DNA from: Mariprofundus sp. NF
GTDB taxonomy: Bacteria; Pseudomonadota; Zetaproteobacteria; Mariprofundales; Mariprofundaceae
Length of the DNA stretch: 64,000 bases
Assembly (NCBI RefSeq): GCF_013387455.1
Contig: NZ_VWNC01000004.1
Coordinates: 1 to 64,000 of the forward strand
Direction of reading: 5' to 3'
Shown here: positions 1-64,000 of the stretch, piece by piece
Position numbering within the stretch: the first letter of the stretch is position 1
How the letters are laid out: each line of letters opens with the position of its first letter
Position numbers and translations under genes: made by a program
The notes under the pieces: model-generated
The model's input: only the letters and a program-made list of their open reading frames with translations
Databases searched by the model: none
Told to the model about the DNA's origin: nothing

Positions 1-64
1 GCATATAATCGACTCAGGCCGCACCTCAGCCTGGGAATGAAAACACCCGAAGAGGTGCATAAAA

Positions 65-91
65 AAGCCGACTGCCATTGGCAGCCGGCTT
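65..91 (-). terminator. Rho-independent terminator of recQ
   Basis: Read on the minus strand, an 11-bp stem with one mismatch (66-76 pairs with 80-90, 3-base loop) is followed directly by six T residues (61-66 in complement). It lies 150 bases beyond the recQ stop codon and is oriented to end recQ transcripts. A weaker A/T tract on the other side could also let it act in the opposite direction. Confidence 0.75.
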
Positions 92-153
92 GAATAAAAA
101 AACGTCAACGTATTTTAGGACGAGACATCTAATACCTTTCGCTGTAGAGCAGG

Positions 154-232
154 GGGTGCGTCCAGTCAAGGCAAGAGACGCGAAGTTTAGTAACACTAAA
201 TGAGCGACTCTTAACGCCGAATGGGCGCATCC
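154..232. repeat. Structured dispersed repeat, copy 1 (recQ 3' side)
   Basis: A long imperfect hairpin. The outer 10-bp stem pairs 154-163 with 223-232 (two G-T pairs); inside it AAGAG (173-177) pairs with CTCTT (208-212), CGC (179-181) with GCG (204-206) and TTTAGT (186-191) with ACTAAA (195-200). Single-stranded-looking flanks carry CAAGGC on the left and AACGC on the right. The same CAAGGC...CTC...AACGC framework with different stem sequence recurs at 36127-36225. It lies between the recQ stop and the recQ terminator, so it would be in the recQ 3' UTR. Function unknown. Confidence 0.6.
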
Positions 233-242
233 TGATCGCAGC

Positions 243-2411
243 TTATGCGACGCCGATTGCTTCTCGCCATGCCAGAATCAGACGAAACTCATCGTTATCC
301 AGATCAACGGTGAGATCACGTTTAATCTCAGTCAGTGATGCATAGGGATCGGCATCATCCAGTTCAGCCATGATCGTTTCGAAGTTTTCTCCAATAAAAC
401 CAGGCACATCAATATACTGACCGGCACGAATGATCGCCACGTAATGCTTGAGTACTGTCGCCCGGCTAACACCCTGCTCAACAGCAATCTCATCCAGCGA
501 CATGCCTCCCTTACGCTGCAGCGACAGGGTATAGGTCTGCGTTTCAGTCAGCCCCGGCCCCTTGGCAATCAACTTGGGAATATCCTTACCGCCCACATTT
601 TCCAGCGCGCCATCGGACTTCTCGACATGATCCTTAATCTGCTTAACGAACGCAGCACCATAAGCCTCAAGTTTACGCTGACCGACACCACTGATGGTGC
701 GCAGGGCATCATCATCGGTCGGTTTACGCTGGGAGAGTTCGGTTAGCGTCACATCACTGAACACCACATGTGGCGGCAGATCCTCTTTCTCGGCGATGCT
801 CTCTCTGAGTTTGACCAGCTTCTTGAACAGCGGCTCATCACGAGGGGTTCCTAAACGCTTGAACTGACGTTTAATACCCGGCTGATACTTGGCCAGAATG
901 ATCGGGTCACCGATGCCGATATGCTCGGCCTTTTTCGTTGCCAGCATGGCAGCACGCTTGGAAACATCCTGGATAAAATAACCGTGATGTACGAGCTGGC
1001 GAAGGATAGAAGTCCACTCATCTGCATTGAGATCTGAACCTGTACCGTGGGTCTTGAGCTTATCATGTTTGTGTTCACGGATACGGGCATTGGTAGAGCC
1101 GCGCAGTACATCGACAATATAACCCATGCCGAAATGGCCTTTGACCTCGCGCACGCAATCCAGTGCAGCCTGGGCAAATTCAGTCGCATCATAGGTGGCT
1201 GGTGGATCCAGACAGATATCACAGTTACCACATGACTCATCGAGTGCTTCACCAAAGTAACCCAGCAGCACGCGACGACGACAGGTCAGTGCCTCGGAGA
1301 AGGCGACCATACTGTTAAGCTTGTGCACCTCAACGCGGCGCTGATCAATGTTTTCCACATTCTCAATCAAACGGCGCACCAGATTCACATCACCGGAGCC
1401 ATACAACATCAATGCTTCCGATTCCAGTCCATCTCGGCCGGCTCGTCCTGTCTCCTGATAGTAGGACTCAATACTCTTGGGCAGATCATGATGAATCACA
1501 AAACGGACATTGGGTTTATCCACACCCATACCGAATGCGATGGTCGCAACAATCACCTTGATACGGTCACGCAGGAAATCATCCTGTACCTTTTCACGTG
1601 AGCGACCCGGAATGCCAGCATGGTAGGCAGCAGCACTGATACCGTGGCGCTGCAAATTCACGGCCAGATCCTCCACCCGTTTACGCGACAGGCAGTAGAT
1701 CACACCTGAGGCATTGGGCCAGCCCTCAAGAAACTGCAAAATCTGAGTCAGTGGCTGACGTTTCTCAGCCACCAGATAACGGATATTCGGGCGATCAAAA
1801 CTGGCCACAAAACGCGGCGCTTTGGTCAACTGCAGACGTTCACTGATATCTTCACGTGTGTGTTCATCAGCCGTTGCAGTCAGTGCCAGCATAGGCACAT
1901 CAGGGAAGATTTCGCGCAGCTCTCCCAAGCGGACATATTCAGGACGGAAGTCGTGTCCCCACTGCGACACACAGTGCGCCTCATCCACGGCGAACATAGA
2001 AACTTTAATTTTCTCCAGCTTCTGCAGAAAACTCTTCGAGAGCAGGCGCTCCGGCGCCACGTAAAGCAGATCAAGTTTACCGGACTCAAAACGCTCCAGC
2101 ACATCCTTGGCATCGGCGGCCTTCAGCGATGAGTTGTAATAAGCTGCTTTTACACCGCAGGCGGTCAATGCATCCACCTGATCTTTCATCAGAGAGATCA
2201 ACGGAGATACAACAATGCCCGTACCGTCACGCATAATGGCAGGGATCTGATAACAGATTGATTTACCACCACCGGTTGGCATCAGGACAAAGGCATCCTT
2301 GCCATCAATCAGGTTACAGATGATCTCTTCCTGCATAGGGCGAAATTCATCGTAGCCAAATATGTCCTTGAGAATTTTTCTGGTTTCTTCTATTACCTTC
2401 TTTGTAGCCAT
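243..2411 (-). CDS. recQ: ATP-dependent DNA helicase RecQ
   Basis: Superfamily 2 3'-5' DNA helicase used in recombination and replication-fork repair, about 722 residues. Visible in order: Walker A with MPTGGGKS at about residues 44-51, the DEAH box at 143-146 in [16 protein letters not shown], the second RecA-like domain with [10 protein letters not shown], a zinc-binding RecQ-Ct segment with four cysteines ending CGNCDIC, an HRDC domain around 545-620 ([12 protein letters not shown]) and a C-terminal helix-turn-helix ([20 protein letters not shown]). The start at 2411 is preferred to an upstream in-frame codon at 2486 because GAGGAAGG lies just before it and family homology begins here. It is transcribed alone, away from hemD. 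Confidence 0.96.
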
Positions 2412-2672
2412 TTCCTTCCTCTTGCAACCGACCATCTGCCAGGCTGCATGTCTAATGCCGGAACTGAAATTTCCGGTCTTTATCACTCAATGTAAGTGTA
2501 AATTTGAGAGCCCGTCCATGGGATAAATCACTACCATTTTCAGCTTCCTATTATTATTTCATCACGGATTAGCAATCTTGGCAACTGTTTTGAGTGGAGC
2601 ACGGCATCATACGCCTCTCTTAATACTCTGTCTTTGACCAATTCAGCGTAGCGAAGCCATTGAACTTATTGC

Positions 2673-3458
2673 ATGATTAGACACATGGATTCATCTGCAC
2701 TTGAAGGTAAACGTATTCTGCTAACGCGTGCTGCCCATCAGCTAGGCAGCATCGAGACGATGGTCCGTGCCTGTGCTGCTGTGCCGATCCCTTTCCCCTG
2801 CCTTGAACTGCAGGTGAACACGGATGCGCTCAAGCAGGGCATCGCCATGCTACCGGAGTTCAGTGATCTGCTCTTCACCAGCGCCAATGGTGTGCTCGCC
2901 CTGGCCAGCTTCTGCCATGAGCATAACCGCACCTTGAAAAGCACTCTGGCCGACAAACGTATTGCAGCGGTGGGCGCTAAAACTGCAGCCGCACTCACAG
3001 CACTGGATATCAGTGTCGACATTATCCCCGAGATCGCTTCACAGGATGGATTGATTACCGCATATAGCGAACATGGCATGCCTGAGCAGCTGCTCTTCTT
3101 CCGGGCAGAGGAGGGCAGAGAGAGGCTTGCTGAAGTGTTAGAGCAGCAGGAGATTGTTGTGAAAACGGTGAAGGCTTACCGCACCATCTGCCCTGATGAT
3201 GATGCCGGTAAAACCGTTGCCCTGCTTGAAGCGGGAGAGATTGATGCCGTACTTCTGGGCAGCACAAAAACCGCCCGCCACTACCTGCAGCGCATCGGTT
3301 CCAGCGAACTTGCCAATCGGCCTGTTGTGGTCGCTATCAGCAAACTGATGGCAGAAGAGACCGAGCAGCTAGGCTTGCACGTGCAGGTTGTGGCAAAAAG
3401 CGCTAGTTTTGACTCCATGCTCGCTGCTTTGAGCAACTATTTTGAATCTAACTCCTGA
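2673..3458 (+). CDS. hemD: Uroporphyrinogen-III synthase
   Basis: Closes and inverts ring D of hydroxymethylbilane to give uroporphyrinogen III in haem synthesis; cytosolic. The 261-residue length, the N-terminal [19 protein letters not shown], the [10 protein letters not shown] segment and the [12 protein letters not shown] segment fit the HemD family, whose sequences are weakly conserved overall. The neighbour is hemB 14 bases downstream and HemX/HemY-like genes follow, which strongly supports the call. The start is uncertain: ATG 2673 and ATG 2685 both lack a clear ribosome binding site. hemC, often the partner of hemD, is not in this window. Confidence 0.9.
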
Positions 3459-3472
3459 AGAGGTGCCCTCTA

Positions 3473-4462
3473 ATGTCCCTGCCTGATCTGATTGTTCGTC
3501 CCCGCCGCCTGCGCAGAACCGCGACCATGCGCCGAATGGTGAGCGAGACAACACTCTCTGCAGACGATTTGATCTATCCGATCTTTGTTGATGAGACCAT
3601 CGATTCTCCGCGCGAAGTCAAAAGTATGCCGGGTGTTTCCCGTATTCCACTCTCCATGGTTGGCGAGATGACTCAGCAGGTCGCAGCCCTGGGCATTCCG
3701 GGCATTATCCTGTTCGGTATTCCGGCTGAAAAAGATGCCATCGGCTCCGGTGGTTGGGATGATAACGGCATTGTGCAGCAGGCGATCCGTGCAGCCAAAG
3801 CAGCCAGCCCTGACACCTGTGTGATTGCTGACACCTGCTTCTGCGAATATACCGACCATGGCCACTGTGGCGTATTGCATGGCGAAGATGTCGATAATGA
3901 TGAGACGCTGCTCAACCTGCAGAAGGAGGCCGCTTCCTATGCCAGAGCCGGTGTCGATATTGTTGCGCCATCCGGCATGATGGATGGCATGATCTCGGCC
4001 ATCCGCGACGGGCTCGATGAGGCCGGTTTCAAGAATATTCCCATTATGTCCTATGCCGTTAAATATGCCTCCGGTTATTTCGGACCCTTCCGCGATGCAG
4101 CCGACTCCACACCAAGCTTTGGTGATCGGGCCACCTATCAGATGGATCCGGGCAATCGCCGCGAAGCGCTGAAAGAGGCGTGGCTGGATATCGAAGAGGG
4201 TGCCGACATGCTGATGGTCAAACCCGGCCTGGCTTATATGGATATCATTCGCGAAGTAAAAGATGCGACCAATGTGCCGATGGCGGTGTACAATGTATCG
4301 GGTGAATATGCGATGGTGAAAGCTGCTGCAGCCAATGGCTGGATCGATGAGAAGCGCGTTGTACTGGAAACTATGCTAAGCTTTAAACGTGCAGGTGCTG
4401 ATCTGATCCTATCCTACCATGCACTGGACGTAGCACGCTGGCTGAACGAAGATAAGGGATAA
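3473..4462 (+). CDS. hemB: Porphobilinogen synthase (delta-aminolevulinic acid dehydratase)
   Basis: Condenses two 5-aminolevulinate molecules to porphobilinogen, an early step of tetrapyrrole synthesis. 329 residues, normal length. The two active-site lysines are visible as K197 in [15 protein letters not shown] and K250 in [13 protein letters not shown]. Cysteines 122, 124 and 132 ([14 protein letters not shown]) are the zinc-site cysteines, so this is the zinc-type enzyme rather than the Mg-only type that carries Asp/Ala there. It follows hemD by 14 bases and its stop codon overlaps the next start as TAATG, implying translational coupling along the operon. Confidence 0.97.
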
Positions 4463-5466
4463 TGGAGAACGAAAAAGATATGTCCGAGAAGAAGAGCGAG
4501 GCGGAGATCGTTATCTCTGCCACCCCATCTGAAACGACTGCCAGCGAGAAGAAATCCTCTGGCGGACTGGCCAAGTTTGCCGGTTTCATCCTACTGGTTC
4601 TAATCATTATCGGTGGTGGACTGGCCGCCAATGGTCAGCTAATGCCGCTGCTCGAATCACTGCAGACCAAATTTGCCAGCCAGCAGAGCTCTGAGCCTGA
4701 AATTGTGGCCAGCGAACCTCTCTATCAACCTGCCCCAGAGCCTGAAGAAGTTGAACCAGAAGTGGTCACTGAAAGCATCAATGTGTCCGCATCTGCAGAG
4801 GCTGAGGCTCTGCTCTCGACTATTGAGCAGCTGCGCAGCGAACTGCAGAGCATGGAAGCATCACAGCGCTCTCTGCAAGATGGCCTGATCGAGCAACAGA
4901 AGATGAACCTGCAGGTACGCCTGCGCTGGATCACTGATCCAGCCAGCCGCGCACCTCAAATTCAACTGGCCTGGGAGGAGATCTCTCTGCTTCCCGGACT
5001 AAGCAGCGAGCAGCGCAGCCAGGCAGAATCGATGCAGTCGCTGGCTCGCGCCACAGTTCAGAGTCTGCGTGACTGGCAGGCCTCACTGCATAAATGGGCA
5101 GATGCACTCGCCACACCGGTGCATGAAGATATTATCCCTACCCCTGAACATCCGTGGCTGGCCTGGATTACCGGTCAGTTTCATCTGCGTCAGGCACCCA
5201 CGCAGGAGGCCCGTCGTCTCGGCTCTCTACGTGAACGGCTGCTGAGTGCATCACGCTCGTTAACACTGGAGCGCTGGCCGAGTGATGGTGAGTGGCAGAG
5301 CCTGCATGCTGAGCTTCTGCTGCAGGTCAAAGCGATGCGTGGTCAGAGCAGTGAAACCGCGACCGATCTTGGTCTGCCAGAGAACTTCGCAGCCATTCAG
5401 AAAGATCTGCATAACCTGCGTGAAAGCGCCCGACTCTGGTCCCAGAGACCTCAAGGAGAGTATTAA
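4462..5466 (+). CDS. hemX: HemX-like membrane protein
   Basis: A 334-residue inner-membrane protein with a cytoplasmic Lys/Ser-rich N-terminus, one membrane segment at about residues 37-58 (FAGFILLVLIIIGGGLAA), an acidic Pro/Glu-rich linker and a coiled coil (AEALLSTIEQLRSELQSMEASQ), followed by an all-helical region. This is the architecture of the HemX family found beside hemD/hemY; some databases label it uroporphyrinogen methyltransferase, but no methyltransferase motif is visible. Its ATG overlaps the hemB stop and its own stop overlaps hemY, both as TAATG. Role in haem metabolism is inferred from position. Confidence 0.82.
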   Translation: MENEKDMSEKKSEAEIVISATPSETTASEKKSSGGLAKFAGFILLVLIIIGGGLAANGQLMPLLESLQTKFASQQSSEPEIVASEPLYQPAPEPEEVEPEVVTESINVSASAEAEALLSTIEQLRSELQSMEASQRSLQDGLIEQQKMNLQVRLRWITDPASRAPQIQLAWEEISLLPGLSSEQRSQAESMQSLARATVQSLRDWQASLHKWADALATPVHEDIIPTPEHPWLAWITGQFHLRQAPTQEARRLGSLRERLLSASRSLTLERWPSDGEWQSLHAELLLQVKAMRGQSSETATDLGLPENFAAIQKDLHNLRESARLWSQRPQGEY

Positions 5467-6599
5467 TGCGCCTTGTTCTCCTGCTTATTATCGCACTGGC
5501 AACCGCTGTTGCCCTGATCGCATTCCCCAATATAGCTGATCAGCATCTCCGCCTTGAAGCCTTCGGCTGGATCTTTGAAACCCGCCAGGGCGCATTTCTC
5601 ATCGCCCTGTTTGCACTGCTACTTGTTATCGGGCTGCTGCGCGCCATTGTTGGCGCCATCTTCTCAGGCCCGGGCACGGTCTGGCGCTCGGTTCGCATGG
5701 GCAGCCGTAAACGTCGTGAAAAGAAACTGCGTGAAGGTTTGGCCCAGTGGCTCGATAATCGTGGTGATTTTGGCATTAAATCGATTAAACGTGCCAAGGG
5801 TGTACTGCCTGACTGGACAATGGATATGCTCAAAGTGCTCGCTATTCCTGCCAAGGATCAGGATGCACAGAGCGAGCATGAGGATGCACTGGTCACGGTA
5901 CTGGCTGCACGCATTGCCACTGATCCATCCGTCCATCAGAAACCTGACCTATCGACCCGCAAAGCCCATATCGATGCATGGCTGCATCTGCACCCCGGTG
6001 CTCCGCTGGCCATCAGCCGCAAAGCTGATATTGCTGAAGAGGAGGAGGATTGGCCCGGTCTCGTTTCACTGCTTGAAGAGGAGTGGAAACAGGGACACCG
6101 CTCAGCCCATTCGGTGAAACCACGCCTTGCCATGGCCTATATCAGACTCTCTGAAGTTGAACCTGAACAGGCCATGACCCATCTGCGTAAGGCATACCGC
6201 CTGCTGCCGGAAGATAGCGATGTATTGCTGGCTTATGGCTTGGGTCTGATTGTTTCCGGTGAAGCGCCTACAGCATCACGCCTCTGGTTCTCACACCTTG
6301 AGAAGCATGACGCGCCTGATATCGCTGATGCCCTTCTCAGTAGTCAGAAACAGGATGCCCTGCGTGCCTACCGTAAACTTGAGTCACGCAAAGAGAGTGA
6401 GCTTAATTTCTCTGAGCGCTGGCTGCGTGCAGAGCTTGCCCATGCCGCCAAACTCGACGGTCTCGCTTTTGAACAGATGCTTGCACTGGCTGAAGCCGCG
6501 GACAGTGCTGATGCGTGGCAGAGCCTTGCGCACTGGTACAGTGAATCAGGTGATTTCGAGAGCGCTGCCAACGCATACAAGCGCGCTTTAGAAACCTGA
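5466..6599 (+). CDS. hemY: HemY-like TPR membrane protein
   Basis: 377 residues. Two hydrophobic segments near the N-terminus (about 1-20 and 40-64) are followed by a basic stretch (RMGSRKRREKKLREG) and by tetratricopeptide-like helices to the end (for example YIRLSEVEPEQAMTHLRKAY and a last one ending FESAANAYKRALE). This matches the proteobacterial HemY_N/TPR family, which is not the protoporphyrinogen oxidase also called HemY. It is the last gene of the coupled hemDBXY operon; a terminator hairpin follows 73 bases downstream. Biochemical role is unsettled in the family. Confidence 0.85.
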   Translation: MRLVLLLIIALATAVALIAFPNIADQHLRLEAFGWIFETRQGAFLIALFALLLVIGLLRAIVGAIFSGPGTVWRSVRMGSRKRREKKLREGLAQWLDNRGDFGIKSIKRAKGVLPDWTMDMLKVLAIPAKDQDAQSEHEDALVTVLAARIATDPSVHQKPDLSTRKAHIDAWLHLHPGAPLAISRKADIAEEEEDWPGLVSLLEEEWKQGHRSAHSVKPRLAMAYIRLSEVEPEQAMTHLRKAYRLLPEDSDVLLAYGLGLIVSGEAPTASRLWFSHLEKHDAPDIADALLSSQKQDALRAYRKLESRKESELNFSERWLRAELAHAAKLDGLAFEQMLALAEAADSADAWQSLAHWYSESGDFESAANAYKRALET

Positions 6600-6609
6600 T
6601 ATCACCACT

Positions 6610-6637
6610 TTGACAACCGGCTATAACCGTCTAAAAT
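6610..6637 (+). promoter_or_regulatory. Sigma-70-type promoter after hemY
   Basis: TTGACA (6610-6615), 16-base spacer, TAAAAT (6632-6637). A perfect -35 and a 5/6 -10 box make this one of the best promoter matches in the window. Expected transcription start is near 6644. The transcript would run at once into the two hairpins at 6655-6700. Confidence 0.6.
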
Positions 6638-6644
6638 AGTAATA

Positions 6645-6708
6645 GGATAGATAAACACCTCTCTTGAGGTGTCAGGCGGTTGCCGACGGGTAACCGCCTG
6701 TTTTATTT
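6645..6708 (+). ncRNA. Candidate small RNA or leader/attenuator upstream of the Rieske gene
   Basis: Between the promoter at 6610 and the Rieske start at 6734 lie two consecutive hairpins: ACACCTC/GAGGTGT (6655-6672, 4-base loop) and the terminator stem CAGGCGGTT/AACCGCCTG (6673-6681 with 6692-6700) followed by TTTTATTT. A transcript from the promoter would be about 60 nt with two stems and a U-tract, the layout of a small RNA or of a terminated leader. Alternatively the second hairpin is only the hemDBXY terminator. Confidence 0.4.
6673..6708 (+). terminator. Rho-independent terminator
   Basis: Perfect 9-bp stem (6673-6681 with 6692-6700), 10-base loop, then TTTTATTT. It ends the hemDBXY operon and any short transcript from the promoter at 6610. 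Confidence 0.85.
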
Positions 6709-6733
6709 CACCATTGAGACATTAGGAGAAGAT

Positions 6734-7123
6734 GTGAGTGAGCAACAGGATTGGCAGTCTGTTGAGAAACCGGCTGAGGGTGAAGCGGTCTGCTTTGACC
6801 TCAAAGCCAGACTCCGCCTCTCAAATGGTGAGCAGGCCGATATCACCGAACAGGGTTTTCTTATCTGCCATCAAGGCCAGTACCGCGCCTGGAAAAACAG
6901 CTGCCCGCATGCAGGAGCGCCACTGGACTGGGTTCCCGGCCAGTTCTTCTCAGAGGATGGCAAACAGCTTGTCTGCCACGTCCACTTCGCCCATTTCGAC
7001 CCCCTCACCGGCGTTTGCCTCTCCGGCCCCTGCCAACAAAAGGGCCTCTCTCCTCTCGAATTCAATGAGTTAGAATACATGATTCAGGTTCCGGTCTCTT
7101 CACAACTTGAGGGCTCCGAGTGA
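6734..7123 (+). CDS. Rieske [2Fe-2S] domain protein
   Basis: A 129-residue soluble protein with the Rieske cluster motif: CPHAGAPLDW supplies the first Cys/His pair and CHVHFAHFDP the second Cys-x2-His. Proteins of this size are usually electron-transfer ferredoxins or Rieske subunits of uncertain partner. The start is GTG 6734, preceded by AGGAGAAGAT; an in-frame TTG at 6680 is rejected because it lies inside the terminator stem. Its 3' end overlaps a possible start of the next open frame at 7107. The second Cys/His pair is followed by an extra pair of cysteines (CLSGPC), as in many Rieske proteins. Confidence 0.85.
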   Translation: MSEQQDWQSVEKPAEGEAVCFDLKARLRLSNGEQADITEQGFLICHQGQYRAWKNSCPHAGAPLDWVPGQFFSEDGKQLVCHVHFAHFDPLTGVCLSGPCQQKGLSPLEFNELEYMIQVPVSSQLEGSE

Positions 7124-7172
7124 ATACTTCCGACCCACAGAGGATATTCATAATGAATATTCAGGGGGTAAG

Positions 7173-7448
7173 TTGAGGCTTTTTATATATTTGTTTCTGG
7201 GAATGTTTTTGACTGTGGGCTGTGTACGTTACGACTACCAGTTAATCACGTCGCTCGATAAAGAGAAATTCACTTTTTATGCCGGTTATCATTTGGTTGC
7301 TAGCTCAGAGAAAGATGAAAATGAATTCGTTACCGAGCTTTTAGAACAAGAGCTGAAAAAGAACCGCCTTTGCCCCGATGGATATATTATTGACCGGAAA
7401 TCTTATAGTAGGCATTCAGACCCCTTATGGGACTTGCACTGTAAGTAA
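7173..7448 (+). CDS. Small putative lipoprotein, function unknown
   Basis: About 91 residues. From TTG 7173 (GGGGG five bases upstream) the protein begins with a short basic/hydrophobic signal and a lipobox-like TVGC at residues 14-17, which would leave a lipidated Cys and a mature domain of about 75 residues (VRYDYQLITSLDKEKFTFYA...). The open frame extends back to ATG 7107, overlapping the Rieske gene, but that part has no signal-like features. The gene is visibly more A/T-rich than its neighbours, which suggests transfer or relaxed selection. I do not recognise a family. Confidence 0.5.
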   Translation: MRLFIYLFLGMFLTVGCVRYDYQLITSLDKEKFTFYAGYHLVASSEKDENEFVTELLEQELKKNRLCPDGYIIDRKSYSRHSDPLWDLHCK

Positions 7449-7512
7449 ATCCCATCAACCAATTAGACTTTTTTCAATACTTTAATATCCACTCTTGGCT
7501 GCATGGGATCGA

Positions 7513-7535
7513 TGGGGTCAGACTCGATTGATATT
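7513..7535. repeat. Short sequence resembling a REP/RAYT-associated motif
   Basis: The 139-base gap after the lipoprotein gene contains GGGGTCAGACTCGATTGAT. From memory this string recurs near REP-associated (Y1/IS200-like) transposase genes in environmental bacteria. Only one copy and no transposase is present here, so it is at most a remnant. Confidence 0.25.
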
Positions 7536-7587
7536 TAGCTAAGCCTTTCCAACCATCCGGTTTTGCCTCGCAAAAAGTCATTTAGAT

Positions 7588-8181
7588 TTATTCACAGGCG
7601 CGGGAAAGAAAGTCCATATGATCAACACCGAAGAAGAGTTCTGGGCGGCCTCTCTCTTTCTTAAGGATGAAGCTGGGGACACCAAACGCGCCGGCTTTGA
7701 GTGCGGCATGGGTATTGGGTTCAAAATCTTCGTTTTTTAGCTGTAACCATTCGTCGGGCAACTCTTTTAGAGAGACAACCTGTTCTAGACAATCCCCTGC
7801 AGTTGGATCAACAGCTCCTGACCAGATCGATTCGAAGGCGGCCAGGCAGAAAGTCGCACGATCACTGCCATGAAGTGCTCCGGCAATGCGCAGGGCAGGG
7901 CGGCTGTCGAAGGTGCCGGGTCGGATCATTTTGAAGGGCACGTCCAGATATGCGGCCCAGCGCTTGAGATCACGAAGGGAGTAGATCGCTTTGTTTTTAA
8001 TGGTAGCAGGTGAAACGTTGCCGGAGAGGCTCATCAGTCGCGGCAGATTGAGTGGCAGCCAGTTGACCTCCACCGCATGCTTCTCGGCAAAAGCGGGCAT
8101 CTGTGTCGCCGCCAGATAGCTGTATGGGCTGATGAAGTCGAAATAGAAGTCGACTACAGGACGATTCCCATTACTTGTCAT
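7588..8181 (-). CDS. DsbA-fold 2-hydroxychromene-2-carboxylate isomerase-like protein
   Basis: 197 residues of the thioredoxin/DsbA superfamily branch that includes HCCA isomerase and kappa-class glutathione transferases. The N-terminal VDFYFDFISPYSYLAATQ has Ser in the place of the redox Cys, and the C-terminal FGVPSFIL cis-Pro loop and FFGVDHMDFL match the family. It probably uses glutathione; the substrate cannot be told. The start ATG 8181 has GAGG six bases upstream and overlaps the end of the preceding thioesterase gene by 11 bases, so the two are coupled. A chromene substrate is unlikely to be proven by context, since no aromatic-degradation genes are near. Confidence 0.83.
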   Translation of the reverse strand: MTSNGNRPVVDFYFDFISPYSYLAATQMPAFAEKHAVEVNWLPLNLPRLMSLSGNVSPATIKNKAIYSLRDLKRWAAYLDVPFKMIRPGTFDSRPALRIAGALHGSDRATFCLAAFESIWSGAVDPTAGDCLEQVVSLKELPDEWLQLKNEDFEPNTHAALKAGAFGVPSFILKKERGRPELFFGVDHMDFLSRACE

Positions 8182-8677
8182 CGTGATCCTCATGTGGCGC
8201 GACATAACCCTCGGGGCGAATGGCGACGGTATTGAGGATGCGTGTACACACTTTTCCATCCTCGCGTGTGAACTGCATCTCAAAGGTAGGGGTGGAACGA
8301 CCACTCTCTTTCAGCTCCTGTTCAATCTCGTGAAACTGAGCCTCATCAAAATCAAAGTGCAGGGTAAGATCTGAACTACCGACGCGAATAAAATCAACCA
8401 CTAGCTTTTTGGTGGCCACCCGGTAACCGGGGAACCGTTTCAGACAGGCCAGAGAGGGGATCGGATCGGCAAGGCTGGCCTGATATCCGCCATACATATT
8501 ACCTGCGGCATTGGCTGAGACCCAGTTCAGCGGCAGGCGAATACGCACACTGCGCCAATCCTCGGCCAGCTCCTCTATCTTGGCCCGCATCAGGAAAAAG
8601 GGCGGAAACAGCTCAAATCGCCTGCGATCAGAGAGCCAATGCATTTTGGCTAACAGGTGTAAATTACTACGGCGCAA
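8171..8677 (-). CDS. Hotdog-fold DUF4442 thioesterase-like protein
   Basis: 168 residues. The pattern PFFLMRAKIEEL then VRIRLPLNWVSANAAGNMYGGYQASLADP matches the DUF4442 hotdog family related to PaaI acyl-CoA thioesterases. The likely start is TTG 8677, because AGGAGG lies seven bases upstream. It is divergent from the HxlR-type gene at 8842, with five copies of a shared half-site between them, so it is probably a target of that regulator. The HCCA isomerase-like gene follows with an 11-base overlap. Confidence 0.75.
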   Translation of the reverse strand: MRRSNLHLLAKMHWLSDRRRFELFPPFFLMRAKIEELAEDWRSVRIRLPLNWVSANAAGNMYGGYQASLADPIPSLACLKRFPGYRVATKKLVVDFIRVGSSDLTLHFDFDEAQFHEIEQELKESGRSTPTFEMQFTREDGKVCTRILNTVAIRPEGYVAPHEDHDDK

Positions 8678-8723
8678 TGCTTTTCCTCCTCTGAAACGTG
8701 GCTGAACGACCAGCTTGGTATAT

Positions 8724-8816
8724 AATAGAAACCAACAACACCTATTAAGTTTCTATTGGTTACCTTCTAAGTCATGTTAGTTTCTAATAGAAACCGATGG
8801 CATATAGTAGGTTTCT
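8724..8816. promoter_or_regulatory. Operator array between the thioesterase operon and hxlR-type gene
   Basis: Five half-sites of a GGTTTCTA-like element: AATAGAAAC (8724-8732) facing GTTTCTATT (8749-8757), a compact palindrome GTTTCTA-A-TAGAAAC (8780-8794), and a fifth GGTTTCT near 8810-8816. The arrangement in a divergent intergenic region next to a winged-helix regulator is that of an autoregulated operator. Confidence 0.6.
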
Positions 8817-8841
8817 TTTTGCAACCTGCTATAGTAACACC

Positions 8842-9288
8842 ATGAGCAGCGAACCATCGACCTCATCTCTGGACCCCATCACACGCCTGTTGGATATAAC
8901 CGGTGAGCGCTGGAGTTTTCTCATTCTACGGGATCTCTTTTACGGTGTCAGGCGTTTTGACGGCCTGCAGAAACATCTCGGCATCTCCAAAAAGGTACTA
9001 TCGCAGCGATTAAGCTCGCTTGTAGAGGCCGAAATGCTCACTCGTGTGCCCTATCAGGAGCGGCCGCCACGCTTTGAATACCAACTGACTGCCAAGGGGC
9101 GCGACTTTTTTCCGGTACTGGTTGCCATGCAGAGCTGGAGCAACCGCTGGCTGTTCAGCGACGGTGAACAGGGCGCTCTGCTTATCCATAGCGATTGCGG
9201 CCAGCCACTGGATACCAAGCTGATCTGCAGCCATTGTGAAGGCACTGTGACACCAGCCCGCATCAGGCCGGGCAAACGTGAGCAATAG
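8842..9288 (+). CDS. HxlR-family winged-helix transcriptional regulator
   Basis: 148 residues. The HxlR signature is clear: DPITRLLDITGERWSFLILRD, then RRFDGLQKHLGISKKVLSQRLSSL (recognition helix) and PPRFEYQLTAKG (wing). The C-terminal part carries cysteines (HSDCGQPLDT, ICSHCEG) that could bind metal or sense redox, an addition seen in some family members. The likely start ATG 8842 has no ribosome binding site but an extended -10 box (TGCTATAGT, ending 8835) six bases upstream, so the message may be leaderless. Expected to control itself and the divergent thioesterase/isomerase pair. Confidence 0.88.
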   Translation: MSSEPSTSSLDPITRLLDITGERWSFLILRDLFYGVRRFDGLQKHLGISKKVLSQRLSSLVEAEMLTRVPYQERPPRFEYQLTAKGRDFFPVLVAMQSWSNRWLFSDGEQGALLIHSDCGQPLDTKLICSHCEGTVTPARIRPGKREQ

Positions 9289-9357
9289 CACAGCGAGCAC
9301 AAACGTATTATCATATTTTTTGCCTGGACAGAGAATGGCCAAACAGGGGAAGGGGAA

Positions 9358-10635
9358 TTGAACAGGGAAACCGAGCTACTGGAGCACTTCAGAAAAGATA
9401 ATGAGCGGCTGCGTACTGCTCTGAAGATCAACCAGTTGATAGCCGGTGAGCTGAAGCTTGGACCACTGCTCAAGCAGATCATGGAGATTACCCAGTCACT
9501 AATGCAGGCGGAGAGCTGCTCGCTATTTCTCTATGATGAGAAGAGTGGCGAACTGGTATTTCACGCCTGCTCCGGTGAAAAAGAAGATCAACTCAAAGAG
9601 ATCTGCCGCCTCCCCAAAGGCAGCGGCATTGCAGGCTGGGCAGCTGAGAACCTGCAGACCGTGCGTCTGACAGACGTTTATGCAGACCCCCGCTTTAACT
9701 CCGAATTTGATAGCGAAACAGGCTTCATCACCCGCAACATGATCTGCACACCACTGATTGCCCACGGTAAACTGATCGGTATCAGCCAGGTGATCAATCG
9801 TGAGGATGGTGATTTCACTGCTGCGGATGAGCGGTTGATGGAGTCGCTGGTACAGATGGTGGCGATCGCCATCGACAATGCCCGCATCCATGAACGGCTC
9901 ATGCAACAGCAATTGCTGCAACACGACCTTGAACTGGCCAAATCCATTCAGGAGTCGTTCCTGCCCAATGAGATGCCGCAGATCGATGGTTATCAGGTCG
10001 CATGTCATATGAGCTCGGCATTTGAGGTGGGTGGAGACTTCTACGATACCGTTCAGCTGCAGGATGGGCGTACCGCCTACCTGATCGGAGATATTTCAGG
10101 CAAAGGTGTGTCGGCAGCCATGATCATGTCGACTGTACTCAGTGATCTGCGCATGGAACTGACCCACGGCGGCACAGCAGCATCCATTCTCAACCGCTTT
10201 AATATTTCACTCTGCAGAAAAGCCAAAAATGGCATGTTTGTCAGCCTGATATTGATGATTCTCGATCCAAAAAGCGGTGAGCTTGAGATTGCCAATGCAG
10301 GCCATCTGCCACCGATACATATACTCGATCAGAACATCTGGCAGCACGATGAGGCATCAGGCCCGCCCGCAGGTATCATCCTCGATGCCAATTACGATTT
10401 CACACGGCTGGTACTGGAGCCCGGAGAGATGGTTCTGCTCTATACCGACGGCATCACCGAAGCGCGCAACAGCGATCACATCATGCTTGGTGCAGGCAGA
10501 CTGCTGGCCTGGTTAGGTGAGTGCCCTGACACACCAGAGGCATGCATGGAGTTTATCACCGAGCGCATTCAGGCTTTTACTGATCAGGCCAGCCAGAGTG
10601 ATGATATTACGCTACTGATTCTGGGTAGAAGCTGA
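9358..10635 (+). CDS. GAF-sensor PP2C-type phosphatase (RsbU/SpoIIE family)
   Basis: 425 residues. A short coiled coil (1-30) leads to a GAF domain at about 30-180 (SLMQAESCSLFLYD, GIAGWAAEN, VINREDGDF), a linker helix, then a SpoIIE-type PP2C domain. The metal-binding aspartates are present: GGDFYD, IGDISGKGVSAA, LYTDGITEARN and SQSDDITLL. It should dephosphorylate a protein serine/threonine, typically an anti-sigma antagonist, under control of a small molecule bound by GAF. No cognate STAS or kinase gene is in view. Start is TTG 9358, with GGGGAAGGGGA just upstream. Confidence 0.92.
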   Translation: MNRETELLEHFRKDNERLRTALKINQLIAGELKLGPLLKQIMEITQSLMQAESCSLFLYDEKSGELVFHACSGEKEDQLKEICRLPKGSGIAGWAAENLQTVRLTDVYADPRFNSEFDSETGFITRNMICTPLIAHGKLIGISQVINREDGDFTAADERLMESLVQMVAIAIDNARIHERLMQQQLLQHDLELAKSIQESFLPNEMPQIDGYQVACHMSSAFEVGGDFYDTVQLQDGRTAYLIGDISGKGVSAAMIMSTVLSDLRMELTHGGTAASILNRFNISLCRKAKNGMFVSLILMILDPKSGELEIANAGHLPPIHILDQNIWQHDEASGPPAGIILDANYDFTRLVLEPGEMVLLYTDGITEARNSDHIMLGAGRLLAWLGECPDTPEACMEFITERIQAFTDQASQSDDITLLILGRS

Positions 10636-10640
10636 GTAAA

Positions 10641-11207
10641 TTAGAGCGCCGATGCAGGCTGCTCGACAGCCGGAACCTTACCTGTTCGCTGAATAACCTT
10701 AAGAATTGAGATGATCTCAGGTGATGCCCAGGGAAATGCACCGGCCACCTTTTCTACGATCACACCTTCGGCATTAAGAATATAGGTCTCTGGAAAGCGG
10801 AATGATCTGAGAATACGACTGGCAATTTTAGAGCCGCCCTCATCCCAGTACATCGGAAAGGTAACATGCTCTTCATCAACAAATGTCTTCACATCTTCAA
10901 GGTTGTTATCCACAGAGAGGCCAACTACCAGAAACTTGTCGGCGGGCAGCAGGCTGGAGAGTGCTACCAGATCAGGCATCTCCTTACGACATGGCGGGCA
11001 CCAGGTCGCCCAGGCATTGAACACCACCACCTTACCGGCAAACAACTTATCACTATCAACCACTTCGCCGGAGAGCGACATCATCGGAAAGTTGGGCATC
11101 TTCTCACCTTTCGTGGCTACCGGAGCGGCCTCTTCACTACAGGCAGAGAGCCCCAACAAAATCGCCAGCATCAACGCAAATGAACCGCTTTTCATACGAA
11201 ATGACAT
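10641..11207 (-). CDS. TlpA/ResA-like thioredoxin lipoprotein
   Basis: 188 residues. Signal peptide with lipobox LSAC near residue 23, then a thioredoxin-like domain with the redox motif WCPPC (in WATWCPPCRKEMP) and a later cis-Pro segment FPETYILNAEG. Membrane-anchored periplasmic thiol reductants of this type serve cytochrome c maturation or metal-centre assembly. It is the last gene of the cus operon; its ATG lies 7 bases after AGGGG and beside the DUF411 stop codon. A copper- or thiol-related job in the periplasm is suggested by position. It converges with the GAF-PP2C gene with only five bases between stops. Confidence 0.88.
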   Translation of the reverse strand: MSFRMKSGSFALMLAILLGLSACSEEAAPVATKGEKMPNFPMMSLSGEVVDSDKLFAGKVVVFNAWATWCPPCRKEMPDLVALSSLLPADKFLVVGLSVDNNLEDVKTFVDEEHVTFPMYWDEGGSKIASRILRSFRFPETYILNAEGVIVEKVAGAFPWASPEIISILKVIQRTGKVPAVEQPASAL

Positions 11208-11216
11208 CAAAAACCC

Positions 11217-11687
11217 CTAGTAGGCGTGATAAACGGTAGTTTTACCGTCTTTTTCAAAACTTAGAACATCGTAGTTTTTCGCCGGCAGACCCTCTGCCTG
11301 CATGCCGGGTGACTGCATCGGCATGCCCGGTGCAGTCAGACCAACCACAGCAGGCCGCTCTTTAAGCAGGCGTTTGATATCATCAGCAGGCACATGGCCC
11401 TCAATGATATAACCATCAATAAGTGCTGTATGGCAGGAGGCCAGTTTCGCTGCCACACCATACTTGGCCTTGATCGCATCCATATCATCACTTAACACCT
11501 CTGTAACAGAGAAACCTTCCGCTTGCAGATGCTTGGCCCACGCTCCGCAGCAACCACAATTGGGATCCTTGTACATGGTGATTTCTGTAGCCATAACCGG
11601 CTCGCTTGCGTTGCACGATATAAGCAGTGCAGCAACAGCTGCGAGTAGAAAACCGCCCACACGTCCATTTTTAAGATTTAGTTTCAT
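11217..11687 (-). CDS. DUF411 metal-binding protein
   Basis: 156 residues with a signal/lipoprotein-like N-terminus ending LLISCNAS, then the DUF411 signature: MYKDPNCGCCGAWAKHL and LASCHTALIDGYIIEGHVPA. The Cys-x-Cys-Cys and Cys-His pairs are likely metal ligands, and members of this family lie in copper/silver resistance loci. The start ATG 11687 has AGGAG five bases upstream and overlaps the 3' end of cusA by 17 bases, so it is coupled to the pump. Probably a periplasmic copper chaperone; not demonstrated here. Confidence 0.87.
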   Translation of the reverse strand: MKLNLKNGRVGGFLLAAVAALLISCNASEPVMATEITMYKDPNCGCCGAWAKHLQAEGFSVTEVLSDDMDAIKAKYGVAAKLASCHTALIDGYIIEGHVPADDIKRLLKERPAVVGLTAPGMPMQSPGMQAEGLPAKNYDVLSFEKDGKTTVYHAY

Positions 11688-14600
11688 CACTGCTCCTGTT
11701 TGAAAACTCGTCCTGAGAACTGATCGAAGTTGGCGCATGCTGCCATTGAAGCAGCAGGCCATAAACAACGGGTAACACAATCAGACAGAGTATCGTAGTG
11801 GTAACCATGCCACCAATCATCGGTGCTGCGATACGTTGCATGACATCGGAACCTGTGCCTGAACCCCACATAATCGGCAAAAGGCCTGCAATCACTGCCG
11901 TGGCCGTCATAGCAATCGGGCGCACCCGTCTGCCCACACCCTCCTGCACCGCCTGCCACAACTGCTCAGGGCTTAGTGGGCCGATTGCTTCCGCCCTTTT
12001 ATGTGCCACGGCTTGATCGATAAAAGTGAGCACCAGCACGCCGATCTCAACTGCCACACCGGCCAGTGCAATAAAACCGACGGCTACAGCAACAGAGATA
12101 TTGTAACCGAGCAACCAGACCAGCCAGAAGCCGCCAATCAAAGCAAAGGGGATGGAGAGCATCACCGTCAGTGGTGCCATCATATTGCGGAAATTAAGCC
12201 AGAGCAGCAGCAAGATAATGAGCAGCGTTGCCGGAATCACCATCTTCAACCTCTCTGTGGCCCGTTGCATGTACTCGAACTGACCGGACCAGCTAACCGT
12301 ATAACCGGCAGGAATCTTCACCTCTCTATCAACAATCTCTTTGGCCTGCTCAACAAAACCGCCAATATCGCTGGTTGTGATATCAACATAGACCCAGGCA
12401 TTGGGGCGTGCATCCTCGGTTTTGATTGATGGCGGGCCGCGGCGCAGCTGCAGATCAGCAACCAGAGACAACGGTACCTGCGCACCGGTCGGTGTCGGCA
12501 CCAATACACGCTTGAGTGACTGCAGGTTGTCACGCAACTCACGCGGGTAACGCACATTCACCGGATAACGCTCAAGCCCCTCAATGGTGGTGGTGACATT
12601 CATGCCACCGATGGCACTGGAGATCACATCCTGCACATCACCGACAGTCAGCCCGTAACGGGCTGCCGCCTCACGTTTAATATCGAAATCGAGGTAGTAA
12701 CCGCCTGCCGCTTTATCGGCAAACGAGGAGAGTGTATCCGGGTGTGTTTTCACCGCCCGCTCGATCTGCCCGGCCACCTGCTCCAACACCTGCAGATCCG
12801 GGCCGGACACCTTGATGCCAATCGGTGTTTTGATGCCCGTGGATAACATATCGATGCGCGTTTTGATCGGATAGGTCCAGGCATTGGCAAGCCCTGGAAA
12901 TTGAATTGCGACATTCATCTCATCCATCAGCTGGCGCGTGGTTTTAGCAGGATCAGGCCATAATTCCTTCGCTTTCAGACGGATGGTTGTCTCCAGCATC
13001 GAGAGCGGTGCCGGATCGGTTGCTGTTTCTGCACGTCCAACCTTGCCGAACACCGACTCGACTTCAGGAAAGGTCTTGAGGATTTTATCGGTCTGCTGCA
13101 ATAGCTCGCGCGCCTTGGTGATGGAGATGCCGGGGTAGGTGGTTGGCATATAGAGGATATCCCCCTCATCCAGCGACGGCATAAACTCCGAACCGGTTTT
13201 CATCACCGGATAGGCAGTCACAGCAAGCAGAAGCACGGCCAGCATGAGCGTTAAACCACGCAGACGCACAGCCAGTGCCAACAGCGGCCTGTGCAGCTTC
13301 TTCACTACGCGGTTCAGCGGATTCTGATCTTCGGATGGAATGCGCCCACGGATAAACAGCCCCATCAGCACCGGCACCAGTGTCACGGCAAGCAACGCTG
13401 CTGCTGCCATGGCGTAAGTTTTAGTAAAAGCCAGCGGTGCAAACAGACGCCCCTCCTGCGCCTGCAGTGTAAACACCGGCAGAAAAGAGACCGTGATAAT
13501 TAGCAGTGAAAAGAACAGTGCTGGCCCCACCTCTTTTGAAGAGGCAAGCATAACGGCCCAGCGCTCACTCGTGGTCAAATCAATTTGTTCATTGGTTTTC
13601 TTTGTATCTTCGTGCCTTCGTGGTGAAAGGTTTTGCTTTTCATGAACCGCCCGCTCCAGATGTTTATGGCCGTTCTCTATCATCACGATGGCCCCATCAA
13701 TCATCGCACCGATGGCAATGGCAATGCCTCCCAGACTCATGATATTGGCCGAGATGCCCTGCCACTGCATAATCAGGAAGGCCATCAGAATACCAACAGG
13801 TAGCGAGATGATGGCCACCAGCGCACTGCGCGCATGCATCAGGAAGAGCAGGCAGATCAGCGCCACAACGATCGACTCCTCGATCAGTTTTTCAGTCAGG
13901 TTATCCACGGCCCGCTCTATCAAATCACCGCGATCATAGACCGGCAGAATCTCCACCCCCTCGGGCAACCCTCTGGTCAGCTCATCGAGCTTTTCTCGTA
14001 CTTTTTCTATGGTGGCCTGTGCATTCTCACCGTAACGCATGATCACTACGCCACCGGCCACTTCACCTTCTCCATTGAGATCAGCAGCACCGCGCCGCAG
14101 CTCCGGCCCCAGATGCACATGCGCCACCTGCTTGAGAAAGATCGGTGTGCCGTGTGCATCCACACCAATCGGGGTGATCTCCAGATCATGGATGGAGCGG
14201 ATATAACCCAGACCGCGCACCATATATTCGGTTTCGCCCATCTCGACCAGGCGACCACCGACATCATTATTACTGCGTGCAATGGCATGTTTCACTTTGG
14301 AGAGGGGAATATTGAAGGCGGCCAGTGCATCAGGATCAACTTCGACCTGATACTGCTTCACAAAACCACCTATAGAGGCGACTTCTGCCACCCCTTCGAC
14401 TGTCTGCAGCGGATAGCGCATATACCAGTCCTGCAGCGTCCTGAGCTGAGCCAGATCATGATTACCGGATTTATCGACCAGGACATACTCATAGATCCAG
14501 CCGACACCGGTGGCATCGGGCCCAAGCTTTGGCGAAACGGAGGCAGGCAGGCGGTCACGAGCATAATTGAGATATTCAAGCACCCGTGTGCGTGCCCAGT

Positions 14601-14910
14601 AGATATCTGTTTTATCTTCGAAAATGACATAGACCATTGAGAAACCGAAGAAGGAGTAACCGCGCACCACCTTGGTATGCGGTACAGAAAGCATCGCCGT
14701 GGTCAGCGGATAGGTGACCTGATCCTCAACCACCTGCGGTGCCTGACCGGCATAATCGGTAAATACAATGACCTGTACATCAGAGAGATCGGGGATCGCA
14801 TCCAACGGCATGACGCGCATCGCCTGCATGCCTGCAATGACAATGATGACGGTCGCAACCAGCACCAGAAAACGGTTCTTAACCGAAGCTTCAATAAGTT
14901 TCTTAATCAT
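11671..14910 (-). CDS. cusA: Heavy-metal efflux RND transporter CusA/CzcA
   Basis: About 1079 residues; proton-driven inner-membrane pump that exports Cu(I)/Ag(I) through CusB and CusC. Twelve membrane segments and two periplasmic loops are evident; hallmark stretches are PLDAIPDLSDVQVI near the start, ATGVGWIYEYVL, IDGAIVMIENGHKHLE and YPGISITKARELLQQTD. The start ATG 14910 matches the family N-terminus (MIKKLIEASVKNRFLV). Oddity: the cytoplasmic linker after transmembrane segment 4 is longer than in E. coli CusA and contains SPRRHEDTKK (residues 429-438), which is encoded by one arm of a dispersed repeat found elsewhere only between genes. Confidence 0.95.
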   Translation of the reverse strand: MIKKLIEASVKNRFLVLVATVIIVIAGMQAMRVMPLDAIPDLSDVQVIVFTDYAGQAPQVVEDQVTYPLTTAMLSVPHTKVVRGYSFFGFSMVYVIFEDKTDIYWARTRVLEYLNYARDRLPASVSPKLGPDATGVGWIYEYVLVDKSGNHDLAQLRTLQDWYMRYPLQTVEGVAEVASIGGFVKQYQVEVDPDALAAFNIPLSKVKHAIARSNNDVGGRLVEMGETEYMVRGLGYIRSIHDLEITPIGVDAHGTPIFLKQVAHVHLGPELRRGAADLNGEGEVAGGVVIMRYGENAQATIEKVREKLDELTRGLPEGVEILPVYDRGDLIERAVDNLTEKLIEESIVVALICLLFLMHARSALVAIISLPVGILMAFLIMQWQGISANIMSLGGIAIAIGAMIDGAIVMIENGHKHLERAVHEKQNLSPRRHEDTKKTNEQIDLTTSERWAVMLASSKEVGPALFFSLLIITVSFLPVFTLQAQEGRLFAPLAFTKTYAMAAAALLAVTLVPVLMGLFIRGRIPSEDQNPLNRVVKKLHRPLLALAVRLRGLTLMLAVLLLAVTAYPVMKTGSEFMPSLDEGDILYMPTTYPGISITKARELLQQTDKILKTFPEVESVFGKVGRAETATDPAPLSMLETTIRLKAKELWPDPAKTTRQLMDEMNVAIQFPGLANAWTYPIKTRIDMLSTGIKTPIGIKVSGPDLQVLEQVAGQIERAVKTHPDTLSSFADKAAGGYYLDFDIKREAAARYGLTVGDVQDVISSAIGGMNVTTTIEGLERYPVNVRYPRELRDNLQSLKRVLVPTPTGAQVPLSLVADLQLRRGPPSIKTEDARPNAWVYVDITTSDIGGFVEQAKEIVDREVKIPAGYTVSWSGQFEYMQRATERLKMVIPATLLIILLLLWLNFRNMMAPLTVMLSIPFALIGGFWLVWLLGYNISVAVAVGFIALAGVAVEIGVLVLTFIDQAVAHKRAEAIGPLSPEQLWQAVQEGVGRRVRPIAMTATAVIAGLLPIMWGSGTGSDVMQRIAAPMIGGMVTTTILCLIVLPVVYGLLLQWQHAPTSISSQDEFSNRSSDETKS
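13600..13624. repeat. Repeat arm inside cusA (family A)
   Basis: The plus strand reads CTTTGTATCTTCGTGCC then TTCGTGGT, closely matching the right arm of the inverted repeat at 57307-57332. It is in frame within cusA and encodes residues around 430-437. Confidence 0.6.
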
Positions 14911-14918
14911 GATTTTTT

Positions 14919-15027
14919 CACCACACAAAAGGGCAGGACAGCCGTTTGGACGGCCAAAGGCCGCCCGCAGGGCAAGGGGCATGGATGCCCCGAGTCAAAG
15001 GACACGAAGGACACAGAGGAAAAACGA
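14919..15027. repeat. cusB-cusA junction: family A repeat fragments around a four-hairpin chain
   Basis: The gap between cusB and cusA starts with CACCACACAAAAG and ends with AGGACACGAAGGACACAGAG, both like left arms of the family A repeat at 57188-57213. Between them are four successive palindromes: GCCG/CGGC (14941-14954), GGCC/GGCC (14952-14962), GCCC/GGGC (14963-14973) and GGGGCAT/ATGCCCC (14976-14991). The cluster would fold into a rod of small hairpins in the cus mRNA. Confidence 0.55.
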
Positions 15028-16458
15028 TTAGTCATGATGATCTCCGTGCATGTGTGAATGATCAGGCTGACTGGCAGGCATCTGCATATTACCCATATCA
15101 TGGCCCTCGTGATCCATCACTTTCGACTTCGGAGCAGCTTGCTCATCCATTTGCATGCCGGAGTGTGGGGCCGTCGCTGGCTGACTGCCGGTTTCGAGCA
15201 TCTTGGCAGTCGCCTCTTTCAGTTTGGATTCCGAATCGATCAAAAACTGGCTGCTGGTGACCACCCTTTCACCTGCCATAAGGCCGGAAATAATCTGAAC
15301 CTGACCATCGGCTTGCAATCCAACCACCACTTCACGTGGTTCAAACTTGCCCGGCTCGCGCTGCACAAACACCTGCTCACGGGCTCCGGTGCGCACAATC
15401 GCCTCGCTTGGTATCGCAACGGCATTCACCGTGCGTGATGCTTTCAGTGTGATGGTGGCAAACATATCCGGTTTCAGCATCAGATCGGCATTATCAAACT
15501 CGATACGCACCTTGTTGGTGCGGGTTTTGCCTTCTAGATAGGGGTAGATGTAACTCAGCCGCCCTTTGAAAATGCGCCCGGGCACAGATGGCAGGCGCAT
15601 CTCGGCCTCATCTCCAAGCTGCACCCACGGCAGTTCATCCTCATAGACATCAACCTGCACCCAGATGCGAGAGAGATCGGCGACCATATACAGTTCCATA
15701 TCCGGGGTGATACGGCTGCCTTCGCGGGCTCCGATTTTCATCACAACGCCATCGAACGGCGAATGGATATGCAGTGCTTTGGGCACGATACCACTGTCGC
15801 GAATCTCTTTAAGCTGGTGCTCCGGCACATCAAGCAGCTTGAGCCGATCAAGAGAGCTCTGCAGTAGTCGTTTTGCCCCCTCCCTGACATCGGCAAACGG
15901 GCTGTCCTTCAACTGCTGCCAATTTTTCAGCGCCAACAGATACTCTTCACCACTGGCCACCAGCTGCGGCGAATAGATCGCCAGCAGCATGGTGCCTTTA
16001 GCCACCAGCTCACCGGTTTTCTGGACGAACAGCTTCTCCACCCACCCCTCAACCTTGGGATGCAAGCGCGCCACCCGCTGCTCATCAAAGGTGACGCGAC
16101 CAACTGTGCGGATATCGCGGGAGATCGTTCTCTTCTCAGCCAACACCGTACGCACGCCGATGTTCTGCACCATGGTCGCATCGATGCTTACGGTTCCCGC
16201 CGATCCAGTATCCCGTTCCCCGTCAGCGCAAATCGGCAGGTAATCCATGCCCATCTCATCCTGCGTATACACAGGGGAGGTGATGGCCGGATTCATTGGA
16301 TTGCGCCAGGCGAATGCTTCCGCTCCGCCAGAACAGGGGCCGTCGCCACGACTGACCTGCTCCCTGTTGTCGTTCGTCGAACTGCCCGGCAACAGATATC
16401 CAACGCAGAGACCCACTATCAATACTAAGAGCATGATCATTATATTTTTTGCATTCAT
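15028..16458 (-). CDS. cusB: RND efflux periplasmic adaptor CusB
   Basis: 476 residues. N-terminal membrane anchor (about 5-25), then a short heavy-metal-binding domain (WRNPMNPAITSPV...DEMGMDYLPIC), a biotinyl-lipoyl/HlyD-like region (VGRVTFDEQRVARLHPKVEGWVEKLFV), an alpha-hairpin and a beta-barrel. The C-terminal tail is rich in His and Met (residues about 440-476, ending SHMHGDHHD), fitting Cu(I)/Ag(I) handling. It links CusA to the outer-membrane channel. The ATG overlaps the cusC stop by four bases (ATGA). Metal specificity is inferred from the Met/His content. Confidence 0.93.
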   Translation of the reverse strand: MNAKNIMIMLLVLIVGLCVGYLLPGSSTNDNREQVSRGDGPCSGGAEAFAWRNPMNPAITSPVYTQDEMGMDYLPICADGERDTGSAGTVSIDATMVQNIGVRTVLAEKRTISRDIRTVGRVTFDEQRVARLHPKVEGWVEKLFVQKTGELVAKGTMLLAIYSPQLVASGEEYLLALKNWQQLKDSPFADVREGAKRLLQSSLDRLKLLDVPEHQLKEIRDSGIVPKALHIHSPFDGVVMKIGAREGSRITPDMELYMVADLSRIWVQVDVYEDELPWVQLGDEAEMRLPSVPGRIFKGRLSYIYPYLEGKTRTNKVRIEFDNADLMLKPDMFATITLKASRTVNAVAIPSEAIVRTGAREQVFVQREPGKFEPREVVVGLQADGQVQIISGLMAGERVVTSSQFLIDSESKLKEATAKMLETGSQPATAPHSGMQMDEQAAPKSKVMDHEGHDMGNMQMPASQPDHSHMHGDHHD

Positions 16459-17792
16459 CGGAGACTCCCCATCTCAACTGTTGTTTGCCCAAAAACGCTA
16501 TCGCGCTGCGCCTGAGGTACCGCTTGCTCCTTTGCCGATGCTGCAGCAAGCCGGGCCTGTGCTTGGCCGGCGCGGGCGTAGAGATGCCAATACTGGATAT
16601 CGTTATTGAATTCGTTGAGGCGGGCACGAACCAGATTAAGGAAATCGACCTTATTCACCTGGTATCCGGCCAGCATAGAAGCGGTGGTCTGGCGCGCCTG
16701 CGGAATAATACCGTGCCGAAACAGGGATAACTGCTCCAGCGCCATAGCCAGCTCTGCGGCAGCGATATCAATTTCTGCATGAACCTGATTCACCGCATCC
16801 TGCTTTGACAGGCGGGCCCGCTCTTTCTCTGCCCTGCGCTGATCAACCGCCCGGTCCTGCTTGCCACCACTGTTAAACGGCATATTGAACGACAGGCTTA
16901 GTGACGCCAGATCGGGGCGCGACTGGCGATTCGCCGGATTAATGCCCTGCCGGAAACCATAAGCTGCAGCCAGTTTGAAATCGGGGTAATAATCTTTCTC
17001 GGCCAGCGAAACCATACTCTCCGCTGCCGCGATGCGTTGCTCAAAACCGGTCAGCAGTGGCCGATGCTCTTCAGCCCAGCGTTTCAGCGCCACAATATCA
17101 ACAGGGGTTTCAGCGTGCTCCGGAAGGGATTCAGGCAGATCAATCGCCTCTCTGCTACCCCGACCAAGCAGTCTGTTGAGTTCAGCCTGTTCACGCAGAT
17201 GATCTGATTTCAGGGAGAGTTCACGCTCCAGTAGCTTGGAGAGTTCAAGCTGCGCCAGCAATACATCCTGCTGCAATCCGCCACCGGTTTTATACTTGGC
17301 TTCTGCCACCCGCACCAGATGACGCAGCATCACCTGGTTGTGCTGCACCGTCTCCAGAGCCCGTTCCAGATAGGCAAGGTTCCACCAGCGCAGACGCACA
17401 TGGCGCAACAGCAGCAGGCGAAACTCTTCACTGTCGCTGGCTGCAGCTGCGGCCAACTGCTCAGCGGCCTGCTGCCTCAAGCCAAGCTTGCCGGGAAATG
17501 GCAGTGCCTGTGAAAAAGCCACCTGCATCTGCGTCATATTTTCCTGAGAGGTGGAGAAGGAGTCGACCGGCAGATTCATGGCATTCAGGCTAAGTACAGG
17601 GTCGGGAAGTGAGCCCACCTGCGCCGGAATCGCCCGCATCGCTTCTGCCTGCTGCCCCTGAGCATGCAGCCCGGGATTGTTTTGCAGCGCCATCTGCTCT
17701 GCCTGTTTCAGCGTCAGTGGCGTTGTCGCAAAAGCCACCGTGGTACAACTAAGAAGTGCTGGCAGCAACCAGCCGGTTTTGAGGATATGCAT
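16455..17792 (-). CDS. cusC: TolC-family outer-membrane channel CusC
   Basis: 445 residues with a signal peptide ending ATTP near residue 24 and two repeated outer-membrane-efflux (OEP) halves: TLKQAEQMALQNNPGLHAQ opens the first, and ALKRWAEEHRPLLTGFEQRIAAAES opens the second. Long alpha-helical stretches with heptads form the periplasmic tunnel. No N-terminal lipobox Cys is seen. It is the outer-membrane exit for the CusBA pump, encoded just upstream of cusB with a 4-base overlap. Confidence 0.9.
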   Translation of the reverse strand: MHILKTGWLLPALLSCTTVAFATTPLTLKQAEQMALQNNPGLHAQGQQAEAMRAIPAQVGSLPDPVLSLNAMNLPVDSFSTSQENMTQMQVAFSQALPFPGKLGLRQQAAEQLAAAAASDSEEFRLLLLRHVRLRWWNLAYLERALETVQHNQVMLRHLVRVAEAKYKTGGGLQQDVLLAQLELSKLLERELSLKSDHLREQAELNRLLGRGSREAIDLPESLPEHAETPVDIVALKRWAEEHRPLLTGFEQRIAAAESMVSLAEKDYYPDFKLAAAYGFRQGINPANRQSRPDLASLSLSFNMPFNSGGKQDRAVDQRRAEKERARLSKQDAVNQVHAEIDIAAAELAMALEQLSLFRHGIIPQARQTTASMLAGYQVNKVDFLNLVRARLNEFNNDIQYWHLYARAGQAQARLAAASAKEQAVPQAQRDSVFGQTTVEMGSLR

Positions 17793-17844
17793 ATATGCCC
17801 CTTGCTAAATTTTTTCATGTGCAAGCCGGAAACGACAGCACAAT

Positions 17845-17866
17845 CCCAAACCCGTACGGGCTTGGG
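17845..17866. repeat. Palindrome in the cus operon leader gap
   Basis: Near-perfect 22-bp palindrome, CCCAA-A-CCCG-TA-CGGG-C-TTGGG, in the 93-base gap between the DUF2946-like gene and cusC. It is not followed by a T-run, so it is not a classical terminator; it could be an mRNA processing or stability hairpin or a regulator site. Confidence 0.45.
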
Positions 17867-17885
17867 CATCAGCAAAAAGGGTTGA

Positions 17886-18302
17886 TCAAATACGAATGCG
17901 TTGTGTGGTTGTGTAGATAAGGGAGGAGCTTCTCGGCGGCCCTGTCGGAACCAGCGAAGTGAGGATTAAAGCGGGTTGAGCAACAGAAATGGATAGAAGT
18001 TCTGCATAAACAAGGGTGATAAATGAGTTGTCGGCATCAATAGAGAGTTTGCTGTTCTGCCATAACTCATCGGGCTGATCGCAGTGGTTGCAGGCGGTGT
18101 GCTGCATGTCGGTGTCTGCGCTCTGCATCGGTTCCGCACAGTGCTCAGCCCCCATCTCGGCTGCATGTGAAACTTCCATACTCATCGGCATGGCGTGAGC
18201 TTGCGGAATCATCAGGCAGAATCCAGCTGCAAAAAGCTGCATGGCAAACAGACCGACCATCAGTCGGGAAATGCCTCGCATATGCAGTTTTCGATTCAAC
18301 AT
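17886..18302 (-). CDS. Small secreted His/Met/Cys-rich protein, DUF2946-like, head of cus operon
   Basis: About 138 residues. After a signal peptide (LFAMQLFAAGFCLMIPQAHA) the mature part carries many possible metal ligands: MPMSMEVSHAAEMGAEHC, MQHTACNHCDQPDE. The size, CNHC motif and Arg/Ser-Pro C-terminus (TGPPRSSSLIY) resemble DUF2946 proteins found at the head of metal-transport operons. ATG 18302 is chosen (GAGG three bases upstream); a TTG at 18338 and ATG 18281 are alternatives. Probably a periplasmic metal-binding accessory of the Cus pump; this is inference. A second protein of the same type heads the zinc operon at 43712. Confidence 0.7.
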   Translation of the reverse strand: MLNRKLHMRGISRLMVGLFAMQLFAAGFCLMIPQAHAMPMSMEVSHAAEMGAEHCAEPMQSADTDMQHTACNHCDQPDELWQNSKLSIDADNSFITLVYAELLSISVAQPALILTSLVPTGPPRSSSLIYTTTQRIRI

Positions 18303-18357
18303 GCGCCTCAAGTTACGCTGACAAAGATGAACAGACAATGAAAATTGTTCTTCTTTC

Positions 18358-20199
18358 TTATGGTGTTACTTCCACATTGCAGATGGCGAATATGCTCGGA
18401 TGGCGATCAGAGAGGCCGATCATCTCTGCCAGTTGGCCCATATGCCGGAGCGATTGCGCAGGCAGATGCACGCCTGTCAGTGCCAGCAGTTTCCGCTCCA
18501 GTCCGTAAAAGATTCCTGATACATAGCTGTTGGCATTGCCGAACAGTTTCACCAATAGCATCTCACGCAGTCCCATCGGCTGCTCAATCCAGACTCTGCT
18601 ATAACTCTCCAGATTGGCCCGTCTCGCCGCTGCGGCAACCGCATCATCGAAACTTCCGAGCGCATCAACCAGACCAAGGCGCAGCGCATCTTTACCACTC
18701 CAGACACGTCCCTCAGCCACCTCTGCAACTTTCTCTATTGGCATTTTTCTGCCATCTGAAACGACCTGCAGAAAACGGTGATAGATAAATTCGATGGAGA
18801 GCTGCATCACCCGGCTCAACTCTTCAGGCAGGGCACGATCACCGCGAATACCGGCAGCAACGGAGGTTGTGCCCAGTCCGTCTGTATGAACACCTAGCTC
18901 GTTCAGCCCTCTGCTGACATTAGCCAATACACCGAAGGCGCCAATAGAGCCGGTAATGGTGGTAGGGGATGCCCATATCTCATCAGCCGGTGCCGATAAC
19001 CAGTAACCACCTGAGGCGGCGACACTGCCCATTGATACGATGACCGGCTTACGGCTTGCCTGCAGTCGTTTGACCTCGGCACGAATCACCTCGGAGGCCT
19101 GGGCGCTGCCACCGGGACTATCCACACGAATCACAACTGCTCTGATATTGGGATCCTTGCGCGCCTGTGCCAGCATCTCAGCCATGGTTGCACCACCTAC
19201 TGTTCCCGGGGGCTGTTTGCCATCTAAAATCATGCCGCTGGCAGTGATAATACCTACGCGATCCTTCTTGGCAGGCGGCTCTTCGCTGCTGGCTGCCGCC
19301 ATATAGTGCTGCAACTCAATAAATGGGTATTCACCTGCTTGATGGCCCATGGCTCCGGAGATGTAATTCTCAATATCGCCATAATCAGCCAGTGCATCAA
19401 CTAACCCTTCGGCCTTGGCCAATTCGGCAAGACTGTTGTTGTGCTGCGCAAGAAATTCTGAGGGTCTGTCCAGCACCGTCTGCAGTCGGTCCTCCTTTAG
19501 ATCACGCATGGCCGCCAGATCCTGTTTGTACTCACTCCAGAGCAGATCAATCACCTGCTTGTTGGCCCGGCGATCAGCATCCGACATCGAATTGCGAACC
19601 AGCGGCTCCACCGCAGATTTATATTCGCCCGCCTTAAACAGTTGTACATCGATATTCAGTTTGGCCAGCAGATCTTTGAAGTAGTTGCGGTAGACACTGA
19701 AGCCGGAGATGGCTACGACACCGAGTGGGTTGAGGAACACCTGATCGGCTGTAGCAGCCAGATAGTATTGCGACTGACTGTAGTTCGGGCCAATGGCGAT
19801 CACCATCTTCTCGCTCTTCTTGAAATCTTCGATGGCCGATCTGATCTCCTGCAGCTTGGGCAGTGAGGTCGCCTCCATCTGATCCAGCTTAAGCACCATC
19901 AGGCGAATGCGCGGATCAGAGGCGGCAAAACGGATCGAGGCAGTAAGATCATGCAGGTTGGTCTGATTCGGGGCAGAGACATTCAAGCCGCTGGGCAGCA
20001 ACGCCGATGATGGCAACTCCAGCTCTTCAACAATTTTACCCGTCGGATTAATCACCAGCGCTGCATCATTGGGCACAGAGGCCTGCTCGCTTGTCACGGC
20101 CAGAATGAAGATAAGAATAAAAATAAGGAAGAAGCCGTTGACCAGAATCCGGCGAAAGCGGTCAAGCCAGGTCATCAATGTGCTGAAGAATTTTCTCAT
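18358..20199 (-). CDS. sppA: Signal peptide peptidase SppA, long (67-kDa) form
   Basis: 613 residues, an inner-membrane serine protease that degrades cleaved signal peptides. One N-terminal membrane segment (about 17-36), then two tandem peptidase S49 halves. The catalytic Lys lies in the first half (FKAGEYKSAVEPLVR) and the nucleophile Ser in the second (GSVAASGGYWLSAPADEI), as in E. coli SppA. The length fits the duplicated form. AAGGA precedes the ATG by nine bases. It is divergent from uppP. Confidence 0.94.
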   Translation of the reverse strand: MRKFFSTLMTWLDRFRRILVNGFFLIFILIFILAVTSEQASVPNDAALVINPTGKIVEELELPSSALLPSGLNVSAPNQTNLHDLTASIRFAASDPRIRLMVLKLDQMEATSLPKLQEIRSAIEDFKKSEKMVIAIGPNYSQSQYYLAATADQVFLNPLGVVAISGFSVYRNYFKDLLAKLNIDVQLFKAGEYKSAVEPLVRNSMSDADRRANKQVIDLLWSEYKQDLAAMRDLKEDRLQTVLDRPSEFLAQHNNSLAELAKAEGLVDALADYGDIENYISGAMGHQAGEYPFIELQHYMAAASSEEPPAKKDRVGIITASGMILDGKQPPGTVGGATMAEMLAQARKDPNIRAVVIRVDSPGGSAQASEVIRAEVKRLQASRKPVIVSMGSVAASGGYWLSAPADEIWASPTTITGSIGAFGVLANVSRGLNELGVHTDGLGTTSVAAGIRGDRALPEELSRVMQLSIEFIYHRFLQVVSDGRKMPIEKVAEVAEGRVWSGKDALRLGLVDALGSFDDAVAAAARRANLESYSRVWIEQPMGLREMLLVKLFGNANSYVSGIFYGLERKLLALTGVHLPAQSLRHMGQLAEMIGLSDRHPSIFAICNVEVTP

Positions 20200-20248
20200 G
20201 GTTTCAGTTCCTTCTTAATCGCTGCGTGATACGGCTAGCGTAGCAGTG

Positions 20249-20275
20249 TTGTTTCGAAAAAACATCACGTATAGT
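20249..20275 (+). promoter_or_regulatory. Candidate leaderless promoter of uppP
   Basis: TATAGT at 20270-20275 is followed by six bases and the ATG at 20282. A TTGTTT at 20249-20254 could be a -35 box, but the 15-base spacer is short. No ribosome binding site is seen. Confidence 0.35.
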
Positions 20276-20281
20276 GCCGCC

Positions 20282-21112
20282 ATGCAAAACATCGCCACAG
20301 AGTCGGTTGATTACATCCAGGCCATTTTCCTCGCACTGATTCAGGGTATCACTGAATTTCTGCCCATCTCCTCATCTGCCCATCTGGCGCTGGTGCCACT
20401 GCTGACAAGCTGGCCGGATCAGGGGCTGGCCTTTGACTGCGTGGTACATCTGGGTTCACTCACCGCTGTAGTTTTCTACTTCCGTTCAGATCTGGCACGT
20501 ATGGCATCCGGCTTTACCGTGACACTGAAACAGCGCTCTATCTCTGCTGATCGTGATGGTTATATGGCCTGGCTCATCGGCTTTGCAACAATTCCGGTGG
20601 GCCTGTTCGGCTTAACCTTTAAAGATATGATTGAGAATGACTTTCGTTCACTGACCGTTATCGGCACCACTTCGATCATCTTCGGTCTGCTGCTCTGGCT
20701 GGCCGACACAGAGGATAAAAACAGCAAAACCGAAAGCTCATGGAACCTGCGTGATGTGATGATCATAGGTGTAGCGCAGGCCATTGCCCTGATTCCCGGC
20801 ACATCGCGCTCAGGCATCACCATGACTGCCGCCCTGATGATGGGGTATAACCGTGAGACAGCAGCCCGCTTCTCATTTCTACTCTCCATCCCGGTGATCA
20901 TTCTGGCTGGCGGCATCAAAATCAGGGATTGGATTGAACAGCCCGATCAGGCTGCAGGTCTGCTTGAGCTGCTGATCGGTTATGGTCTCTCTGCCATCTC
21001 GGCCTATCTCTGTATTCACTATTTCCTCAAATATCTGCAGCGTATCGGCATGGGCCCTTTTGTAATCTATCGCATTCTGCTTGGCGCCGTCCTGCTCTGG
21101 ATGGTCTACTAA
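20282..21112 (+). CDS. uppP: Undecaprenyl-diphosphatase UppP/BacA
   Basis: 276 residues, polytopic inner-membrane phosphatase that recycles undecaprenyl pyrophosphate to the lipid carrier of peptidoglycan synthesis; overexpression gives bacitracin resistance. Family signatures: LIQGITEFLPISSSAHL at about residues 18-34 and IPGTSRSGITMTAALMMG in the second half, with 7-8 hydrophobic segments. ATG 20282 is used rather than an upstream in-frame TTG at 20246 because homology begins there. lgt follows 15 bases downstream. Confidence 0.95.
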   Translation: MQNIATESVDYIQAIFLALIQGITEFLPISSSAHLALVPLLTSWPDQGLAFDCVVHLGSLTAVVFYFRSDLARMASGFTVTLKQRSISADRDGYMAWLIGFATIPVGLFGLTFKDMIENDFRSLTVIGTTSIIFGLLLWLADTEDKNSKTESSWNLRDVMIIGVAQAIALIPGTSRSGITMTAALMMGYNRETAARFSFLLSIPVIILAGGIKIRDWIEQPDQAAGLLELLIGYGLSAISAYLCIHYFLKYLQRIGMGPFVIYRILLGAVLLWMVY

Positions 21113-21127
21113 TGGCGGTGAATTGAA

Positions 21128-21931
21128 ATGACATGGAGCGGCATTGATCCTGTAGCGCTACAACTCGGCCCGCTGGCCATTCACTGGTATGGCCTGATGT
21201 ATATCGCCGGCTTTTTCGGCACCTGGTATCTGGTACGTCTGCAGCTGAAGCAGGCAGGGCTGTGGGAAACACGCGTTAGTCACGATGCCTACGAAGGGCT
21301 GTTCACCACACTGATTCTCGGTGTCATCCTCGGTGGTCGCCTCGCCTACGTGCTGTTCTATAACTTCGATTATTACCTCGATCACCCGATTGAAGCGCTC
21401 TATATCTGGCAGGGTGGCATGTCGTTTCACGGCGGTATGGTCGGCCCGCTGATCGCCGGCTGGTGGTACTGCAAAAAGCATGATCTGCCGTTTCTGGCGC
21501 TGGCTGATCGCTTTTTTACCGTTGCACCTCTGGGTCTGATGTTCGGGCGCCTCGGCAACTTTATTAATGGTGAACTGTGGGGCCGCACTACCGACGTCTC
21601 ATGGGGCGTCATCTTTCCCCATGCCGGGCCGGAACCGAGACATCCCAGCCAACTCTATGAGATGGTACTGGAGGGACTGCTGCTGTTTGTGGTGTTGTGG
21701 CTGCTGCGCAACAAGGCCTGGCCGGAGGGGGCACGCGTGGCGATCTTCCTCAGCGGTTATGCCGTTGCACGCATCTTCTGTGAGAATTTCAGAGAGCCGG
21801 ATGAGCAGCTTGGTTTCCTCTTTGGGCCGGTCACCATGGGTATGCTGCTCTCATCAGCGATGCTGATCGCTGGCCTGATCTGGCTGAGTAAGCTATTTCT
21901 AGGCAGAGAACGAAAAGCCTCAGGCGAGTAG
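21128..21931 (+). CDS. lgt: Prolipoprotein diacylglyceryl transferase
   Basis: 267 residues, seven-transmembrane enzyme that moves diacylglycerol from phosphatidylglycerol to the lipobox Cys of prolipoproteins. The signature GRLGNFINGELWGR is at about residues 141-154, HGGMVGPL lies upstream and the conserved HPSQLYE follows. Cotranscribed with uppP. The 3' end overlaps the convergent small gene at 21920 by 12 bases. Confidence 0.96.
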   Translation: MTWSGIDPVALQLGPLAIHWYGLMYIAGFFGTWYLVRLQLKQAGLWETRVSHDAYEGLFTTLILGVILGGRLAYVLFYNFDYYLDHPIEALYIWQGGMSFHGGMVGPLIAGWWYCKKHDLPFLALADRFFTVAPLGLMFGRLGNFINGELWGRTTDVSWGVIFPHAGPEPRHPSQLYEMVLEGLLLFVVLWLLRNKAWPEGARVAIFLSGYAVARIFCENFREPDEQLGFLFGPVTMGMLLSSAMLIAGLIWLSKLFLGRERKASGE

Positions 21932-22135
21932 TTCAGCCTCGATCTCGGCTACCTGACCCTCTTCATGGTTGGCATAACCCAACCTGAAAGCAAACGACCA
22001 GAAACAGGCTTCTCGGACAAAGTAAGCATGATTGTCCAGGTAGTGAACACAGATGCCTTTACCTGCACTCTCAACGGCAAAAGAACTGATACGTGAAAAA
22101 GATTCTGCGATGGTTTTAGCTCGGCTATTTTTCAT
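21920..22135 (-). CDS. Small protein of unknown function
   Basis: 71 residues (MKNSRAKTIAESFSRISS...). The ATG has AGGAG six bases upstream, a better ribosome binding site than most genes here, which argues it is translated. The sequence is predicted soluble with an aromatic middle (YLDNHAYFVREACFWSFAF) and an acidic end. I do not recognise a family. It is convergent with lgt and overlaps it by 12 bases. Confidence 0.55.
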   Translation of the reverse strand: MKNSRAKTIAESFSRISSFAVESAGKGICVHYLDNHAYFVREACFWSFAFRLGYANHEEGQVAEIEAELLA

Positions 22136-22236
22136 GGCTCTCTCCTCTGATCGGTCGGGTTACTTTATCTATCTATCGCTCTACGCTTATCAATCATGAG
22201 CATAAAGCGTGCCGCTACAGTAATTCGCACTATTTC

Positions 22237-22265
22237 TTGAGACTGTGATGTAAGTCATTCATGAT
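22237..22265 (+). promoter_or_regulatory. Candidate leaderless promoter of xthA
   Basis: TTGAGA (22237-22242), 17-base spacer, CATGAT (22260-22265), then six bases to ATG 22272. No ribosome binding site precedes the ATG. Confidence 0.4.
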
Positions 22266-22271
22266 AAGCCC

Positions 22272-23030
22272 ATGCAAATCACCACCTGGAATGTGAACTC
22301 TCTCAACGTGCGCCTGCCGCATCTGCTTGAGTTCCTGAGTGAATTCAAACCCGATGTTATAGCGCTTCAGGAGACCAAAATTCCCGATGAGAGGTTCCCG
22401 GCTGCAGAGATCGAAGCTGCCGGTTACCGGGTCATTTTTTCCGGTCAGAAAACCTATAACGGTGTTGCCATCATTAGTCGTGATGAGGCCAGCGATATCG
22501 TCACAGAGATTCCCGGACTGGATGATCCACAGCGCCGACTACTGGCTGCAACCATCAACGGCGTGCGCATCATTAATGTCTACATTCCCAACGGTCAGGA
22601 GGTCGGCTCGGAGAAATACGACTACAAATTCCGCTGGCTCGATGCCTTTCAACCCTTCCTGCAAAGCGAGCTGGATTCGCACAGCCGACTCGTGCTGCTC
22701 GGTGACTACAATATCACGCCGGGTGATTTTGATGTGCACGACCCCAGTCGCTGGCAGGGTAAAATCACCTGTTCAGAGCGGGAGCGCGAGATGTTTGCTC
22801 AACTACTGGATCTGGGGCTGAGAGACAGCGTGCGCGAGCTGCATCCTGATGAGCCGATGTTCAGCTGGTGGGACTACCGCATGAATGCATTTCGACGGCG
22901 TTGGGGGATTCGCATTGATCATCTGCTGGTCACCCCTGCCATGCAGCCGCTTACTGCCGGTGTGGCCACCGACTACCGTGCCAAAGAGCGGCCCAGCGAC
23001 CATGCGCCGGTGTGGGTCGATTTTGCCTGA
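22272..23030 (+). CDS. xthA: Exodeoxyribonuclease III
   Basis: 252 residues, Mg-dependent AP endonuclease and 3'-5' exonuclease of base-excision repair. Endonuclease/exonuclease/phosphatase motifs are all present: TWNVNSLNVRLPHL near the start, ALQETKIPD (metal-binding Glu), LLGDYNITPGDFDVHDP, the FSWWDYR segment and the terminal RPSDHAPVWVDF with catalytic Asp-His. Single gene with its own likely promoter. Confidence 0.96.
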   Translation: MQITTWNVNSLNVRLPHLLEFLSEFKPDVIALQETKIPDERFPAAEIEAAGYRVIFSGQKTYNGVAIISRDEASDIVTEIPGLDDPQRRLLAATINGVRIINVYIPNGQEVGSEKYDYKFRWLDAFQPFLQSELDSHSRLVLLGDYNITPGDFDVHDPSRWQGKITCSEREREMFAQLLDLGLRDSVRELHPDEPMFSWWDYRMNAFRRRWGIRIDHLLVTPAMQPLTAGVATDYRAKERPSDHAPVWVDFA

Positions 23031-23126
23031 CTGATCTGCGAAGCTTGGACGGGCCGATAAAACCGTGCATGATAAGTGCAAAGTTTCATCTGTTCAGAGT
23101 TTGCTGCAAGATCAAGGAGATACGCC

Positions 23127-23537
23127 ATGAAACAATTTCAGAAGACTCTGGTCATTCAATGCCATGAACAGGGTTTCAATGATTTCACACGTGCGCTGAA
23201 AATGGAGGTGCATCAAGCCAATTTCGATGGCGGTCTGCTCAATCTGTTCACTCAGGATGTCGGCTGCTCACTGAGTATTCAGGAAAAAAATGGCCCGGGA
23301 AACCGGCAGAAGATGGAGATTATGACCGGCCATCAGGCCACCGAGGCACATGCCAAGGCTGATCTGCATGAGGTCGACCTGCATGACCATACACGCATGG
23401 CTATGACCACCCCTTCACTCACAATTCCGATACAGAATGGTCGCCCGGTGCTTGGCACCTGGCAGGCCGTATGCCTCTATGAGCATCACTCCCATGCAAA
23501 AACAAGGCACATTTTTCTGCATATCGTCGGCAATTAG
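23127..23537 (+). CDS. Divergent YjbQ/UPF0047-family protein
   Basis: 136 residues. The C-terminal half aligns with UPF0047 (PSLTIPIQNGRPVLGTWQAVCLYEHHSH...RHIFLHIVG), the part that closes the YjbQ barrel. In the middle, the family's usual TSASLTINEN and GPDDMPAH segments are replaced by QDVGCSLSIQEKNGP and a stretch with several His residues (HDHTRMAMTT), so the conserved Asp pair is missing. The start ATG 23127 is chosen because AAGGAGA lies six bases upstream. It may be a variant without the usual activity. YjbQ proteins are associated with thiamine-phosphate synthase activity in some reports; that cannot be assumed here. Confidence 0.7.
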   Translation: MKQFQKTLVIQCHEQGFNDFTRALKMEVHQANFDGGLLNLFTQDVGCSLSIQEKNGPGNRQKMEIMTGHQATEAHAKADLHEVDLHDHTRMAMTTPSLTIPIQNGRPVLGTWQAVCLYEHHSHAKTRHIFLHIVGN

Positions 23538-23720
23538 GAGGCAGTTGAAAAAATAAGCGGCTCACTGCTGCGGAAAAACAGTTCAGCAAGCGTGACCGAT
23601 AACACATCCTGAAACGGTCACCAACCTACATTTCTGCTACGGGAAGCCGGGGCAATCTCGCTTACGGGTGATCTCAGAAGAGCATCCGTTAGAGCAAAGT
23701 CGCCTCCACCCGCACAATAA

Positions 23721-24863
<1,143 letters not shown>

Positions 24864-24866
24864 TTC

Positions 24867-25685
24867 ATGCAACACGTCAGACACCGCTACAAGCTGTGGC
24901 TGATTGGCATAATCATTGTTGCGGCTCTCTTTGCCTCTGCCCGTCTCTCCGGCTCATGGCCGATGCTGGCCACCTGGCCAGTCCTTGAAGCCCTTCAGGC
25001 ACCGGTGCGCTGGTGGCAGGAGTTCAACCTCTGGTTCTCGGAGAAGCAGACACTGCAGACCGATTATCTTGCCTTTCGCAAAAAAGCGGAGCAGCAGGCG
25101 TCGCTGATTCAGGAAGCCAATTCACTGCGTGAAGAGAACCGGCAGCTGCGCAGCATTCTTGATATTGCCGGCATCACCGGCTATCGCTGGCACGCCGCCA
25201 AGGTTCGCGGTCGAAGCCCTGAAGCGATGAGCCAGCGTATTCTGCTGCAGGTTCATGGTGTCTCAAAAGATGATGTGATCGTATCAAGCGAAGGGCTGGT
25301 CGGCGTTGTCGACAGCACGGCTGAAGCCCATGCCACGGTGCGCACCATCTTTGATGCCTCATTGGCTGTACCGGTCACCATTCCCGGCAGCGCTCTGGCG
25401 GCACTTGCCCGAGGACAGGGTGAAAGCCTCTCCATCGACTTTGTACCTGAAGAGTTTGTTCTGACAGCAGGACAGGTACTCTATACCAGTGGCGCAGGCG
25501 GTCTCTTTCCACCGGGCATTGCAGTAGCCCGCATCAACCGTGTAACAAGCGTACCCGGGGAGCTGTTCGTTAAAGTCTCTGCCGAGCCGGTTGCACACTG
25601 GCAACGCGATAACTGGCTGGCCGTCGCTTCACACCTTCACCAGCCTCCTGTCGTGCCACCTGTAGCACCACCCGTCGCACCATGA
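24867..25685 (+). CDS. mreC: Cell-shape protein MreC
   Basis: 272 residues, bitopic inner-membrane protein. Membrane segment at about 9-28, then a coiled coil (LAFRKKAEQQASLIQEANSL) and a beta-rich periplasmic domain (VHGVSKDDVIVSSEGLVGVVD; SGAGGLFPPGIAVARI), as expected. The tail is a short Pro/Val repeat (PPVVPPVAPPVAP) encoded by near-identical 12-base units, which may vary in length. It links MreB to PBP2. Four-base ATGA overlap with mreD. Confidence 0.95.
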   Translation: MQHVRHRYKLWLIGIIIVAALFASARLSGSWPMLATWPVLEALQAPVRWWQEFNLWFSEKQTLQTDYLAFRKKAEQQASLIQEANSLREENRQLRSILDIAGITGYRWHAAKVRGRSPEAMSQRILLQVHGVSKDDVIVSSEGLVGVVDSTAEAHATVRTIFDASLAVPVTIPGSALAALARGQGESLSIDFVPEEFVLTAGQVLYTSGAGGLFPPGIAVARINRVTSVPGELFVKVSAEPVAHWQRDNWLAVASHLHQPPVVPPVAPPVAP

Positions 25686-26089
25686 TAGCCCTCGCCATCG
25701 CCTCACTGGCGCTATTGGGACTGAGCCTGAACCTCGCCTTCTCAACCTCACTGACGCAACCGGACTGGGCCATGGCCCTGCTGTTGGCTGGCATCCTGGC
25801 CCGTCGTCACAACTGGATATGGGTGCTGCCCGCCATTATTCTTCATGATCTGGTTCTGCACTGGTCGGTGGGCCTTAGCTCTATCGTTGTTGCCCTGATT
25901 CCTCTGGCCATGATCTATTTCGATCAGCATCTGGGGGCCGGCCTGCCGCAACGCATTGTGCTGATGACACTTGCCAGCCTCAGTCTTTTACACTGGGGCT
26001 GGGACGCCACAGCCCTGCTACTCACTCTCTGTCTCTGTGTGCCGATATGGCACCTGTTAACCGGTCTCTATGCGCAAGAACCAGCTTGA
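25682..26089 (+). CDS. mreD: Rod shape-determining membrane protein MreD
   Basis: 135 residues, shorter than the E. coli protein (about 160) but with the expected row of hydrophobic segments and little else. Assignment rests on position between mreC and mrdA, with ATGA overlap at the start and a 20-base overlap at the end, plus hydropathy. Integral inner-membrane part of the elongasome. Confidence 0.85.
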   Translation: MIALAIASLALLGLSLNLAFSTSLTQPDWAMALLLAGILARRHNWIWVLPAIILHDLVLHWSVGLSSIVVALIPLAMIYFDQHLGAGLPQRIVLMTLASLSLLHWGWDATALLLTLCLCVPIWHLLTGLYAQEPA

Positions 26090-27893
26090 GAGCCGCCAGC
26101 GCTTTGATATGCGCATGCTTTTTTTTTATGCCGTCACGCCACTGCTTTTCGGCGGCCTTAGCCTGCACCTATTGCAGCTGCAATGGTTTCAGCATGAGGC
26201 GCTGGCGCTGCAGGCGAATGAGAACCGGCTGAATATTGTGCCGGTACTGCCGGTGCGCGGTGAGATTGTCGACGCCAATGGCGAGGGCCTTGCGATGAAC
26301 AAAATCGCCTACCGGATTCTGTTGATTCCAGAGCGAGTGGATGCGCTTGATGAGGTTCTGGCATCACTCTCCGTGACCCTAGAGTGGAGCCCCGAAAAAC
26401 TCGCTCACATACGCAAGCGTATTCAATCGAGCCGACCTGATCGCCCTGTACTGCTCGATGATAAACTGCAGTGGCAGCAGGTTTCACCCATTGCCGCCCG
26501 GCTTCACCACTTCTCCGGCATCGATGTTGAAGCAGGAAGCTATCGTTATTACCCCTATGGTGGTTTGACCGCCCACCTGATCGGTTATCTCTCGCTGGCT
26601 CGACAGAGCGATCTTGATGCAGGTTATCTCTCCACCGAATTCATTGGCCGCACCGGCGTTGAGAAATCGTTTGAGAGTTACCTGCACGGCAGCCCCGGCT
26701 CCCAGCAGGAGGAGGTTGATGCACGGGGTCGACGCATCTCCGTCATCAAACGATCACCTTCGGTGATGGGTAATCAGGTGCAGCTTGCACTGGATATTGA
26801 TGTTCAGAAAACAGCATCAGAAGCGCTGGGTGATAGAACCGGAGCCGTTGTGGTAATCAATGTAGAGACCGGCGAAATCATCAGCATGCTGAGCCAGCCG
26901 GGTTATGATACCAACCGCTTCATTACCGGTCTTGAGTCGGTACAGTGGAATGCCTGGCTCAACAATCCGGACAAACCACTGCTTAACCGGGCAACGCAGG
27001 CCGCATATCCGCCAGCATCCACGTTTAAAATGCTCACTGGCCTTGCCGGGCTGGAGCAGCGGGCAAGTCTGGCTACCGGAGCAACCCAATGTCCCGGTTA
27101 TCTGGAGCTGGCCGACCGTAACCTGCGCTGCTGGAAACGAACAGGTCATGGTAAGGTCGACATGCACTCGGCACTGGTGCACTCCTGTGATGTCTATTTC
27201 TATAAGCTTGGTGATCAGGTCGGCATGGCCGCAATCAGTGATACAGCCCAGAAGTGGGGGTTGGGTGTAAAAACAGGTATCGACCTGTCACCGGAATCGC
27301 GCGGTATTATCCCGGCTCATCGCCCCTATATGATGGCTGAGATGAGTAGCCGCTCATCCAAACGCAGACACTGGTTTCGTGGTGAAACGATGATTACTGC
27401 CATTGGTCAGGGTCAACTCACCACCACACCACTGCAGATTGCCCGCCTTGCAGCCACCATTGCCAACGGTGGCAAAGTTTTAAAACCTCAATTGCTGGCC
27501 GGCTCTAAAGCTGAGATTCAACTTCAGATCGATGTCAAACCTGAACATCTGAACACCATTCGCAAAGCGATGCGCAGTGTTGTCTCCAGCCCGGGCGGCA
27601 CAGCATTCAGACCCCTGGCATCGGCGCCATGGAAGGTGGCGGGTAAAACAGGCACGGCCCAAGTGGTCAAAATGGCGCAGGATGATGAGAAGCGCACCAA
27701 ACTAAGCCCCGACCAGATTCTTAAGCGGCACAAGGATCACGCCTGGTTCATGGGATATGCCCCCTATGATAACCCCAAGGTTGCTATTGCTGTATTCGTC
27801 GAACATGGCGGCCATGGTGGCAGTGATGCCGGACCCGTTGCCGCAGCGATCATCCGCACGCTTGCCGCCAAAGAGAAGGCGGCAGCACTGTGA
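26070..27893 (+). CDS. mrdA: Penicillin-binding protein 2, peptidoglycan transpeptidase
   Basis: 607 residues. N-terminal membrane segment at about 13-33, a dimerisation domain (PVRGEIVDANGEGLA), then the transpeptidase: SxxK as STFK at 317-320, an SxN-like motif in HSCDVYFYKLG, and KTGTAQ at 526-531. Makes the cross-links of lateral wall growth with RodA. It overlaps mreD by 20 bases and rodA by 4, so the last three genes are coupled. Confidence 0.96.
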   Translation: MRKNQLESRQRFDMRMLFFYAVTPLLFGGLSLHLLQLQWFQHEALALQANENRLNIVPVLPVRGEIVDANGEGLAMNKIAYRILLIPERVDALDEVLASLSVTLEWSPEKLAHIRKRIQSSRPDRPVLLDDKLQWQQVSPIAARLHHFSGIDVEAGSYRYYPYGGLTAHLIGYLSLARQSDLDAGYLSTEFIGRTGVEKSFESYLHGSPGSQQEEVDARGRRISVIKRSPSVMGNQVQLALDIDVQKTASEALGDRTGAVVVINVETGEIISMLSQPGYDTNRFITGLESVQWNAWLNNPDKPLLNRATQAAYPPASTFKMLTGLAGLEQRASLATGATQCPGYLELADRNLRCWKRTGHGKVDMHSALVHSCDVYFYKLGDQVGMAAISDTAQKWGLGVKTGIDLSPESRGIIPAHRPYMMAEMSSRSSKRRHWFRGETMITAIGQGQLTTTPLQIARLAATIANGGKVLKPQLLAGSKAEIQLQIDVKPEHLNTIRKAMRSVVSSPGGTAFRPLASAPWKVAGKTGTAQVVKMAQDDEKRTKLSPDQILKRHKDHAWFMGYAPYDNPKVAIAVFVEHGGHGGSDAGPVAAAIIRTLAAKEKAAAL

Positions 27894-28996
27894 TCAGGGC
27901 ACTGCGTGGTATCGACTGGATACTTCTGGCTGCGATCCTCTGTCTGATTGGATTGGGGCTGATCACCCTCTATGCCGCCGTCTATCAGGGTGATGCAGGG
28001 TTGTGGAAACGCCAGGTCATCTATCTGGGTGTTGGTTTTTCTGTATTCCTGATCCTCTGCCTGGTTCCTCTGCGTTTTCTGGGACTGGCTAGCTGGCCTT
28101 TTTATATTCTGGCGCTACTGCTGCTAGCGCTGGTGCCGCTGGTCGGCGATGTCCAGATGGGTGCCCGGCGCTGGCTCGATCTGGGGGTGATGAATCTGCA
28201 ACCCTCCGAACTGATGAAGTGGGCGCTGATGTTTGTGTTGGCCAGCTGGTTTGCCAACCGTGAGGCCAATACACTACAAGATCTCGGTGTGGCACTGGCG
28301 CTGGCCATTGCACCGGCAGCCCTGATCATCATTCAGCCTGATCTGGGTACAACGCTGGTGCTGCTATTTGCGGCCACCGCGCTGCTGATTGCCTCAGGCC
28401 TGCCCTGGCGCTGGTTCGGCCTTGCCGTAACCCTCGCAGTGGCATCACTGCCACTGCTCTGGCATTTCATGCACGACTACCAGAAACAGCGCGTCTTAAC
28501 CCTGTTTGATCCGCAATCCGATCCGCTGGGTGCCGGCTACCACGTGATCCAGTCGACAATTGCCATCGGTTCCGGTGGCCTGTTCGGCAAAGGCTTCCTG
28601 CAGGGAACACAGGGACGACTGCACTTCCTGCCTGAGCAGCATACCGATTTTATCTTCTCCGTACTGGCTGAAGAGGGTGGTTTTATTGCGGTCATACTCC
28701 TGCTTATGCTCTACACCATACTGATTACCCGCATTCTGATCATCAGTTATCGGGCCCATTCACGCTTCGGCTCGCTGATCTGTATCGGGGTTGCCTCGGT
28801 GTTCGTACTCTATATTACCGTCAATATCGGCATGGTTTCCGGCCTGTTGCCGGTGGTGGGGCTACCCCTACCCTTTATCAGTTATGGAGGTTCGGCGCTG
28901 GTGACCATGCTGGCTGCCCTTGGCCTGGTGATGCGAGTTGCCATAGAATCCAGAGAGCATATCCCGTGGCAACGGCCTGGCAGCCCTCTCGTCTAA
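27890..28996 (+). CDS. rodA: SEDS peptidoglycan glycosyltransferase RodA
   Basis: 368 residues, about ten membrane segments. SEDS signatures are visible: ARRWLDLGVMNLQPSELMKW, IQPDLGTTLVLL (contains the catalytic-site Asp region), HFLPEQHTDFIFSVLAEEGG and PLPFISYGGSALV. Polymerises glycan strands with PBP2. Starts at GTG in a GTGA overlap with mrdA. No terminator is evident in the 11 bases before the convergent gene. Confidence 0.96.
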   Translation: MIRALRGIDWILLAAILCLIGLGLITLYAAVYQGDAGLWKRQVIYLGVGFSVFLILCLVPLRFLGLASWPFYILALLLLALVPLVGDVQMGARRWLDLGVMNLQPSELMKWALMFVLASWFANREANTLQDLGVALALAIAPAALIIIQPDLGTTLVLLFAATALLIASGLPWRWFGLAVTLAVASLPLLWHFMHDYQKQRVLTLFDPQSDPLGAGYHVIQSTIAIGSGGLFGKGFLQGTQGRLHFLPEQHTDFIFSVLAEEGGFIAVILLLMLYTILITRILIISYRAHSRFGSLICIGVASVFVLYITVNIGMVSGLLPVVGLPLPFISYGGSALVTMLAALGLVMRVAIESREHIPWQRPGSPLV

Positions 28997-29007
28997 GCGA
29001 TCAAGGC

Positions 29008-29808
29008 TTAACTAAGCAGCGCGGCAACCAGAAGCGCGAACGACAGTGAGATGAATATCGTCTTTAACACTACACGCATCAACAGCTCATCAACCCGGTC
29101 ATGCAGGCGTGCAGACCAGCTGGAAGCATAAGGCAGAACCAGCACAATGCCTGCCCATGCTGCCACCAGAAACTGCCACTCCGTCTGAAGCAAACCAAGC
29201 CAGTCGGGCTCCAGTGTCAGATTAAGTAGCACAGATCCCAGCGCCATGATCAGACCACACATCGCTGAGGTGCCAACTGCCTGCCTGAGGTGTACAAAAC
29301 GCCTGAGCAGCGGCACCAGCATCGTGCCGCCACCAATACCGAGCAGGCCTGATACATAGCCGATAGGCCCTGAAAGAAGATGCATCAGATGCGACTGAGC
29401 TGGCCTTACCTGAGGCTGTCGACCATAATCAAAGGCCACCCATGCATTGAGGCTGGCCAGCCCAAGCAACACCCATAACTGTGGCATTTGCAGTGTGCTC
29501 CAGAGTCCCAGTGATGCCCCGATAACCAGCCCCGGCAACAGGTATACCACAGCTCGGCTATCAACATGGCCAAGACGAAAATGGGCGCGGGCAGAGAAGA
29601 AACCGGTTGCTACCACCGCCACCATGCTGGCAAAGATAAACAGCGCCATACCTTCACTGTTGTGGGTTGGCATAAAGGCATAAAACAGAGGCACATAGAT
29701 CAATCCGCCACCAATTCCGGCAATTCCAGCTAACAGCCCACCGATCAGGCCTGCCCCTATACCGACAAGCATGCCGTAGATCATCAGGCCCGCATCGATT
29801 TCAGGCAC
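29008..29808 (-). CDS. TauE/SafE-family sulfite/anion permease
   Basis: 266 residues, eight or so hydrophobic segments in two related halves. Gly-rich signatures LAGIAGIGGGLIYVPL near the N-terminus and GLLGIGGGTMLVPLLRR in the second half are typical of DUF81/TauE-SafE. These carry sulfite, sulfoacetate or other small anions, or sulfur compounds; the substrate here is not known. It is the last gene of the minus-strand run that begins with suf genes, which makes a sulfur-related role possible but unproven. Confidence 0.88.
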   Translation of the reverse strand: MPEIDAGLMIYGMLVGIGAGLIGGLLAGIAGIGGGLIYVPLFYAFMPTHNSEGMALFIFASMVAVVATGFFSARAHFRLGHVDSRAVVYLLPGLVIGASLGLWSTLQMPQLWVLLGLASLNAWVAFDYGRQPQVRPAQSHLMHLLSGPIGYVSGLLGIGGGTMLVPLLRRFVHLRQAVGTSAMCGLIMALGSVLLNLTLEPDWLGLLQTEWQFLVAAWAGIVLVLPYASSWSARLHDRVDELLMRVVLKTIFISLSFALLVAALLS

Positions 29809-29814
29809 CTGGGC

Positions 29815-30060
29815 TTATCCCGGACTACTATGTTTAAAAAGAAGGTAGGCTTGATACTCCTCCATATCCATTTTACCAAGGATATAGAGCTGCTGATCAT
29901 GCAAAACCTCTGGATCGGAGATATCATGCTGTTGGTTGTGTGAATCAGCCTGTATTCGGCGCTTTTCTGATTCCAATCTGTCGACACCATTCTGCCGCTG
30001 CATCGCACTCTCCCGCCACGCTTTGTCAGAGTGATATTGATCATAACTGCCCTTACTCAT
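29815..30060 (-). CDS. Small hydrophilic protein of unknown function
   Basis: 81 residues, charged and Gln/His-rich in the first half; the last third (VLHDQQLYILGKMDMEEYQAYLL) vaguely resembles a SHOCT-type helical hairpin. The ATG overlaps the stop of the HPt gene by four bases (ATGA), so it is likely translated as part of that operon. No family assigned. Confidence 0.5.
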   Translation of the reverse strand: MSKGSYDQYHSDKAWRESAMQRQNGVDRLESEKRRIQADSHNQQHDISDPEVLHDQQLYILGKMDMEEYQAYLLFKHSSPG

Positions 30061-30455
30061 AGGACACTGCTCTTTTGGTAATCACGTAACAGGCTGCAGC
30101 TATGCTGATAAACCTCTTCCACGACCTTAGCACAGGTGGACATCTGTGAAACAGTCAGGGGATGCTCATCATCTTCCCTGAGGCTGCAGATTGCCACCAG
30201 CCCACATAAGGCCATCGTGCCCGCGCTGCCTTTGAGCGAATGCAGGCGCTTGAAAAAAGCTTCCCTGTCATTTTGCGCCACAGCTAGCTTCAGTTTTTCG
30301 ACATGCTCGGACCCACTGCTCTCAAAGGCGCAGATCAGCTGCTCCCTTTTTCCAGGAGCACGAATCATTGTGAAAAGTGAAGCCAGCTTCTCATCATCAA
30401 GCAGTGCTGAAGTCGTTAATCCACTGTCCATGCCAGCTACAACACCTTCTCTCAT
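30057..30455 (-). CDS. Orphan histidine-phosphotransfer (HPt) domain protein
   Basis: 132 residues. The HPt signature with the phospho-accepting His is RLHSLKGSAGTMAL at about residues 70-83, within a four-helix bundle; a Met-rich helix precedes it. HPt proteins relay phosphoryl groups between hybrid kinases and response regulators; neither is encoded in this window. The start at 30455 is supported by an ATGA overlap with the upstream small Cys-rich gene. Its presence in a run of Fe-S and redox genes is unusual. Confidence 0.8.
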   Translation of the reverse strand: MREGVVAGMDSGLTTSALLDDEKLASLFTMIRAPGKREQLICAFESSGSEHVEKLKLAVAQNDREAFFKRLHSLKGSAGTMALCGLVAICSLREDDEHPLTVSQMSTCAKVVEEVYQHSCSLLRDYQKSSVL

Positions 30456-30655
30456 GTGCCGGGCGCTCTGCCCGGTTTAGGTTCGAACTTCAGGCAGTTG
30501 AGATTGGATACCACCTGCACTTCGTAACAGGGCAGAATGCCCGACTTGAATCCGAAAGCGCGGCAGCCGTGCGGCTTGGCCTGATCCCAGGTGATAAAAT
30601 AGAAGCGGCAGCTCTGACATGGCGGTTTTTTTGGGCTTTGATCTTGAGCAGCCAT
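30452..30655 (-). CDS. Small cysteine-rich protein, possible metal site
   Basis: 67 residues with five cysteines: PCQSCRFYFITWD, HGCRAFGFKSG, LPCYEV and LNCLKF. The CxxC plus single-Cys spacing suggests a structural zinc or redox site. Similar small proteins are sometimes labelled uracil-DNA glycosylase in databases, but no glycosylase motif is present and I do not adopt that name. It starts three bases after the Rieske gene stop and overlaps the HPt gene, so these are one translational unit. Confidence 0.6.
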   Translation of the reverse strand: MAAQDQSPKKPPCQSCRFYFITWDQAKPHGCRAFGFKSGILPCYEVQVVSNLNCLKFEPKPGRAPGT

Positions 30656-30658
30656 CAG

Positions 30659-30973
30659 TCAGTCGTCCAGATCAACCTGCACCATGCCGTTCTCTACACG
30701 GATCGGAAAGGTGTCGATATTGTCATAAGCAGGCGGGGTCAATGCGCGGCCATCACGGATACAGAAGCGAGCCCCGTGGCGCGGACAGATAATCTGATCA
30801 CCCTCACAGGCACCACTGGCCAGCTCACCACCGTCATGGCTACAGACATCTTCAATCGCAAAAAAGAGACCGTCGAGATTAAACACCGCAACCTCAGCAT
30901 AGGCGGTGCTGACCACTTTCCGGCTTCCCGGCAGCAGTTCGCTCTCCGGCGCCACATCAATCCACTCAGCCAT
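30659..30973 (-). CDS. Rieske-type ferredoxin (NirD/BphF-like)
   Basis: 104 residues, a whole single Rieske domain. Ligands: CSHDGGEL (C44, H46) and CPRHGARF (C63, H66). Small soluble Rieske ferredoxins of this form often occur next to suf genes and are thought to carry electrons for oxygenases or cluster assembly. It follows the NnrS gene by 34 bases and is packed against the Cys-rich gene. A distinct, larger Rieske protein is at 6734. Confidence 0.9.
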   Translation of the reverse strand: MAEWIDVAPESELLPGSRKVVSTAYAEVAVFNLDGLFFAIEDVCSHDGGELASGACEGDQIICPRHGARFCIRDGRALTPPAYDNIDTFPIRVENGMVQVDLDD

Positions 30974-31007
30974 TTCACCCTCCAGCGGCTCGTGCCTTCA
31001 AACGCAC

Positions 31008-32192
31008 TCAGCCCTCTTTGCCATCCAGACGAGGCCGCAATAGTAACATCGAATAGCGCACCGCAAAAACCAGAAATGCAGCGATCCAGCAGCTGCCGCT
31101 GATCAGCACTGCAATCTCAAGCCACTGTACATTGAACATCGGCAGCAGAACCCGGACCAAGGCAGCGACAACCATCAACGCGAATGCAGCAGTCATCCAC
31201 GGCAGCGCCCGTATAACACGCCCGCTATGACCCAGTGCGACACGTGCCATCATACCGAGTGTAAGCATGCTGACTGTTCCAATCGTCCAGCCGTGCAGGG
31301 CATGGCCAAGAGCAATATCCAGCAGCAGCGCTGTCGCATAGAGGAGAAAGCCTGCAACCAGCCAGCCATAACCGAGATAGAGTATCCAGAGCATCGGCTC
31401 CTGCCATATGCCGGGTCTGTACCAGCGCTGCATACGCAGACCATGCAGGCCAGCAACTGCAATGGCTGCGACTGCTATCAGTAGAGGGGATGGAAGCAGC
31501 AGATTAATTGCTGCAAAGAGCAATACCGAAGGCAGTGCCAGCATCTCGACGATCCGAATCGAGTCTGTTTGGCCGCCTGTTGTTTTAGCAATGAAAAAGG
31601 GCAATACGCGCCCGGCTATCAGCACAACAATCGCAACAGATGTCAGCACAGCCAGATGTAACATCGGAGTAATTAAACCTTCGAACAGGCCAAGTTGATC
31701 GAGGTGGATACCAGCGTTGCTGGCTGCCAGCAGCAGAAGCAGGGCTGGCACCGGGTAGTTGCGAGACTGCTTCGCCTGTTTCAAATTCAGGAAAATCACC
31801 ACGGCCAGCACAGGAAGAAAGAGCATATCAAGCAGGGCAAACATCTCTGGCGCCATAGGAATCACTGAAACAAGCCGTGGTATCAACCAGAGCAGTACCA
31901 GCAGTGCCAGCGGCCAGCCGGTCGGGGTCGGAAGACCTGTCCAGTTGCGCACGGCTGTGAGTAGAAACCCTGCAATCACGGCGACAGCAAAACCGAAGAG
32001 CATTTCGTGGGCATGCCAGAGTGAGAGATCAAAATAGTTGTAGTGCCAGATGCCGGTTACAAAACCACCGAGCGAGGTGACCATAAACAGAATGGCGAAC
32101 CAGCCGGCAAGTAGAAAGAAGGGGCGAAACCCTAAAGCAAACGGCGCCCAGCCTTTAGGTTGTTGCGGAGTCGGTTCTATTTCGATTTTCAT
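31008..32192 (-). CDS. nnrS: NnrS-family membrane protein
   Basis: 394 residues, about twelve hydrophobic segments. The family hallmark LWHAHEMLFGFAVAVIAGFLLTA is partly visible as WHAHEMLFG near residue 58, with further His in TPMLHLAV and VALGHSGR. NnrS proteins bind haem and copper and protect against nitric oxide or nitrosative damage to iron centres. It lies 59 bases after sufT, in the same direction, which fits protection of Fe-S metabolism; no denitrification genes are in the window. Confidence 0.88.
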   Translation of the reverse strand: MKIEIEPTPQQPKGWAPFALGFRPFFLLAGWFAILFMVTSLGGFVTGIWHYNYFDLSLWHAHEMLFGFAVAVIAGFLLTAVRNWTGLPTPTGWPLALLVLLWLIPRLVSVIPMAPEMFALLDMLFLPVLAVVIFLNLKQAKQSRNYPVPALLLLLAASNAGIHLDQLGLFEGLITPMLHLAVLTSVAIVVLIAGRVLPFFIAKTTGGQTDSIRIVEMLALPSVLLFAAINLLLPSPLLIAVAAIAVAGLHGLRMQRWYRPGIWQEPMLWILYLGYGWLVAGFLLYATALLLDIALGHALHGWTIGTVSMLTLGMMARVALGHSGRVIRALPWMTAAFALMVVAALVRVLLPMFNVQWLEIAVLISGSCWIAAFLVFAVRYSMLLLRPRLDGKEG

Positions 32193-32251
32193 GTTTTTCT
32201 AACCTATTGAACATTACTGCCACGAAAGAGATGACAGCATCTTGAGTCACT

Positions 32252-32824
32252 TTAGAACATTCCCAATTGTAAACGTGCTTCATCAGACATCATCGAACGA
32301 TCCCAGGCCGGATCAAAGACCAGCTCCACCTCAACATCGCTGACGTTATCCACAGAGAGTGTTTTAGCGCGCACATCATCGACAATGAATGGGCCCATGC
32401 CACAGCCGGGTGCTGTCAGTGTCATAACGATATCGACATGGTTGCCGCCCTCATCATCTTCAACGACATGCACATCGTAAATCAGACCCAGATCAACAAT
32501 ATTGACCGGGATTTCGGGATCGTAACAGGTTCTCAGTACCGCCCAGACATCCTGTTCATCCACCGGCCCGTCCACAGCTATGTGCTCATCTATTTTGGCA
32601 GCCGAGGCCGCTTTCTGCTCATCTGTTTCACCCAGCCCGAGTGCATCGGCATCTTTGCCTTCGATGCGGGCCAGATTACCGCCCACACTGACGGTATAGG
32701 TGCCGCCAAGCTCCTGCGTGATCAGTACCAGTGCCCCTGCAGGAATGGTTACCGGCGTGCCGAGTGGAATCAGGATCGCATCGACATCGCGGGTAGTTGT
32801 GATTGTATCGCCAGCACTATTCAT
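32252..32824 (-). CDS. sufT: Fe-S cluster assembly protein SufT
   Basis: 190 residues. N-terminal beta-rich SufT part (TTTRDVDAILIPLGTPVTIPAG) followed by a MIP18/DUF59 domain (VLRTCYDPEIPVNIVDLGLIYDV; LTAPGCGMG with the conserved Cys). Such fused SufT proteins help mature Fe-S enzymes, for example aconitase in Staphylococcus. ATG 32824 overlaps the sufU stop by four bases (ATGA), so the upstream in-frame start at 32893 is not used. Confidence 0.92.
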   Translation of the reverse strand: MNSAGDTITTTRDVDAILIPLGTPVTIPAGALVLITQELGGTYTVSVGGNLARIEGKDADALGLGETDEQKAASAAKIDEHIAVDGPVDEQDVWAVLRTCYDPEIPVNIVDLGLIYDVHVVEDDEGGNHVDIVMTLTAPGCGMGPFIVDDVRAKTLSVDNVSDVEVELVFDPAWDRSMMSDEARLQLGMF

Positions 32825-33276
32825 TCTGTCTTTGCCACCTCGTCGGAATCTGTAACTGCCGACTTCAGCGTATGCCAGCAGAGTACCGCACATTTAATGC
32901 GGCTGGGAAACTCACGCACACCGGAGAGCACAGCCAGCTTACCCAGCACCTCTTCATCCGGCACCTCTTCAAGATCGGCAGTAACCATATGCTGAAACAT
33001 ATCAAATTTCTCAGTGAATTCTGAGAGCGGCGTCCCCTTTACAGCGTCAGTCATCAAAGAGGCTGAAGCCACAGAGATCGCGCACCCTTCACCTTCAAAC
33101 GATACATCCTCAATCAAACCATCGTCGTTCACATTCAGATAGACGTGCAACCTGTCACCACAGAGTGGATTATAACCGTCCGCCTCATGGTTGAATGTTT
33201 CAAGCTTACCGTAGTTACGCGGGCTCTTGTTGTGATCAACGATCACCTGCTGATATAAATCTCTCAAATCAAACAT
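32821..33276 (-). CDS. sufU: Fe-S scaffold / sulfur-relay protein SufU
   Basis: 151 residues of the IscU/SufU fold. Three conserved cysteines: NPLCGDR, GEGCAISVAS and IKCAVLCWHTL. The insert between the second and third Cys is longer than in IscU, as in SufU, which takes persulfide from SufS by a zinc-dependent exchange. ATG 33276 has AAGG eight bases upstream. No sufE is present, consistent with SufU being the SufS partner. Confidence 0.92.
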   Translation of the reverse strand: MFDLRDLYQQVIVDHNKSPRNYGKLETFNHEADGYNPLCGDRLHVYLNVNDDGLIEDVSFEGEGCAISVASASLMTDAVKGTPLSEFTEKFDMFQHMVTADLEEVPDEEVLGKLAVLSGVREFPSRIKCAVLCWHTLKSAVTDSDEVAKTE

Positions 33277-33293
33277 TATCAAAACCTTTTTTC

Positions 33294-33459
33294 ACCACAG
33301 AGGGCGCGAAGTTCACGAAGATACAAGATAATAAGCATTTGAACGCCTTAACGACAAGCAGCCCTTCGTGCTCTTCGTGACAAGGTGAATGCCGCTTGCG
33401 ACAGAGAAAGTACCCTGGGGTGTTGCGCAAGAGAGCGTGCCCTGGGGTGCCTTCGTGGT
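33294..33459. repeat. sufS-sufU gap: family A inverted repeat with an inserted segment
   Basis: Left arm ACCACAGAGGGCGCGAAG... (33294-33320) and right arm pieces CTTCGTGCTCTTCGTG (33364-33379) and CCTTCGTGGT (33450-33459). The right arm is split by about 70 bases holding a direct repeat CCCTGGGGTG (33413-33422 and 33440-33449) and a CTTGCG/CGCAAG inverted pair. It fills the only gap between the coupled sufU and sufS genes. Confidence 0.55.
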
Positions 33460-33465
33460 AAACAC

Positions 33466-34683
33466 TCATGCAAATATCTCCTGTGCTTTTTTCAGGGCTG
33501 CGAAGAGCGCATCCACTTCAGCTTCGGTGTTGTAAACCGAGAATGACGCGCGCGCTGTTGCCGGCACCTTGAAGAACTGCATCACCGGCATCGCACAGTG
33601 GTGACCAGCACGGATCGCTACAGCTTCACGATCAAGGATCGTACCCAGATCATGCGGATGTACACCATCGAGCACAAAGGAGAGCACACACGCCTTCTCT
33701 TTTGCCGTGCCTATCTGGCGCAAGCCCGCAAAAGCTTCCGCTTTGGCAGTGGCATAAGCCAGCAGCTCTTTCTCACGCTTCTCAATGGCTTCAAAGCCGA
33801 TGCTCTGAATATATTCAATGGCTCTACCGAAACCGATAGCACCGGAAATATGAGGGGTCCCCGCCTCAAACTTGTAGGGCAGATCATTAAACTCGGTCTT
33901 ATCAAAGGTGACCACGCGGATCATGTCACCACCACCCTGATAGGGGGGCATGGTTTTGAGGATACTCTCTTTGGCGATCAATACACCGATACCGGTCGGG
34001 CCATACATCTTATGCGCGCTGGTGACGTAGAAATCGACATCCAGTGCCTGCACATCAACAGCCAAATGAGCCGCAGCCTGTGCACCATCCACAAGCACTT
34101 TGGCACCGACAGCATGGGCTTTCTCAATGATAGAGCTGATCGGATTGATCGTACCCAGAGCATTGGACATGTGTACCACACCCACCAGCCTGGTGCGCTC
34201 AGAGAGTAGTTCTTCAAACGCCTCCATGATCAATTCGCCCTGCTCGTTGATCGGCACCACTTTCAAGGTCGCGCCGACATGTTCGCAGAGCATCTGCCAC
34301 GGTACGATATTGGAGTGGTGCTCCATATGCGTAATCAGCACCTCATCACCGGCTTTCACATTGGCTCCGCCCCATGATGAGGCGACCAGATTGATTGCTT
34401 CGGTGGCACCGCGTGTGAAGATCACCTCACGCTCTGAACGCGCATTGAAGAACCCTGCAATGATCTTGCGCGCACCCTCATAAGCAGCGGTTGCCCGCTC
34501 AGATAAGGTGTGCACACCACGATGTACATTGGCGTTATCAGCCTCGTAGTAGTGGCTGATGGCATCAATCACACACTGCGGCTTCTGGGTTGTCGCCGCG
34601 TTATCAAGATAGACCAGCGGTTTGCCATACAACTGCTGACTTAAAACAGGAAAGTCGCTGCGAATCTTTTCAATATCGAACAT
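33466..34683 (-). CDS. sufS: Cysteine desulfurase SufS
   Basis: 405 residues, group II PLP-dependent desulfurase that frees sulfur from L-cysteine for SufU/SufBCD. PLP lysine K225 in TSAHKMYGPTGIG, HMEHHSN and DGAQAAAH cofactor motifs, and the catalytic Cys363 in RAGHHCAMPVM on a short loop typical of SufS. C-terminal RASFSVYNTEAEVDAL is conserved. Fourth of the suf structural genes. Confidence 0.97.
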   Translation of the reverse strand: MFDIEKIRSDFPVLSQQLYGKPLVYLDNAATTQKPQCVIDAISHYYEADNANVHRGVHTLSERATAAYEGARKIIAGFFNARSEREVIFTRGATEAINLVASSWGGANVKAGDEVLITHMEHHSNIVPWQMLCEHVGATLKVVPINEQGELIMEAFEELLSERTRLVGVVHMSNALGTINPISSIIEKAHAVGAKVLVDGAQAAAHLAVDVQALDVDFYVTSAHKMYGPTGIGVLIAKESILKTMPPYQGGGDMIRVVTFDKTEFNDLPYKFEAGTPHISGAIGFGRAIEYIQSIGFEAIEKREKELLAYATAKAEAFAGLRQIGTAKEKACVLSFVLDGVHPHDLGTILDREAVAIRAGHHCAMPVMQFFKVPATARASFSVYNTEAEVDALFAALKKAQEIFA

Positions 34684-34699
34684 AATAAAAAACCTTTTG

Positions 34700-34844
34700 C
34701 ACCGCTAAGGACGCAAAGGTACGCAAAGGAAAGAGATCCATAAGAGTACCCCCGATCATCTAGAGAAACCAAATAGATTGAGCAAGCCATCAGATGACAT
34801 ACTTTCTGAGAATACCTTTGCGCCCCTTTGCGTCCTTAGCGGTG
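34700..34844. repeat. sufD-sufS gap: 30-bp inverted repeat (family B)
   Basis: Left arm 34700-34729 and right arm 34815-34844 are reverse complements at 28 of 30 positions (CACCGCTAAGGACGCAAAGG is the shared outer part). The 85-base centre has no obvious feature. The right arm ends just before the sufD stop codon. Transcripts would form a long stem. Confidence 0.7.
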
Positions 34845-34850
34845 AGAAAA

Positions 34851-36101
34851 TCATACCAGCATATCCTCAAGGCCGGAGAGGTTGGGCAGCTTGGCAAAAG
34901 CAGCCCGTTCAATATAACGGCGTATAGGCTTGCTCTTCATCTTGGCCAGAAGCTCATCGGCAAAGGCGAAGGTGAGCAGCTGTTTCGCTTCATCTTCAGA
35001 GAGTCCACGCGATTTCAGATAGAAGAGCTGATTCTTATCCAGCTGACCCACGGTTGCCCCGTGTGCACATTTCACATCATCGTTATAGATCTCAAGCTCA
35101 GGTTTGGTATCGATCTCGGCACGACCCGAGAGCAGAAGATTGGCATTGGACTGCGCCGAATCGGTTTTAACCGCACCCTTGGCCACAACAACCTTACCGT
35201 TGAATACAGCGTGGGAACGACCATCAAGCACCGTACGATAGTGTTCACGACTTCTGCAGTGCGGTGCCTCATGGGCAACACGGGTATGGTGATCAACATG
35301 CTGACGACCGGAGAGCACAAACAGGCCGTTAAGCTCAGACTCAGCGCCCGGCTCGTTAAGATCGTCCACCACATCTACGCGTGAGAGTGCAGAACCCAGC
35401 TCTACGGCATGCAGGGTATAGGAGGAGTCAGCCTTCTGATTCACCTCAACACGACCAAGATGCCACTGTTTGCTGCTCTCCAGCTGCAGACGGTAGTGCT
35501 CACATTTGGCTCCGGCTGCCAGGCGGATCGCAGTCAAACTGTTGGTCACTCCTGCCGCGCTATCGCTTCCGGCAAAGTGTTCAATAATCTCCAGCTCGGC
35601 ATGTCTACCGATGGTGATGCCAGTCCTGATATGGGCAGCACCACCACTGCTGAGATTGAGTATATGCAGTGGTCGATCAAGTTTTACATTGTTTGCAACG
35701 CAGATGCAGTAGCCATCGGATGCTCTGGCGCTGTTCAAAGCGGTAACGCCACTGGCAAAAGGGGCATCACTGTCATTCAGCATCAGTTCAACGGCCGCAT
35801 CGGGATCATCCTGTAACAGCGCTGCAAGCGGGGTAATGGTGATCGCATCAGGAATTTCAGATGCAGCAAGATCAACCACACCATTACTGATCACCAGACG
35901 ATAGGCGTGAAGATCGGGAATCAGATAGTCATCGGCTGAAACGGCTTCGCCAGCCTCAGCGTTCCACCATGACTCGCCGAGCACAGCAGCAATGCGTGAG
36001 AGATCGGTATATTTCCAATCCTCATCGCGTGTTGTCGGCAGCCCGTCGACCTCAAAGGCGCGCCAGGCCGACTCTCTGATTGAATTCAAAGCATTACTCA
36101 T
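34851..36101 (-). CDS. sufD: Fe-S assembly scaffold subunit SufD
   Basis: 416 residues, beta-helix protein that forms the SufBC2D scaffold. Recognisable from GLPTTRDEDWKYTDLSRIA at the start, QHVDHHTRVAHEAPHCRSREHYR in the middle and the conserved end NDDVKCAHGATVGQLDKNQLFYLKSRGL. The Cys and His near the end are the residues tied to cluster formation. Sits between sufC and sufS with repeats on both sides. Confidence 0.96.
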   Translation of the reverse strand: MSNALNSIRESAWRAFEVDGLPTTRDEDWKYTDLSRIAAVLGESWWNAEAGEAVSADDYLIPDLHAYRLVISNGVVDLAASEIPDAITITPLAALLQDDPDAAVELMLNDSDAPFASGVTALNSARASDGYCICVANNVKLDRPLHILNLSSGGAAHIRTGITIGRHAELEIIEHFAGSDSAAGVTNSLTAIRLAAGAKCEHYRLQLESSKQWHLGRVEVNQKADSSYTLHAVELGSALSRVDVVDDLNEPGAESELNGLFVLSGRQHVDHHTRVAHEAPHCRSREHYRTVLDGRSHAVFNGKVVVAKGAVKTDSAQSNANLLLSGRAEIDTKPELEIYNDDVKCAHGATVGQLDKNQLFYLKSRGLSEDEAKQLLTFAFADELLAKMKSKPIRRYIERAAFAKLPNLSGLEDMLV

Positions 36102-36126
36102 TTTCTAAGCCCTTGATGAACGAGGA

Positions 36127-36225
36127 TTTTGCTTCCAGGCAAGGCGAGCTGTGGCCGAGCAGTGCAGCATATGTGCCAATATGTGAACCGCGCAGGACGC
36201 GGCTCAACGCAGCATGGGAGGAAAA
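36127..36225. repeat. Structured dispersed repeat, copy 2 (sufC-sufD gap)
   Basis: Same framework as 154-232. Outer stem 36127-36136 with 36216-36225 (one mismatch, one G-T), inner GAGC (36146-36149) with GCTC (36202-36205), central CATAT (36168-36172) with ATATG (36179-36183), and the flanking CAAGGC and AACGC strings. Stem sequences differ from copy 1 but pairing is kept. It fills most of the gap between sufC and sufD. Confidence 0.6.
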
Positions 36226-36232
36226 GCCGAAG

Positions 36233-36988
36233 TTAAGCATGGGCTTCGGCGCGAACCCAGTCATAACCGCGCTCCTCCAGCTCCAGTGCCAGATCCTTAT
36301 TGCCGGTTTTGAGAATCTGACCATCGACCAGTACGTGCACGAGATCGGGTTTAATATAATCAAGCAGGCGCTGGTAGTGGGTTACCATCACCACCGAACG
36401 GTCAGGCGCACGCAAGGTGTTCACGCCTTTGGCGACAATACGCAAGGCATCGATATCAAGGCCGGAATCGGTCTCATCAAGCAGTGCCAGTGACGGCTCA
36501 AGCACGGCCATCTGGAAAATCTCGTTACGTTTCTTCTCGCCACCGGAGAAACCTTCATTCACACCACGCGAGAGGAATGACTGGTCAAGCTCAACCAGTT
36601 TGGCCTTCTCTTTCACCAGCTGCATGAACTCCATCGCATCGAGCTCCTGCTCACCCTGATGTTTACGACGGGCATTCACGCCCGCTTTCAGCAGGTAGGT
36701 GTTGTTCACACCGGGAATCTCAACCGGGTACTGGAAGGCAAGGAACACGCCTTCCCAGGCGCGCTCTTCCGGACGCATCTCCAGCAGATCTTTACCTTTG
36801 TAGGTAATTGATCCCTTGGTCACTTCATAACCATCGCGGCCGGCAATCACATTGGAGAGGGTCGATTTACCGGAGCCGTTCGGGCCCATGATGGCATGCA
36901 CTTCACCATCGCCGATCTCCAGATTGATCCCCTTCAGGATCTCTTTGCCGCCTACTGAAACATGTAAATTCTCAATCTTTATCATCAT
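36233..36988 (-). CDS. sufC: Fe-S assembly ATPase SufC
   Basis: 251 residues, ABC-type ATPase. Walker [14 protein letters not shown], the ABC signature [11 protein letters not shown], Walker [13 protein letters not shown] and the H-loop VVMVTHYQR are all present. It powers the SufBC2D scaffold. ATG 36988 is used (AAGG five bases upstream); a second ATG follows immediately. Confidence 0.97.
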
Positions 36989-37002
36989 GAATACCTTTTA
37001 TT

Positions 37003-37070
37003 ACCACAGAGGGCACGAAGATCGCGAAGAAAAAACATAATGACTTCGTGTGCTTCGTGTACTTCGTGGT
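37003..37070. repeat. sufB-sufC gap: family A inverted repeat
   Basis: Left arm 37003-37029 (ACCACAGAGGGCACGAAG...) and right arm 37044-37070 (...CTTCGTGTACTTCGTGGT) share ACCAC, CACGAAG and CGAAG blocks in inverted order around a 14-base centre. Nothing else is in the gap. Confidence 0.6.
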
Positions 37071-37078
37071 TCATCTTT

Positions 37079-38545
37079 TTATCCTACTGCGCCTTCGAGA
37101 GAGACTTCCATCAGTCGATTCGCCTCTACGGCGAACTCCATCGGCAGTTCATTAAATACATCTTTGCAGAAACCATTCACAATCATATTCACCGCATCCT
37201 CTTCCGAGATACCACGGCTCTGACAGTAGAAGAGCTGGTCTTCGCCAATCTTTGAGGTGGTCGCCTCATGCTCCATGGTGGCCGTGGCATTCTTCACCTC
37301 CACGTAAGGGAAGGTATGCGCCCCTGACTTGTCACCGATCAGCAGTGAATCGCACTGGGTATAGTTGCGCGCGTTGTCGGCATCTTTACCAATCTTCACC
37401 AGACCACGATAGGACTGATTGCCACGCCCTGCCGAGATACCCTTGGAGACAATCGTGCTGCGGGTGTTTTTACCGATATGAATCATCTTGGTACCGGTAT
37501 CAGCCTGCTGGCACATCTTGGTCAGTGCCACCGAGTAGAACTCACCCACCGAGTGATCACCACGCAACACACAACTTGGATATTTCCAGGTGATGGCACT
37601 ACCTGTCTCCACCTGTGTCCAGCTCACCTTGGCACGATGGCCACGGCAATCGGCACGTTTGGTCACAAAGTTGTAGATACCACCCAGACCATTCTCATCA
37701 CCCGGATACCAGTTCTGTACGGTTGAGTATTTGATCTGCGCATCATCCATCGCCACCAGCTCAACCACAGCCGCATGCAGCTGGTTCTCATCGCGCTGCG
37801 GTGCCGTGCACCCCTCAAGATAAGAGACGTAAGAGCGCTCATCAGCAATGATCAGGGTACGTTCAAACTGGCCTGTATTCATCGCATTGATGCGGAAATA
37901 GGTGGAGAGCTCCATCGGACAGCGCACACCCTTGGGGATATAGACAAACGAACCATCGGTAAAAACGGCTGAATTCAGGGCTGCGAAATAGTTGTCACCG
38001 GCAGGCACAACGGTGCCGAGATACTTCTGCACCAGTTCAGGATAATCACGCACTGCTTCGGAGATCGGACAGAAGATCACACCGGCATCCTTGAGCTTGC
38101 CTTTGAATGTCGTGGCCACTGATACCGAATCAAACACCGCATCCACAGCAACACCGGCCAACCACTCCTGCTCACGCAGTGGAATGCCCAGTTTTTCATA
38201 GGTCTCCAGCAGTTTCGGATCAACTTCATCAAGGCTTTTGGGCCCATCCTTCATCGATTTCGGTGCCGAGTAGTAGGAGACCGCCTGATAATCGATCGGC
38301 GGATAAGTCACATGCGCCCAGTGCGGTTCTGTCATGGTTTGCCAGTGGCGAAATGCCTCCAGCCGCCAGTTAAGCAGCCACTCCGGCTCCTCTTTCATAG
38401 CTGAGATATGGCGAACCACATCCTCATTAAGACCCGGCGGCAGGGTGTCGGCTTCAATATCGGAGACAAAACCTGCCTCATACTCGCGCGATGCATGCTC
38501 TTGGGCCGAGATTTCGACTTTCTCTTCGTTTTTCACTTCACTCAT
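37079..38545 (-). CDS. sufB: Fe-S assembly scaffold subunit SufB
   Basis: 488 residues, close to the usual length. Signatures: [39 protein letters not shown], the [19 protein letters not shown] segment with the Cys used for sulfur transfer, and the C-terminal [20 protein letters not shown]. Major scaffold subunit on which clusters are built. Its ATG shares a base with the sufR stop (TAATG), so regulator and scaffold are coupled. Confidence 0.97.
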
Positions 38546-39000
38546 TAGTGCACCTTCGAGATGGCGATACCGCGCTGCAGGCGGAAGATCGGGATGAAAT
38601 CCTGCTCGGTCATATCGGCCAGCGAGATATCCTGCAGTGCCTGACGCACAGCCTGATTGATCCGCTTCCAGTTGTTGCTGGTGGAGCAGACATCGTGCTG
38701 ATCACAGCTGCTGTCATCGAGATTGCATTCGGTCAGGGCAATGGAACCCTCAAACACATTGATAATATCACGTACGTTGATTTCGGTGGCAGGCCGGGTG
38801 AGGCGATAACCGCCTTTGGCACCACGCGTGGAGTCGAGCAGCCCTTCATGCAGAAGCATCTGCAAAATCTTGCTGACGGTCGGTGATGGAATACGGGTAA
38901 TCTCCGCAAGCTCCCCGGCGGTAAAACGCTCCTGCTCGGACGACACCATACGTGTCATCAGCAGAATGCCGTAGTCCGTCAATTTGGTCAGTCTGAGCAT
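38545..39000 (-). CDS. sufR: Rrf2-family Fe-S regulator of the suf operon (SufR/IscR-like)
   Basis: 151 residues. Rrf2 winged helix: [15 protein letters not shown] at the start and [20 protein letters not shown] as recognition region, GAKGGYRL as wing. Three cysteines, [15 protein letters not shown] (Cys-x6-Cys-x5-Cys), can hold a [2Fe-2S] cluster as in IscR. ATG 39000 has AAGGAG upstream; a longer frame from 39057 is not needed. First gene of the suf operon, so autoregulation is expected. Confidence 0.92.
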
Positions 39001-39061
39001 GGCGACTCCTTCAAATACTGAACAGGCTCGCTCTGAGCCTTGAGAAGTGGCCAACAAAAAA

Positions 39062-39084
39062 GGCCGCCTCCATTAAAGGCGACC
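39062..39084 (-). terminator. Terminator hairpin overlapping the sufR promoter start
   Basis: On the minus strand an 8-bp stem with one G-T pair (39084-39077 with 39069-39062, 7-base loop) is followed by TTTTTT. It would end transcripts arriving from the small gene at 39163. Confidence 0.65.
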
Positions 39085-39113
39085 ATTCTAGTCCGGTTTA
39101 GATACCGGATCAA
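39085..39113 (-). promoter_or_regulatory. sufR promoter with palindromic operator
   Basis: Minus strand: TTGATC (39113-39108), 17-base spacer, TAGAAT (39090-39085). A perfect palindrome TCCGGT-N6-ACCGGA (39092-39109) lies in the spacer, the usual place for a repressor site, so it may be the SufR operator. The predicted start near 39078 falls inside the 5' arm of the adjacent terminator stem. Confidence 0.55.
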
Positions 39114-39162
39114 TATGGTACAAATTAGGGTTATTCAGTAACCGGAAGGAAAAAGAGCATAA

Positions 39163-39381
39163 TTAGCCCCAATCGCAATCTTCCCACGCATCATCATCGT
39201 CTCCACCAAACGGTGGAATGCCGATCAGAAATTCCAGTTCCGACATCGGGATATGCGCATTGCGCTCGCTTACCCATTTCATAAATTCAAATCGTGCAGA
39301 CGACGGGTTCAATCTTTCAGGTGTCAATTCACTCTCCTTCTTTTCACTTGTTGCGATGAAGAATAGAAAGAAGTGAGTCAC
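39163..39381 (-). CDS. Possible small acidic protein, unknown
   Basis: 72 residues from GTG 39381, without a well-placed ribosome binding site; shorter starts inside are possible. The C-terminal part (SELEFLIGIPPFGGDDDDAW) is strongly acidic. A terminator follows 78 bases downstream, which supports it being a transcribed gene. No family recognised. Confidence 0.4.
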   Translation of the reverse strand: MTHFFLFFIATSEKKESELTPERLNPSSARFEFMKWVSERNAHIPMSELEFLIGIPPFGGDDDDAWEDCDWG

Positions 39382-39424
39382 CCTTATGTCAGCCTCAAGA
39401 CAGCCCTATGACAGGCTGAGCTTT

Positions 39425-40654
39425 CTATTCGTGATGCGCCATCTGGTGAGATGCGCCGAACTGGATCCGGAGGCCGTAGACCCAGACGTTGCCGAAAACA
39501 TCTGCAGGGGCTGCAGCTGAAAGATTGTTGGCATTGTGGTGATACTGGATATCCGGGCTGATGGCGATCTCATCGGTGATCTGCCAGCGATAGTAGATCT
39601 CGGCGACTGTGCTGTTGGCACCGCTGTTTGGCGCCAGTGAGGTTTTATAATCATTGAGCAGACCGGAGTGGGCGACTCCAGCACCGAAAGCGTGCTGCTC
39701 ATTGATGCTGTATTCAGTGGAGAGTGAGGCGAAGCTGTTCACGCCGCCGGTGATATCGGTTTTACCATTGTTGAAACCGACACGTGCAGACCACGCGAGA
39801 TCACCCACTACGCCATCAATATTCGCATAACCACCAAGCGTAGATCTATCATTGCCTGCGCCATCATAGCGGGTCGCTTCCGTTGAGCTGTGCCAGCCAC
39901 CCATGGTTAGCAGAGCACCATCCTGCGAGAGCGGCAGACGCAGCTCAACCAGAGAGAAGAGCCCTTTTCGTTCGCCGGTTGGCGTGTTGCCAAACTTGAA
40001 TAGCTGACTGTAGTTGCCGCGCGGATTATCACCCAGGCCATAGGCATTGGCGGTCAGGGCTGTGAGCTGGATGCCCGCTTCTTCACCATAGTTGAATACG
40101 ATAGCAGGGGTGTAGTCGGGAAAAGCGATGGTCGGGTTATTCACCAGCGCGTCCGCCAGAAACTGCGACCCCTCATCATTAGCTGTAGCCGTAGCATCGG
40201 CAAAAGCGCTTAGATCCATCACACCGATGTTGGTGTTCAGTGCGCCAATATCGAAACCAAATGAGATTTCTGATAACTGCACCCTGCCCTTGCCTGCCGG
40301 TGTGGCGGCTGTGCCTGCATCGGCATTGGCACCGCCAACAAGGCTGGATGCCGAGATATCAGCCGTGGATGCGCCTTCGCCGTAGAGATGCAGGGTGCCG
40401 AAACCAAGGTCGGCATCGATCACCAGATCAAGACTGCCTATGATGTCTTTGTTGATATCGCCATTGTGCTTGCTGATCTGCTGACCCACGATGGTGGAAC
40501 CCAGTTCGATGCTGATGCCATCGTCTCCAAATATTTCACCTGCGCTAACTGCATGGCTGCCAACCAGCATGGTTGCAGCAAGCGCCAACATGGGGAGAAG
40601 CCGCTGCATTCGGGAGGTGGCAGCGCCATGCAGTCTGATATCACCACGTTTCAT
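39425..40654 (-). CDS. Outer-membrane beta-barrel (OprB-like porin), candidate zinc-regulated
   Basis: About 409 residues. Signal peptide (MLALAATMLVGSHAVSA) followed by alternating beta-strand pattern and an aromatic-containing last strand ending VYGLRIQFGASHQMAHHE, with a His-rich tip. The sequence looks like a carbohydrate-porin (OprB)-type barrel, but identity is not certain. ATG 40654 is only six bases after a -10 box and no ribosome binding site exists, so it may be read from a leaderless mRNA; ATG 40609 is an alternative start at the signal peptide. Its promoter is nearly identical to that of the zinc operon. Confidence 0.65.
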   Translation of the reverse strand: MKRGDIRLHGAATSRMQRLLPMLALAATMLVGSHAVSAGEIFGDDGISIELGSTIVGQQISKHNGDINKDIIGSLDLVIDADLGFGTLHLYGEGASTADISASSLVGGANADAGTAATPAGKGRVQLSEISFGFDIGALNTNIGVMDLSAFADATATANDEGSQFLADALVNNPTIAFPDYTPAIVFNYGEEAGIQLTALTANAYGLGDNPRGNYSQLFKFGNTPTGERKGLFSLVELRLPLSQDGALLTMGGWHSSTEATRYDGAGNDRSTLGGYANIDGVVGDLAWSARVGFNNGKTDITGGVNSFASLSTEYSINEQHAFGAGVAHSGLLNDYKTSLAPNSGANSTVAEIYYRWQITDEIAISPDIQYHHNANNLSAAAPADVFGNVWVYGLRIQFGASHQMAHHE

Positions 40655-40660
40655 GGCGCA

Positions 40661-40689
40661 ATCATTGGAACATTTCACGCTGTTTGCAA
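40661..40689 (-). promoter_or_regulatory. Promoter of the OprB-like gene, copy of the zinc-operon promoter
   Basis: Minus strand: TTGCAA (40684-40689), 17-base spacer, AATGAT (40661-40666), six bases, ATG 40654. The 38 bases from 40655 match 44030-44067 at 34 positions (ungapped over most of the block). The spacer contains GTGAAATGTT, like half of a Zur box. Confidence 0.55.
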
Positions 40690-40706
40690 ATCCAAGCCTC
40701 AGATTG

Positions 40707-40739
40707 ATTCAGAAGACGATCTCCACCCTTCTTCTGAAT
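40707..40739. repeat. 10-bp inverted repeat downstream of znuB
   Basis: ATTCAGAAGA (40707-40716) and TCTTCTGAAT (40730-40739), perfect 10-bp arms with a 13-base loop, between the znuB stop and the porin promoter. There is no T-run, so it is not a clear terminator. Confidence 0.5.
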
Positions 40740-40775
40740 GCCCTCCTAAATCAGCAAGCAGACCAGGTTCAGGAT

Positions 40776-41510
40776 CTAATCTGCTCTGTTAATAGCAGTT
40801 GAGGTGCCACGCCAAAGCAGAGCTGTCGCGGCAAGGAAGACAACAACGGCCGATGAGGGAGGGTAATCAAACTGGTTGGAGAAGAAGAGGCCACACACAC
40901 TTGCAACGAGCGAAATCGCCACCGCCTGTAGTGCAGACCCATTCATGCCATTTCGCCAGACCGCCAGCCCCGGCATCACCAACATGGCAAAGACCAGAAT
41001 CACTCCTACCGCATAGATAGCAGGCACAACCGCAACTGCCAGTGCACCATAAAAAGCTACACGCCCACCATAGCTATCTTTTCTACCCAGCTTTGAAAGC
41101 AACAGCGCTGCAACGCCTGCTATAGCAATAATGACCAGTTCAACCTCGGTTACTCCAAGTACGCTACCAAAGAGCAGCTCCATCATCTGCCCTTCGGCAT
41201 GAGGCATCATCGCTAGAACCATCATACCGAGTGAGGCGGCCAGAGCATACAGTGCGCCCATAACCGCCTCTTTCGGCAGATCACTCTCTTCAGATAACGT
41301 TGCAATAAGCAGAACTGTTACTGCAGTAACTACGCCTGCAAACAGCATTCCGTTAGCATCCATAGCCACGCCTAAGGCATAACCGACAGCCGCCACTTGT
41401 GCTAAAGCCAGATCGATAAAGATCACCCGACGATGCAAAATCTTTTGGCCCAATAAAGGCAGAAACAGAGAGACCAACAAGCAGGCGGCAAGGCTAAACC
41501 AGAGTATCAT
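40776..41510 (-). CDS. znuB: Metal ABC transporter permease, ZnuB type
   Basis: 244 residues, about eight hydrophobic segments of the ABC-3 family (FIDLALAQVAAVGYALGVA; AVVPAIYAVGVILVFAMLVMPG split by membrane helices). Forms the inner-membrane channel for zinc or manganese with the binding protein encoded just upstream. No ATPase gene is found in this operon or window. The stop lies 122 bases before the OprB-like gene start. Confidence 0.88.
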   Translation of the reverse strand: MILWFSLAACLLVSLFLPLLGQKILHRRVIFIDLALAQVAAVGYALGVAMDANGMLFAGVVTAVTVLLIATLSEESDLPKEAVMGALYALAASLGMMVLAMMPHAEGQMMELLFGSVLGVTEVELVIIAIAGVAALLLSKLGRKDSYGGRVAFYGALAVAVVPAIYAVGVILVFAMLVMPGLAVWRNGMNGSALQAVAISLVASVCGLFFSNQFDYPPSSAVVVFLAATALLWRGTSTAINRAD

Positions 41511-41513
41511 GCT

Positions 41514-42401
41514 TTAATCTCCTGCAGCCTTCTGAAGTAGCATCTCTATAAACTGGATATAGCCCTCTGAACCTTTTACCTCATGAGCATCTGGCATAGA
41601 GAGAAGTGATGCACCCGAAAGTTGAGCCACTCGCTTTGCCACACGTCCATGATGATATGGCTCAACCCATAGCTGCTTCACCCCTTTTGCCTTCACTATG
41701 CTCACCAGCGAATCAAGATGCGCAGGTGATGGTTCCACTCCAGGTTTGGGCTCGATGAAACCGACAACCGGAATAGCAAAGCGCTCACTAAAATAACGGT
41801 AGGATTCGTGATAGCTAACCACAGGCAAAGCGTTACTGAATCGTGGCTTCCAAACAGCCGTCATATCATGCAGACGAAAGGCAAAAACTGCAGCTCGTTG
41901 CCTGTAACTATCGGCATTCTCTGGATCAATCATCGCAAAACGATCAGCCAGAGCAATCGCAACCTGAGACCCACGAATTGGATCAAGCCACCAATGCGGA
42001 TTGCCTTCAGGATGCACATCGCCCATTGAGCGATCAACACCAGCCTTAGCACCGAGCACTTCAATAACTGATGCCCCCTCGAAATAGCCTGAAGTTTCAG
42101 GACGGATAGCCTGGTTACGCGCCACTTCTATCAGTGGCGGTAACCAACCCATCTCCAGACCGAGACCCGCAGAGAAGAGTAGATCGGCACGAGCAAGGTG
42201 ACGTGCAAGTGTCGGTTTAGGCGGCACGAAGTGTGGATCCTGCCCCACTCTGGCCAAGACGCGAACCTCGCCATCCTCACCTGCCACGGCGGCAGCGATC
42301 TGCCCCAGTGCCGGCAGTGTGGCGACAATATGCAGCTCTGCATGGCTGATTGCAGGAAACAGGAGACAGAGCGTAAGGATTGATCGTTTTATAAATGTCA
42401 T
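41514..42401 (-). CDS. znuA: Periplasmic zinc-binding protein, ZnuA type
   Basis: 295 residues, signal peptide ending ISHA near residue 21. Cluster A-I metal receptor: His ligands are visible in GQDPHFVPPKP, NPHWWLDP and SYHESYRYF, with a final EPYHHGRVA. The His-rich loop seen in many ZnuA proteins is short or absent. Delivers zinc (or a similar divalent ion) to the ZnuB channel, whose gene starts 3 bases downstream. Confidence 0.9.
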   Translation of the reverse strand: MTFIKRSILTLCLLFPAISHAELHIVATLPALGQIAAAVAGEDGEVRVLARVGQDPHFVPPKPTLARHLARADLLFSAGLGLEMGWLPPLIEVARNQAIRPETSGYFEGASVIEVLGAKAGVDRSMGDVHPEGNPHWWLDPIRGSQVAIALADRFAMIDPENADSYRQRAAVFAFRLHDMTAVWKPRFSNALPVVSYHESYRYFSERFAIPVVGFIEPKPGVEPSPAHLDSLVSIVKAKGVKQLWVEPYHHGRVAKRVAQLSGASLLSMPDAHEVKGSEGYIQFIEMLLQKAAGD

Positions 42402-42410
42402 CTGATCCTC

Positions 42411-43661
42411 CTAATAGGGATGAGCGCCGTGCGGGCCAATCGCTACAACCCAGCGCAAATACATCGCATTTGCATTGGCTCCGGCTGCAATGCCAAGATC
42501 ACCTGCCATCTCTGCAAGGGCTTTGCGGGTATGCTTATACTGCAGAGTAACGCTCTGGAATTCACTGAACTTCCACGCCAGGCCTGCAGAGATTGCGCTC
42601 TCTTTCAGCCAACCAGTTGTTGCTGGAACATACTCACGGGAGTAGTCAAAGCGTGAGAAAAGATGCCAGTTACGATTTAGCGCTGCTGTTGCCAACAGAT
42701 AACTACCATCGTTGATTGCTGTTGTGACACCGGTGCCCTGCTCTTGCCAGCGGCGAAGCCATTCGCCTTCCAGTGTGAATCCGGCATGTGCAAGGTTCTG
42801 GTGTTTGATGGCAAAGTGGCCACCGGCAATGCGTGTCATGGCATCTGTTGCTGCAATACCATTTTTACCCTGAACATAGTTAGCGCCCAATTCAAACGTT
42901 GCGTTATCACCGATATCCCAGAGGCCAGTCCAACGTGCCAGACCTGCATACTGACTGGTGCCAGTCGGATCGAATGCAACATCATTTTCAGTGGAGAAGA
43001 ATCCGGCCGTCAGCGTCTGTACCGAATCGCCTATAAACAGAGGTTTATCCAGCAGGAGACCATCGCCAATAAATATCTCTGGCCCGAAGAGATTAACCAG
43101 GCCATTGGGGCGATCAGCGTAGATCAGTGCATGCGGATGCATCTCGTTCACCCGTCCAACGGGCAGGAACTTGCGCCCTGCGCGCATATTCACACCCCAC
43201 GGCAGGTAGGCGGTAATAAAACCCTCTTCAACTGCCATGCCGCCATTGGCTCCGGTAACGGTAACATCAAGCCGGGCATGCGTATCGATATTGGCACCAA
43301 AGATAAATTCAGCTTCGGAGAGCGGCAGAAAGCTGCTGCTTCTCACCCCGCCATCGCCACGGATGCGCTGGCCGGTGAAATTTCCAATCACCGAAATGGA
43401 TGGATTGCCGCTATTCTCAGCCGTCGCGACACGAGCAGACTTGCGTACTTCACTTGAGGCAACAGAAGGTGCCGCCTCTTTTGACGTTGCTGCCTGAGGT
43501 GCAGCTGCAGGAGCCACCCTGTTTTTCGATTCCAGCTGTTCAATGCGATCCATGAGTTGCTGAACCTGATTTTTCAATACTTCCAGCTCACTGGCCGCAT
43601 ATGCGTTGCTGCTGACCAGAATGGCCGCAGCAAACACAGCACGTTTAAGTGCATGTTTCAT
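42411..43661 (-). CDS. Outer-membrane beta-barrel with N-terminal coiled coil, zinc operon
   Basis: 416 residues. Signal peptide (ILVSSNAYA), a coiled-coil stretch (LEVLKNQVQQLMDRIEQLESK), an Ala/Pro linker, then a barrel-like domain of alternating strands (FTGQRIRGDGGVR...; HLFSRFDYSREY) ending VAIGPHGAHPY. The arrangement resembles trimeric porins with a periplasmic coiled coil. Lies immediately upstream of znuA (9 bases), so it may admit zinc through the outer membrane. Family not assigned precisely. Confidence 0.7.
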   Translation of the reverse strand: MKHALKRAVFAAAILVSSNAYAASELEVLKNQVQQLMDRIEQLESKNRVAPAAAPQAATSKEAAPSVASSEVRKSARVATAENSGNPSISVIGNFTGQRIRGDGGVRSSSFLPLSEAEFIFGANIDTHARLDVTVTGANGGMAVEEGFITAYLPWGVNMRAGRKFLPVGRVNEMHPHALIYADRPNGLVNLFGPEIFIGDGLLLDKPLFIGDSVQTLTAGFFSTENDVAFDPTGTSQYAGLARWTGLWDIGDNATFELGANYVQGKNGIAATDAMTRIAGGHFAIKHQNLAHAGFTLEGEWLRRWQEQGTGVTTAINDGSYLLATAALNRNWHLFSRFDYSREYVPATTGWLKESAISAGLAWKFSEFQSVTLQYKHTRKALAEMAGDLGIAAGANANAMYLRWVVAIGPHGAHPY

Positions 43662-43711
43662 ATTAAGTCTCCTAATTCTGTTTTGATTACGTCACTAAGA
43701 CGAGAGAGGGA

Positions 43712-44029
43712 TTAGGAGTAAATAGGGGGTGCTCGGATAGGGGCGCTTGATCGTGTGGTCGCAACTGTAATCGACTGTTGAGAAACCACCGCTGCGACAT
43801 CGGAGAGATCTAATGATTTGGTCGGTACTGCTGAGATAGCTGCGCCGTGAGAAGTAACATTTTCAAGATCACAGCTGATACAGGCGCTATCGAGTACGTG
43901 CAGACCACTCTCATGGCTATGCAGGGAACCAACAGAGAAGAGGCATACCACAATAGCCAGCATGGAGAGCATCCACTGCATACGACGCATGGTGTTGACA
44001 CCCTTCAAGTTGACTTCACTCCATATCAT
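43712..44029 (-). CDS. Small secreted Cys-containing protein, DUF2946-like, head of zinc operon
   Basis: About 105 residues from ATG 44029, or 92 from ATG 43990. A signal-like segment (MLSMLAIVVCLFSVGSLHS) precedes HESGLHVLDSACISCDLEN and a C-terminus rich in Arg/Pro (SSAPIRAPPIYS). The small size, CxxC and tail resemble the protein at 17886 that heads the cus operon. Because the -10 box ends seven bases before ATG 44029 the message may be leaderless; AAGGG upstream of 43990 is a conventional alternative. Confidence 0.55.
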   Translation of the reverse strand: MIWSEVNLKGVNTMRRMQWMLSMLAIVVCLFSVGSLHSHESGLHVLDSACISCDLENVTSHGAAISAVPTKSLDLSDVAAVVSQQSITVATTRSSAPIRAPPIYS

Positions 44030-44036
44030 GGGCGCA

Positions 44037-44065
44037 ATCATCGAAACATTTCACTCTTTTTGCAA
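44037..44065 (-). promoter_or_regulatory. Promoter of the zinc operon inside the 3' end of lipB
   Basis: Minus strand: TTGCAA (44060-44065), 17-base spacer, GATGAT (44037-44042), seven bases, ATG 44029. The whole element lies in the last codons of lipB. GAAATGTTTC in the spacer could be part of a Zur-type operator. It is repeated at 40661-40689. Confidence 0.55.
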
Positions 44066-44646
44066 ATCATTGCTTCAACAGCCACTCGCTCAACCTCGAC
44101 TCCCAGCTGCCACATTGAGGTGACTGGGCTATCGCTCATGCCACAGGCAACAATGCCAGCGAAGTGTTTGAGGTTGGGATTAATGTTCAGTGCAATGCCG
44201 TGATAGGTAATCCATTTTCGGCAACGCACACCCACGGCCGCGATCTTTTCACCATCCACCCAGACACCGATGCCGCGCGCATCCCGATCCGCAGTGATGC
44301 CGAACTCGGCCAGTGTGCGAATCACCATCTCCTCCAGTCGCCAGACATGTTTGTGCAGATCCTGCTCTCCGCGCTGATCGGCAATGACATAACAGATAAG
44401 CTGGCCGGGGCCGTGATAGGTGACTTCGCCACCACGCCCGGTCGGGTAAACAGCAATGGTTTCACCATCAATCTGACGACTTAACACATCCGCTTCAGAG
44501 CCGGAGGAACCAATCGTATAGACAGGCGGATGCTCGGTAAGGATCAGCGACGGTTCCGATTCTCCGACCAGAATCGCGGCAACAAGCGCCTCCTGCTCGG
44601 CCAGCGAATCGGGATAAAGCTGTCTTTGATGGCGGATAATCTGCAT
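44038..44646 (-). CDS. lipB: Octanoyltransferase LipB
   Basis: 202 residues, transfers octanoate from acyl carrier protein to lipoyl domains. Signature GRGGEVTYHGPGQL, the catalytic Lys in GEKIAAVGVR and the catalytic Cys in GIVACGMSD are present. The start is ATG 44646 (an in-frame TTG six bases upstream is possible). Divergent from xseB. Its last codons double as the promoter of the following zinc operon. Confidence 0.95.
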   Translation of the reverse strand: MQIIRHQRQLYPDSLAEQEALVAAILVGESEPSLILTEHPPVYTIGSSGSEADVLSRQIDGETIAVYPTGRGGEVTYHGPGQLICYVIADQRGEQDLHKHVWRLEEMVIRTLAEFGITADRDARGIGVWVDGEKIAAVGVRCRKWITYHGIALNINPNLKHFAGIVACGMSDSPVTSMWQLGVEVERVAVEAMICKKSEMFR

Positions 44647-44737
44647 TTGCAAAGCCTAGCTGCGCTCCTGCACGTTGACCAAGCCTCAATGCCTTCTAGA
44701 ATCAGCAACTCCCTTCCGGGAAAAGGAGCGGCCAGTT

Positions 44738-44953
44738 GTGAGCAGCAAGAAAGAAACAGACGAACTCTCATTCGAACAGGCACTTGAGCAGATGACCAGC
44801 CTGGTTGCGAAACTGGAGTCGGGTGAACTGCCTCTGGAAGAGAGCGTGGCCGCATTCGAGCAGGGCGTGAAACTCTCCCGCCGCTGCGAATCACTACTGG
44901 ATAAAGCCGAACAGCGTCTGCAGGTACTCAACAGTAGCGAAGACAACGCTTAA
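44738..44953 (+). CDS. xseB: Exodeoxyribonuclease VII small subunit
   Basis: 71 residues, normal for XseB: SFEQALEQMTSLVAKLESGELPLEESVAAFEQG and CESLLDKAEQRLQVL. Forms ExoVII with XseA (not in this window). GTG 44738 is chosen, with AAGGAG nine bases upstream; the longer frame from 44675 adds no conserved sequence. Its stop codon abuts the ispA ATG, the usual xseB-ispA-dxs order. Confidence 0.93.
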   Translation: MSSKKETDELSFEQALEQMTSLVAKLESGELPLEESVAAFEQGVKLSRRCESLLDKAEQRLQVLNSSEDNA

Positions 44954-45844
44954 ATGAGGGCACCTGACTTTCTTGCCTCCCATGCATCGCATGTGGAAAA
45001 GGCACTTATCGACACACTCAATAGCCGCTCATCGGTGGTGGCTGAGCAACTGATTCAAGCGATGCGCTACTCCCTGCTTGCCGGTGGCAAACGGGTGCGC
45101 CCTGCACTGGTGGTGGAGTGTTTCCTGGCCAGTGGCGGCAAAAACATTGCTGAAACCATGCCTGCAGCGATGGCCATTGAGTGCATCCACACCTATTCAC
45201 TGATTCACGATGATCTGCCCTGCATGGATGATGATGACCTGCGCCGTGGCAATCCGACCTGCCACAAGAAGTTTGATGAGGCGACGGCTGTACTGGCTGC
45301 TGATGCACTGCAGGCGCTGGCCTTTGAGCTGCTTGCCGCGTCCGACATACCTGCCGAACTGCGCTGCGAACTGATCCGCAGCCTGGCTGTTGCAGCCGGA
45401 TGTCAGGGCATGGTTGGCGGCCAGATGCTCGATATTCAGAGTGAGAGTAGTAGCTCGGATATCGATATTCTCGCCGTGGAGCGTATCCATCTGCACAAAA
45501 CCGGGGCACTGCTGCGCTGGTGCTGTGAAGCCGGTGCACTGCTGGCCGGAGCCAGCCAGAAGCAGTTTGATGCCTGCTCCCGTTATGGCAAAGCAGTCGG
45601 CCTGCTGTTTCAGATCGCTGATGATATCCTCGACGTGACCGCCAGCTCCGATAAACTCGGCAAATCTGCCGGTAAAGATGAAGCCCAGAACAAGGCAACC
45701 TATGTTTCACTGATGGGGCTGAGCCGGGCCAGAGAACTTGCCGATGAGATGCGTGAACTTGCGCTCAATGCCTGCGAAGCACTGGATGACAACGCCCCGC
45801 AACTCAAGGCACTGGCCAACTATATTCTGGAGCGTGAGAGCTGA
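44954..45844 (+). CDS. ispA: Farnesyl/geranyl diphosphate synthase
   Basis: 296 residues, all-helical isoprenoid synthase. First Asp-rich motif HDDLPCMDDDDLRRG, second DDILDVT, plus LAGGKRVRPAL and GGQMLDI are seen. Makes farnesyl diphosphate for quinones and undecaprenyl carriers. TGATG overlap with dxs. Confidence 0.95.
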   Translation: MRAPDFLASHASHVEKALIDTLNSRSSVVAEQLIQAMRYSLLAGGKRVRPALVVECFLASGGKNIAETMPAAMAIECIHTYSLIHDDLPCMDDDDLRRGNPTCHKKFDEATAVLAADALQALAFELLAASDIPAELRCELIRSLAVAAGCQGMVGGQMLDIQSESSSSDIDILAVERIHLHKTGALLRWCCEAGALLAGASQKQFDACSRYGKAVGLLFQIADDILDVTASSDKLGKSAGKDEAQNKATYVSLMGLSRARELADEMRELALNACEALDDNAPQLKALANYILERES

Positions 45845-47697
45845 TGTTTGAGCTACTGAATCGAATCAAAGGCACAGCCGATCTGAAAGCGCTCTATCCC
45901 GAGCAGCTGCCACAGCTGGCCGATGAGATGCGCAACTATCTGATTGAGACGCTGGCACCGATTGGTGGCCACCTTGGCGCAGGCCTTGGCGTGGTTGAAC
46001 TCACCATTGCGCTGCACTATCTCTATGACTCACCGCGCGACAAAATCGTCTGGGATGTCGGGCATCAGGCCTATCCGCATAAGATTCTTACCGGACGATT
46101 GGCCCAGATGCCAACGATTCGCCAGTACGGCGGCCTCTGCGGCTTCACCAAACGCAGCGAATCCGATCATGATCCGTTTGGTGCAGGTCACGCCTCCACC
46201 TCAATCTCAGCAGCTTATGGCATCGCCGCAGGCCGTGATCTGAGCCATGATACCTATCAGGTTGTTGCTGTTATCGGCGATGGTGCCCTGACCGGCGGTA
46301 TGGCCTTTGAAGCACTTAATCATGCCGGTGCCCACAAAAACCGCCTGCTGGTGATTCTTAACGATAACGAGATGTCGATTGCCCCCAACGTCGGTGCGAT
46401 GTCCTCCTACCTCGCCCGCATCATTACCGGCAAGCCATACACACAGGCCAAGGACACCGCCAAACGTATCCTCGGCAAACTGCCGGGTGCACTGGATGCA
46501 GCCAAACGGGTTGAAGAGCATGTTAAAGGCATGATCACACCGGGCACACTGTTTGAGGAGATGGGTTTCCGTTATATCGGCCCGATTGATGGCCACGATT
46601 TCGATCATCTGCTACCAACACTGGGTAACTGCAAAGATCTGGATGGTCCGATCCTGCTGCATGTGGTGACTAAAAAGGGACTCGGTTTCTCACCTGCAGA
46701 AGAGGACCCTGAAACCTGGCACGGCCTTGGCCCCTACAATGTTGAAACCGGCATTCCGCATAAGAGCAATGGCACACCGCCGACCTACACGCAGATCTTT
46801 GCTGATACGCTGGCTGATATGGCCGATCACGATGAACGCATTGTGGCGATTACGGCAGCCATGCCTGCCGGCACCGGTATCAACCGCTTTGCCGACCGCC
46901 ATCCCGAACGCTGTTTTGATGTTGGTATTGCGGAGCAGCATGCCGTCACCTTTGCCGGTGGTCTGGCCGTTGCGGGCAAACGCCCCTATGTGGCGATCTA
47001 CTCCACCTTCCTGCAGCGCGCTTATGATCAGATTATTCACGATATCTGCATCCAGAATCTGCCGGTGACATTCTGTCTGGATCGGGCCGGTATCGTCGGT
47101 GCTGATGGTGCAACCCATACCGGCATGTTTGATATCGCCTTTATGCGCAACCTGCCGAATATGACTGTGATGGCGCCCAAGGATGAGGCTGAGCTTAAGG
47201 ATATGCTGCTGACCGCCAACAGCATCAACGGGCCTGTCTGCATTCGCTATCCGCGTGGCAATGGTTACGGCGTTGATATCAGTCAACCCGCCATTCTTCC
47301 GGTCGGCAAGGCCGAGGTGCTGGAAGATGGTGGCGATGGCCTGGTGATTGCCGTCGGCAGCCGTGTTCGCGATGCGCTGTCAGCAGTGGAAACACTTCGC
47401 CGTGAAGACAGGCGGGCGATGACGCTGCTCAATCTGCGTTTCATCAAACCGCTGGATGTCGAGTCGATTCTGCTGCACCTGAAAGCGAGCAAACCTCTGG
47501 TGATTATTGAAGAGGGCGTCGCACAGGGCGGCATTGGTCAGGAGATTGCAGCCCTTGCTCTAAATTCGGGCTGGAGTGGCCCCTTTGCCCATATTGCCAT
47601 GCCTGACCATTTCCCGGCTCACGGCACACAGGCAGAGATTCTGCGTGATTTGGGACTTGATGCAGAGGGCATTCTCAAGCAACTGCGCAACCACTAA
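45844..47697 (+). CDS. dxs: 1-deoxy-D-xylulose-5-phosphate synthase
   Basis: 617 residues, thiamine-diphosphate enzyme that joins pyruvate and glyceraldehyde 3-phosphate in the MEP isoprenoid pathway. TPP motif GDGALTGGMAFEALNHAG...NDNEMS in the N-terminal third, central PAGTGINRFADRHPERCFDVGIAEQHA and C-terminal transketolase domain. Coupled to ispA, with the next gene starting within a few bases of its stop. Confidence 0.97.
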   Translation: MFELLNRIKGTADLKALYPEQLPQLADEMRNYLIETLAPIGGHLGAGLGVVELTIALHYLYDSPRDKIVWDVGHQAYPHKILTGRLAQMPTIRQYGGLCGFTKRSESDHDPFGAGHASTSISAAYGIAAGRDLSHDTYQVVAVIGDGALTGGMAFEALNHAGAHKNRLLVILNDNEMSIAPNVGAMSSYLARIITGKPYTQAKDTAKRILGKLPGALDAAKRVEEHVKGMITPGTLFEEMGFRYIGPIDGHDFDHLLPTLGNCKDLDGPILLHVVTKKGLGFSPAEEDPETWHGLGPYNVETGIPHKSNGTPPTYTQIFADTLADMADHDERIVAITAAMPAGTGINRFADRHPERCFDVGIAEQHAVTFAGGLAVAGKRPYVAIYSTFLQRAYDQIIHDICIQNLPVTFCLDRAGIVGADGATHTGMFDIAFMRNLPNMTVMAPKDEAELKDMLLTANSINGPVCIRYPRGNGYGVDISQPAILPVGKAEVLEDGGDGLVIAVGSRVRDALSAVETLRREDRRAMTLLNLRFIKPLDVESILLHLKASKPLVIIEEGVAQGGIGQEIAALALNSGWSGPFAHIAMPDHFPAHGTQAEILRDLGLDAEGILKQLRNH

Positions 47698-47701
47698 AAC
47701 T

Positions 47702-48451
47702 TTGGCTGCAAAACCTAAAAAACTCCGACTGAGCCAGATCATCTTTGATAGAGGTCTCTCTGATTCGGTTGATATCGCCTCCCGTCAGATTATGGCCGGT
47801 CTTGTCTACGTGAATGGCCAGAAAGCCGATAAGCCAGGCATGATGTTCCGCGAAGATGCCGAAATCGAAGTGCGTGAAGTGCTCAAATATGTCTCACGCG
47901 GCGGCCTCAAGCTTGAGAAGGCTCTGGAAGTTTTCCCCTTTAGTGCTGAAGGCATTGTAGGCCTTGATGTGGGCGCTTCCACCGGCGGCTTTACCGATGT
48001 GCTGTTGCAGAAGGGTGCGAAAAAAGTTTATGCCGTTGATGTCGGCCACGGGCAGCTACACTACAAACTTCAAAATGATGAACGTGTCATCAACATGGAG
48101 AAAACCCATGTGCGCAAACTCAGCGATGCGCTGATTTCCGAGCCGATTGATGCGCTGGTGATCGACACCTCATTTATCTCCCTGACCCGTGTCCTGCCCT
48201 GCGCATGGCCCTTTGTGAAACCCGGTGGCTGGTGTGTGGCACTGATCAAACCGCAGTTTGAGGTCGATCCCAAACATCTCGATCGTGGCGTTGTGCGTGA
48301 AGATCAGTGGCGTCAGTGGGCCATTGATCGCATAACCGCCATGGTAGAGAGCGAACTCTCCGGTGCCGAGATCATCGGTATTACCGAATCCCCCATCCAT
48401 GGCCCCAAAGGCAATGTCGAATATCTGCTAGGCCTAAACAAAACCGGCTGA
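47702..48451 (+). CDS. tlyA: TlyA-family rRNA 2'-O-methyltransferase (S4 plus FtsJ domains)
   Basis: About 249 residues. N-terminal S4 RNA-binding domain (RLSQIIFDRGLSDSVDIASRQ) and an FtsJ-type methyltransferase: SAM motif GLDVGASTGGFTDVLL, DVGHGQL, and the K-D-K-E type residues. TlyA methylates 16S/23S rRNA; hemolysin is an old label. TTG 47702 is the start that best matches the family N-terminus, but has no clear ribosome binding site; ATG 47660, inside dxs, is an alternative. Its 3' end is duplicated in divergent form at 50486-50593. Confidence 0.88.
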   Translation: MAAKPKKLRLSQIIFDRGLSDSVDIASRQIMAGLVYVNGQKADKPGMMFREDAEIEVREVLKYVSRGGLKLEKALEVFPFSAEGIVGLDVGASTGGFTDVLLQKGAKKVYAVDVGHGQLHYKLQNDERVINMEKTHVRKLSDALISEPIDALVIDTSFISLTRVLPCAWPFVKPGGWCVALIKPQFEVDPKHLDRGVVREDQWRQWAIDRITAMVESELSGAEIIGITESPIHGPKGNVEYLLGLNKTG

Positions 48452-48548
48452 GCTCATAGTCAACCCAATGAAGCGTTGACTCACTCACTGCTTCAGCCCA
48501 TCGCCTTAAATAGACCCCATAGCTTATAAACCTGCATGCTCCAGCAAC

Positions 48549-48650
48549 TCGCCATATATTGCGATTATATTCGTTTAATGAACATATTTCGCCGTAAGTT
48601 GCGAATTGACACCACACCGCCCGTGATATATAAATCGTCATATATTACGA
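48549..48650 (+). promoter_or_regulatory. hipBA promoter with three HipB-type operators
   Basis: Three palindromes of the form TCGY-N8-RCGA: 48549-48564, 48589-48604 (arms extend to TTCGC/GCGAA) and 48635-48650. The promoter TTGACA (48606-48611), 17-base spacer, TATAAA (48629-48634) is enclosed by the second and third sites, so dimeric HipB bound there would block RNA polymerase. Confidence 0.7.
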
Positions 48651-48692
48651 TATATAATGAATTTGGCGGCTTATTCGTCAACGGTGGCGACT

Positions 48693-49043
48693 ATGAGAAT
48701 AACAAAGCAGCTTTCAGATGAAGCGATACTGGCTGAAGTAGGAGCCCGCATTACTCACCACCGTCTCAGGCTGCACCTGACTCAGGCCAAACTGGCCGAA
48801 CTGTCTGGCGTTGGTAAACGCACTCTTGAGCGCGTTGAAGCTGGAGCATCGACACAGATGGTGAGCGTGGTCCGTATTTTTCGAGTACTGGAGCTACTGT
48901 CGAGTCTGGATGCTGCAATCCCGGAGGCTCATGCGGGACCAATGGACCTGCTCAAATTTAAAGGGAAAACTCGCCGCCGTGCATCAGCAAAAAAAGACTC
49001 GGATCAACCGAACGATACCTGGCAATGGGGTGATGAGTCATGA
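48693..49043 (+). CDS. hipB: HipB-type antitoxin
   Basis: 116 residues. Helix-turn-helix (XRE/HipB class) at about 15-70: RITHHRLRLHLTQAKLAEL then SGVGKRTLERVEAG. Basic stretch (KTRRRASAKK) and a tail ending WQWGDES, which in HipB proteins contacts the toxin. ATG 48693 is preceded by GGTGG; an earlier ATG at 48657 is possible. Autorepressor of the three-site operator and neutraliser of HipA. Confidence 0.87.
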   Translation: MRITKQLSDEAILAEVGARITHHRLRLHLTQAKLAELSGVGKRTLERVEAGASTQMVSVVRIFRVLELLSSLDAAIPEAHAGPMDLLKFKGKTRRRASAKKDSDQPNDTWQWGDES

Positions 49044-50338
49044 GTAGCATTGCTGAAGTCAAACTCTGGGGCCGCACCATTGGTGCAGTATCACTAAACG
49101 ATGGTGATGAGATCGCCTCCTTTGAATATGACCCTGGCTTTGCCCGCAGTGGTATAGAAATATCTCCGCTCACCATGCCTCTATCCAACCGAATTTATCA
49201 ATTTCCGGCACTGTCGAGACAGACATTCCACGGCCTGCCGGGCCTGCTGGCTGATTCACTGCCGGATAAATTCGGCAATGCCCTGATAGATGTCTGGCTG
49301 GCTACGCAGGGGCGGGAAGCAACATCGTTCAATGCGGTTGAGCGCCTCTGCTATACAGGCGCAAGAGGCATGGGGGCATTAGAGTTTGCACCGGCTATCG
49401 GGGTGCGAGCTAGCCGCAGCCATCGGGTGGAGCTAGAGAATCTGGTGGCACTTGCTTCAGACATTCTTACGCATCGAAACAATCTGCAAACCTCATTTAC
49501 AGATGAAACAAAGGCATTGACCGATATCCTTCAGGTCGGCACATCGGCGGGCGGAGCACGCGCCAAGGCTGTGATCGCCTGGAATCCGATCTCGAATGAA
49601 GTACGTTCCGGGCAAGTGGCTGCAGATAAGGGCTTTGAATACTGGCTGTTAAAGTTTGATGGCGTGAGCGGAAACAGGGACAAAGAGCTGGACGACCCGC
49701 AAGGCTATGGCGTGATCGAATATGCTTATTATATGATGGCAAAAGCCTGCAACATTGATATCAGCGAGAGCAGACTGTTTGAAGAGAACAGCAGACGCCA
49801 CTTTATGACCAAACGGTTTGACCGCCTGGACGGCGGAGAAAAGCTGCACATGCAATCGCTTGGCGCTCTGGCGCATTTCGACTTCAACATGGCAGGTGCA
49901 TACAGCTATGAACAGGCACTTCAAACGATGCGCAAGCTGAACTTGCCCATGCATATGATTGAAGAGCAGTTCCGCAGAATGGTATTTAATATTGTGGCCC
50001 GAAATCAGGACGATCACGTCAAAAATATAGCCTTTCTGATGAATAAATCCGGCCAATGGCGCCTTTCTCCCGCCTTTGATATCACTTACAGCTACAATCC
50101 GGCAGGCAACTGGACGGCAAAACATCAAATGAGCGTGAACGGAAAAAGAGACGCGTTTACGATGGATGACTTCAAGGCGTGCGCCAAGGTAGCCTCTATG
50201 AAGCGGGGCAGGGCCGAAACCATTGTCAAAGAGGTGCAGGGTATTGTCTCGCAGTGGAAAACCTATGCACATGAGGCAGGCGTACCAGAGCATACTCAAC
50301 AGCAGATTCAGCAAATGCTTCGCCTAAGTCCTTTCTGA
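49040..50338 (+). CDS. hipA: HipA-type serine/threonine kinase toxin
   Basis: 432 residues, full length. N-terminal subdomain, then the Gly-rich loop GTSAGGARAK (167-176; E. coli HipA autophosphorylates in this loop), YWLLKFDG, RHFMTKRFDR, the catalytic loop ARNQDDHVKN (320-329) and the metal-binding FDITYS (346-351). E. coli HipA phosphorylates glutamyl-tRNA synthetase and triggers growth arrest; the target here is unknown. ATG overlaps the hipB stop (ATGA). All catalytic residues look intact. Confidence 0.92.
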   Translation: MSSIAEVKLWGRTIGAVSLNDGDEIASFEYDPGFARSGIEISPLTMPLSNRIYQFPALSRQTFHGLPGLLADSLPDKFGNALIDVWLATQGREATSFNAVERLCYTGARGMGALEFAPAIGVRASRSHRVELENLVALASDILTHRNNLQTSFTDETKALTDILQVGTSAGGARAKAVIAWNPISNEVRSGQVAADKGFEYWLLKFDGVSGNRDKELDDPQGYGVIEYAYYMMAKACNIDISESRLFEENSRRHFMTKRFDRLDGGEKLHMQSLGALAHFDFNMAGAYSYEQALQTMRKLNLPMHMIEEQFRRMVFNIVARNQDDHVKNIAFLMNKSGQWRLSPAFDITYSYNPAGNWTAKHQMSVNGKRDAFTMDDFKACAKVASMKRGRAETIVKEVQGIVSQWKTYAHEAGVPEHTQQQIQQMLRLSPF

Positions 50339-50480
50339 ATCGATTATGAATCAACTTAAAACATCCGTCTTGCTCGGCCACCATCATACCTGACGCGTGC
50401 TGTCGAACGGGGCTAGCCCTTTTAATCGTCACCATCCCGAACACGAGAAACAAGAAGCGCCCCCTCAGTCTTCGCACGCA
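50339..50480. other. Gap between hipA and the tlyA 3' remnant
   Basis: About 140 bases without a recognisable gene. It has short open frames only and one string near the middle (GCTCGGCCACC...) without clear repeats. It links the hipBA cassette to the tlyA remnant. Confidence 0.4.
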
Positions 50481-50485
50481 ATAGA

Positions 50486-50593
50486 ACTGGTGGAGAACAA
50501 GCCATCCGGTGCAGAGATCATCGGCAGCGAAGAGTCCCCGATCCACCGCCCTAAAGGTAATGTCGAATATCTGCTGGGGATCAGGAAAATTTA
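50486..50593 (+). pseudogene. tlyA 3'-end remnant
   Basis: Thirty-five codons, aligning codon for codon without gaps to the end of tlyA. The encoded SGAEIIG, ESPIH and PKGNVEYLLG blocks are identical in the two copies and 25 of 34 residues match, while many third codon positions differ (for example GCC/GCA, CAT/CAC, GGC/GGT). It has its own stop but no start, S4 or SAM-binding region. The synonymous pattern shows both copies evolved as functional coding sequence before one was cut off. Confidence 0.75.
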
Positions 50594-50624
50594 ATACCCT
50601 CTCAACCACCTGTTACCCCGGCCC

Positions 50625-50664
50625 TTGTTGACGGCTCTATGCATTAGCCGTGAACAATTTATTT
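50625..50664 (+). terminator. Rho-independent terminator after the hipBA cassette
   Basis: TTGTT-G-ACGGCT (50625-50636) pairs with AGCCGT-G-AACAA (50646-50657) with one mismatch and a 9-base loop, followed by TTTATTT. It points on the plus strand and would end hipBA transcripts; its tail overlaps the last codons of the convergent thioesterase gene. Confidence 0.65.
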
Positions 50665-51063
50665 CAGGCTGAACCACCACTTGAATGCAGCTGTAGCGAT
50701 TAATGTATCACCACTAAGAATTTGGACTGAAATCATTAGCGTGCCTTGGCCACGCCGCTGTAACATGCTCAGACACTTCTCCACCGCCATCTGATCAACA
50801 TCAACCACGGCATGACAATCCTCTGCAGCCGGGCGTTTGTATTTAATATTTCCCTCACGAGCCAGTGCCAATGCATCGGGATAATGCGCCATAAGATGCT
50901 CGATGATCCAATCACCGGTTGCTGCTTCTGCCAGACCGTAGAGTGCTGCAGCATGAAGGGAGCCGACATGATTGAGCAGGCGATCATGTTTCGTCAGGCC
51001 AACATTCTCTCCCCTCTTATCAATACCGATAAATCTGTTGAACGGAAGGTCAGTGATTTTCAA
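50659..51063 (-). CDS. Hotdog-fold DUF4442-like thioesterase
   Basis: 134 residues. LPFNRFIGIDKRGENVGLTKHDRLLNHVGSLHAAAL with the Asn-His pair then GLAEAATGDWI resembles DUF4442/PaaI-type thioesterases, a relative of the protein at 8171. The start is probably TTG 51063, six bases from AGGAG; a TTG six bases upstream is too close to that site. Last gene of the galU-tsaB-phosphatase run. Confidence 0.65.
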   Translation of the reverse strand: MKITDLPFNRFIGIDKRGENVGLTKHDRLLNHVGSLHAAALYGLAEAATGDWIIEHLMAHYPDALALAREGNIKYKRPAAEDCHAVVDVDQMAVEKCLSMLQRRGQGTLMISVQILSGDTLIATAAFKWWFSLK

Positions 51064-51104
51064 CGGCAACTCCTATCGCCTCTCAGCCAAGAAAAAAGCG
51101 GCAA

Positions 51105-51584
51105 TTAGCGTTGAGACTCCAGATGATCCAGTAGCTTCTCGGCATTGGCTACCAGCATCTGATAGGCATCTTCAAAACCGTGCGCACCACCGTAGTAGGG
51201 ATCAGGCACATCAGGGGCGTTGCCAGTCTCAACTTCAAACTGGCGCATCATCAGAATGCGTGATTCGGGTACTCCCATGCGCAACAGGTTGGCTCTGTTG
51301 TCACCATCCATGGCGACCAACCAGTCCCATTGCTGGCAATTTCGGGCAGTAACCTGCTGGGCGCGATGGCGACTTAAGTCTAATCCCTTCTCTTCTGCCT
51401 TGGCTGCAGAGCGTGGATCCGCAGGGCCACCAACATGCCAGTCACCGGTGCCGGCAGACTCGAAATGGTAGTGATCTAATCCCCGCTGCGCTGCTACACC
51501 CCGCACAACAACTTCAGCTAAGGGTGAGCGACAGATATTGCCCAGACAGACAAACAGGATTTTCTCTTTTTTGCTTTCAGCCAT
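51105..51584 (-). CDS. Low-molecular-weight protein-tyrosine phosphatase
   Basis: 159 residues. The P-loop VCLGNICRSPLAE near the N-terminus (CX5R with Ser) and the general-acid DPYYGG are typical. In bacteria these enzymes often oppose tyrosine kinases in exopolysaccharide control; galU upstream fits, but no kinase is present. Overlaps tsaB by 8 bases. Confidence 0.93.
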   Translation of the reverse strand: MAESKKEKILFVCLGNICRSPLAEVVVRGVAAQRGLDHYHFESAGTGDWHVGGPADPRSAAKAEEKGLDLSRHRAQQVTARNCQQWDWLVAMDGDNRANLLRMGVPESRILMMRQFEVETGNAPDVPDPYYGGAHGFEDAYQMLVANAEKLLDHLESQR

Positions 51585-52233
51585 GAAGATTCTTCTCCGC
51601 CTGTGATCGTTGCAGGTAAACCGGTGCAGGGTATCGGGGCAACAGGGCTATAGAGTCCAAAATATCAAGCTCTGCCAAGGTTGTCGTTAGCAGCGCCTGC
51701 GAACGGCTGATGGTCAGGGGTTGTTCAGACCAGCCAGCCAGTGCAACCGGTGGCTCGTTATGGCAGATAAAGCTGCCAGGCTGCATCTCCAGCACCTCGT
51801 GCCATGTTAAACATCTGTCTTCACATCTCGGCAAACCATTCTGGTAGCAGCCGACAAAGACCTCTCCGGCCCGGGCATCTTCCAACACCCAGATCGCTTC
51901 ACTGCTATCACATTGACGTGCTGTAATGGCCAGTGATGATAGGTGTAACATCGGCAGATTCAGGCCGCTGTTGATGCCTGCCAGCGTTGCCGCTGCGATG
52001 CGCAGCCCGGTAAAGGCGCCGGGGCCTGCGCCCAGGGCCAGCAGATCAAGCTGCTTCCAGGTCAACCCCGCCTGCTCCAGCAGCTCAGCAAGTAGCGGCA
52101 CAATGCTGGTCGAACGGGTTTTACCCTGCTCAGGTGTTGCCGCAGTCAGGAAACCACCATCTGCAGTATGCATGCATGCCGATATTTCACCGAATGCAGT
52201 ATCCAGTGCCAGAATATGTAGATCAGATTTCAC
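51577..52233 (-). CDS. tsaB: tRNA threonylcarbamoyladenosine biosynthesis protein TsaB
   Basis: 218 residues, degenerate ASKHA-fold partner of TsaD in t6A formation at position 37 of ANN-decoding tRNAs. N-terminal ILALDTAFGEISACM and the conserved LALGAGPGAFTGLRIA identify it. TsaC, the enzyme for the first step, is encoded 4.5 kb upstream on the same strand. Four-base ATGA overlap with galU. Confidence 0.93.
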   Translation of the reverse strand: MKSDLHILALDTAFGEISACMHTADGGFLTAATPEQGKTRSTSIVPLLAELLEQAGLTWKQLDLLALGAGPGAFTGLRIAAATLAGINSGLNLPMLHLSSLAITARQCDSSEAIWVLEDARAGEVFVGCYQNGLPRCEDRCLTWHEVLEMQPGSFICHNEPPVALAGWSEQPLTISRSQALLTTTLAELDILDSIALLPRYPAPVYLQRSQAEKNLHG

Positions 52234-53093
52234 AGATGCTCTTTCAGCGCCAGCCGCAGTGATTCACCATACTCCGGGTGCTGAAGGCCGAGCACAGAGT
52301 TAGCCAAAAGGAACCCTTCAGGATTACCGGCATCAAAACGCTGTCCTTCAAGCAGCACACCGTAGACCGGCTCCTCTCTGGCGAGAGCCGCAATGGCATC
52401 GGTCAACTGGATCTCACCACCCTTGCCCGGCACCACCTCTTTCAACAGCCCCATCAAGCGTGGAGTAAAGATGTAACGGCCGGTAATTGCCATGCGGGAA
52501 GGAGCCTCATCTACCGAAGGCTTTTCAACCATATCAGTCAGGCGCAGCAAGCCGCTCTCTTCAGCGTGATAATCTACAATACCATATTTGGAAACTTCAC
52601 TGGCCTGCACCTGTATCAAGCCGATCACCGAACAGCCGGTCTGCTCATGCACCTCGCGCAACTGCTGCATGGCCGGTTTTTCACTGATAATCAACTCATC
52701 GGCAAGGGAGACACCGAACGGCTCATCGCCCACCCAGTGATCTGCACAGAGCACGGCGTGACCAAGGCCCAGCGCCTCTTTCTGGCGCAGGTAGATCACC
52801 TCTGCCATGCGCGCCACACGTGACACCTCTTTATAGAGGGCACTTTTACCGGCTTTTTTCAGATTGGCTTCAAGCTCGGCTGAGATATCGAAATGATCCT
52901 CAATGGCGCGTTTGCCACGACCGGTAATCATGATGATCTGGCCCATACCTGCAGCCAGCGCCTCTTCCACGCCATACTGAATCAGCGGTTTATCAACAAT
53001 GGTGAGCATCTCTTTCGGACTGGCCTTGGTGGCCGGGAGAAAGCGGGTGCCCATGCCAGCGGCCGGAAAGATAATTTTACGTAGTGGTTTCAT
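52230..53093 (-). CDS. galU: UTP-glucose-1-phosphate uridylyltransferase
   Basis: 287 residues. Nucleotide-binding PAAGMGTRFLPATKASPKEM at the start, GTGRGKRAIEDHFD-like region and MVEKPSVDEAPSRMAITGRYI. Makes UDP-glucose for envelope polysaccharides. Followed by tsaB and a tyrosine phosphatase in an overlapping run. Confidence 0.96.
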   Translation of the reverse strand: MKPLRKIIFPAAGMGTRFLPATKASPKEMLTIVDKPLIQYGVEEALAAGMGQIIMITGRGKRAIEDHFDISAELEANLKKAGKSALYKEVSRVARMAEVIYLRQKEALGLGHAVLCADHWVGDEPFGVSLADELIISEKPAMQQLREVHEQTGCSVIGLIQVQASEVSKYGIVDYHAEESGLLRLTDMVEKPSVDEAPSRMAITGRYIFTPRLMGLLKEVVPGKGGEIQLTDAIAALAREEPVYGVLLEGQRFDAGNPEGFLLANSVLGLQHPEYGESLRLALKEHL

Positions 53094-53138
53094 GATCGCC
53101 CCCTCTCAATGCGACCGACTATACACCAAGATTGCCGA

Positions 53139-54380
53139 TCAGGTGAGGCGACCGTAAGAGTGCAGGCCTGAGAGGTACATATTCACTCCGAGGAAACAGA
53201 ATATAGTCACCAGGAAGCCTGCTACAGCCCACCATGCCAGTGCTTTACCATGCCAGCCGTGAGAAACACGGGCATGCAGATAAGCGCCGTAAACAAGCCA
53301 TACGATCAGTGCCCAGGTCTCTTTCGGATCCCATGACCAGTAACCGCCCCACGCTTCAGCTGCCCAGGCAGCACCAAGAATCGTTGCCAGTGTGAAAGCG
53401 GGGAAACCAACGGCGACTGATTTATAAGCCAGCTGATCCAGCTGATCCAGTGTCGGGAAAACTTTCAGCATTTTCGAACTACTGCCTCGTGCTTCCATGC
53501 CGTGACGCACCAGATATGCCATACCCGCACCACAAGCCACAGCAAAAGCACCGTAACCGACAAAGTTCATAGGCACATGAATCTTCATCCAGTAGGACTG
53601 CAGTGCAGGCACCAGCGGTTTAATATCGGCCTGTCCAATCGAGTCCAGCCAGACACCGAAGAAGACACCGGCAGAAACCAGCAGCATAACAAATGCACCC
53701 ATGCCCTTAGCCTGATAACGGCGCTCAAACGAGAGGTAAACTGCCGCGGTAATCATGAACAGCAGAATAAATACTTCATAAAGGTTGGAAACTGGCGCGT
53801 GGCCGATCTCAACATCAATCAGGTAGGACTCATGCCAGCGCAGTAGCAGGGCTGTGCCGCCAGCATAAATACCGATGTAAGCCGATGCAGTGGCGATACG
53901 GCCGATGAACTCCTCAGGGGCAAACAGGTAGGCGATATAGGCAACGGCTGAAAAGATAAAGACGATATTCATCGTCATAATAATATTTGCAGCCAGCAGA
54001 TTGGACTGATCTTCATAGACGACCTGACTTGCAGCCGGCTCAAATTGTGCAACGATCACCGCCAGAATCACCATCAGCAGTGAGCCATCCAGCCAAGGCA
54101 CGGTATTGGGTGCAACACGCCCCTCAAGAATGGTTGGTTTGATGGTAATATAAACTGCCGCAAGAGCAGCGCCGATCAGTGCACCGGTTCCACCCCAGAG
54201 TAGCCCCTGCATGCTGAAAATCTGGTAGAGGAAGGCATCCTCGTCATAACCACCCGATGCATACATCGCCATGGCAGAGATGCCGAGCGAAAGACCGATA
54301 TAGGCATAGAAACGGATCAGCGCCCAGCGCCCCCGATTTACCACTTCCCATATTGATGATTCAGCAGTTATTGCAGTCAT
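53139..54380 (-). CDS. ccsB: System II cytochrome c biogenesis protein CcsB/ResC
   Basis: 413 residues, about ten membrane segments. The WWD haem-handling motif appears as WGGYWSWDPKETWAL, and conserved His residues occur in KIHVPMNF and YGAYLHARVSHGWHG. It partners ResB (next gene upstream) to move haem to the periplasm and attach it to CXXCH of c-type cytochromes. System II rather than CcmABCDEFGH. Confidence 0.93.
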   Translation of the reverse strand: MTAITAESSIWEVVNRGRWALIRFYAYIGLSLGISAMAMYASGGYDEDAFLYQIFSMQGLLWGGTGALIGAALAAVYITIKPTILEGRVAPNTVPWLDGSLLMVILAVIVAQFEPAASQVVYEDQSNLLAANIIMTMNIVFIFSAVAYIAYLFAPEEFIGRIATASAYIGIYAGGTALLLRWHESYLIDVEIGHAPVSNLYEVFILLFMITAAVYLSFERRYQAKGMGAFVMLLVSAGVFFGVWLDSIGQADIKPLVPALQSYWMKIHVPMNFVGYGAFAVACGAGMAYLVRHGMEARGSSSKMLKVFPTLDQLDQLAYKSVAVGFPAFTLATILGAAWAAEAWGGYWSWDPKETWALIVWLVYGAYLHARVSHGWHGKALAWWAVAGFLVTIFCFLGVNMYLSGLHSYGRLT

Positions 54381-54431
54381 GCATTTCTCCTATTATGCCC
54401 TGTTCGGGGCTACAGCGGGTTCGATCCGGAT

Positions 54432-56108
54432 TCAGCTGCGGGTGAAATCTTCATCGAGCTTTGTGAACAGATCGTTAAAGGTTTGTTTAAAAGCGATCTG
54501 ATTGCGGTTGGTCATGCCGACCAGCTCTACCTCGGTCGTTTCACCCTCAGGCCGAATAACCAGCCAGAGCTTACGATGCGGCAGATAAAACATGATACAG
54601 AGGCCGATCACCAGGATAGCACTACCGACCCAAACCACATTCATTCCGGGGTCTTTAGCCAGCTGCAAACCGGTGTAATAGACGTGAGAATAGTCTTCCA
54701 GCATCGGAATCACCGGCCACGGCAGCTGTGGAATCAGATTCACCGCCTGCACGGTGCGGCTACCAATATCCTGAATGTTTTCCGGCGGGTTATCACCATA
54801 GACGTCAGCCATAGCCTTTTTGAATGCCGTAAAATTCGCCTTCTCATCGGCTTTACCCTGCACCTCGGAGAGATGAACAATAAAAGCGTGGAATAGACGC
54901 CACTCATCAGGATTGGTCAGATCCAGCCCCAATCCGACCGACTGGTAATCCTTGGCATCTCCGGTGAGTGACACCATCAACCATGAGCCCTGGTTGTGGC
55001 CGTGACCATCAACAAAGGGGTTCATGTACGATTTAACCTTAACCGGTTTCATGCTTGGGCCACGGATCACATACTCTACCGAAGGTCCGATATCCTTGAA
55101 CTTACGCGGCTCGCCCGGATCAGCGACATTCTCCACGTTATAGGGCCTGAAATCGGTCACCTCAAGAGAGACACCGGTCTCCGGATCGTTCCAGGTTTTG
55201 TAAACCGCGGTTTTGATAATGCGTGTTTTCTGGCTGCCATCCATATGGAACAGCTTGAAGCTGACATCGGAGCCGCCATCACCAAAGCTGGCCTGATAGA
55301 TATAGACGCCTTTATAGAAGAGTGGCTCATTCACAATGATATCGGAGGTCAGCACCTCTTTGCCTTCATCAATAATGGTCAGATTACTGCGGAACTCTTT
55401 GGGTGCACCGGTCGGGAAGAAGTCGATCTCAAATGAGTTGCAGCGCACCTCAAACGGCATATCCATACCAACGGTTTCCGTACCCTTTAAGAAGGAGATG
55501 CTGTGCTCCATCTTACCTTCTGGCACCGCCATATTACCACGGAAGCCAAACTGCACGCTGATCCAGCCGCCCACGAGAACAATCAGAATGGCGGAATGCA
55601 CCGAGATATAACCCCACTTGTGGCTGCGCCCCTTATCAGCACGGATAACGTGCTCTCCGTTCTCTTCAGAAGACTTAAACTCCCATCCATACAGACGCTT
55701 GCGGAAGCGCTGCTCAAGCTCATCGGGAGAGACCGCACCATCCAGCTGCCACTTCTTCTGCAGCTCCATGCGGTTGCGTGAACGCTCATTGATGGTGACC
55801 TTACGGCTACGCATCTCCTTGAGCATCTTGGGCACATTGCGCCACAGGCAGGCGGTCAGTGAGAGCATCAGGAAGCCGAGCAGGGTCTGGAACCACCATG
55901 TGTGATACATGTCGAAGAGACCGAGCGAGCGGAATACCCAGTACCAGAGCGGGCCGAACTGCTGCAGGTAATCGGTCTGCTCCTGATTCTGTAGCAGTAC
56001 CGTGCCGATGACGGAGGCGATAGAGAGCACCATCAGTAGAACGATGGCCAGTGACATCGAACCAAGACGCTGCCACAGCTGTTTCAAAAAATCGGAGAAA
56101 GAATTCAT
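54432..56108 (-). CDS. resB: System II cytochrome c biogenesis protein ResB/Ccs1
   Basis: 558 residues. Three hydrophobic segments in the first 190 residues (MSLAIVLLMVLSIASVIGTV; WFQTLLGFLMLSLTACLW; SVHSAILIVLVGGWISV), a large periplasmic domain (VPEGKMEHSISFLKG) and a fourth near the C-terminus (VWVGSAILVIGLCIMFYLPH). This is the ResB layout. Works with the following ccsB. Confidence 0.94.
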   Translation of the reverse strand: MNSFSDFLKQLWQRLGSMSLAIVLLMVLSIASVIGTVLLQNQEQTDYLQQFGPLWYWVFRSLGLFDMYHTWWFQTLLGFLMLSLTACLWRNVPKMLKEMRSRKVTINERSRNRMELQKKWQLDGAVSPDELEQRFRKRLYGWEFKSSEENGEHVIRADKGRSHKWGYISVHSAILIVLVGGWISVQFGFRGNMAVPEGKMEHSISFLKGTETVGMDMPFEVRCNSFEIDFFPTGAPKEFRSNLTIIDEGKEVLTSDIIVNEPLFYKGVYIYQASFGDGGSDVSFKLFHMDGSQKTRIIKTAVYKTWNDPETGVSLEVTDFRPYNVENVADPGEPRKFKDIGPSVEYVIRGPSMKPVKVKSYMNPFVDGHGHNQGSWLMVSLTGDAKDYQSVGLGLDLTNPDEWRLFHAFIVHLSEVQGKADEKANFTAFKKAMADVYGDNPPENIQDIGSRTVQAVNLIPQLPWPVIPMLEDYSHVYYTGLQLAKDPGMNVVWVGSAILVIGLCIMFYLPHRKLWLVIRPEGETTEVELVGMTNRNQIAFKQTFNDLFTKLDEDFTRS

Positions 56109-56139
56109 GGCGGCATGTTAGCCATTCATCACTGCGCCG

Positions 56140-56733
56140 TCATGGCCGAATTGTGGTGGAATCATTACGCCATACACGCAATAGAACTGAGGCTTTGCCT
56201 GTGCTTGCTGGCCCCTGCAGCACTGCATCGAGATGGCGATGCCAGCGCATGCACAGTTTTCGGCTCGGCTCGGCTGTAGTTCCACCCCTGCGATTAAGGC
56301 TGGATGAGAGCAGAAAACCGCCACAAGCCGCTGCCAGTTGGCGGGTCTGTAGACTGGCATCGACACGTACAGCCACAGTGCTTTTGCGGTAGCAGACAGC
56401 GCTCAAACCCGGTTTGGCAGAAATAATCAGCGTAAAAGGACCCGGCCAGGATGAGCGGATTACCCTGCGCAGTTCAGGTGAGTAGAAACGAATCAGCCCA
56501 CAGGCGCGCTGCACAGAGTCGGCCAGCAGCAGAAATGGCCCCTGCCGCTGCTTAAAGCGCACCAACCTGTTTACCGCTTTGGCAGATTGTGGATTGGCCG
56601 CCACCCCGGGCAGGGTGTGGGTATAATGGGCAATGATGCCGCCCCGATGAAGCAGTGCTGCCGCCCTGAGGGCGGCCAGCTTGCTACGGACCGGACTAGG
56701 CTTCAGCGAGAATCGCCTCTGCCTGTGCAGCAC
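56140..56733 (-). CDS. tsaC: Threonylcarbamoyl-AMP synthase, TsaC/YrdC/Sua5 family
   Basis: 197 residues. YrdC-domain signatures: HRGGIIAHYTHTLPGVAA, RLVRFKQRQGPFLLLADS, SWPGPFTLIISAKPGL and VAVRVDAS. Makes the threonylcarbamoyl-adenylate used by TsaB/TsaD. GTG 56733, inside the end of purE, has AAGG six bases upstream. The N-terminus diverges from the usual YrdC sequence (TYAVYGL is HYTHTLPG here). Confidence 0.88.
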   Translation of the reverse strand: MLHRQRRFSLKPSPVRSKLAALRAAALLHRGGIIAHYTHTLPGVAANPQSAKAVNRLVRFKQRQGPFLLLADSVQRACGLIRFYSPELRRVIRSSWPGPFTLIISAKPGLSAVCYRKSTVAVRVDASLQTRQLAAACGGFLLSSSLNRRGGTTAEPSRKLCMRWHRHLDAVLQGPASTGKASVLLRVWRNDSTTIRP

Positions 56734-57169
56734 GGTCTGCCTTCAGTTTTGCAGTGAGATCTTCATCGGTCTGGGCCAGCATCTGCACAGCCAGCAGGCC
56801 TGCATTCTTGGCGCCGTTGATACCGACCGTGGCAACCGGCAGACCCGGAGGCATCATCACGGTAGAGAGCAGAGCGTCCTCACCATTGAGCGGGCCAGAT
56901 GCAATCGGCAGTCCGATCACCGGTTTTACCGTTTTGGAGCAGACCACACCGGCCAGATGAGCCGCCATGCCAGCAGCACAGATAAAGACTTTACAGCCCG
57001 CCTCTTCAGCCTCTTTCACAGCCTGCACAGTCGCCTCAGGTGTACGGTGAGCCGAGCGCACCATCGTCTTATAGGCTACACCGAACTCATCAAATACAGC
57101 CTCAGCCTTGGATACCACAGGCCTGTCATTGGCGCTGCCCATCAGAATTAATACTTTAATCGCTTCCAT
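56696..57169 (-). CDS. purE: N5-carboxyaminoimidazole ribonucleotide mutase PurE
   Basis: 157 residues. LMGSANDRPVVSKA at the N-terminus, SAHRTP at about 42-47 and LPIASGPLNGEDALLSTVMMPPG later are the class I PurE motifs. Converts N5-CAIR to CAIR in purine synthesis. No purK is visible. Repeat-containing gap to purD upstream. Confidence 0.95.
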   Translation of the reverse strand: MEAIKVLILMGSANDRPVVSKAEAVFDEFGVAYKTMVRSAHRTPEATVQAVKEAEEAGCKVFICAAGMAAHLAGVVCSKTVKPVIGLPIASGPLNGEDALLSTVMMPPGLPVATVGINGAKNAGLLAVQMLAQTDEDLTAKLKADRAAQAEAILAEA

Positions 57170-57187
57170 TATTCATAAACTCCTTGC

Positions 57188-57332
57188 ACCACAAAGACAC
57201 GAAGGACACAAAGAAATGATAATGATTCCCGTGACCAAACGCCTTCTCTGGTTGTTAATGACTCAACCTCTTGAGCAGCTGAACACAATGGCTTTCTCAT
57301 GATTACCTTCGTGTTCTTCGTGCCTTCGTGGT
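57188..57332. repeat. purE-purD gap: family A inverted repeat
   Basis: Left arm 57188-57213 (ACCACAAAGACACGAAGG...) and right arm 57307-57332 (...CTTCGTGCCTTCGTGGT) are reverse complements at 22 of 26 positions without gaps; centre of about 93 bases. The right arm ends at the purD stop codon. Confidence 0.7.
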
Positions 57333-58612
57333 TAAGCCTTTTCCTCTCTTACTACCGCACGATAACCGATATCCCGGCGATAGAAACCACCCGGCCACTC
57401 CAGCTTCTTAAGCGCTGAATAAACCGTGGCCTGTGCCTCTTTCACTGTTGCTGCCACAGCTGTCACACCCAGCACACGGCCGCCGGCATTAACAATCGCA
57501 CCATCTTTTTCTGCCGTGCCGGCATGGAACACCGCAGCACCGGCTGCCTCAACAGCATCCAATCCGCCGATCACCTGCCCCTTTTCAAAGCTTGCCGGGT
57601 AACCGTCAGAGGTGACTACTACGCAGAGGGCCGTGCCCGCTTCCCATTCAAGTGTTACACCATCAAGCTTCTTGTTGGCAGCCGCCAGCAGCACATCGCC
57701 AAGATCGGATTTCAGACGGCTCATCAGTGGCTGGCACTCCGGATCACCAAAGCGGACATTAAACTCCAGCGTTTTTGCGCCCTCATCAGTGAGCATCACA
57801 CCTGCATAGAGGATGCCGATAAACTCTGCACCGCGCTTTTTCAGTGCCGCCACAATCGGGCGGGCAATCGTTTCAAGGACTGTCTCTTCAACCTCTGCCG
57901 TCACACATGGCGCCGGAGAATATGCTCCCATGCCGCCGGTGTTCGGTCCTTTGTCGCCATCAAGCAGTGCCTTATGATCCTGGGAAGAGGCCAGTGGAAG
58001 AATGGTGTCACCGGAAACAATGAACAGACAACTCGCCTCTTCACCAACCAGACACTCCTCAATCACCACCTGTGAACCAGCATCACCGAAGCTGTTACCC
58101 GCCAACATATCGCGTACCGCATCGATCGCCTCTTTCTCACTCTGGGCGACAATCACACCCTTTCCTGCGGCAAGACCCGAGGCCTTAACCACAATCGGGG
58201 CACCCCATGAACGGATCGTATCGACCGCCTCTTCCACATCAACATGCACTTCAAAACGTGCCGTTGGCACACCTGCTTCATACATCAAACGTTTGGAGAA
58301 CGATTTGCTGCCCTCAAGATTGGCTGCCGCTTTATCAGGACCGAAAACCGGGAACCCCTCTTCACGCAGCTGGTTGCCCAGCCCCAAAACCAGAGGCACT
58401 TCAGGACCGATCACCACCAGATCCGGCTTCTCCTGCTGAGCAAGCTTCATCAACCCCTCAATATCCTCAGCACCCACATTCACACAGCGGGCTTCACGGC
58501 TAATGCCCGGATTTCCCGGTGCACAGACCACCTCAGTTACACTGGGGGAGCGTTTCAACTTCCAGCAAAGCGCATGTTCGCGACCGCCACCACCGACAAC
58601 CAGTACTTTCAT
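57332..58612 (-). CDS. purD: Phosphoribosylamine-glycine ligase
   Basis: 426 residues, ATP-grasp enzyme of purine synthesis making GAR. N-terminal VLVVGGGGREHALCWKLKRS, ATP-binding IVVKASGLAAGKGVIVAQ, GPNTGGMGAYSPAP and LEFNVRFGDPECQPL are all present. Between purH and purE. Confidence 0.97.
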   Translation of the reverse strand: MKVLVVGGGGREHALCWKLKRSPSVTEVVCAPGNPGISREARCVNVGAEDIEGLMKLAQQEKPDLVVIGPEVPLVLGLGNQLREEGFPVFGPDKAAANLEGSKSFSKRLMYEAGVPTARFEVHVDVEEAVDTIRSWGAPIVVKASGLAAGKGVIVAQSEKEAIDAVRDMLAGNSFGDAGSQVVIEECLVGEEASCLFIVSGDTILPLASSQDHKALLDGDKGPNTGGMGAYSPAPCVTAEVEETVLETIARPIVAALKKRGAEFIGILYAGVMLTDEGAKTLEFNVRFGDPECQPLMSRLKSDLGDVLLAAANKKLDGVTLEWEAGTALCVVVTSDGYPASFEKGQVIGGLDAVEAAGAAVFHAGTAEKDGAIVNAGGRVLGVTAVAATVKEAQATVYSALKKLEWPGGFYRRDIGYRAVVREEKA

Positions 58613-58630
58613 GATTTCAATCCTCTTGTT

Positions 58631-58705
58631 TGACGCAGATTAACGCAGATCAACACGGAAAACAGATTTTCTTCTCTCTGCTTTCATCTGTGTGCATCTG
58701 TGTCA
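58631..58705. repeat. purD-purH gap: inverted repeat (family C)
   Basis: Left TGACGCAGATTAACGCAGAT (58631-58650) and right ATCTGTGTGCATCTGTGTCA (58686-58705) are reverse complements at 16 of 20 positions around a 35-base centre. Different in sequence from families A and B but similarly placed. Confidence 0.6.
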
Positions 58706-58713
58706 GTTATTAT

Positions 58714-60267
58714 TTAATGGCGGAAATGGCGGATGCCGGTGAATATCATCGCCAGACCATGCTCATTGGCCGCAGCAATCACCTCTTCATCACGCATCGA
58801 ACCACCCGGCTGAATCACAGCTTTGGCACCTGCATCAGCCAGCGCATCAACACCATCACGGAACGGGAAGAAGGCATCGGATGCCACAGCCGAACCCTTA
58901 ATCGCCTCACCACCATGGAAGGCGGCAATGCGGGTTGAATTCACACGATTCATCTGCCCTGCACCGACACCGAGTGTGGTGCCGTTCTTGGCAAACACAA
59001 TGGCGTTGGATTTCACATGTTTGGCGACCGACCAGGCAAAGAGCATATCATTCCACTCAGTCTCAGTCGGAGCGCGCTCAGTCACAACTTTGCACGCATC
59101 ACGATTAAGAATATGGGCATCACGCTCCTGCACCAGCAGGCCACCATTGACACGTTTGAACTCCCAGCCACCGGCTACCGCATCCACCGATGGTGCCAGT
59201 AGCAGGCGCAGATTCTTCTTGGCAGCCAGTGCCTCACGCGCCGCATCGGAGAAGCCCGGTGCAATCACCACTTCCATAAATGTTTCAGCAATCAATTGTG
59301 CCGTCTCACCATCAAGCGGGCGGTTAAAGGCAGCAATACCACCGAATGCAGAGGTGGCATCAGCTGCGCGGGCGCGCTCATAAACCTCAGCCTGTGAACC
59401 ACCTACGGCCACACCGCACGGGTTGGCATGTTTGACAATCACCGCAGCATTGTCTGTGAAATCGCGCACACAGGAGAAGGCAGCATCAGCATCGGCAATA
59501 TTGTTATAAGAGAGTGCTTTACCCTGCAGTACTTCGCAATCAGCCAGCGAGAGCCCCTCATCTTCGATATCCGCATAAAATGCGCCATCCTGATGCGGAT
59601 TCTCGCCATAACGCAGCTCATCGGCAGTTTTGATGAACTGACGGGTAAAGATATCAGGGAATTTACGTTTGGAGCCGTCACCATTGAGTGCTGAGAAGTG
59701 GTTGGCAATGGCGCCATCATAGGCGGCGGTGTGGGCATACGCCTTGGTAGCCAGCCCGCGACGCACATCTTCACTCAGCAGGTCGCTATCGATGGCAGCA
59801 ATAATCATTTCGTAATCGGACGGATCAACAACAATGGTAACAAACTTATGATTCTTGGCCGAGGCGCGCACCATGCACGGGCCGCCGATATCGATGTTTT
59901 CAATTGCATCATCAATCGTGCACCCCTCTTTGGCGACCGCTTCGCGGAACGGATAGAGGTTTACACAGACCAGATCAATCTGCTCGATACCGTGCTCGGC
60001 CATCGATGCCAGATCACCCTCGTTATCACGACGGGCAAGGATGCCGCCATGAACTTTGGGGTTGAGGGTTTTCACACGACCATCCATCATCTCAGGGAAG
60101 CCGGTGTAATCCGATACATCACGGCACTCAATGCCGACTTCACGCAGCAGTTTGGCAGTGCCGCCGGTGGAGAGGATTTTAACGCCGCGATCAGCCAGCG
60201 CTCTGGCAAAAACCTCCACGCCTGTTTTGTCTGAGACACTGATCAGCGCCTGTTTGATAGAAGCCAT
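58714..60267 (-). CDS. purH: Bifunctional AICAR transformylase / IMP cyclohydrolase
   Basis: 517 residues. IMP cyclohydrolase (MGS-like) domain at about 1-190 ([39 protein letters not shown]) and the transformylase domain after it ([22 protein letters not shown]). Last two steps to IMP. ATG 60267 is used, eight bases after CGGAG; an in-frame GTG nine bases upstream is too close to it. First gene of a long minus-strand run. Confidence 0.97.
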
Positions 60268-60276
60268 GTGAGCCAC

Positions 60277-60608
60277 TCCGGAAATGGGGAATAAGAAGGA
60301 CCCGGAAATCTACCTGTTGGCACTCCAATCGCAACCATCGTCATGCAACAGGTATGTAACAGCACATTCAGCATCGATCTTTGCTGCCTGACCTTGCTGC
60401 TCAAATCCATCAGTTGCTTGCGCCAAGACTACGGTCAAGCGCTCAATCAGAGGGCCTCTCTGCACAAGCCATCCCCTGCAGATCTGTTGTGATCATAGGC
60501 ACCGCCATAACACCTTTGCAGCATTAGTAACGCTGCAGTAAGGTTTGAAATCTCATTTTCTGCTTCGCATTATTAGATAAGCGAAGCGACAACCCAAAGG
60601 ATGGATAT
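60277..60608. other. Divergent intergenic region, purH to GGDEF gene
   Basis: 332 bases without an open frame worth calling. It should hold the promoters of both genes. Two hairpins are visible near the GGDEF gene: TGCAGC/GCTGCA (60527-60547) and GCTTCGC/GCGAAGC (60562-60587). No clear promoter boxes or purine operator could be picked by eye. Confidence 0.5.
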
Positions 60609-61469
60609 ATGAGCAGTTTTCATTATGAAGCGGAGTGTGCCGCCACGCCCATTTTCGGTGCCCGCTGGCAGGATGACCCGTATACAGCAGTCATCAACTT
60701 TCAGAATGAAAAAGCGATCTCTCGTTATGGCGATCAACGCGGACGTAAACTGCTCGATCTGTTCAGTGAAATCCTTGAACACAGCTCGAACAAACACAAC
60801 ACCGGCAAACAGCTATTAAAACAGCTGTTTGATGAAGGTGTGCTGAAATCGATTGCCGGCTCCCTCGCCTCTATGCGCGTCGAGCTGTTTGCATCGATTC
60901 AACAGGAGCGAGAGAACTCCATTCAAATGAGCCTGTTTGATGTAACTGACCGTTTCCTGGATCACCTGAGCCAGATCCCGGGTCGGGAGCTCTTTTTTGA
61001 TCTGCTCGATATGGAGCTACATCGCGCCACACGTGATAAAACCGAGCTGCATGTCTGCTTCCTCGATCTCGACGGTTTTAAACAGACCAACGATCTCTAC
61101 GGCCATAAAGCCGGTGATGATGTCATTGTTGAGGTGGCCCGTCGCCTGAAAGGCTGCCTGCGCAAACATGAGACAGTTGCCCGCTTCGGCGGTGATGAGT
61201 TTGTTATGCTCTTATCTGGCAAAACGATTGATTCAGTACATCTGGCAGAGAAGAAGATTATCCCGCTGATCAATGAGCCCTACCACTCTGATGGCCATGT
61301 CATCGATTTTATCGGCGCCAGTATCGGCGTCTCCTATGCCCCTGCCCATACCAGCAATGCCGATGAATTGATCAACCACGCCGATGATGCGATGTATGTC
61401 GCCAAAGATCGCGGCAAAAACCAGATTGTTGTCTTTGAGCCGGGTATGGAGGGGATGAAAAAGCACTAA
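60609..61469 (+). CDS. Diguanylate cyclase (GGDEF protein)
   Basis: 286 residues, soluble. The first 125 residues are an unassigned helical region (ending MSLFDVTDRFLDHLSQI) and the rest is a GGDEF domain: FLDLDGFKQTNDLYGHKAGDD, RFGGDEFVMLL, ASIGVSY and ADDAMYVAKDRGKNQIV. The active site looks intact, so c-di-GMP synthesis is likely. The inhibitory site five residues before GGDEF reads RKHE instead of RxxD, so product inhibition may be weak. ATG 60609 has AAGGA seven bases upstream. Confidence 0.9.
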   Translation: MSSFHYEAECAATPIFGARWQDDPYTAVINFQNEKAISRYGDQRGRKLLDLFSEILEHSSNKHNTGKQLLKQLFDEGVLKSIAGSLASMRVELFASIQQERENSIQMSLFDVTDRFLDHLSQIPGRELFFDLLDMELHRATRDKTELHVCFLDLDGFKQTNDLYGHKAGDDVIVEVARRLKGCLRKHETVARFGGDEFVMLLSGKTIDSVHLAEKKIIPLINEPYHSDGHVIDFIGASIGVSYAPAHTSNADELINHADDAMYVAKDRGKNQIVVFEPGMEGMKKH

Positions 61470-61485
61470 CTCCAGCCCTGACCCT

Positions 61486-61944
61486 CTACCGCTCTATAAT
61501 CACAACTGTTTTAGCCAATTTATCATGCCACCCCTGTTTGCGCGGATCATAGGCCACCCAGAGCAGCCCTCCGCCAAGCGGGATCGATGAGACAAAATAA
61601 CCGAGATAACGGATCACCAGCTGTCGCATATTTGCAGGCCCAAGTGTTTCAGCATCTACAATGCGCAGCCTGAAGATCATTTTACCCGGTGAGGCACCTT
61701 TGAAATACCAGAAGATAATGACCGCCACGGCTGGTAGCAGCCATGAAATCAGCACATCCCAGAAACCGGCAGCAATCTGGTTGGGATTAAAATATTGATC
61801 ACCGTAAATGCTGTAGAGCAGCGGCGTGGTGAGCAACACAATCAGCAGTGAATCAATCAGCGTAGCACCAACACGCAGCCAGAAACCACCGTATTGCACG
61901 GCATGCTCCGCCGCATCTTCCCGAACCATCTCCGTCTCACTCAT
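61486..61944 (-). CDS. RDD-family membrane protein
   Basis: 152 residues, three hydrophobic segments: GATLIDSLLIVLLTTPLLY with the RDD-type Asp, ISWLLPAVAVIIFWYF, and YLGYFVSSIPLGGGLLWVAYD. The conserved GASPGKMIFRLRIVDA and C-terminal GWHDKLAKTVVI fit. Function in the family is unclear (some are ion exchangers). ATG 61944 has AGGAT six bases upstream. Convergent with the GGDEF gene. Confidence 0.85.
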   Translation of the reverse strand: MSETEMVREDAAEHAVQYGGFWLRVGATLIDSLLIVLLTTPLLYSIYGDQYFNPNQIAAGFWDVLISWLLPAVAVIIFWYFKGASPGKMIFRLRIVDAETLGPANMRQLVIRYLGYFVSSIPLGGGLLWVAYDPRKQGWHDKLAKTVVIIER

Positions 61945-62066
61945 CAATCAATCCTGACATAATCGCCAGTGTAACGATTTCGCCACCGATGCAAACATCG
62001 CGATTTGCGCAGACCCCCGCTTTGAATCATGATCGCCACCCTGACAAAACCCTCTCTGGAGAGCCC

Positions 62067-63389
62067 ATGACCAAGTTACTACTGACATTTTTTCTACTCA
62101 TAAGTTTGATGCCTGCTGTGCACGCCGCAGAACTTAAAGAGAGCATTTACAAAAACGGTGTCAAACTGATCGTTGAAGAGGATCACTCCGCCCCCGTTGC
62201 CATGGTACAGATCTGGCTGCGCGTCGGTGGCCGTGATGAGCTGCCGGGCAAAACCGGCCTGGCACATGTATTTGAGCACATGATGTTCAAAGGCTCCGAC
62301 AAGCTTGAACCGGGTGAATACAGCAAACGCATCTCTGCCATGGGCGGCAATGACAACGCTTTTACATCAACCGATTTCACCGCCTATTTCGAGACGGTTC
62401 CGGCCAAACGGGTTAATGAGGTTCTGGCGATGGAGGCCGAACGCTTTGCCAACCTGAAACTGCGCGATGAGGATTTTCAGAAAGAGATAAAAGTGATCAT
62501 GGAGGAGCGCCGCATGCGCACCGAGGATGATCCCAACAGCCGTATGTTTGAGGAGCTCTCCGCCGCCTCCCTGCGCCTGCACCCCTACCGTAACCCGGTG
62601 ATCGGCTGGATGCAGGATCTCGAACAACTGACCATCGCGGATGTGAAAGCCTTTTATAAGAAACACTATGTGGCAGGTAATGTGGTTGTGGTTGTGGTCG
62701 GCGATGTCGATTTTGATCAGATGAAGAAGGCCGTAGCCAAAACCTTTGGTCGCCTTAAAACAGGCCCTGTTCCGGCCCGTTTTAATCCGGTTGAGCCCAA
62801 ATCCTTCGGCCCTAAACGTATTGAAGTCAGTCTGCCTGCCCAGCTGCCGATGCTGGCGATTACCGTGCCTGTACCTGTCTGGAAACCGGGCGAAAATGAC
62901 CGTGAGGCTGCGGCACTATCACTGGCAACCCAGATTCTGGCTGGCGGCAGAGCGGCACGTATGCAGCGTGAACTGGTAGATGAGCAGCGCGCAGCCTTTG
63001 CTGCCAGTGCAGGCTACGATGCCCACGGCATGGGGCTGGATCTCTGGTACGCCTACGGCATGCTCGGCCCCGGTCAGAGCCCTGAGGCATTCGAAAAGAG
63101 CCTCTGGCAACTGCTGGGTGATATGGCAGTTAATAAGGTCGATGAAAACCGGCTCAATGCAGCCAAACGCAACATTATTGCCGCCAATGTCTTTGCTCAG
63201 GATTCGCTCTACCTGCGTGCCAAGGAGATCGGCCGCATGGAGGTTGTCGGTCTGGGAGCTGCCAACCGTGACCGCTGGATTGAAGCGATCAAAAGTGTCA
63301 CGGCAGAGGATATTAAAACGGTCATGGGACGCTGGCTGAAACAGGAGCGCTCCACCACGGGCACGCTGCTACCGGAGGTGAAATCATGA
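62067..63389 (+). CDS. Secreted M16 zinc metallopeptidase, catalytic subunit
   Basis: 440 residues. Signal peptide (LLLTFFLLISLMPAVHAAE), then the inverted zinc motif HVFEHMMFKG with the distal Glu in MEAERFANL, as in processing-peptidase-like M16 family. The second half holds the M16_C domain. ATG 62067 with GGAGA upstream is used instead of a frame beginning at 61989. Probably periplasmic. It overlaps the next M16 gene by 4 bases (ATGA), so they are likely two halves of one enzyme. Confidence 0.93.
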   Translation: MTKLLLTFFLLISLMPAVHAAELKESIYKNGVKLIVEEDHSAPVAMVQIWLRVGGRDELPGKTGLAHVFEHMMFKGSDKLEPGEYSKRISAMGGNDNAFTSTDFTAYFETVPAKRVNEVLAMEAERFANLKLRDEDFQKEIKVIMEERRMRTEDDPNSRMFEELSAASLRLHPYRNPVIGWMQDLEQLTIADVKAFYKKHYVAGNVVVVVVGDVDFDQMKKAVAKTFGRLKTGPVPARFNPVEPKSFGPKRIEVSLPAQLPMLAITVPVPVWKPGENDREAAALSLATQILAGGRAARMQRELVDEQRAAFAASAGYDAHGMGLDLWYAYGMLGPGQSPEAFEKSLWQLLGDMAVNKVDENRLNAAKRNIIAANVFAQDSLYLRAKEIGRMEVVGLGAANRDRWIEAIKSVTAEDIKTVMGRWLKQERSTTGTLLPEVKS

Positions 63390-64000
63390 GATATCGCCTG
63401 ATTACAGCTCTTCTGCTACTACTCTCTTTCTCATCCACAGCCTCTGCCGTACCGCCTATTCAGCAGGCTCAACTCAACAATGGCCTGCGAATACTGCTGA
63501 TGGAGGCACACAATGTGCCCATGGTCTCGATGAATCTTGCCATGGTGGCTGGCTCCCGTTTCGACACTGCCGATAAAGGCGGTACTGCCAGCATCCTTGC
63601 ATCGATGCTCTCTGATCATACTGCCAAACATGGACATGAGGTTTGGGCTGATCTGCTTGATGGTGATGCCATCCAGTTGGGAGGCGGCGTTGGCCGTGAT
63701 GAGATGAATCTATCTCTGACCGTGCTTAAGGATGTGCTGGAGCCGGGGCTGGATGCCTTTGCCGAAGCGCTGCTACAGCCGGGCTGGAACAAAAAGCGCT
63801 TTGCCATCATGAAACAGAATGCATTGGCATCGGCACAGAAAGAGCAGGAGGAGCCGGGCGTACAGGCAGGTGAGGCAGCAGCCACACTTCTCTTTGCAGG
63901 CCACCCTTACGGTCACCGCTCCGGCGGTTCACTGGCTTCGCTGAAAAAGATCGAAATTGCTGATCTCAAACAGCTCTATAAAACCCAGATCAAACCGCAG
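63386..64000 (+). CDS. Secreted M16 peptidase-like protein, partial (window edge)
   Basis: At least 205 residues, open at the right edge of the window. Signal peptide (LITALLLLLSFSSTASA) followed by LNNGLRILLMEAHNVPMVSMNLAMVAGSRFD, the M16 N-terminal fold. Where the catalytic copy has HxxEH this one has TASILASMLSDHT, so it lacks zinc ligands and is likely the noncatalytic partner, as in processing peptidases. ATG overlaps the preceding stop. Confidence 0.9.
   Translation, partial: MRYRLITALLLLLSFSSTASAVPPIQQAQLNNGLRILLMEAHNVPMVSMNLAMVAGSRFDTADKGGTASILASMLSDHTAKHGHEVWADLLDGDAIQLGGGVGRDEMNLSLTVLKDVLEPGLDAFAEALLQPGWNKKRFAIMKQNALASAQKEQEEPGVQAGEAAATLLFAGHPYGHRSGGSLASLKKIEIADLKQLYKTQIKPQ

Follow-up and report, generated by a model that had tools for sequence, protein, structure and literature searches.

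How did the last codons of one gene come to stand directly before another, and what might they do there? In Mariprofundus sp. NF (G000; genome of 2.53 Mb) a short block at the end of lipB recurs upstream of an OprB-type porin gene, and an earlier note had read it as a zinc-locus promoter copied out of lipB to create a two-operon regulon. We investigated this locus in the first 64,000 nucleotides of contig 4, which we will henceforth refer to as the window. On balance, and with modest confidence, we favour the capture by the porin gene of the start region of a metal-uptake unit, with the block most likely acting as a leaderless promoter.

Genomic setting

The closest relatives in the named collections were Mariprofundus sp. 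KV (G015; loci L077 and L095), M. micogutta ET2 (G020) and a Mariprofundus MAG. The genes run on the minus strand in the order lipB, orf109, porin2, znuA-like, znuB-like and the OprB-type porin gene, followed by a small ORF, an Rrf2 regulator gene and sufB (Table 1). The orf109-porin2-znuA-znuB cassette is present in several genera and is old. The lipB stop codon overlaps ATG 44041 of the orf109 frame (ATGA); the start of orf109 is more likely ATG 44029, because in G010 and G005 the frame carries a TAG immediately before the equivalent position. The top score of the znuA-like protein was to the zinc protein AztC, yet below the cut-off, and the metal carried by the transporter would thus putatively be zinc. 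No znuC ATPase gene was found among the ORFs read next to either znuA/znuB-like locus of G000 (window 40776-42401; contig C7, L076:4976-6729) or next to the cassettes of relatives (L079, L081, L082, L083).

Table 1. Features of the lipB-porin region, with positions in the window.
Feature	Position	Strand	Evidence
lipB, lipoyl(octanoyl) transferase, intact	44038..44652	-	TIGR00214, 155 bits (cut-off 83.55)
Copy A: last lipB codons and stop, then orf109 start and signal-peptide codons	43956..44068	-	local alignment score 69
Proposed promoter A: TTGCAA (44065-44060), N17, GATGAT (44042-44037), 7 bases to ATG 44029	44037..44065	-	exact pattern match; inferred
orf109, small exported protein with HxH/CxxC-containing segment, heading the znu cassette	43712..44041	-	
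porin2, gene of the znu cassette resembling outer-membrane porins, without family match	42411..43661	-	
znuA-like metal ABC transporter binding protein	41514..42401	-	PF01297, E 2.9e-45
znuB-like metal ABC transporter permease	40776..41510	-	PF00950
Copy B: lipB-tail fossil (40655-40692) and orf109-derived porin head (40584-40654)	40584..40692	-	
Proposed promoter B: TTGCAA (40689-40684), N17, AATGAT (40666-40661), 6 bases to ATG 40654	40661..40689	-	pattern and 36/38 conservation; inferred
OprB-type porin	39425..40654	-	PF04966, E 1.1e-12

Extent and copy number of the repeat

The two blocks agree at 34 of 38 bases (40655-40692 and 44031-44068, minus strand; four differences), exactly as first described, and form the longest direct-repeat family found by a repeat search (39/47). 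The copy at 44 kb reads ICKKSEMFR* in the lipB frame and that at 40.7 kb ICKQREMFQ*, also as reported, and the pattern TTGCAA-N17-[AG]ATGAT followed by 7 or 6 bases and ATG has no other mismatch-free match in the 64 kb; with up to two mismatches, TTGCAA-N17-[AG]ATGAT matched 22 times in the window against 16 expected. A 24-base core, searched with up to three mismatches, was found only twice in the whole genome (reversed control: 0). A repetitive element was therefore rejected, the genome holding two copies only, as was a widespread operator, there being no further site in 74 genomes. An Rfam search of the window for known RNA elements gave no match.

The repeat is longer than the block of the earlier note. 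In local alignment the similarity runs about 75 bases further, into both downstream genes, giving a total of about 110 bp from GATTTGC (44068; 40692), where the upstream edge is sharp, to CATGYTGGC (43956; 40584), with a score of 69 against a maximum of 36 among about 3000 random window pairs. The upstream half originates from the end of lipB, because the intact lipB holds one copy while the other is a non-coding fossil, in agreement with the original claim that the 3′ end of lipB is one of the two copies. Description of the 40.7 kb copy as non-coding applies upstream of the porin start at 40654; the rest of it is porin coding sequence. That start is the one best supported by the sister species. 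Copy B is one base shorter than copy A (GCGCCATG vs. GCGCCCATG), therefore the upstream ATG is out of frame and the porin would start at 40654, and a later start is unlikely because an internal ATG of G000 is AAG in G015.

An orf109-derived head on the porin gene

The downstream part of the repeat is the head of orf109, i.e., its ATG, a hydrophilic stretch and the beginning of the signal peptide. Taken alone, this part of the G000 copy was still similar (scores of 37-51 vs. a null mean of 16), and it also resembled the orf109 heads of G019 and G024, which lead a znu cassette elsewhere in the genome, away from lipB. The p-values for this downstream extension are upper limits, as the null reached 114 and some of its random pieces overlapped the query; in G015 the copy B signal beyond codon 6 is weak. 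From about residue 26 the porin resembles that of G020, whose N-terminus is different and has its own start. In both G000 and G015 the orf109 head is thus fused onto the porin. The idea of a bare promoter copy was not borne out, as the orf109 start and signal-peptide codons came along and are now porin gene; as read from the sequence, the arrangement is a captured start region plus a partial gene fusion. Separately, orf109 stands directly before an OprB-type porin gene in M. micogutta (L078:3918-4320) and in G089, from another genus (L127:5883-6234), so that orf109 and the porin became linked, or stayed linked, on more than one occasion.

Distribution and history of the two copies

The block was found in two of 74 family genomes, those of the iron oxidisers Mariprofundus sp. 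NF and Mariprofundus sp. KV, with two copies each in the same arrangement, and the capture model rests on these two. In a tree of lipB, ispA and xseB the two are sisters (support 0.99), joined next by G011 and G007. No such ZnuA was found in G011 or G007, where the znu cassette is missing altogether, and the porin-like gene that we read behind lipB in G011 is a different one; the cassette, porin and repeat therefore came to this locus, or arose there, in the ancestor of G000 and G015, unless lost elsewhere. Among the other 72 genomes, all lacking the block, we saw no relative with the cassette and porin at lipB.

Under the model that we favour, a segment of about 110 bp reaching from the last codons of lipB to about codon 25 of orf109 would have been doubled in that ancestor, and the second copy placed upstream of, and fused into, the OprB-type porin gene lying behind lipB-orf109-porin2-znuA-znuB. 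The two junctions at copy B (znuB spacer to lipB tail, and orf109 signal codons to porin signal codons) would fit a two-step origin, the probable route being that the stretch between the lipB tail and a point shortly beyond znuB was duplicated in tandem and a deletion then joined the signal-peptide codons of orf109 to those of the porin. The porin would thereby have gained the start region of a metal-uptake unit, namely a transcription start region within the end of lipB, a start codon that lacks a Shine-Dalgarno (SD) sequence, and a partial signal peptide. The fuller version of this account, in which a leaderless promoter evolved within the last codons of lipB and was copied together with start and signal codons, so that the two units share regulation and export signal, is possible, though we would put it somewhat short of probable.

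A different history, which we regard as rather unlikely but which fares best among the alternatives, makes copy B the older one: it would mark where the lipB tail first met orf109 in an ancestral locus of lipB, orf109 and porin like that of M. micogutta; the znu cassette, bringing a repeated lipB tail, would have entered this locus later, no promoter ever having been copied to the porin. M. micogutta indeed has lipB-orf109-OprB with nothing between, the direct orf109-OprB order recurs outside the genus in G089, and the closest relatives of our pair, G011 and G007, are without the znu cassette. M. micogutta, however, belongs to another clade than G000 and G015, and the nearer G011 has its different porin-like gene behind lipB. 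Moreover, the orf109-derived part of copy B matched the orf109 DNA of M. micogutta at chance level (p 0.13), and this part is closer to copy A and to the cassette orf109 of G019 and G024.

As for the DNA before copy B, a remnant of a whole second lipB was rejected, lipB coding sequence being unmatched there (p 0.82 and 0.44). The lipB-xseB spacer gave a 24-base match here, which was equalled in 0 of 1000 simple shuffles in G000 but was weak in the sister species (p 0.025). The stretch from znuB to copy B (40693-40775) contains a 10-bp perfect inverted repeat, ATTCAGAAGA...TCTTCTGAAT, which is not conserved in G015; a terminator hairpin was rejected here, the fold being strong in G000 and different in G015.

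Conservation of the non-coding copy

Between G000 and G015 the 38 bp before the porin ATG are identical at 36 positions (95%), compared with 58 of 87 (67%) in the adjoining upstream intergenic DNA (Fisher p 4e-4). Within the porin gene, identity was 17/18 over the first six codons, 48/63 over codons 7-26 and 49/85 (58%) at third positions. Copy B is probably functional because it is conserved between the two species beyond neutral expectation, and this points to a probable cis function of the fossil block; the constraint appears to reach from about -38 to +18, which corresponds to a promoter together with its start site. TTGCAA-N17-RATGAT is kept in all four copies, and copy A tolerates substitutions elsewhere in the block. 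In copy A the third positions of the last 11 lipB codons are all kept (8 of 196 ten-codon windows were equally clean), and constraint on the block cannot be told clearly apart from that on the coding sequence.

This conservation bears on the view that the block is a non-functional scar, with transcription reaching copy A by read-through from lipB, and copy B either from znuB or from another promoter. The weak promoter consensus would suit such a scar, as would the ATGA overlap of lipB and orf109, typical of a single operon (and lipB and copy A could simply share one transcript, a counterpoint to the capture model as well). Yet a non-coding sequence this much better preserved than both its upstream neighbour and the porin third positions makes a scar improbable. 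Slightly less probable still is a role in translation, i.e., coupling or a leader peptide, in which the lipB-frame stop, a mini-ORF ATGATTGCGCCATGA and the porin start form a chain of overlaps. Copy B of both species does hold ATGATTGCGCCATGA with its stop overlapping the porin ATG, and the missing SD would suit coupling; conservation, however, begins at GATTTGC, well ahead of any mini-ORF, and the sequence further upstream differs between the species, with gaps breaking any shared frame.

A candidate leaderless promoter

The likeliest function of the block is that of a leaderless promoter, TTGCAA-N17-RATGAT-N6/7-ATG, whose transcripts would have their 5′ ends on or beside the start codon. No Shine-Dalgarno sequence precedes 44029 or 40654. 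The hexamers match the sigma-70 consensus at 4/6 and 4/6 positions (8/12), under the threshold of the scanner, and RATGAT has the position of a -10-like box but misses the first T of TANNNT. A coding segment doubling as promoter, as first proposed, is hence plausible at the lipB end, but its consensus match is weak.

In bacteria, the described leaderless signal is a TANNNT box some 12 bp ahead of the start (PMC3160421). Like leaderless genes with a TANNNT box in Deinococcus and actinobacteria (PMC3160421, PMC12340547), both copies combine a box 6-7 bases before ATG with the lack of an SD; unlike them, the repeat has RATGAT instead of TANNNT, and one copy spans the lipB stop. Mariprofundus lipB itself fits the pattern of those genes: 17 of 22 orthologues have TANNNT exactly 6 bases ahead of the ATG, where the described signal also lies, and no SD 4-mer was found 3-10 bases before the lipB ATG in the genus. 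Literature searches on leaderless mRNA or Zur in Mariprofundus gave nothing relevant.

Three further observations concern the lipB start. The gene looks leaderless across Mariprofundus (window 44640-44710; lipB loci L005-L028), and the divergent lipB and xseB promoters seem to share TTGGTCAA as -35 region. The exceptions to the 17 of 22 include G015, G020, G019 and G016, in which the lipB ATG appears to overlap the stop of an upstream ORF (TGATG; L077 around 5321, L078 around 3307, L079 around 11271). This overlap suggests coupling of lipB to the upstream ORF, and the mode of lipB start seems to switch within the genus.

Comparison with promoter capture

In the E. coli Cit+ lineage of the long-term evolution experiment (LTEE) a duplication set the rnk promoter before citT, an event termed promoter capture (PMC4718724). 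Here, similarly, a duplicated start region of another gene stands upstream of a transporter gene: the source lies within another transcription unit (lipB tail and orf109 start), and the porin ATG 40654 follows immediately after the copied block, which, judging by the conservation of copy B, putatively drives porin transcription. Cit+ arose under selection in the laboratory, its phenotype is known and its expression was measured; by contrast, the lipB/porin case is old, natural and present in two species, and signal-peptide codons were captured too. The best-documented cases of promoter capture come from laboratory evolution, and a natural case with source and conserved captured copy side by side in two species allows a test of how a gene joins the regulation of another and how the end of a coding sequence can harbour a promoter. 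For Mariprofundus, whose lipB genes fit the pattern well, it is also a pointer to leaderless initiation.

Zinc and Zur

The znuA/znuB-like genes recall Zur-regulated znu operons; unlike those, the locus has no canonical Zur box, no clear Zur and no adjacent znuC. A GTTATANTATAAC-like Zur site (up to two mismatches) was not found in the window, nor an 8-bp dyad (up to one mismatch) in 360 bases around copy A or B of G000 or copy B of G015. The two Fur-family proteins of the genome matched Fur and PerR best, rather than Zur, and fell below curated cut-offs. The GTGAAATGTT half of the block resembles what we take to be half of the gammaproteobacterial Zur box; it consists of lipB codons and is missing upstream of orthologous orf109-znu cassettes away from lipB. 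Hence, even though one copy heads the znuA/znuB cassette and the 38-bp block is conserved with its spacer, a Zur operator defining a two-operon zinc regulon, as the earlier note had it, is very unlikely, and a zinc response of the porin was left without support.

The second znuA-like locus (contig C7) is preceded by a conserved region unlike the repeat block. Upstream of that second znuA-like gene, which is divergent from an ATPase gene, a AAATAACTAACTTATAAAAGTTAT-like block is conserved in several species (L076:3965-4976 and orthologues L050 and L068-L070) and is a candidate operator for a metal regulator.
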